From: Atribacteria bacterium SCGC AAA255-N14 | GTDB lineage: Bacteria > Atribacterota > JS1 > SB-45 > 34-128 | Length of the DNA: 24,308 nucleotides | Assembly: GCA_000405345.1 (NCBI GenBank) | Contig: ASPC01000021.1 | Span: 1-24,308 of the forward strand | Direction: 5' to 3' | Shown: piece after piece, positions 1 through 24,308 of the stretch | Layout of the letters: the number at the start of each line of letters is the position of its first letter | How positions within the stretch are numbered: position 1 is the first letter of the stretch | Program-made: the position numbers and the translations under genes | The notes under the pieces: generated by a model | Told to the model about the DNA's origin: nothing | Database searches by the model: none | What the model saw: the letters and a program-made list of their open reading frames with translations, nothing else

Positions 1-47
1 CATCTCAATTTTTATGAGAACATAAATAAGTAATCAAATATATAAAG

Positions 48-77
48 TGTTGCAAAATGCTATAGCATAATGCAACA
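48..77. promoter_or_regulatory. Candidate enhancer (activator) site 1, inverted repeat
   Basis: The two outer arms read TGTTGCA and TGCAACA, and a perfect 12-bp palindrome (ATGCTATAGCAT, 57-68) sits between them. The centre lies about 125 bp upstream of the -12 GC of the sigma-54 promoter at 173-189, the normal distance for a bacterial enhancer-binding protein. A second site with the same TTGCAA and TGCAA arms lies at a similar distance in front of the aldehyde dehydrogenase gene. The inverted repeat is seen directly; its role as an activator site is inferred. Confidence 0.6.
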
Positions 78-172
78 AAAAATATTTTTGAAAAAGATAA
101 AAGTGTATGTAAATCTCGATTTAATCATTGAAGTATAAGAATGTTAGGCGATTAATTCATGTTGCAACAAAG

Positions 173-189
173 TTGGCACGTAATTTGCT
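173..189 (+). promoter_or_regulatory. Sigma-54 (-24/-12) promoter for split transketolase
   Basis: The sequence TTGGCACG-TAAT-TTGCT matches the sigma-54 consensus (TGGCACG-N4-TTGCW) at every conserved base. The GG is at 175-176 and the GC at 187-188, exactly 12 bp apart. Transcription would start near 200, giving a leader of about 50 nt. A TATAAT at 198-203 with TTGGCA at 173-178 could be read as a sigma-70 promoter, but the 19-bp spacer makes that the weaker reading. Confidence 0.75.
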
Positions 190-251
190 TATAAAGTTAT
201 AATAAGAAGAATTTTAAGACTACTACCATATATGAAGAGGGGAGAACCTTG

Positions 252-1097
252 GTGGAATTTCAAGAAAGACTAATTAAAAATTTAGAAAAAAAAGCAAATA
301 TTATTAGAAGATATATTATTGAGATGATATCTAATGCAGAGGGAGGGCATATAGGGGGAGCTTTATCAATAGCTGATATCATGGCTGTTTTATATTTTCA
401 TATTTTAAAAATTGACCCTGAAAATCCCGAATGGGAAGATAGAGATCGTGTTGTTCTTTCTAAAGGTCATGCTTCGGCTGCCTGGTATGCTGCTTTGGCT
501 GAGAGAGGGTATTTCCCTAAAGAAGAATTATTAACTTTTGATCATATAAATAGCAGACTTCAAGGGCATCCTGATATGAACAAGACGCCTGGAGTGGATA
601 TGTCCTCAGGTTCTTTAGGACAAGGAATTTCTGTGGCATTAGGGATGGCTTTAGCCGCCAGATATTTAAAAAAAACCTACCGGACTTTTGTTATTTTAGG
701 AGATGGAGAAACTCAGGAAGGACAAGTATGGGAAGCGGCAATTGTAGCCGCTAATTATAATACAGATAATCTTATTGCTATATTAGATTATAATAAATTA
801 CAACTTTATGGCGAGACGAATACAATTATGAATATTGAACCAGTAATCGAGAAATGGCGTGTATTCGGTTGGAATACGATAGAAATAAATGGCCATAGAA
901 TAAATGAGATAGTACAAGCATTGGAAGAGGCGGTTAAATTTGAGGGAAAACCTACTATAGTGGTTGCCCATACGATTAAAGGTAAGGGTGTATCTTTTAT
1001 GGAAAATAAAGTTGAATGGCACTCATTGGCTCCCACCAAAGAACAAGTAAAACAAGCATTAAAAGAATTGGGATACTCTAACGAAAAAGGATTTTAA
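252..1097 (+). CDS. Transketolase, N-terminal (TPP-binding) subunit
   Basis: This is the pyrophosphate-binding half of a split transketolase, which transfers a C2 ketol unit between sugars together with the next gene. The TPP/metal motif GDGETQEG with a downstream WEA is at about residues 150-161, and the pairing Asn lies in LDYNK near 181. The active-site histidines are visible in EGGHIGG, SKGHAS and QGHPD. Its 281 residues fit the usual size of this half. GTG at 252 is preferred because AGGGGAG ends 7 nt upstream; TTG at 249 would be too close. The partner gene begins 2 nt after the stop. Split transketolases occur in general pentose metabolism and also in dedicated pathways, such as D-apulose-4-phosphate and, from memory, sulfofructose cleavage. 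The substrate is therefore open. Confidence 0.93.
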   Translation: MEFQERLIKNLEKKANIIRRYIIEMISNAEGGHIGGALSIADIMAVLYFHILKIDPENPEWEDRDRVVLSKGHASAAWYAALAERGYFPKEELLTFDHINSRLQGHPDMNKTPGVDMSSGSLGQGISVALGMALAARYLKKTYRTFVILGDGETQEGQVWEAAIVAANYNTDNLIAILDYNKLQLYGETNTIMNIEPVIEKWRVFGWNTIEINGHRINEIVQALEEAVKFEGKPTIVVAHTIKGKGVSFMENKVEWHSLAPTKEQVKQALKELGYSNEKGF

Positions 1098-1099
1098 TT

Positions 1100-2047
1100 A
1101 TGAAGAATAAATTAATAGCTACCAGAACTGCTTTTGGTGAAGCGTTAGTAGAAATGGCAAAAGAAAGAAAAGATATAGTGGTTTTAGATGCTGATGTTGC
1201 GACTTCAACTAAAACATCTATTTTTAAAGAAGCCTTCCCTGATAGGTTTTTTGAAATGGGCATAGCCGAACAAAATATGATGGGGGTAGCCGCGGGAATG
1301 GCTACTACTCAAAAGATTATACCTTTTGCAGTTGCTTTTGCAGTTTTTGCTTCCAAAAGAGCCTGTGATCAAGTTAGTATTTCTATAGCTTATCCTAAAC
1401 TCAATGTTAAGGTAGTAGGCTCATATGGGGGAATTCCGACTGGAAAAGCCGGGGCTACCCATCAAGCCTTTGAAGATATTGCTATTATGAGAGCTATACC
1501 AAATATGACAGTTATTGTTCCTGCAGATGCTGTGGAAATGAAACAAGCAGTTAGGGCATGTGTTGAATATAATGGACCTGTATATCTGCGTTGTATCCGT
1601 TGCGATACTCCCGTTATTTTTGATGAGAATTATAAATTTGAATGGAATAAAGGTGTTACTTTACGAAAGGGAAAAGATGTTACCATTGTCTCAACAGGAA
1701 TGATGACCTCAAAAGCTTTAATTGCAACAAATATATTAGTTGACCAAGGAATTAGCGTTAGATTAATACATTTACATACTATCAAGCCAATAGATAAAGA
1801 TATTTTGTTGAAGGCTTCCGTAGAAACAGGACACATAGTTACAGTTGAAAACCACAGCATTATCGGAGGCCTTGGCGGTGCGGTCGCAGAAGTCTTAAGC
1901 GAGAGCGAGCCCGCATTAATAAAAAGGATAGGCATAGAAGATATATTTGGTGAATCAGGCCCACTAGAAGACTTATTTACTAAATATGGCTTAACTTCTG
2001 AAAATATTGTAAAAGAAACCAAAGAATTAATTAAGAAAAAAAACTAA
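1100..2047 (+). CDS. Transketolase, C-terminal (pyrimidine-binding) subunit
   Basis: This is the pyrimidine-binding and C-terminal half of the split transketolase (315 aa). The catalytic glutamate that activates thiamine diphosphate is E57, in GIAEQNMMGVAAGMA. A substrate-side histidine follows in GATHQAFED (H121). The C-terminal transketolase domain (about 190-310) contains the GGLGGAVAE stretch typical of the family. The gene lies 2 nt after the N-terminal half, with AAAGGA as ribosome binding site, so the two are surely co-expressed from the sigma-54 promoter. No strong terminator follows. A 355-bp gap with a second sigma-54 promoter separates it from the aldehyde dehydrogenase, so the dehydrogenase can be expressed separately but under the same kind of control. 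Confidence 0.93.
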   Translation: MKNKLIATRTAFGEALVEMAKERKDIVVLDADVATSTKTSIFKEAFPDRFFEMGIAEQNMMGVAAGMATTQKIIPFAVAFAVFASKRACDQVSISIAYPKLNVKVVGSYGGIPTGKAGATHQAFEDIAIMRAIPNMTVIVPADAVEMKQAVRACVEYNGPVYLRCIRCDTPVIFDENYKFEWNKGVTLRKGKDVTIVSTGMMTSKALIATNILVDQGISVRLIHLHTIKPIDKDILLKASVETGHIVTVENHSIIGGLGGAVAEVLSESEPALIKRIGIEDIFGESGPLEDLFTKYGLTSENIVKETKELIKKKN

Positions 2048-2140
2048 TAAACTGTATAATTTTTAGTTTAAGTAAAAAATTGAGATAATTTATTCTTATA
2101 TTTTACTCGTTCTAGGAAGAGAGTTTTTTAAATTAAGAAG

Positions 2141-2196
2141 TTGCAATATAATGTAGCATGATATGGCATTAATAATTAATAAGCCATATAATGCAA
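2141..2196. promoter_or_regulatory. Candidate enhancer (activator) site 2, nested inverted repeats
   Basis: The outer elements are TTGCAA (2141-2146) and ATGCAA (2191-2196). Between them are TAGCAT and an inner inverted repeat, ATATGGC and GCCATAT, spaced 15 bp apart. The TTGCAA, TAGCAT and TAATGCAA words are shared with site 1 at 48-77. The centre lies about 121 bp upstream of the -12 GC of the sigma-54 promoter at 2275-2291, close to the 125 bp seen for site 1. This points to one enhancer-binding protein controlling both units; no such activator gene is in the window. Confidence 0.5.
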
Positions 2197-2274
2197 AATA
2201 TAAGTGAGTGCCATTTATTGTGGACTTATTGATATTCCTTAAGTTTTCAAAGAAATTATATCAAGAAAATTTAA

Positions 2275-2291
2275 TTGGCATGAAAATTGCT
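2275..2291 (+). promoter_or_regulatory. Sigma-54 (-24/-12) promoter for aldehyde dehydrogenase
   Basis: The sequence TTGGCATG-AAAA-TTGCT matches the sigma-54 consensus with only one change (C to T in GCACG). GG is at 2277-2278 and GC at 2289-2290, again exactly 12 bp apart. The predicted start near 2302 leaves a leader of about 100 nt before the ATG at 2403. It is the second such promoter in 2.3 kb, which makes chance matches unlikely. Confidence 0.72.
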
Positions 2292-2402
2292 AACCTAATA
2301 GATATTAGGAAAAATAATCGGACAATTTAAGGCTTATGGTTTAAGTTTTTAGAATAAATAAATATAAAAATAATAAAATAAATTGAGGAGTTAAGATAAA
2401 GA

Positions 2403-3905
2403 ATGGCAATTTTAGAAGAATCAATAAAAGAAGTAAAGGTAATAAAAAATTATATTAATGGAAAATGGATAGAGCCAAAAAACAACGGGTATTTGGATGT
2501 GGAAAATCCTGCTACCAGAGAAATAATAGCTAAGGTTCCGCTTTCAACGACTGAAGAAACAAACCGTGCTATTGACGCAGCTGCGGATGCATATCCCGGC
2601 TGGAGTGATACTCCGGTTGCCAGGAGGGTAAGACCACTATTTCAGTTAAATGAACTACTTAGAGCCAATGAAAAAAAGCTGGCAAGGACCATGGTAGCCG
2701 AGATGGGAAAATCTCTGCCTGATGCCATAGCAGAGTTTAAACGTGTCTACGAAAATATCGAAGTGGCAGCGGGCATGCCTATACTTCAGCAGGGAGATAA
2801 AATAATTGGAAGCTCCTTTGGTATAGACGGAGAAGTATTAAGACTGCCTATCGGAGTCTTTGCTATGATTGCTCCCTTTAACTTTCCAGCTATGGTTCCC
2901 TTCTGGTTTCTGCCTTATGCATTGGCTACTGGAAACACTTTTTTAATTAAGGCATCCAAACAGGTTCCTATGACCATGCAACTGATTACAGAATATATTG
3001 ACCAGATTGGCCTTCCTCCTGGTGTATTTAATCTTGTAAATGGAGATAAAACCGTAGCAGAAGCTTTTATGGATAGCCCCAAGGTAAAGGGTATATCCAT
3101 AGTAGGTTCAACTAATACCTGTAAGATTATTGCGGAAAAGTGTGCTAAGACAAATAAAAGATTTCAGGCTATGGGAAGTGCTAAAAATCATCTGGTAGTT
3201 ATGCCAGATGCTAAGTTAGACCAGGTGATAAGAAATGCGACTACTTCCTGTTATGGCTGTGCCGGACAGAGGTGTATGGCTTCTTCTGTCATTATCGGAG
3301 TAGGAGACGTGTATGAGACCCTATGTGCTCGATTTATAGAAGATTCAAAAAATATAGTAGTAGCAGATCCGTTGGATCCTAAAGTAGCAGACCAGCCTTT
3401 AGTTATGGGACCGGTCATCTCCAAAAAAGCCAAGGACTTTATTCTATCTATGATTGAAGAAGGTATAAAAGAAGGTGCAAACCTGGCACTGGATGGAAGG
3501 GATATAATAGTGCCTGGTTGTGAAGATGGATACTTTATTGGTCCGACGGTATTTACCGATGTAAAACCTAAAATGAAGATACATGATACTGAAATATTTG
3601 GGCCGGTTGTAGCGATAATTAAAGCAGATACTTTAGATGATGCAATTAAGATTATAAATGATCATAAATATGGCAATGGTGCTTCCATATATACTCAAAA
3701 TGGCTACTATGCAAGAAAATTTAAACTAGAAGTAGAAGCAGGTATGATCGGGATAAATATTGGCATTCCTGCTCCTGTTGCATATTTACCATTTGGCGGT
3801 ATGAAGGAATCCCAGTATGCTGATATTAAGGCCCAAGGGAAGGCCATAGTTAACTTCTTTACCGAGGATAAAATAATTACTGAAAGATATTTTACAGAAG
3901 AGTAA
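2403..3905 (+). CDS. CoA-acylating semialdehyde dehydrogenase (MmsA/IolA family)
   Basis: This is an NAD-dependent aldehyde dehydrogenase of the methylmalonate/malonate-semialdehyde branch, which turns a semialdehyde plus CoA into an acyl-CoA. The catalytic cysteine is C291 in CAGQRCMASS. The general-base glutamate of hydrolytic relatives (ELGGK) is absent; the site reads MGSAKNH, as in the acylating subfamily. Branch-specific stretches include AKNHLVVMPDA, GYFIGPTVF, GMIGINIGIPAPVAYLPFGG and the carboxylate-binding arginine candidates R114 and R290. At 500 aa it is the normal length. TTGAGGAG precedes the ATG. In inositol catabolism the family oxidises malonate semialdehyde released by an IolJ aldolase; here a class II aldolase is also present, but the true substrate is unknown. 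A sulfolactaldehyde dehydrogenase role is possible but fits the missing glutamate poorly. Confidence 0.88.
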   Translation: MAILEESIKEVKVIKNYINGKWIEPKNNGYLDVENPATREIIAKVPLSTTEETNRAIDAAADAYPGWSDTPVARRVRPLFQLNELLRANEKKLARTMVAEMGKSLPDAIAEFKRVYENIEVAAGMPILQQGDKIIGSSFGIDGEVLRLPIGVFAMIAPFNFPAMVPFWFLPYALATGNTFLIKASKQVPMTMQLITEYIDQIGLPPGVFNLVNGDKTVAEAFMDSPKVKGISIVGSTNTCKIIAEKCAKTNKRFQAMGSAKNHLVVMPDAKLDQVIRNATTSCYGCAGQRCMASSVIIGVGDVYETLCARFIEDSKNIVVADPLDPKVADQPLVMGPVISKKAKDFILSMIEEGIKEGANLALDGRDIIVPGCEDGYFIGPTVFTDVKPKMKIHDTEIFGPVVAIIKADTLDDAIKIINDHKYGNGASIYTQNGYYARKFKLEVEAGMIGINIGIPAPVAYLPFGGMKESQYADIKAQGKAIVNFFTEDKIITERYFTEE

Positions 3906-4262
3906 ATTCCTTTTACGAAAGAAAAGACTATATAATGAATGCCTTAATAAGAACCTCCATTCCTACAATGCATGGTTGGGCCTGATAAAGTGTATACAAT
4001 TTACATTTGATAGCGTTAGTTTAAAAATTAATAACTTTATTTAGTTATGAGAAGACGATTTAAACTAACAATAATTGTAAGAGCGCTTCGATTGAGGATT
4101 ATAATAGGTTTAGTTTATCTTTTAAGAGAAGATATTTTAACATCTTCTTAGCTTTATAATAGCAGGAAGAAAGATTGCTAATTGCATCTATTTGGCGATA
4201 ATATAACTATGTATGCTATTCATTCGATATATATTATTAAAATAAAGGTTGTGCGATGAACT
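3906..4262. other. Intergenic region with nested inverted repeats
   Basis: No gene is supported here. An 11-bp perfect inverted repeat (GTTAGTTTAAA 4015-4025, TTTAAACTAAC 4059-4069) encloses a smaller hairpin, ATAACT-TTATTT-AGTTAT (4031-4048). A further hairpin (AGAAGAT 4127-4133, ATCTTCT 4142-4148) follows. These could be a regulator site and a weak terminator between the dehydrogenase and the isomerase gene. I see no sigma-54 match, and no hairpin has the T-tract of a strong terminator. Confidence 0.45.
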
Positions 4263-5057
4263 ATGAGATTTGGATGTTGTGGAAATATGGTGGCAGCAGG
4301 TGTCGATAAAACAGGTATTGAAATAATTAATCAGCTTGAAATCATAGGGTATGATTACATAGAACTCCCACTTGCGCAATTGATGGAACTGGATGATATT
4401 CAATTTAAAAAAATTAAAGAAAAAATAAAACGCTCAGATATAAAGTGTGAGGTGTGTAACTGTTTGTTCCCTGCTTATTTAGAGATAACTGGCAGCAATG
4501 TTAATATACCCAAAATCCAAGAATATGTAGAAAATGCGTTTATCAGGGCAGAGGAGCTTGGGGTTGAATATATTGTATTTGGTAGTGGCCCGGCAAAAAA
4601 GGTTCCAGATGGATTTCCAATGGAGAAAGCATGGGGTCAGCTAATAATTCTTTCAAAAACCTTAGACTCTATTGCTAAAAAACATAATATAATTGTCCTT
4701 GTTGAAGCACTTAGAAGGGTTGAATGCAATATAGTTAATACTATTGCAGAAGGGTATAAGCTTGTAAAGGCAGTTAAAGGGGATAACTTCAGCTTGGTTG
4801 CCGATTATTATCATATGGCTATCGAAAGAGAGGATCCAGAAATATTAATTGAGGCAGCTGATTACATAAAACATGTTCACTTTGCAAGGGTTGAAGGCAG
4901 AGTATTTCCTAAAAATATATATGAGGATAGTTATTTACCTTTTATTAATGCATTAAAGTTTATAAATTATCATGGGAGGGTAAGCATAGAAGCTTATTCA
5001 TCTGATTTTTATAATGATGCTGTTATATCGTTGCAATTTCTTAAACGTTTCTTTTAA
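4263..5057 (+). CDS. Sugar (phosphate) isomerase/epimerase, TIM-barrel AP-endonuclease-2 family
   Basis: This is a 264-residue xylose-isomerase-like TIM barrel of the group containing tagatose-3-epimerase, hydroxypyruvate isomerase and D-apiose isomerase. The likely metal ligands are in the expected order: E in VEALRR (about 146), D in VADYYH (about 181), H in HVHFAR (about 205) and E in SIEAYS (near 240). It would isomerise or epimerise a free or phosphorylated sugar by a metal-assisted enediolate or hydride route. The ATG at 4263 has only a weak AAAGG upstream at a long spacing; the ATG at 4256 is out of frame. It lies between the dehydrogenase and the RpiB-like gene, suggesting a role in the same sugar pathway. 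The exact substrate cannot be assigned. Confidence 0.75.
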   Translation: MRFGCCGNMVAAGVDKTGIEIINQLEIIGYDYIELPLAQLMELDDIQFKKIKEKIKRSDIKCEVCNCLFPAYLEITGSNVNIPKIQEYVENAFIRAEELGVEYIVFGSGPAKKVPDGFPMEKAWGQLIILSKTLDSIAKKHNIIVLVEALRRVECNIVNTIAEGYKLVKAVKGDNFSLVADYYHMAIEREDPEILIEAADYIKHVHFARVEGRVFPKNIYEDSYLPFINALKFINYHGRVSIEAYSSDFYNDAVISLQFLKRFF

Positions 5058-5124
5058 CTCAAGTATAAAGTAATTAACTTTAAGGAAAAAGTTCCAATAG
5101 AAATTGCAGTTATTGAGCCGCATA

Positions 5125-5228
5125 AAACTCCAGACTCCTGTCTGGAGATGTAGCGGCAGCCCGAAGGGCTCAAGCTCGTTTTTCGCTTGTAGACAAAAGA
5201 TGCCCCCAGCTCCTGCTGGGGGAGTTTC
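5125..5228. repeat. Compact multi-hairpin element with matching outer arms
   Basis: The outer arms AAACTCC (5125-5131) and GGAGTTT (5221-5227) are inverted. Inside are a hairpin CTCCAGAC-TCCT-GTCTGGAG (5128-5147), a hairpin AGCCC-GAA-GGGCT (5158-5170), a stem CAAGC/GCTTG (5171-5189) and a hairpin CCCCCAGC-TCCT-GCTGGGGG (5203-5222). The two large hairpins share 8-bp stems and the same TCCT loop. The element is GC-richer than its surroundings. It looks like a small non-autonomous palindromic insertion, or else a structured RNA upstream of the RpiB-like gene; copies elsewhere in the genome would decide. Confidence 0.6.
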
Positions 5229-5297
5229 ACTATAATTAACCATTTGCTTCAACGGGTAGTTGTTGAAGCTATAAAAAAAATTAAAGGAGTAATGTTT

Positions 5298-5771
5298 ATG
5301 AAAATCGCAATTGCTGGTGAAGTATGTTCCTTCCCGTTGATGAAGGAAGTTAAAAAGCATTTAATTTCTAAGGGTTATGAAGTGCTTGATTTGGGTATGA
5401 CTGATGAAAAAGAACCTATGGTATTCTATGAAACAGCGCCAAAGGTAGCCCGGGCAATACAGAATGGAGAAGCAGAACGCGGAATTTTAATGTGTGGAAC
5501 AGGTATGGGAGTTTGTATCTGTGCAAATAAATTCAAAGGCATCTATGCTGGCCTGGCCGAATCCGCGACTACAGCTGAACTGCATTATGTTATTAACAGA
5601 GCCAATGTCTTGTGTATGGGCAAATGGATTGTTGGAGAAAAAGTGGCAATGGACATAGTAGACAGATGGCTTAGTGCAGAGATCGGTCAAGGTTTTAATA
5701 AAGAGAGGAAAAGAGTTCAGGCAGAGGGGTTTAAGAAAATTCAATGTATTGAGGATAAAAATTTCAAATAA
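5298..5771 (+). CDS. RpiB/LacAB-family sugar isomerase, diverged active site
   Basis: This 157-residue protein has the RpiB fold signature, with the catalytic CGTGMG at 66-71 (C66 base, T68) and the ANK loop that follows. The SDHAG motif of ribose-5-phosphate isomerase B, which contacts substrate, is replaced by GEVCS (7-11). The ring-opening histidine of the CHD motif is also missing (AES, 87-89). A different, perhaps open-chain or non-phosphorylated, substrate is therefore likely. Relatives include erythrulose-phosphate isomerases and, from memory, a sulfoerythrose isomerase in a transketolase-type sulfoquinovose pathway. The ATG at 5298 is chosen because AAAGGAG (5283-5289) lies 8 nt upstream; the in-frame ATG at 5292 is too close. 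The hairpin element at 5125-5228 sits upstream. Confidence 0.82.
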   Translation: MKIAIAGEVCSFPLMKEVKKHLISKGYEVLDLGMTDEKEPMVFYETAPKVARAIQNGEAERGILMCGTGMGVCICANKFKGIYAGLAESATTAELHYVINRANVLCMGKWIVGEKVAMDIVDRWLSAEIGQGFNKERKRVQAEGFKKIQCIEDKNFK

Positions 5772-5914
5772 GAATTACAATTTAACCTGTTTATAAATAC
5801 ATAGCAACTATTTATTATTTGTAGATGCAGGAGGAAGGGAGGTGATTTTATAACAGATAGAATTTGATGAGATTGTGGTAATATTAAGGAAATCAAATTA
5901 AAAGGAGGAAAAAA

Positions 5915-7171
5915 ATGAAAAAATTATTTTTATTGATTCTTGTGGGGCTGGTATTTGCTGGAATGTCTATGTCGGTCCTGGCTGCTGAAGTTACTTCTAA
6001 TGAATTAGAAATCTTTAGTTGGTGGACTGTTGGTGGTGAAGCAACTGGTCTTAAAGTATTATTTGATGAATTTCATGGAAAATATCCAGATGTAGAAATA
6101 ATTAATGCTGCTGTTGGTACTGGGGCAGGTAGTACTGCCAAAGCAGTCCTGGTTTCGAGGATGTTGGGGGGAGACCCACCGGATGCTTTCCAGGTACATG
6201 GGGGGCAGGAACTTATCGACACTTGGGTAGAGATAGGTAAAATGGTACCAGTTACCAGTATTTATGAAAGTGAAGGCTGGAACGAAGTAATGCCTGAAGG
6301 AATTAGAAATCTTGTAGCATATGATGGCGAGTATTGGGCTGTTCCTGTTGGTATTCACCGTGGTAATGTTCTCTGGTTTAATAAAGATGTTTTCGCCAAG
6401 TATAGCCTGGATATTCCTGTTACTTTCGAAGATTTCTTTGAAGTGGCTGGGGTTTTAGAGAAAAATGGTCTTATACCATTGGCTCTGGGTTCAATCAAAG
6501 GATATGAACTTGGTCATACTTTTGAAACTGTCCTGCTTGGAACATTGGGAGCAGAGGGATACCGGGGATTATGGACTGGAGAAAAAAGTTGGTCTGATCC
6601 AGGAGTTGCTAAGGCTCTGGAAACTTTCAAGAAAATGCTTGGTTATGCTAATGAAGACCACTCAGCTTTAAGTTGGGATGCAGCAATGGAATATGTTATA
6701 GCTGGAAAAGCAGCTATGTTAATTCAGGGTGATTGGGTTGATGGATGGATTAAGGCTAAAAATCTTACTGACTTTAACTATGGCCAGGCAACCGCACCTG
6801 GAACCAACGGATCATTTATAGCTATAAATGATACCTTTGGCATTCCTAAAAACGCTCCTCATCAGGATGCAGCAATGGAATTTTTACGTGTCGTTGGTTC
6901 CAAAGAAGCCCAGGAAAAATTTGCTCCACTTAAAGGATGTATTCCTGTCAGAACAGATGCAGATACAACCAAATTTAATGACTATCAAAAATGGTCTTTT
7001 AATGATTGGACAGATAACGAAATAGTAGCCAGTTGTGTTCATGGTTCTGCCGCAAAAGAGAGTTGGGCAACAGAATATAAAGATACAATTAATCTATTTG
7101 CCGCTGATTTGGATGTAGTAGCAACCCAGAAAGCACTTGTTTCAATTGCTGAAGAGGCACTGGCTGAGTAA
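5915..7171 (+). CDS. ABC sugar transporter, periplasmic binding protein (CUT1)
   Basis: This 418-residue extracellular solute-binding protein delivers a sugar to the two permeases downstream. Residues 1-23 form a type I signal peptide with a hydrophobic core and a likely cut after VLAA. There is no lipobox cysteine, so it should be soluble in a periplasm rather than lipid-anchored. The mature start, ELEIFSWWTVGGEATGL, is the hallmark of the glucose/mannose-type branch. A strong AAAGGAGG precedes the ATG. The following 140 bp hold an inverted aldolase fragment and a palindrome that could hold back transcription into the permeases, giving excess binding protein as is common for such operons. 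The ligand cannot be read from sequence. Confidence 0.9.
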   Translation: MKKLFLLILVGLVFAGMSMSVLAAEVTSNELEIFSWWTVGGEATGLKVLFDEFHGKYPDVEIINAAVGTGAGSTAKAVLVSRMLGGDPPDAFQVHGGQELIDTWVEIGKMVPVTSIYESEGWNEVMPEGIRNLVAYDGEYWAVPVGIHRGNVLWFNKDVFAKYSLDIPVTFEDFFEVAGVLEKNGLIPLALGSIKGYELGHTFETVLLGTLGAEGYRGLWTGEKSWSDPGVAKALETFKKMLGYANEDHSALSWDAAMEYVIAGKAAMLIQGDWVDGWIKAKNLTDFNYGQATAPGTNGSFIAINDTFGIPKNAPHQDAAMEFLRVVGSKEAQEKFAPLKGCIPVRTDADTTKFNDYQKWSFNDWTDNEIVASCVHGSAAKESWATEYKDTINLFAADLDVVATQKALVSIAEEALAE

Positions 7172-7190
7172 GCAGTTGGCTTTTTAAGTA

Positions 7191-7267
7191 ACGGGGTGTT
7201 TTCAGCTCTTTTGCGACCTCTATTATCGCTTCTGCAAACGCTAGCCCTGCTACATTAAATAGCCCGA
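7191..7267 (-). pseudogene. Inverted 77-nt copy of the aldolase gene's early coding region
   Basis: Read on the minus strand, 7267-7191 matches the aldolase coding sequence at 10640-10715 with four substitutions and one inserted base. The encoded peptide is GLFNVAGLAFAEAIIEVAKELKT, against GLFNVAGLEFAEAIIEVAEELKT in the intact gene. Two of the four substitutions are silent in that frame. It lies between the binding-protein stop and the palindrome at 7267-7292, so the operon transcript carries antisense to its own aldolase message 3.4 kb downstream. It is either a relic of a rearranged second aldolase copy or a retained regulatory element. Confidence 0.85.
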
Positions 7268-7292
7268 CCGGGCGAGGAATTCCTCGCCCGGT
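7267..7292 (+). terminator. Perfect 26-bp palindrome, possible attenuator or terminator
   Basis: The sequence is a perfect palindrome centred on GGAATTCC, with arms ACCGGGCGAGGAA and TTCCTCGCCCGGT, and is followed at once by TTT and AAAGG. As RNA it would form a GC-rich stem of about 11 bp. Its position between binding protein and permease genes suggests partial termination or mRNA stabilisation. It begins at the base where the inverted aldolase copy ends, so it may also mark a rearrangement junction. Confidence 0.6.
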
Positions 7293-7311
7293 TTTAAAGG
7301 TAGGAGTTTGA

Positions 7312-8259
7312 ATGCAAAGAACCTTGATTCTCAAAACGAAAATAGAGAAAGACCGCAACTTTCTTTCCAGACTTACAAACGAACATGACGGATTGTGGGC
7401 TATTGTAACTGTAATACCATCAATTATTGCTATTGCTGTTTTTGTCTATAGCTTTATTATCTGGAATGGATATGTTTCTTTGAGTAAATGGAAAGGAATT
7501 ATACCTAATTATGCCTGGCGAGGCATACAAAATTATATTAAACTCTTCAACACCCAGCGATTTCAAATTGACTTGAGGAATATGTTAGTATTTTCCGTTG
7601 TGTTCATAGGAGGATGTCTTGTTATTGGCTTATTCCTGAGTATTTTGCTTGATCAGAATGTCCGGGGGGAGACTTTTTTCCGGGGTGTGTTTTTATTTCC
7701 TATGGCTGTAGCCTTAGTTGTTACAGGTGTTGTATGGGGCTGGCTTTTAAGCCCAGGAAATCAAATAGCCGGTTACATAGGTGTTAATCAGTTATTTGAA
7801 TGGCTTAATCTAGATTTTTTAATTAATGGGTGGTACACCGATAGAACATTTGGAATTGTTGCTGTTGCTATAGCAGCTATCTGGCAGATGTCTGGTTATG
7901 TAATGGTTATGTATTTAACGGCAATTAGAGGGATTTCTATTTCCATTCGTGATGCAGCCCATATAGATGGAGCCAATGTATTTCAATTATATAGATATAT
8001 TATTATGCCAAATCTCAAAGCAATAACACTAGGGATAGTCATTATTTTGGGACATATTTCGCTGAAGGTATTTGACCTTGTTGCAGCCATGACTGGACCG
8101 GGCAAAGGATTTGCAACTGATGTTCCGGCATTTTTTATGTGGGATACCACCTTTAGAGGCAATAATTTCAATACCGGCGCAGCTATAGGTATTATTCTTT
8201 TGATACTTATTTCCTTTCTGGTTGTCCCATATCTAATACATCTGCGAAGGAGTGAATAA
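7312..8259 (+). CDS. ABC sugar transporter permease (MalF/UgpA-like, CUT1)
   Basis: This is a 315-residue inner-membrane permease with about six hydrophobic segments, the first near residues 28-52. The EAA loop that docks the ATPase is near residues 205-230, in the stretch IRDAAHIDGANVFQLYRYIIMPNL. GGTAGGAG precedes the ATG. It pairs with the next gene, 3 nt after its stop. No ATP-binding subunit is present in the window, so a shared MsmX/UgpC-type ATPase encoded elsewhere is expected. Transcription into this gene must pass the palindrome at 7267-7292. Confidence 0.9.
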   Translation: MQRTLILKTKIEKDRNFLSRLTNEHDGLWAIVTVIPSIIAIAVFVYSFIIWNGYVSLSKWKGIIPNYAWRGIQNYIKLFNTQRFQIDLRNMLVFSVVFIGGCLVIGLFLSILLDQNVRGETFFRGVFLFPMAVALVVTGVVWGWLLSPGNQIAGYIGVNQLFEWLNLDFLINGWYTDRTFGIVAVAIAAIWQMSGYVMVMYLTAIRGISISIRDAAHIDGANVFQLYRYIIMPNLKAITLGIVIILGHISLKVFDLVAAMTGPGKGFATDVPAFFMWDTTFRGNNFNTGAAIGIILLILISFLVVPYLIHLRRSE

Positions 8260-8262
8260 GTA

Positions 8263-9141
8263 GTGAAAAACGAGGGACTATTCGCTGCTAAGATAAAAAA
8301 GATAAGGATGTCCAGAATAATTATATATGGGATATTAATATTTTTTTCAATTATATACCTGATTCCTATATATATCCTTTTTACTACTTCTGTAAAGTCC
8401 TTTAAAGAAGTAAGCCTTTCACGGATGTGGTATTTTCCGATGGAGTTTACTTTAGAAAACTTTAAACTGGTCTGGGTCGGTAGTGTTGAACAGGGATTTA
8501 ATGGACTGGGCAGGATGTTTATGAATAGTATTTATGTGGTAATCCCTGCCACCGTAATTTCTACATCGGTTGGTTCATTAAACGGATATGTTTTTTCCAA
8601 GTGGAAATTTAAATATTCTAACGTGATCTTCTCTCTATTTCTATTTGGAATGTTTATTCCTTATCAAAGTATACTGATACCTCTTGTCGAAACTATGAGA
8701 CGGATAGGCTTATATGGTTCATTATCAGGCTTAATTTTGGCCCAGATAATCTATGGTATTCCCATTACAACCTTAATTTTTAGGAATTATTATGCGACCA
8801 TCCCAACTGAATTAATAGAATCAGCCCGAATGGATGGAGCTAACTTTTTTAATATATACCGACATATATTTTTACCTCTTTCGATTCCGGCTTCAGCAGT
8901 TGTTGTCATCTGGCAGTTTACCTCAATCTGGAATAGTTATTTATTCCCGGTAGTTCTAACAACGAGTCCCAAGGTACAGCCTATTACTGTGGGATTGGTT
9001 AATTTTGCGGGTAGTTATTTTATTAAATGGAATATTCAAATGGCAGGAGCGGTGATAACGGCTCTGCCAGCATTAATAATCTTTTTATTACTGGGCAAAC
9101 TCTTTATTCGTGGTATGATGGCTGGAGCCATAAAAGGATAG
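8263..9141 (+). CDS. ABC sugar transporter permease (MalG/UgpE-like, CUT1)
   Basis: This is the second permease of the importer (292 aa). It has a hydrophobic N-terminal segment (about 18-40), further membrane spans and the EAA loop LIESARMDGANFFNIYRHIFLPL near 185-207. It starts with GTG, 3 nt after the previous stop; AAGGAG inside the end of the previous gene serves as ribosome binding site, so the two permeases are translationally linked. The short C-terminal tail FIRGMMAGAIKG is typical of this subunit. Confidence 0.92.
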   Translation: MKNEGLFAAKIKKIRMSRIIIYGILIFFSIIYLIPIYILFTTSVKSFKEVSLSRMWYFPMEFTLENFKLVWVGSVEQGFNGLGRMFMNSIYVVIPATVISTSVGSLNGYVFSKWKFKYSNVIFSLFLFGMFIPYQSILIPLVETMRRIGLYGSLSGLILAQIIYGIPITTLIFRNYYATIPTELIESARMDGANFFNIYRHIFLPLSIPASAVVVIWQFTSIWNSYLFPVVLTTSPKVQPITVGLVNFAGSYFIKWNIQMAGAVITALPALIIFLLLGKLFIRGMMAGAIKG

Positions 9142-9191
9142 AGATAATTACTACGATGCAACCTATTTAAATATAAATGGAGGGAAAGATA

Positions 9192-10541
9192 ATGAGTATT
9201 AAGACGGAACTAAGTGTAGGATTTGTTAGCCTGGCAAGACAGGGTTTTGACATGGATTATGCGAAAATGGCAGCAGAGAAATCATTCCAGCAGATAAAAA
9301 AGTTTGCTAAAGTAGTAGCACCCGAAGGATATCTGGTTGGAGACAATAAAGGTACCCAGATGGCTCTGGAGCTATTTAAGAGAGAAAAAACGGATCTGCT
9401 GGTTATTCAATGTGGTACTTTTACATCTGCTGAAATAGTCCTGGACTGGGTAAGTCAATTAGGGATACCTGTTGTTATTTGGGCAATTAAGGAGCCTGAC
9501 TTTGAGGGTAAACTAAAGTTGAATTCCCTGGTATGTGCTAATGCAATTACCAGTGCTCTTTATAAAATGGATGCAAAATTTAAATTCTTCTACGAAGATT
9601 ACAAAGATGAACAATATTATAAGAGGCTGGCAAGGTATTTGAATGTAGTAAACGTAAAAAACAAACTAAAAAAAACCCGGATAGGTCTGGTAGGTGCTCG
9701 TTCAAACGGTTTTCAGGATGTTACAGTCGACGAACTTAGCCTACTTAAAAAGATAGGACCAAGGGTGCATTTCATCTCTATTGCTGAGGTATTTGAACGG
9801 GCTAAGAAAATAAAAAGTCAGATAACCAAAGGGATAGCTGAAGAAATGCGCGGCAAGGGTAAACTTAAAAATATAGGCCAGGGTGAACTGGTTAAAAGTG
9901 CAGAGGTTTATCAGGCCTTGAAAGAACTTGCTAGCGAAAATAATCTTGACGCTTTAGCGGTGCGCTGTTTACCAGAATTTGCTCAACTGTATGGTACTGT
10001 TATCTGTGGATGTCTATCATTTCTAATAGATGATGGTATTATTGCAGCCTGCGAGGCAGATGTTCCCGGGGCTATTTCCATGTTAATTCAAAAATACCTT
10101 TCTGATGGGAATTCCCCATTCCTGGCCGATCTTATCGAAGTTGATAATGATAAAAACACAGGTCTTTTCTGGCATTGTGGTGTTGCTCCCTGTTCGCTGG
10201 CCCGAAATGGTGAGGTAGAGCTTTCCAGGCATTTTGTACGGGATCTGGGTGTTACTGTTAACTTCTCCTTAAAACCAGGGCGAATTACTCTGGCCAGATT
10301 GGATAGTGTGGGAACAGACTACCGGATGCTTATAGCCAGTGGAGAATCGACAGGAGAAACCATTCCTATGAAGGGGACATCAATGAATGTAGTCTTTGAC
10401 CAGGATAGCTCTGACTTACTCGATATTATTATCAATAAGGGATTTCCACATCATTTCAGTATTGTCTATGGAGATTTAAAAGAAGACCTTATTGACTTAT
10501 GTAACCTTCTTGAGATTGAATCTGTTGAGGCTTCAAAATAA
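9192..10541 (+). CDS. L-fucose/L-arabinose isomerase family protein
   Basis: This 449-residue protein belongs to the FucI/AraA fold group, whose members interconvert aldoses and ketoses using a divalent metal. The N-terminal part (about 1-170) has the alternating Rossmann-like pattern. The C-terminal catalytic part carries likely metal ligands in CLPEF, ACEADVPGA and FWHCGVAP. The ATG at 9192 is preferred because GGAGG (9179-9183) is correctly spaced; an upstream in-frame ATG at 9177 overlaps that ribosome binding site. It is shorter than E. coli FucI and belongs to the loosely characterised relatives. Encoded between the importer and the aldolase and kinase, it most likely isomerises the imported sugar or a derivative. 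The substrate is unknown. Confidence 0.8.
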   Translation: MSIKTELSVGFVSLARQGFDMDYAKMAAEKSFQQIKKFAKVVAPEGYLVGDNKGTQMALELFKREKTDLLVIQCGTFTSAEIVLDWVSQLGIPVVIWAIKEPDFEGKLKLNSLVCANAITSALYKMDAKFKFFYEDYKDEQYYKRLARYLNVVNVKNKLKKTRIGLVGARSNGFQDVTVDELSLLKKIGPRVHFISIAEVFERAKKIKSQITKGIAEEMRGKGKLKNIGQGELVKSAEVYQALKELASENNLDALAVRCLPEFAQLYGTVICGCLSFLIDDGIIAACEADVPGAISMLIQKYLSDGNSPFLADLIEVDNDKNTGLFWHCGVAPCSLARNGEVELSRHFVRDLGVTVNFSLKPGRITLARLDSVGTDYRMLIASGESTGETIPMKGTSMNVVFDQDSSDLLDIIINKGFPHHFSIVYGDLKEDLIDLCNLLEIESVEASK

Positions 10542-10584
10542 TTCTCTATCTGGTTGTAATGAAATAGAAATTAGGAGGAGTAGT

Positions 10585-11412
10585 ATGTCACTAGTTAATT
10601 TAAATCAATTATTTGAAGAAAAGAAAGAAAAGCAGGGCATCGGGCTATTTAATGTAGCAGGGCTAGAGTTTGCAGAAGCGATTATAGAGGTAGCAGAAGA
10701 GCTGAAAACCCCCGTAATATTAGGTCTGCCGGAACGTTTTTTTCAGTTCTTCCAACTCGAGACTGTTACCCATATGTGTGTTGATATGGCTGAACGGGCC
10801 AGTGTTGCGGTAGTAGTCCATATCGATCACGGGAAAAGTTTTGACTGTCTTTTAAAATCGCTCAGAAATGGTGTATCATCAGTTATGTTTGATGGCTCTA
10901 CCTTGCCTTATGAAGATAATGTCAAAAAGACAGCAGAAATAGTCCGGATAGCCCATAGTATGGGAGCTACTGTTGAAGGAGAGCTTGGTTACGTAGGTCG
11001 TGGGGATGATTTTAACCTTGGCGATACCTCGTTTTATACAAAACCAGAACAGGCTGCTGATTTCGTAGAGCGTACCGGAGTTGATGCCCTGGCAATAGCA
11101 GTAGGTAGTGCCCATGGTGTCTATAAAACTAAACCCAGTATTGACTTTGAGCGGATTAAAACTATCAAAAAAAAGGTAAACAGTGCACTGGTACTTCATG
11201 GTGGCTCAGGATTAAGCGATGAAGACTTCAAGAAGGCAATTGCCTGTGGTATCGATAAAGTGAATATATTTACCCAACTCTCACTATCGACAATGGAAAG
11301 AGCGACCAGAGCCATACCCGAATGCCCTGGATGGATTGAAGTTACCAGAGAATTACGACAGGTTATAGCTGATGGAGTTAGAAGGTATATGACAGTTTTT
11401 AATAATGCATAA
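10585..11412 (+). CDS. Class II ketose-phosphate aldolase (FBA/GatY/IolJ-like)
   Basis: This 275-residue zinc-dependent aldolase should cleave a ketose phosphate to DHAP plus an aldehyde. Probable zinc ligands and active-site residues are HIDHG (near 80), EGELG (near 132), GSAHG (near 173) and LHGGSGL (near 203), followed by the phosphate-site stretch KVNIFTQLS. It is closer to the fructose/tagatose-bisphosphate and IolJ family than to FucA/AraD. The ATG at 10585 follows AGGAGG with good spacing; earlier in-frame codons overlap the upstream gene. The kinase begins 47 nt downstream. Its early coding region (10640-10715) exists as a 77-nt inverted copy at 7191-7267. A dehydrogenase of the IolA type in the same locus would suit a semialdehyde product. 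Confidence 0.88.
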   Translation: MSLVNLNQLFEEKKEKQGIGLFNVAGLEFAEAIIEVAEELKTPVILGLPERFFQFFQLETVTHMCVDMAERASVAVVVHIDHGKSFDCLLKSLRNGVSSVMFDGSTLPYEDNVKKTAEIVRIAHSMGATVEGELGYVGRGDDFNLGDTSFYTKPEQAADFVERTGVDALAIAVGSAHGVYKTKPSIDFERIKTIKKKVNSALVLHGGSGLSDEDFKKAIACGIDKVNIFTQLSLSTMERATRAIPECPGWIEVTRELRQVIADGVRRYMTVFNNA

Positions 11413-11459
11413 GATTTTCAGACTATAATTAAGGACCCTCTGAAAAGGAGTTATAGGAG

Positions 11460-13016
11460 ATGTCAGAAAAGCACTTCCTTTTAGGTATAGATGTAGGAAC
11501 AACTAATTGTAAAGCTCTGCTTTTTGATGAAAAGGGGACTACTGTAGCCTCTGCCAGGGTAAAAACAATAACCCATAATGATAAAGGGCAGTATTATTAC
11601 CTCCCCGACGAACTATGGGGGATAATAATCAAAGTAATATCTGAGGTCTTAAAAGTAGTAGAACCTTCAAACATATCAGGTGTTTGTATAACCAGTATGG
11701 CTGAGTCGGGGTTGCCCCTTGATAAAGAAAACAATCCAACCCATCATATTATACCCTATTTTGATGAGAACTCATCACCTCAGGCAGCTCGGCTTGAGGA
11801 GCTCTTTGGTCGAAAGAAATTGTTTGAACTAACCGGGTTAAATGTAAGCCCAATCTTCTCTTTAGCCAAGATTTTATGGATAAGGGATAATTACCCTGAA
11901 GCTTTTTCAAGGACTCGAAAATGGCTCTGTATCCCTGATTACGTAAACTATAAATTGACCGGCAAGATGGTAACAGACTATTCTATTGCTTCACGAACTA
12001 TGGTCTTTGATGTTTTTAAGCGTAGTTGGTCAACCGAGATACTGGAAACAGTTGGTTTAAATACGGATCTCTTCCCTCCGGTTGTCCCTGGCGGAAGTTT
12101 AATAGGGGGAGTAACCCGTGAGGCTGCTGGTCTTACGGGACTCTGTGAAGGGATACCGGTTATTGTCGGAGGGCATGACCACTACTGTGGCTCTCTCGGT
12201 GCGGGACTATTATTGGGAAATCGACTGATAGATTCTTCAGGTAGTGCTGAAAGCCTGCATGGTTTGCTGGGGGAAGAAGTAGAGAACATTGAAGATTTTA
12301 CTGGCTTTTCTGTGGGGATTTATGTTGATGGTAAATCTTATTATGCCGGCGGTGGGTTTAATTGTTCGGGAGTATCTGTTGACTGGATTATTGAACGCTG
12401 CGCTTCATTAAAAGATTGGGTATCTACTCAAAGAGAAAGAGAGGACTTATCTTATGAGGAGAAAGATGAGATAATGAATCAGTCTTACCAGAGACCAGCG
12501 GGAGCGAATGGTCTTCTTTATCTTCCTCACCTTCGTGGGAGTGGATTTCCGGACTGGAACATTAGTTCCCGAGGAGCTTTTGTGGGGTTAAGGTCCTCCC
12601 ACCGTTCTCCTGATATGGTTCGGGCAGTGGTAGAAGGAGTCTGTTTTGAATTAAAGGCAATATTAGACCGCTTAAGAAAACTTATTAAGCACGATATTAC
12701 CCAAATAACTACTATCGGCGGTGGGGCACGTAATCAACCCTGGTTGCAGCTAAAGGCTGATATAACCGGGTTGCCCATTGAAGTACCGGCAGTTAAAGAA
12801 GCAGCTGCCCTAGGAGCAGCTTTGCTGGCAGGGGTGGGCACAGGAATATATACCGATTTATATGAAGCAACAAAAAAGACTTATCAAGTAGACAAACGGT
12901 TTATACCCAATCAGGAAAATTGCGAAAAATATGATAGATTATTTTCTATAAACCGAAAATTATATCCTGTTTTAAAAGAAATAAATCGGGACTTAACCTA
13001 TTTTAAAGAGGACTGA
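11460..13016 (+). CDS. FGGY-family carbohydrate kinase
   Basis: This 518-residue ATP-dependent sugar kinase has the two-domain FGGY layout. The N-terminal phosphate-1 motif is GIDVGTTNCKALLFD (about 9-23). The substrate-side GGHDH near 237 carries the likely catalytic aspartate. The C-terminal ATP-site stretch is GGGARNQPWLQLKADITGLP (about 420-440), followed by EAAALGAAL. ATAGGAG lies just before the ATG. It is the last gene of the importer-isomerase-aldolase-kinase block and probably phosphorylates the ketose that the aldolase then cleaves. It resembles xylulokinase and gluconate kinase relatives generally; no single substrate can be chosen. Confidence 0.9.
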   Translation: MSEKHFLLGIDVGTTNCKALLFDEKGTTVASARVKTITHNDKGQYYYLPDELWGIIIKVISEVLKVVEPSNISGVCITSMAESGLPLDKENNPTHHIIPYFDENSSPQAARLEELFGRKKLFELTGLNVSPIFSLAKILWIRDNYPEAFSRTRKWLCIPDYVNYKLTGKMVTDYSIASRTMVFDVFKRSWSTEILETVGLNTDLFPPVVPGGSLIGGVTREAAGLTGLCEGIPVIVGGHDHYCGSLGAGLLLGNRLIDSSGSAESLHGLLGEEVENIEDFTGFSVGIYVDGKSYYAGGGFNCSGVSVDWIIERCASLKDWVSTQREREDLSYEEKDEIMNQSYQRPAGANGLLYLPHLRGSGFPDWNISSRGAFVGLRSSHRSPDMVRAVVEGVCFELKAILDRLRKLIKHDITQITTIGGGARNQPWLQLKADITGLPIEVPAVKEAAALGAALLAGVGTGIYTDLYEATKKTYQVDKRFIPNQENCEKYDRLFSINRKLYPVLKEINRDLTYFKED

Positions 13017-13184
13017 GTGCTTTAGCTTTAGATTTAAAAATTATTATCACCGAATAGCTTAAAGCGTATTGTTATACGAGGGGTGACAGGATTTGTTTTC
13101 CATGTTTACAGGTTCCGCCGCGACAACCCATATAAAGATGATTCTATTTGAGTTAAATTATACTGATTGTTTTGGAGGTAAAAA

Positions 13185-14240
13185 ATGGATGAAGTTATTA
13201 ATGTAGGATTAATAGGTTATGGTATGTCAGGTCAGATATTTCATGCCCCCATAATCAATTCCGTTTCGGGGTTTAAACTTGTGAAAGTAGTAGAACGTCA
13301 TAGTGAAAAATCCAAGGAAAGGTGTCCGTGGGTTGAAATTGTAAGAGATACAGATGAAATCTTTAATGACAAAAACATCGAACTTGTTGTAGTTGCGGTG
13401 CCTAACAAGCTTCACTTGGAGCTTGCACAAAAAGCACTTGATTCAGGGAAGCACGTAATAGTAGAAAAGCCATTTACAATAACTTCTGATGAAGCCCAAA
13501 AATTAATTGATCTTGCTCAAAAACAGGACAGGATACTTAGCGTCTATCAGAATAGGAGGTTCGATGGCGACTTTAAAACTGTTAAAAAGGTCATTAATAG
13601 TAATATACTTGGGAGACTTGTGGAATATGAAGCGCATTATGATAGATATAAAAACATTTTAAGACCCAGTGCATGGAAGGAAAGCGACGAATTAGGCATG
13701 GGAATATTGTATGATTTGGGTTCACACCTTATCGACCAGGCACAGGTATTATTCGGATTGCCTAAAAGCATAATAGCTGACACAAGGGTTCAGAGAGATT
13801 TAGGGAGAAATGTTGACAGCTTCGAAATTATTATGGATTATGATAAATTAAAAACGACACTGAAAGCCGGTATGGTTGTGAGAGAACCAAGTCCACATTA
13901 TATAGTTCATGGTACGTCAGGCTCATTTATAAAGTATGGTACGGATCCACAGGAAGAAGCTCTTCAGAGGGGTTTATCACCTGTAAACAGTATGGACTGG
14001 GGAATAGAACCTGAAAGCCAGTGGGGTCTTCTAAATACTAATATAAGCGGAATACATTTCAAAGGGAAAATAGAAACCTGCAGAGGAGATTACACTGTTT
14101 ATTATGAAAATATTTATAATGCAATTGTGAAAGGTGAAGAATTACTGGTAAAACCTGAAGAGGGAAGAAATACCATACGCATAATAGAGCTTGCAATGCA
14201 GAGTGTTAAGGAGAAGAGGATGGTGGAGTTTACGCTGTAG
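13185..14240 (+). CDS. Gfo/Idh/MocA oxidoreductase, IolW (scyllo-inositol dehydrogenase)-like
   Basis: This 351-residue NAD(P)-dependent oxidoreductase has an N-terminal Rossmann domain with GLIGYGMSGQIFHAP (8-22) and the family signature EKPF near 95. YQNRRFDGDFKTV (near 122-134) resembles the stretch typical of NADP-dependent scyllo-inositol dehydrogenase (IolW/YdgJ). The catalytic region of the second domain contains DLGSHLIDQA, with the expected histidine. TTGGAGG precedes the ATG. A 168-bp gap without an obvious terminator separates it from the kinase, so it may share the transcript or have its own promoter. It probably oxidises or reduces a polyol or sugar at one carbon; an inositol link is suggested by sequence and by the IolA-like dehydrogenase at 2403, but not proven. 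Confidence 0.85.
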   Translation: MDEVINVGLIGYGMSGQIFHAPIINSVSGFKLVKVVERHSEKSKERCPWVEIVRDTDEIFNDKNIELVVVAVPNKLHLELAQKALDSGKHVIVEKPFTITSDEAQKLIDLAQKQDRILSVYQNRRFDGDFKTVKKVINSNILGRLVEYEAHYDRYKNILRPSAWKESDELGMGILYDLGSHLIDQAQVLFGLPKSIIADTRVQRDLGRNVDSFEIIMDYDKLKTTLKAGMVVREPSPHYIVHGTSGSFIKYGTDPQEEALQRGLSPVNSMDWGIEPESQWGLLNTNISGIHFKGKIETCRGDYTVYYENIYNAIVKGEELLVKPEEGRNTIRIIELAMQSVKEKRMVEFTL

Positions 14241-14362
14241 TAATTTGAAATCTGTGCACCTATGGTCAATAAAAATTAAAAGTAAATCAGAGATATAATG
14301 GAAATGACCTATTTTAGTTTAGATTGGATGTTAATAGGGGATAATATAGTCCTATAGTGTTT

Positions 14363-14467
14363 ATGATAAATGTCAATGGACTTATAATATATGACGATAC
14401 CCACCCGGAAGATACACAGCGCAAAGTTTTTAGAAGAAATTTGATTACTTATATATTTAAAGATTAA
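14363..14467 (+). pseudogene. Short 34-codon open frame, possible gene remnant
   Basis: An open frame from ATG 14363 to TAA 14465-14467 encodes GLIIYDDTHPEDTQRKVFRRNL in its middle, which has the composition of real protein rather than chance translation. No ribosome binding site precedes it, and a stop lies seven codons upstream. I do not recognise the family. It may be the tail of a decayed gene. The rest of the 264-bp gap (14241-14504) shows nothing else. Confidence 0.25.
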
Positions 14468-14504
14468 TGAATATTAATAATTTTGCCACAAGGAGAGATC
14501 AGCA

Positions 14505-15332
14505 ATGCCAACATATGAACTTATTACAAAAGAGGAACTGGGAAAAGGGAGTACTATATCACTTCAGATATTAGATAGTGAATATGATGTATATCATGAA
14601 ATGGCAAGGATTATGTTTGATAAGATTAGGGATAATAATGCAAAAGGTAAAAACACAGTTCTTATATGTCCCGTTGGACCTATAGGTCAATATAAAAGGT
14701 TTGCCAGTATGGTAAATAAATATAGGCTAAGCCTAAAAAACGTTTATATATTCAATATGGATGAATACCTTGATAATAACAAACAGTTAATATCCATAAA
14801 TCACCCGTTGAGTTTCTCGAGTGCAATGGAGAGAGAATTATATAGCAAGGTTGATGACAAGTTGAATGTACCGATTGAAAATAGATTTTTTCCACAACCC
14901 GGTAAAGAAGAATTAATATGGGACAAAATGTGTACGCTTGGTGGAGTTGATTTGTGTCTTGGAGGAATTGGAATAAATGGGCATGTAGCATTTAATGAAC
15001 CTCCGGAGCCAGATGAAAAAATTTCTGATGAGGAGTTTAAAAATCTTTCCACAAGAATTTTAAAAATATCAAGGGAAACAAAGACTGTTAATGCAATAAT
15101 GGCTGCAGGAGGATATATTGATATAATACCGGATTGGTGCATTACCCTGGGTATGAATGAAATACTAAACTCAAAAAAAATAGTGATTGGTATGTTCAGG
15201 GATTGGCAGAAAGGTATAATCCGTAAAATACTTCATGGCCCAGTCACAATGAGTGTACCTGCATCATTTCTGCAACTGCATACTGATGCAAAGATTATAA
15301 TGACTGTGAATGTTGCAGAAAGGCCAATTTAA
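14505..15332 (+). CDS. Glucosamine-6-phosphate deaminase/isomerase family protein
   Basis: This 275-residue protein has the NagB/6-phosphogluconolactonase fold. The phosphate-side loop is CPVGPIGQY (near 50-58), the active-site region is FNMDEYL (near 84-90), and GGIGINGHVAFNEPP (about 157-171) carries the catalytic histidine as in NagB. NagB normally converts glucosamine-6-phosphate to fructose-6-phosphate plus ammonia. The usual GxTP phosphate motif is altered here to GPIG, so the substrate may differ. CAAGGAGAG precedes the ATG. It stands alone between gene fragments and follows the IolW-like gene, in company with which it may act on an amino or ketosugar. Confidence 0.78.
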   Translation: MPTYELITKEELGKGSTISLQILDSEYDVYHEMARIMFDKIRDNNAKGKNTVLICPVGPIGQYKRFASMVNKYRLSLKNVYIFNMDEYLDNNKQLISINHPLSFSSAMERELYSKVDDKLNVPIENRFFPQPGKEELIWDKMCTLGGVDLCLGGIGINGHVAFNEPPEPDEKISDEEFKNLSTRILKISRETKTVNAIMAAGGYIDIIPDWCITLGMNEILNSKKIVIGMFRDWQKGIIRKILHGPVTMSVPASFLQLHTDAKIIMTVNVAERPI

Positions 15333-15422
15333 TTAAGTAGTTTAGTCAGAAAATGAACTTTCATTAAAGAGATTTCTCTATTATAGTTTTACCTATCTAC
15401 GTCATTGCAAACATTTTCATGA

Positions 15423-15620
15423 AGTGAATATAGGCAGTGGATACTGACATTCAGATTAAAATATGTGTTTGTGGCGGGTAAGATTATAAGGATTGCAAGG
15501 CAGACTATATTGAAGCTTCTGGAAGGGTATCCTTACAAAGAGGTATTTCATAAAAAGCTGTTAAAGAACAAGACCTGTGGACTCAAACAAAATTTTGACA
15601 AAATTAGGTTGGAGTGCTAA
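15423..15620 (+). pseudogene. C-terminal fragment resembling a DDE transposase
   Basis: An open frame of 65 codons without a start encodes LKYVFVAGKIIRIARQTILK and then LLEGYPYKEVFHKKLL. This pattern (hydrophobic, AGKI-R-AR, ILKL, YP-KEVF) is what I recall from the C-terminus of IS4/IS1380-type DDE transposases. No catalytic DDE part remains. The threonine promoter at 15595-15623 overlaps its last codons, so the remnant may have contributed or preserved promoter DNA. The rest of 15333-15422 shows nothing clear. Confidence 0.4.
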
Positions 15621-15623
15621 AAT
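15595..15623 (+). promoter_or_regulatory. Sigma-70-type promoter of the threonine operon
   Basis: TTGACA (15595-15600) is separated by exactly 17 bp from TAAAAT (15618-15623). Transcription would start near 15630, just before the first stem of the T-box leader, so promoter and riboswitch fit together. Confidence 0.8.
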
Positions 15624-15640
15624 TATAAAAATTTAATAAC

Positions 15641-15851
15641 AAGCCGACGACGGGAAGAGTAGGTCGAAAGTTTTTGACCGAAAACCAACCCGGAGGCTTA
15701 AGATGAATCTTACAAAAAGAGTAAATCTTTTGGGAGAAGACCCTTACAGCTTATAAGAGAGCCCCGAAAACACATTGTCTTTGGGGAAATAAAGTGGAAC
15801 CACGAAAATCTTTCGTCTTTATATTTAACATATAAGGCGAAAGATTTTTTT
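15641..15851 (+). ncRNA. T-box leader, threonine specifier (ACC), with terminator
   Basis: This tRNA-sensing leader controls the operon below by transcription antitermination. Stem I is short: AAGCC/GGCTT, a GA-rich internal loop, CGGG/CCCG, then a specifier loop with AAGAGTA on the 5' side and GAAAACCAA on the 3' side, capped by GGTC/GACC. The triplet ACC (15684-15686) followed by A is the threonine specifier. GAGAG precedes Stem III (CCCC 15762-15765, GGGG 15783-15786). The T-box core AAAGTGGAACCACG is at 15791-15804; its UGGA bulge would pair with a tRNA ending UCCA. The terminator stem runs from 15806 to about 15846, ending in a T-tract. Uncharged tRNA-Thr should allow read-through into hom. 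The usual distal Stem I features are not visible. Confidence 0.88.
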
Positions 15852-15876
15852 ATAATTGAAAGGTTGGTAGATAATT

Positions 15877-17163
15877 ATGAAGAAAGAAATCATTAATATC
15901 GGGATATTAGGATTGGGCACGGTAGGACAGGGAGTGCTTAAAATTTTACGTGAAAATAAAGAGTTTATCGAACAAGGGATATTCCCTTGCAAGATAAACA
16001 TAAAAAAAATAGCCGACAAGAATAAAAAAATAGCACTTGATAATAAAAATTATTATAAAATCTTAACCGATTCAGCCGAAGAGGTAGTAACTGATCCGGA
16101 AATTGATATCGTAGTGGAGACTATCGGTGGCTTTGAACCGGCAAAAAGTTTGATTATGCAAGCCCTTAAGTCAGGAAAACACGTAGTTACTGCCAACAAA
16201 GAAGTAATTGCCGGAGCGGGATATGAGATTTTAGATTTAGCCCGGGAAAATAAAGTGTATTTTCTTTTTGAAGCAAGTGTTGCCAGCGGTATCCCTATCA
16301 TCGGGGCGCTTTCTCATTCCCTTACTTCCTATAAATTGACGGAAATAATAGGAATTCTAAATGGCACTACCAATTATATCCTCACCAAGATGAGCGAAGA
16401 GGGCAAAGATTATAAAGAGGCCTTAAAAGAGGCTCAGGAGAAAGGATATGCTGAGGCCGACCCCAGCAAAGATATTGATGGATTTGATGCCTTTAACAAG
16501 ATATTTATTCTTTCTGCCATTGCCTTTAGGGCAAAAATCTCTCCGGATAATATCTATTATGAGGGGATAAAAAATATTTCTAAGTTAGACATTGAATATG
16601 CCCAGGAGTTGGGCTATACCGTTAAACTCCTGGCTTTGGCCCGAAATACTGGTTTTGATTTAGATATCAGAGTTCATCCGGCATTAATACCTAAAAAGCA
16701 TACTTTGGCTAATATTGGTGGTGCCCACAATGGAATTCTGGTTCGGGGAGGAGATTTTGGAGACTTAACTTTTTCCGGTCTGGGAGCCGGGGCCTTACCT
16801 GCAGGAAGCATGATTGTTAGTGACGTAGTAGAGATAATTAAAAATTATGATAATTACAATAACCGCTATAATTATTTTGAAAAGAAAAAGATTAGGGATT
16901 TCAGCCAAACTCATTCTTCTTATTATTTAAGAATTAGAGTAAAAGACAGGCCCGGGGTACTGGCGGAGATTGCTGGTGTTTTTGCTCGTGGAAAAGTCAG
17001 TTTTCTTTCGGTCATACAAAAAGGAGAGGCCGGAGAAGTGGCAGATATTGTTTTTTTAACCCATCAGGCCAAAGAAGGCAATGTCCGGGAGGCTTTAGAG
17101 GAAGTTACCCGCTTGGAATGTGTAGAAAAAATATGTAGCACCATCAGAGTCGTGGAAATTTAA
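15877..17163 (+). CDS. hom: Homoserine dehydrogenase
   Basis: This 428-residue enzyme reduces aspartate semialdehyde to homoserine, the branch point to threonine and methionine. The NAD(P)-binding motif GLGTVGQGV is at about 12-20. Substrate and catalytic stretches are GGFEPA, KHVVTANKE, GILNGTTNYILTKM and AEADPSKDIDGFDAFNK. A C-terminal ACT domain (about 350-428, starting YYLRIRVKDRPGVLAEIA) suggests allosteric control by an amino acid, probably threonine. The ATG is followed by a basic KKEI start and preceded by AAAGG. It is the first gene after the Thr T-box, which matches its role. Confidence 0.95.
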   Translation: MKKEIINIGILGLGTVGQGVLKILRENKEFIEQGIFPCKINIKKIADKNKKIALDNKNYYKILTDSAEEVVTDPEIDIVVETIGGFEPAKSLIMQALKSGKHVVTANKEVIAGAGYEILDLARENKVYFLFEASVASGIPIIGALSHSLTSYKLTEIIGILNGTTNYILTKMSEEGKDYKEALKEAQEKGYAEADPSKDIDGFDAFNKIFILSAIAFRAKISPDNIYYEGIKNISKLDIEYAQELGYTVKLLALARNTGFDLDIRVHPALIPKKHTLANIGGAHNGILVRGGDFGDLTFSGLGAGALPAGSMIVSDVVEIIKNYDNYNNRYNYFEKKKIRDFSQTHSSYYLRIRVKDRPGVLAEIAGVFARGKVSFLSVIQKGEAGEVADIVFLTHQAKEGNVREALEEVTRLECVEKICSTIRVVEI

Positions 17164-17374
17164 ATTAGCGTAGAGCGTGTAGCTGAACTAGCGTGGAGCG
17201 TACAGCGTATAGCGGATAGTGAAAAAGGAAGAAGCCAGAATCCAGGAGCCAGAAGATAAATTAGTATCGAGTATCGCGTATATAGTATATAGTAAAGAAA
17301 ACAAAAAGAGAAAAGAGTAGGGGCGTATTGCATAGGCCCTAATAAGCGAAAGGCTAGTTAAGGAGAGAAAAATT
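17164..17374. repeat. Degenerate word-repeat spacer between hom and thrB
   Basis: The spacer is built from drifting short words rather than random sequence: AGCGTAGAGCGTGTAGC and AGCGTGGAGCGTACAGCG, then GAAGCCAGAATCCAGGAGCC, then TATCGAGTATCGCG and TATATAGTATATAG. A partial palindrome with arms TAGGG (17318-17322) and CCCTA (17337-17341) follows. No promoter or terminator is evident, so hom and thrB should stay co-transcribed. Confidence 0.6.
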
Positions 17375-18286
17375 ATGATAAAAATTAGAGTTCCGGCGAC
17401 TACCGCTAACCTGGGTCCGGGCTTTGATTGCCTGGGTTTGGCTTTAGAATTGTATTTAAATCTAGAGATAGAACAGATAGAAGAAGGCCTGATTATTGAA
17501 TACCAGGGGGAAGGAGCGGATAAGTTTTCGTCTAAAAAAGATACCCTAATTAGGAAATCAGCCGAATTAGTTTTAAAAAAGATAGGACAGGATAAATCTA
17601 AAAAAGGATTAAAGATAAAGGTTTTTAACCAAATTCCGATTACCCGGGGATTGGGCAGTAGTGCATCAGCTATAATAGGGGGAATAGTGGGAGCAGCCAG
17701 GCTATACAATATTGATTTAACTAATCAGGAGATGCTTGAATTAGCCCTTTCTTTAGAAGGACATATGGACAATATTGTCCCTGCTCTAATCGGAGGGCTT
17801 ACCTTAGCTTATAAAACAGGCCAGGAGGAGATAAAGTGGGCCAGAATTAAAACCCCGCGTGATTTACGAGTTGTGGTAGCCATACCAGATTTTACTTTAA
17901 GCACAGAAAAGATGAGAAAGGCTTTGCCTCAAAAAGTTGCTTTACCTGAAGCGGTATTTAATCTAAGCAGATCCGCTCTTTTGGTTAATGCCTTACAAAA
18001 TTCAGATTGGGACGTGTTGGCCGAGGCTATGGAGGACAGACTGCATCAGCCCTATAGAGCTCCTTTTATTCCGGGGATTGAAGATATATTTTTAAAAATA
18101 AAAAAAACGGGCTTAGCGGGTGTTGCCCTAAGCGGCTCCGGACCTTCGGTAGTTTCTTTAACTAAAAAGGGTCAAGAGGAAGCGATAGGCAAGATAATGA
18201 AAAATGCTTTTTTGTATGCAGGGGTAACTTGCCGCACCCTGGTATTAGAAGTCGATTTAGAGGGAACAGTAGTAAGTGATGAGTAA
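17375..18286 (+). CDS. thrB: Homoserine kinase
   Basis: This 303-residue GHMP-family kinase phosphorylates homoserine to O-phosphohomoserine, the substrate of threonine synthase. The start KIRVPATTANLGPGFDCLGLAL (3-24) and the ATP loop GLGSSASA (92-99) are diagnostic. The homoserine-site stretch RLHQPYRAPFIPG lies near 222-234, and a C-terminal GHMP motif, GVALSGSGPSV, is near 250-260. TAAGGAG precedes the ATG. The last codons (VVSDE) are encoded by the GTAAGTGATGAGTAATGAG repeat that continues downstream, so the C-terminal tail may vary between strains. Threonine synthase (thrC) is not in the window. Confidence 0.95.
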   Translation: MIKIRVPATTANLGPGFDCLGLALELYLNLEIEQIEEGLIIEYQGEGADKFSSKKDTLIRKSAELVLKKIGQDKSKKGLKIKVFNQIPITRGLGSSASAIIGGIVGAARLYNIDLTNQEMLELALSLEGHMDNIVPALIGGLTLAYKTGQEEIKWARIKTPRDLRVVVAIPDFTLSTEKMRKALPQKVALPEAVFNLSRSALLVNALQNSDWDVLAEAMEDRLHQPYRAPFIPGIEDIFLKIKKTGLAGVALSGSGPSVVSLTKKGQEEAIGKIMKNAFLYAGVTCRTLVLEVDLEGTVVSDE

Positions 18287-18485
18287 TGAGTAATAAGTAA
18301 TAAGTGATATGCTATTTATACTAAATGAATAATTTATCATCTTAGGTTTGCAGAAAAGATTACTTGTTAAAATTAAACAATTTATAAATAAACCGGTTAA
18401 CTGGATAACTGAATTAATTGGTCAATTGTTAAATGAATTGGTACTAATTGGCAAATTGGGCAATCGGTTAATAGGTCAATTAGTT
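18271..18485. repeat. Degenerate repeats between thrB and lysC, overlapping the thrB stop
   Basis: From 18271 the words AGTAAGTGATGAG, TAATGAG, TAATAAG, TAATAAGTGAT repeat and include the thrB stop at 18284-18286. After a plain stretch, 18390-18485 is a second drift array of AATTGG, GGTCAATTG, GGTTAACTGG, CAAATTGGGC and GGTCAATTAG words. The style matches the hom-thrB spacer. No promoter is convincing. Confidence 0.6.
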
Positions 18486-18505
18486 AAGGAGTGAATTTCT
18501 TACTG

Positions 18506-19738
18506 ATGAATAAAATTATAGTGCAAAAATACGGAGGAAGCTCGGTAGCAAGTATCGAGCGGGTAAAAAGGATAGCCGAAAAAATAGTAGAAACGGCAAA
18601 AGATGGGGACAGAGTGGTGGTAGTAGTTTCGGCGATGGGGAAGACTACTGATGACCTAATTAAGATGGCAGGACAAATTACCTCCTCTCCCAATGAACGA
18701 GAATTAGATATGCTAATTTCTACCGGCGAACAAGTCTCTATCGCCCTACTAACTATGGCTATTCACGCCTTGGGCTGGGATGCTATTTCTTTTACTGGAA
18801 TGCAGGCCGGCATTGTTACCAATGCCGTTCATACCAAAGCCAAGGTTACCGCCGTAAATCATAAAAAATTAAAATCAGCTTTAGAAAAAGGTAAAATAGT
18901 TATCGTAGCCGGCTTTCAGGGTATTGATGCCAATGGTGATATCACCACTTTAGGTAGAGGAGGGTCAGATACTACCGCTATTGCCCTGGCTGCCCAGCTG
19001 GAAGCAGACAAATGTGAAATCTATACCGATGTCGAGGGAGTTTTTACTGCTGACCCGCGAATTGTCCGCACAGCCCGTCGAATTCCGGTAATCTCCTATG
19101 ATGAAATGGCCGAGATGGCCAGTTTAGGGGCTAGAGTGATGCACTATAGAGCTATAGATCTTGCCAGAAATTATAAAGTAAAGATTTTAGTTAAATCGTC
19201 TTTTATTGAAGGAGAAGGTACGCTTATAAAGGAGGTAGACCAGATGTTAGAAAAAGTAATTGTAAGAGGAGTAACCCAGGAAACTAATGTAGGTAAAATC
19301 GTAGTCCAGGGGGTTCCGGATGTTCCCGGCGTAGCTTATAAATTGTTTAAAGCCCTGGCCGAAAAAGAGATAATTGTAGATATGATTATACAGAGCGCCC
19401 ATCATAACCAGGTTAATGATATTGCCTTTACCGTGGCTTTAAATGATTTTAATAAAGCTATTCAAATTACTAAGCATATTGCAGATGAAATTGGGGCTAA
19501 AGAGGTAATCTCCGAATCAAAAGTAGCAAAAGTTTCTATTGTGGGAGCAGGCATTACCAGCGACCCGGCTATAGCCGCCCGGATGTTTGGGGCTCTGGCC
19601 AAAGAAGGAGTAAATATAGATATGATCAGCACTTCCGGAATTAAAATATCCTGCCTGATTAGCTCTTCCCGCATAGAAGATGCGGTAAGAGCAATTCATA
19701 AAGAATTTAATTTAGATAAAGTAGGTGAAGAAAAATGA
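18506..19738 (+). CDS. lysC: Aspartate kinase
   Basis: This 410-residue enzyme phosphorylates aspartate, the first step toward lysine, threonine and methionine. The kinase domain begins IIVQKYGGSSV (4-14), with STGEQVSIALL (near 72-82), GFQGID, and GRGGSDTTAIALA near 152-164. Two C-terminal ACT domains (about 260-410, including VPGVAYKLFKALAEK and GAGITSDPAIAARMFGALAKEGVNIDMIS) mark feedback regulation. The ATG at 18506 starts at the family's conserved N-terminus. An in-frame GTG at 18491 overlaps the AAGGAG ribosome binding site, although from that site the spacing to the ATG is long (14 nt). Its stop overlaps the asd start by 4 bases. Confidence 0.94.
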   Translation: MNKIIVQKYGGSSVASIERVKRIAEKIVETAKDGDRVVVVVSAMGKTTDDLIKMAGQITSSPNERELDMLISTGEQVSIALLTMAIHALGWDAISFTGMQAGIVTNAVHTKAKVTAVNHKKLKSALEKGKIVIVAGFQGIDANGDITTLGRGGSDTTAIALAAQLEADKCEIYTDVEGVFTADPRIVRTARRIPVISYDEMAEMASLGARVMHYRAIDLARNYKVKILVKSSFIEGEGTLIKEVDQMLEKVIVRGVTQETNVGKIVVQGVPDVPGVAYKLFKALAEKEIIVDMIIQSAHHNQVNDIAFTVALNDFNKAIQITKHIADEIGAKEVISESKVAKVSIVGAGITSDPAIAARMFGALAKEGVNIDMISTSGIKISCLISSSRIEDAVRAIHKEFNLDKVGEEK

Positions 19739-20754
19739 GAAAATATAATATTGCCGTGATAGGGGCTACCGGAGCAGTTGGGGAAGAAATGAGATTGGTT
19801 TTGGAAGAGAGAAAATTTCCGGTGGAAAAATTAAGTCTCTTCGCCTCAATCAGATCAGCTGGCAAAGAATATGAATTTAAGGGAGAAAAGATCGTAGTAC
19901 AGGAATTAAAAGATAATTCTTTTGACGGAATAGATATTGCCCTTTTTTCCGGAGGAGACGAAGTAAGCAAGCATTTTGCTCCCCTTGCTGTTCAGCAGGG
20001 GACCATAGTAGTAGATAATGGTAAATATTTCCGAATGGACCCCAATGTTCCCTTAATAGTTCCAGAAGTAAATCCTGATGATTTAGAATGGCACAAGGGG
20101 TTAATCGCTAATCCTAACTGTTCTACTATCCAGATGGTGGTGGCTTTAAAACCTATTTATGATGAGGTGGGGATAGAAAGGGTTGTGGTGGCTACTTATC
20201 AGAGCGTTTCCGGAACCGGCAAAGAAGCCATAGAGGAACTAAAAAATCAGGCCGTCGCTATCGCAAGCGGTAAAGAATTTAAAATCAAAGCCTATCCTTA
20301 TCAGATAGCTTATAATACACTCCCTCATATCGGTTCTTTTAAAGAAAACGGATATACCACTGAAGAAATGAAGATGTTAGATGAAACCAGAAAGATATTG
20401 GGAGATAATAATATCCGGGTTGCGGCTACCACAGTGAGAGTCCCGGTCTTTCGGGCTCATTCGGAAGTAGTCCACATAGAGACCAAAAAGAAAATTTCCG
20501 TGCAGAGAACTCGGGAAATATTAAGTGCCTTCCCCGGGATTAAAGTAGTTGATAATCCGGAAAAATTAGAATATCCTCTACCTTTATTTGCCGAAGGAAA
20601 AGATGAAGTCTTTGTAGGCAGAATCAGAGAAGATATCTCTACCGAAAACGGTCTGGTAATGTGGGTGGTATCCGATAATCTGCGAAAAGGTGCCGCTCTA
20701 AATGCCGTTCAAATCGCTGAGAAAATTATTGAAAAGAAATTATTTTTAAAATAA
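19735..20754 (+). CDS. asd: Aspartate-semialdehyde dehydrogenase
   Basis: This 339-residue enzyme reduces aspartyl phosphate to aspartate semialdehyde, linking lysC to hom. The NADP motif is VIGATGAVGEEM (8-19). The catalytic cysteine is C129 in ANPNCSTIQM. SVSGTGKEA (near 168-176) and RVPVFRAHSEVVHIE, with the active-site histidine, follow. The start codon shares the ATGA overlap with the lysC stop, so translation is coupled. It is the last gene of the T-box operon; a strong terminator begins at once after the stop. Confidence 0.95.
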   Translation: MRKYNIAVIGATGAVGEEMRLVLEERKFPVEKLSLFASIRSAGKEYEFKGEKIVVQELKDNSFDGIDIALFSGGDEVSKHFAPLAVQQGTIVVDNGKYFRMDPNVPLIVPEVNPDDLEWHKGLIANPNCSTIQMVVALKPIYDEVGIERVVVATYQSVSGTGKEAIEELKNQAVAIASGKEFKIKAYPYQIAYNTLPHIGSFKENGYTTEEMKMLDETRKILGDNNIRVAATTVRVPVFRAHSEVVHIETKKKISVQRTREILSAFPGIKVVDNPEKLEYPLPLFAEGKDEVFVGRIREDISTENGLVMWVVSDNLRKGAALNAVQIAEKIIEKKLFLK

Positions 20755-20789
20755 AAACCTACCAGAGGACGGCCCTCTGGTAGGTTTTT
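20755..20789. terminator. Strong intrinsic terminator after asd, probably bidirectional
   Basis: A perfect 14-bp stem (AAACCTACCAGAGG 20755-20768, its complement 20774-20787) has a 5-base loop and is followed by a T-run; on the other strand the A-run gives the same signal. It closes the threonine operon and also suits the convergent minus-strand gene that ends at 20856. Confidence 0.95.
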
Positions 20790-20855
20790 ATTTCTATGTA
20801 AAGAGGACGTCCCCTTGATATTTCCTTAACAAAGTACGTCTGTATAGCTTGATAA

Positions 20856-22625
20856 TTATAGATTATGCCTGCCAAATCGTTGTTCACTTGCTTGTAAAAT
20901 CATTTTTAACGTATTACCATATGATATCCCTGTAATCTCAGCCATCTTGGCAAGATGACCATCCCAGCACCAACCTGGATTGGGATTTACTTCAAGCAGC
21001 TTTGGGGTGCCATTAGCATCAATTCTCCAGTCAAATCGACAGTAATCTTTACATTCCAACCTCTCGGATAATTTCAAACAACACTCTATAATAAATTTTT
21101 CTACATCTTCCGAAAGGTCAGCGGTAGTAGATTTTATATTCCAGTAAGGTGATTCCGGGAGCCACTTAGACTCATAACCGCATATCTGTGGCAAGTTTTC
21201 TGGCAGTAATGAATAATCTGCCATAATGATAGGTAATACCGTATAGGATTCAGGAGGATTTCCTATTACCCCGACACTAAGGTCTTTTCCGGTAAGAAGT
21301 TCCTCAATCAGAATGGGTTTATCGTAACCAAATTTTTCCCTGATCTCTGAGATAGCATTTACCAGTTCCTCAAAACTATTTGCAACGCACATCTGGGTAA
21401 TCCCAAAACTGGAATCTCCGAAGTTAGGTTTTGCAATTACCGGAAAACTAAAGGGCAATTCAAAGGTAGTGTCCTCGGGCTTAATAAAGAAAGCTTCCGG
21501 TACCGGGATTTCCATCTCCCTTGCAATTCCACGTACTAATGATTTGTCATAACAGTAAGCAAGACATTGGGGACCTGAACCAGTGTATGGTATTTCGAGC
21601 ATTTCCAGCAAAGAGGGCACATGAAGCTCTTTTTGTGCGTCATTATTGTAACCTTCATCACACAGATTAAAGGCAATATCTATTTTCGCCTTTTCTTTCA
21701 TCTTCATTAAGTCCTGTATTAAAGTATCGTGACTGGTTAGATAGGTAAAATGAAAATCTTTCAGTTCCCTTAATTCAGATTTTAATTGATCTATAGTGTA
21801 AAAATCATCATCATCAAAGGTGGTAGAAGGCTTTATAGGGTCTGCTTTGTGGGGGTCTCCTAAAATTACTACAACATTCTTTAGCTCTTTTTTGAGCTTC
21901 TTTTTAACAGGTGTCCATTCTTTTTTAGTTACCGCTGTAACAATTAAACATCTTTCCATCATACCCAAATCTTGATTTCGCTTGGAATCAGGAGAGATTT
22001 GACCGTGGAAAGTTATTTCACTGAAACCAGCTGTTTTCAAAAGACGAGTTAAACTTTCTTTGGAGTAAAGTCTTTCTGCGTAGAATTGGTCTGCTACCAC
22101 GCCTTTTTCTATATGCGTAATAACTTCTCTGGATATAAGGCGTTGCTTATCAAGAGAGAGTGAGCGCTCTCTACAAACAAAATGTTTTTTGTCTATCCAT
22201 TCCCAAGATCTGTTTTGAAAATGCTCCTTTAAGTACTCTCCGTCGGTAATCTCAATAAGAAGCTTTCCCCAAGGTTTGAAAATTCTAAATACTTCCTTTA
22301 GCACTCTCAGGTCATCCTGGATAGTCTCAAAATAGCCGAAGCTATTACCCAATATGGTTACAACATCAAAAGTATCGGGTGGAGAGGGAATTTTGCGGGC
22401 ATCACCCTCTCTGAACTTGATATTTATATCTTCCTTTTTTGCACGTGCTTTAGCTTTTTGGATTAGATAATGGGAGCGATCTAGTCCTTCAATATTTTTA
22501 AAATTTCTCTTAGCCAATTCAAGAGAATGTCTACCCTGTCCACAGCACAGGTCAAGGATTCTATCCTCTGGCGAGAGTTTTAGAATATTTAAAAATAAGT
22601 CAATCTCACGAGAGGTTATATTCAA
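20856..22625 (-). CDS. Fusion: SAM methyltransferase and D-Ala-D-Ala-ligase-like ATP-grasp
   Basis: This 589-residue two-domain protein lies on the minus strand. Residues 1-230 are a class I methyltransferase: motif I is ILDLCCGQGRHSLELA (23-38), with GLDRS and a GDARKIP acidic-loop region after it. Residues 250-589 are an ATP-grasp ligase like Ddl: YTGSGPQCLAYCYDK (347-361), FPVIAKPNFGDSSFGI (394-409), an EEL segment (441-443) and FDWRIDANGTPKLLEVNPNP (531-550) with the metal-binding E and N. It could join and methylate an amino acid or peptide product, but no partner genes indicate which. The listed TTG start is doubtful: conserved-looking coding sequence continues upstream (see 22626-22797). 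Its codons and base composition resemble the host, unlike the IS beside it. Confidence 0.82.
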   Translation of the reverse strand: MNITSREIDLFLNILKLSPEDRILDLCCGQGRHSLELAKRNFKNIEGLDRSHYLIQKAKARAKKEDINIKFREGDARKIPSPPDTFDVVTILGNSFGYFETIQDDLRVLKEVFRIFKPWGKLLIEITDGEYLKEHFQNRSWEWIDKKHFVCRERSLSLDKQRLISREVITHIEKGVVADQFYAERLYSKESLTRLLKTAGFSEITFHGQISPDSKRNQDLGMMERCLIVTAVTKKEWTPVKKKLKKELKNVVVILGDPHKADPIKPSTTFDDDDFYTIDQLKSELRELKDFHFTYLTSHDTLIQDLMKMKEKAKIDIAFNLCDEGYNNDAQKELHVPSLLEMLEIPYTGSGPQCLAYCYDKSLVRGIAREMEIPVPEAFFIKPEDTTFELPFSFPVIAKPNFGDSSFGITQMCVANSFEELVNAISEIREKFGYDKPILIEELLTGKDLSVGVIGNPPESYTVLPIIMADYSLLPENLPQICGYESKWLPESPYWNIKSTTADLSEDVEKFIIECCLKLSERLECKDYCRFDWRIDANGTPKLLEVNPNPGWCWDGHLAKMAEITGISYGNTLKMILQASEQRFGRHNL

Positions 22626-22797
22626 GTCATCTACTACATCCCCATCAGTTTTTAAATAAAGGTAATTAAAGATACGGCTCCACCAGTCCGGGCGAACGTG
22701 TTCTTCAAGGTCAGGGACAGGACCTAAAAATACTTTTCGGTCTTTACCGTTTTTCCTTCGCTGGGGAGGTTTGTCCGAAGTAGTTTTTTTGATTCAT
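22626..22797 (-). pseudogene. Frameshifted N-terminal extension of the methyltransferase fusion
   Basis: Upstream of the TTG, the same frame stays open and reads KVFLGPVPDLEEHVRPDWWS then RIFNYLYLKTDGDVVDD, which as I recall is typical of the N-terminus of this methyltransferase family, but it has no start codon before a stop near 22794-22796. An ATG at 22795-22797 with GGAGAA upstream opens the neighbouring frame and runs MNQKNYFGQTSPAKEKR before a stop. Removing one base from the T5 run at 22750-22754 (A5 on the coding strand) joins the two. The gene is thus frameshifted by mutation or sequencing error, or less likely by programmed slippage. Confidence 0.65.
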
Positions 22798-23035
22798 GGT
22801 TCTCCTCTATATTTTTTAAAATTTTGAGCAAATTTTACTTTAATAAAAATCTGCATGATTACTTTTTTATTTATATTTCTTATACAATAAACTTTCATGG
22901 ATGTCAATAGAGTAAATCCTAATTTCAAACGAAAATTAAAATTCCCTACCCACAAAAAAATTATTCTTTACAATTTCTTTTGTGGTATAATATTAATTCA
23001 ATTTTATAGACATAAATACATTCACTTTATTTTAT

Positions 23036-23099
23036 CCGGAGGAAATAAACAATTGTTACTGAATAGCAAAAATATCCATATATTAAAAAAAGAGCGTTC
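23036..23099 (+). pseudogene. Possible 5' end of a gene cut by the IS insertion
   Basis: A GGAGG at 23038-23042 is followed 10 nt later by TTG (23053) and an open frame, LLLNSKNIHILKKER, that runs to the predicted IS boundary at GTTC (23096-23099). Upstream, a TATAAT at 22986-22991 could be a -10 box, although no good -35 is spaced for it, and an 8-bp inverted repeat (CCACAAAA 22950-22957, TTTTGTGG 22978-22985) overlaps. The rest of the gene would lie beyond the element. Weak evidence; the protein is not recognised. Confidence 0.25.
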
Positions 23100-24308
23100 T
23101 TCTCCCTTAACCCTCTATTCATATCCGCTATTTGAAAATCAAGCTACCCATCTCACCTTCCGGGGAGGCGCATGGCCCTGGGGAGATAAGATCTCTCTGG
23201 TGACCATCTGGCCTTTTTTACAACAAGGACAGAGGTGAGGGTCAATACCGGTTAGTTTAAAAAGTAATTCCTCCCAGCCAACTGATTCGGTTGACTGCTG
23301 TTTCCCGTTTGAGGTATTCCCCAAAATCTTCTGACATCGCCTGAGCTTGGTTTTTCGATTCCGGTTACTGAGCAGCCCATAATGTCTGATTTTGACAAAG
23401 TTATCTGGTAAGATGTGCAATAAAAACCGTCGAATAAACTCAAAGGCCTCCAGGGTCATCTGCTTGTTCTTGTTGCCATCTCCGTAATCCCGCCAACGAA
23501 AGGTGACCTTCCCATCTTCCACTTTAACCAGACGATGATTAGATATTGCTACCCGGTGGGTATAGCGGCCGAGATATTCCAGTAGCTGTTCAGGACTCCG
23601 AAACGGTGGTTTACAGTAGAGGACCCACTGTTTCCGGTAAAGCTGATCCAACATCTTCTGAAATTCTCGCTTATCGCCCATCGAATAGATTCTTCCGACA
23701 AACTTTAGCTTACCAGCTCGATAGGCCTGTTTTAGATAGAACAGAAATTTTCCCCGGAACAACCGGGACAAAACCTTCACCGGGATGAAAAACCCTCCTC
23801 TGGAAGAAATCCACCGCTGACCATCAAGGGATAACCCCCCACCAGGGACGAGGCAATGGAGGTGAGGATGGTCCATCAGATTCTGCCCCCAGGTGTGCAA
23901 AATCGAGATAAAGCCAATCTCTGCACCCAGATGCTTAGGGTCTTTGCTTAAGGCAAGAAGGGCTTCGGAGGCTGCCTTGAACAGGAGGCCATAAACCACC
24001 CTCTGGTTTCTCAAGGCCAAAGGATTAAGTAGATCTGGGATGGTGAAAACGATATGAAAATATTCGACCGGTAGTAAATCCCTCTTCCGGGCAGCCAGCC
24101 ACTTCTCCTTAACCAGACTTTGACACTTGGGACAATGCCGGTTCCGACAGGAGTTGTAAGAAATTCTCAAATATCCACAGCTGTCGCATTGGTCCACATG
24201 GCCACCTAAGGCAGCAGTGCGGCAACGTTCGATAGCACTCATAGTTTTAAGCATGCGTATCGGCAGAGGATGGGACTCTCTGTAGGCCGGGCCAAACTGG
24301 CGAAATAT
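23100..24308 (-). mobile_element. IS91-family insertion sequence (3' part)
   Basis: The element is recognised by its Y2 HUH transposase and is noticeably richer in GC than the host sequence. Reading in the transposase direction, the sequence after the stop runs about 40 nt to a GAAC tetranucleotide (complement of GTTC 23096-23099), the target type reported for the ori end of IS91 elements. The boundary at 23100 is therefore a prediction. The other end lies outside the window. Such elements have no inverted repeats or target duplications and move by rolling-circle transfer. Confidence 0.7.
23139..24308 (-). CDS. IS91-family Y2 HUH transposase, 5' end outside window
   Basis: This rolling-circle transposase carries a zinc-binding N-terminus, CDSCG followed by CRNRHCPKCQ (residues 23-45 from the ATG at 24254). 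The HUH metal motif lies in HPHLHC (129-134), and two tyrosines in YLGRY (227 and 231) are the Y2 nucleophiles. The frame remains open upstream of that ATG, reading IFRQFGPAYRESHPLPIRML, which matches the usual start of the family, so the gene continues beyond 24308 and the internal ATG is not the true start. The C-terminal zinc-like cluster CPCCKKG (near 340) is intact. Nothing in the visible part is broken, so the element may be active. Confidence 0.92.
   Translation of the reverse strand: MFRQFGPAYRESHPLPIRMLKTMSAIERCRTAALGGHVDQCDSCGYLRISYNSCRNRHCPKCQSLVKEKWLAARKRDLLPVEYFHIVFTIPDLLNPLALRNQRVVYGLLFKAASEALLALSKDPKHLGAEIGFISILHTWGQNLMDHPHLHCLVPGGGLSLDGQRWISSRGGFFIPVKVLSRLFRGKFLFYLKQAYRAGKLKFVGRIYSMGDKREFQKMLDQLYRKQWVLYCKPPFRSPEQLLEYLGRYTHRVAISNHRLVKVEDGKVTFRWRDYGDGNKNKQMTLEAFEFIRRFLLHILPDNFVKIRHYGLLSNRNRKTKLRRCQKILGNTSNGKQQSTESVGWEELLFKLTGIDPHLCPCCKKGQMVTREILSPQGHAPPRKVRWVA

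Follow-up and report, generated by a model that had tools for sequence, protein, structure and literature searches.

Why does the gap between two neighboring transporter genes hold a piece of an aldolase gene from the same gene run, written backwards? The question is raised by a contig of Atribacteria bacterium SCGC AAA255-N14 (ASPC01000021.1), which we analyzed as one stretch of 24,308 nucleotides (the window). In this window, six genes follow one another on the forward strand with short gaps between them. They encode an ABC sugar-binding protein (SBP; 5915–7171); ABC sugar permeases A (7312–8259, GlcT/UgpA-like) and B (8263–9141, GlcU/UgpE-like), both scoring under the curated cut-offs; an isomerase-like protein (9177–10541), the only NCBIfam match of which is the sulfoquinovose isomerase SftI at 324 bits against a cut-off of 700; a class II ketose-bisphosphate aldolase (10585–11412, TIGR00167, above the cut-off); and an FGGY-family sugar kinase (11460–13016, best match XylB, under the cut-off). 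The gene identities given in a sequence-only reading of this DNA hold at the family level. Four of the gaps in the run measure 3, 35, 43, and 47 nt; the remaining one, between the SBP and permease A genes, is 140 nt long (7172–7311), 77 nt of which are the copy, leaving 63 nt when the copy is subtracted. The statement that the operon transcript carries an antisense copy of its own aldolase gene holds only if the gene run is one mRNA.

By local alignment of positions 7151–7330 against the reverse complement of 10561–10780, we found that 7191–7267 is identical to the reverse complement of 10640–10715 in 72 of 77 columns (93.5% DNA identity). The upstream copy, 7191–7267, differs from its aldolase source by four substitutions and one extra base. 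Its aldolase sense strand is the minus strand here, it begins 19 nt 3′ of the SBP stop codon, and its source on the plus strand is nt 56–131, or codons 19–44, of the aldolase open reading frame counted from the ATG at 10585. The alignment confirms the 77-nt antisense copy that had been read from the letters, with its coordinates, its four substitutions and its extra base, and the earlier estimate that the copied part lies about 55 nt after the start was right.

The same pair was returned by an independent repeat search as arms 7194–7267 and 10640–10713, 93% complementary and separated by a spacer of 3372 nt, and it is the longest repeat listed for the window. When the intergenic stretches were compared with the window by blastn, the inverted copy had an E value of 5e-23, and the alignment of 7172–7311 to the reverse-complemented window scored 127, compared with 33 for the best of 200 Markov shuffles. 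The shuffle maximum and the blastn E value together place the inverted match far beyond chance. No further aldolase match was found in the 140-nt gap by blastn with E up to 5. The copy also matches 1120–1164 in a transketolase gene weakly over 46 nt (74%, E 0.001), which is read as a resemblance by chance between helix-coding stretches. When the window and 19 other loci were each compared with themselves (20 sources, 299,680 bases; a small sample, with no close relative among the 19 loci), the copy and its aldolase source were the sole spaced inverted repeat (40–2000 nt, E ≤ 1e-6), and the remaining inverted matches were local palindromes. These results indicate that inverted scars are not frequent within that sample.

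Which of the two sides changed? Read as aldolase, the copy carries Glu28Ala, Glu38Lys, two synonymous changes, and a +1 frameshift (codons counted from the aldolase start at 10585). Among the 120 homologues listed, of 7993 hits, residue 28 is Glu in 96 and Asp in 24, and residue 38 is Glu in 63, Gln in 55, Val in one, and Arg in one, and never Lys. Because the residues of the copy at these two positions are absent from the 120 listed homologues, the changes are placed in the copy: Glu28Ala and Glu38Lys most likely arose there after the copy was made, not in the gene. Judged from these changes, the copy appears to be free of aldolase constraint. Derivation of the copy from a different aldolase was considered and rejected on the same ground, as its residues 28 and 38 match none of the 120 listed homologues (of 7993).

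The copy adjoins a perfect 26-nt palindrome (7267–7292; 26 of 26 positions self-complementary, E 2.9e-6), with which it shares base 7267, the palindrome's outermost base. A run of four T (7292–7295) starts at the last base of the palindrome; the predicted fold pairs the first two U, and the palindrome with its flanks (7256–7305) folds at −26.5 kcal/mol. The stem-loop site lies directly downstream of the SBP gene, between the SBP stop (7171) and the permease ATG (7312), such that the copy is flanked by the SBP stop codon on one side and by a possible internal terminator on the other. The terminator scan does not list 7267–7292 because it requires at least five T. The scan does list a weak terminator-like hairpin (7160–7179, plus strand) that overlaps the SBP stop codon and has a T run behind it; since the scan of 5700–13300 gave eight terminator-like sites compared with 4.9 expected from shuffles, this hairpin is weak evidence.

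Could the palindrome regulate the genes on either side of it? In cellulolytic clostridia, stem-loops are usual downstream of SBP genes, where they are internal terminators that set the SBP-to-permease ratio, and 88 of the 191 clostridial stem-loops are of Type II, with fewer than five U (energies −38.3 to −10.1 kcal/mol), according to the excerpted text of Wu et al. 2022 (PMC9045158). The palindrome resembles these terminators in its position just 3′ of an SBP gene and its long GC-rich stem, its few U would suit Type II, and its energy of −26.5 kcal/mol falls within their range. Stripped of the copy, the gap would hold this stem-loop within 63 nt. On the other hand, the terminators of Wu et al. 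were tested in clostridia, whereas 7267–7292 is predicted only and unlisted by the terminator scan, and the adjoining inverted aldolase copy has no counterpart among the clostridial SBP–permease terminators described in that excerpt. By this analogy, the palindrome is a putative internal terminator that may set the SBP:permease ratio.

Palindromic sequence is also present elsewhere in the window. At 20749–20793, a perfect 20-nt inverted repeat with a 5-nt spacer overlaps the end of an asd-like gene and is likely a terminator, as predicted, before a convergent open reading frame (20856–22625, minus strand); from its translation, this frame seems to join a methyltransferase-like N-terminal part to an ATP-grasp, D-Ala-D-Ala-ligase-like C-terminal part. 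The 544-nt gap between the nagB-like and homoserine dehydrogenase genes (15333–15876), in which there is no open reading frame of at least 90 amino acids, holds two imperfect palindromes (15581–15615 and 15805–15848). The protein encoded by this homoserine dehydrogenase gene has relatives of up to 96% identity, and the best of those with an organism name, 91%, 88%, and 84% identical, belong to Candidatus Atribacteria/Caldatribacteriota, so that the host looks like a member of Atribacterota.

How, then, did a backward piece of the aldolase gene come to lie next to the palindrome? It is probably a short inverted templated insertion that now drifts in the gap after the SBP gene. An error of DNA synthesis would have placed an inverted copy of some 77 nt of the aldolase gene in the SBP–permease gap, possibly by template switching, perhaps at the palindrome 7267–7292, whose abutment to the copy makes it a plausible stalling point where synthesis was disturbed. 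By another route, the copy could be the shrunken remains of an inverted duplication. Later substitutions and the frameshift would have accumulated in what was presumably a near-neutral copy, and the real function of the gap would be partial transcription termination after the SBP gene, via the palindrome, with or without the copy. Both the direction of copying and the copying mechanism are what we infer from the two sequences as they now stand.

Template switching is an accepted and thoroughly studied microbial source of reverse-complement copies (PMC8794818), and the reverse-complement identity of 72 in 77 agrees with what a template switch yields, namely, an inverted copy of sequence found elsewhere in the same molecule. 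As in the template-switch mutations of Monttinen and Loytynoja (2022; PMC8794818), a reverse-complement copy would have been made in one event, with the mismatches coming later. The cases in the excerpted text of that paper make hairpin stems, whereas here the two stretches are 3.4 kb apart. Possible microhomology at the switch points comes to only one countable base (7267, at the palindrome edge). The source–copy spacing of 3.4 kb exceeds the usual one-fork picture of template switching, and this distance may instead indicate a remnant of a larger inverted duplication.

The distribution of the changes along the copy agrees with drift, although it is not specific to it. All five fall within the first 50 of the 77 nt, an arrangement with a chance of (50/77)^5, or about 0.12 by hand arithmetic, and drift allows the intact 27-bp pairing run that results, yet function would predict the same run. 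The suggestion in the sequence-only reading that the repeat is a relic is the best supported of its proposals.

Could the copy nevertheless act through RNA? An SBP message that ended at the palindrome would carry a putative 77-nt antisense tail able to pair with the aldolase mRNA, and such pairing, whether in trans or inside the operon mRNA, would lead to RNase III cutting or to a block of aldolase translation, lowering the aldolase relative to the transporter. We consider this unlikely, although the energetics allow it. The predicted duplex reaches −134 kcal/mol over 77 nt with an uninterrupted 27-bp run. Among 136 other 76-nt windows, taken every 50 nt along 5915–13016, the two windows that cover the greater part of the source reached −90.5 and −82.3, and the next best reached −42.4. 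Pairing of the 3′ tail with the aldolase region from −60 to +200 would gain about 82 kcal/mol over separate folding. Furthermore, the gap with its edge (7172–7315) has a better folding energy than every one of 200 shuffles (z −3.38), though much of this is owed to the palindrome alone. A long RNA duplex between the copy and the aldolase mRNA is therefore thermodynamically possible in these models.

The changes within the copy, on the other hand, do not look like those of a maintained duplex. Three of the four substitutions break pairs, one gives a G–U pair, and the extra base bulges. Random copy-side changes would keep a pair in about 16% of cases, so that the observed one in four shows no constraint, though the number (n = 4) is small. 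With three of four substitutions breaking pairs, nothing shows that the pairing has been preserved. Moreover, the target of the duplex is codons 19–44, inside the coding region and away from the start site, and moving ribosomes would clear pairing inside translated codons; it is because the duplex would lie in translated codons and not at the start site that regulation is the minority reading. No Rfam family was found at its gathering score anywhere in the window. The earlier idea that a duplex between the two arms sets different expression of the cistrons consequently finds no support, given the broken pairs and the target within the coding region.

A natural comparison is OppZ of Vibrio cholerae, a discrete 52-nt RNA from an operon 3′ end that depends on RNase E and Hfq, is conserved among vibrios and shows that autoregulation of part of an operon by a 3′-end RNA exists in Vibrio (PMC7398697). 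Like OppZ, an RNA from the transporter operon could pair here with another cistron of its own operon. OppZ, in the excerpted text of that paper, pairs at the translation start, and pairing inside one long mRNA, when tested, proved not to be the mechanism (PMC7398697). The aldolase copy, in contrast, is antisense over its full length to internal codons (nt 56–131 of the reading frame), involves no translation initiation region, and bears no sign of constraint comparable to the conservation of OppZ. The fuller scheme of an operon that makes its own antisense, in which partial termination would free a 3′ tail that silences or processes the aldolase cistron and in which the element was born by a one-step template switch, is unlikely.

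Since the DNA sequenced from Atribacterota has often been amplified or mixed, could the copy be an artefact of assembly or amplification, that is, part of a chimeric molecule? Inverted chimeras are the main error type in multiple displacement amplification, and inversions accompanied by an intervening deletion make up over 85% of the chimeras reported, in the excerpted text of PMC1855051. At this locus, the copy differs from its source at five places, including the two residues absent from the 120 listed homologues, although a fresh chimera would presumably be identical, and two junctions would be needed, as collinear operon sequence stands on both sides of the copy. It does not combine an inverted join with an intervening deletion and identity to its source, as such chimeras would. 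The five differences and the two junctions make an amplification chimera very unlikely.

Another origin of the relic, as the remnant of a formerly complete second aldolase gene on the opposite strand, would explain why an altered piece of aldolase is present, and this is the part of the former proposal of a scar of a lost aldolase copy that stands, since the relic is aldolase sequence. The lost gene itself fares worse. Only 77 nt are present; there is no other aldolase piece in the gap, both edges are sharp, and the remaining gap is just 63 nt. Furthermore, the copy matches this particular aldolase gene at 93.5% DNA identity, whereas the listed homologues beyond the group at 97–99% protein identity (four listed, one of them partial) start at 73% protein identity. 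We regard a second gene as highly improbable; losing such a gene whole is a less simple account than a short inverted templated insertion. As an observation apart, the aldolase gene of a distant Actinobacteria MAG contains a 77-nt direct tandem repeat, 95% identical (6484–6560 and 6562–6638 of its locus), which is in frame with a 26-codon period and is either a real duplication or an assembly error.

At a low rate, recombination could occur between inverted repeats that are 74–77 nt long and share a perfect run of 27 bp, and the repeat had also been proposed as a recombination site for reversible inversion of 7268–10639. Such a flip would leave the genes for permease A, permease B, and the isomerase pointing against the operon, and it would also move the opening 55 nt of the aldolase reading frame, splitting them from the rest of it. 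With the permeases, the isomerase, and the aldolase put out of working orientation, the inversion reads as damage, not as a switch. The sole mobile-element enzyme among the ten scanned proteins is an IS91-family transposase, 12 kb beyond the downstream arm. The inversion site is thus disfavored and, in our judgment, extremely unlikely. The gene of this transposase (23139–24308, minus strand, 472.8 bits) runs off the end of the window, and no relative of the protein at or above 80% identity was found among 3635 plasmid records.

Finally, the copy might donate promoter-like sequence to the permease genes, as the pattern scan lists TTTTCA-16-TATTAT at 7199–7226 (plus strand) together with its aldolase source, TTTTCA-16-TATAAT at 10708–10681 (minus strand); this we reject as exceedingly improbable, because the promoter-like sites are at chance level (24 found vs. 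21.1, sd 4.5, in shuffles), and in addition the substitution carried by the copy makes for a poorer −10 match, and the palindrome stands between the promoter-like site and the permease gene. A template/variable repeat pair of a diversity-generating retroelement was likewise rejected: differences in such pairs are confined to template adenines, whereas the gene-to-copy differences on the aldolase sense strand are A–C, T–A, A–C, G–A, and one inserted A, and they are not adenine-only in either direction or on either strand.

Do relatives share the copy or show its empty site? A contig scan with the aldolase matched its pattern in 78 stretches, of which 16 encode a relative, the best being 49% identical, and none of these presents an empty site; because the scan patterns are exact peptides, relatives at about 70% can be missed. 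When the six operon proteins were compared by tblastn with the 19 loci, no locus gave matches to the SBP and to a permease together at E 1e-5. In viral contigs, an exact 25-nt pattern gave no hits, neither of two candidate permease relatives was confirmed, and aldolase was found at three loci, with only 30–36% identity. Among the titles and abstract openings of the literature searched, there was no description of an intergenic antisense copy of a gene from the same operon.

What would the copy mean for the biology of these bacteria? As a scar left by a short inverted templated insertion, it adds one more natural bacterial case of such an insertion, and because it abuts a palindrome, it is useful for asking whether palindromes seed inverted copies. 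If it were active as RNA, it would mean that a cis-encoded antisense regulator with near-perfect complementarity can arise by a single mutation.
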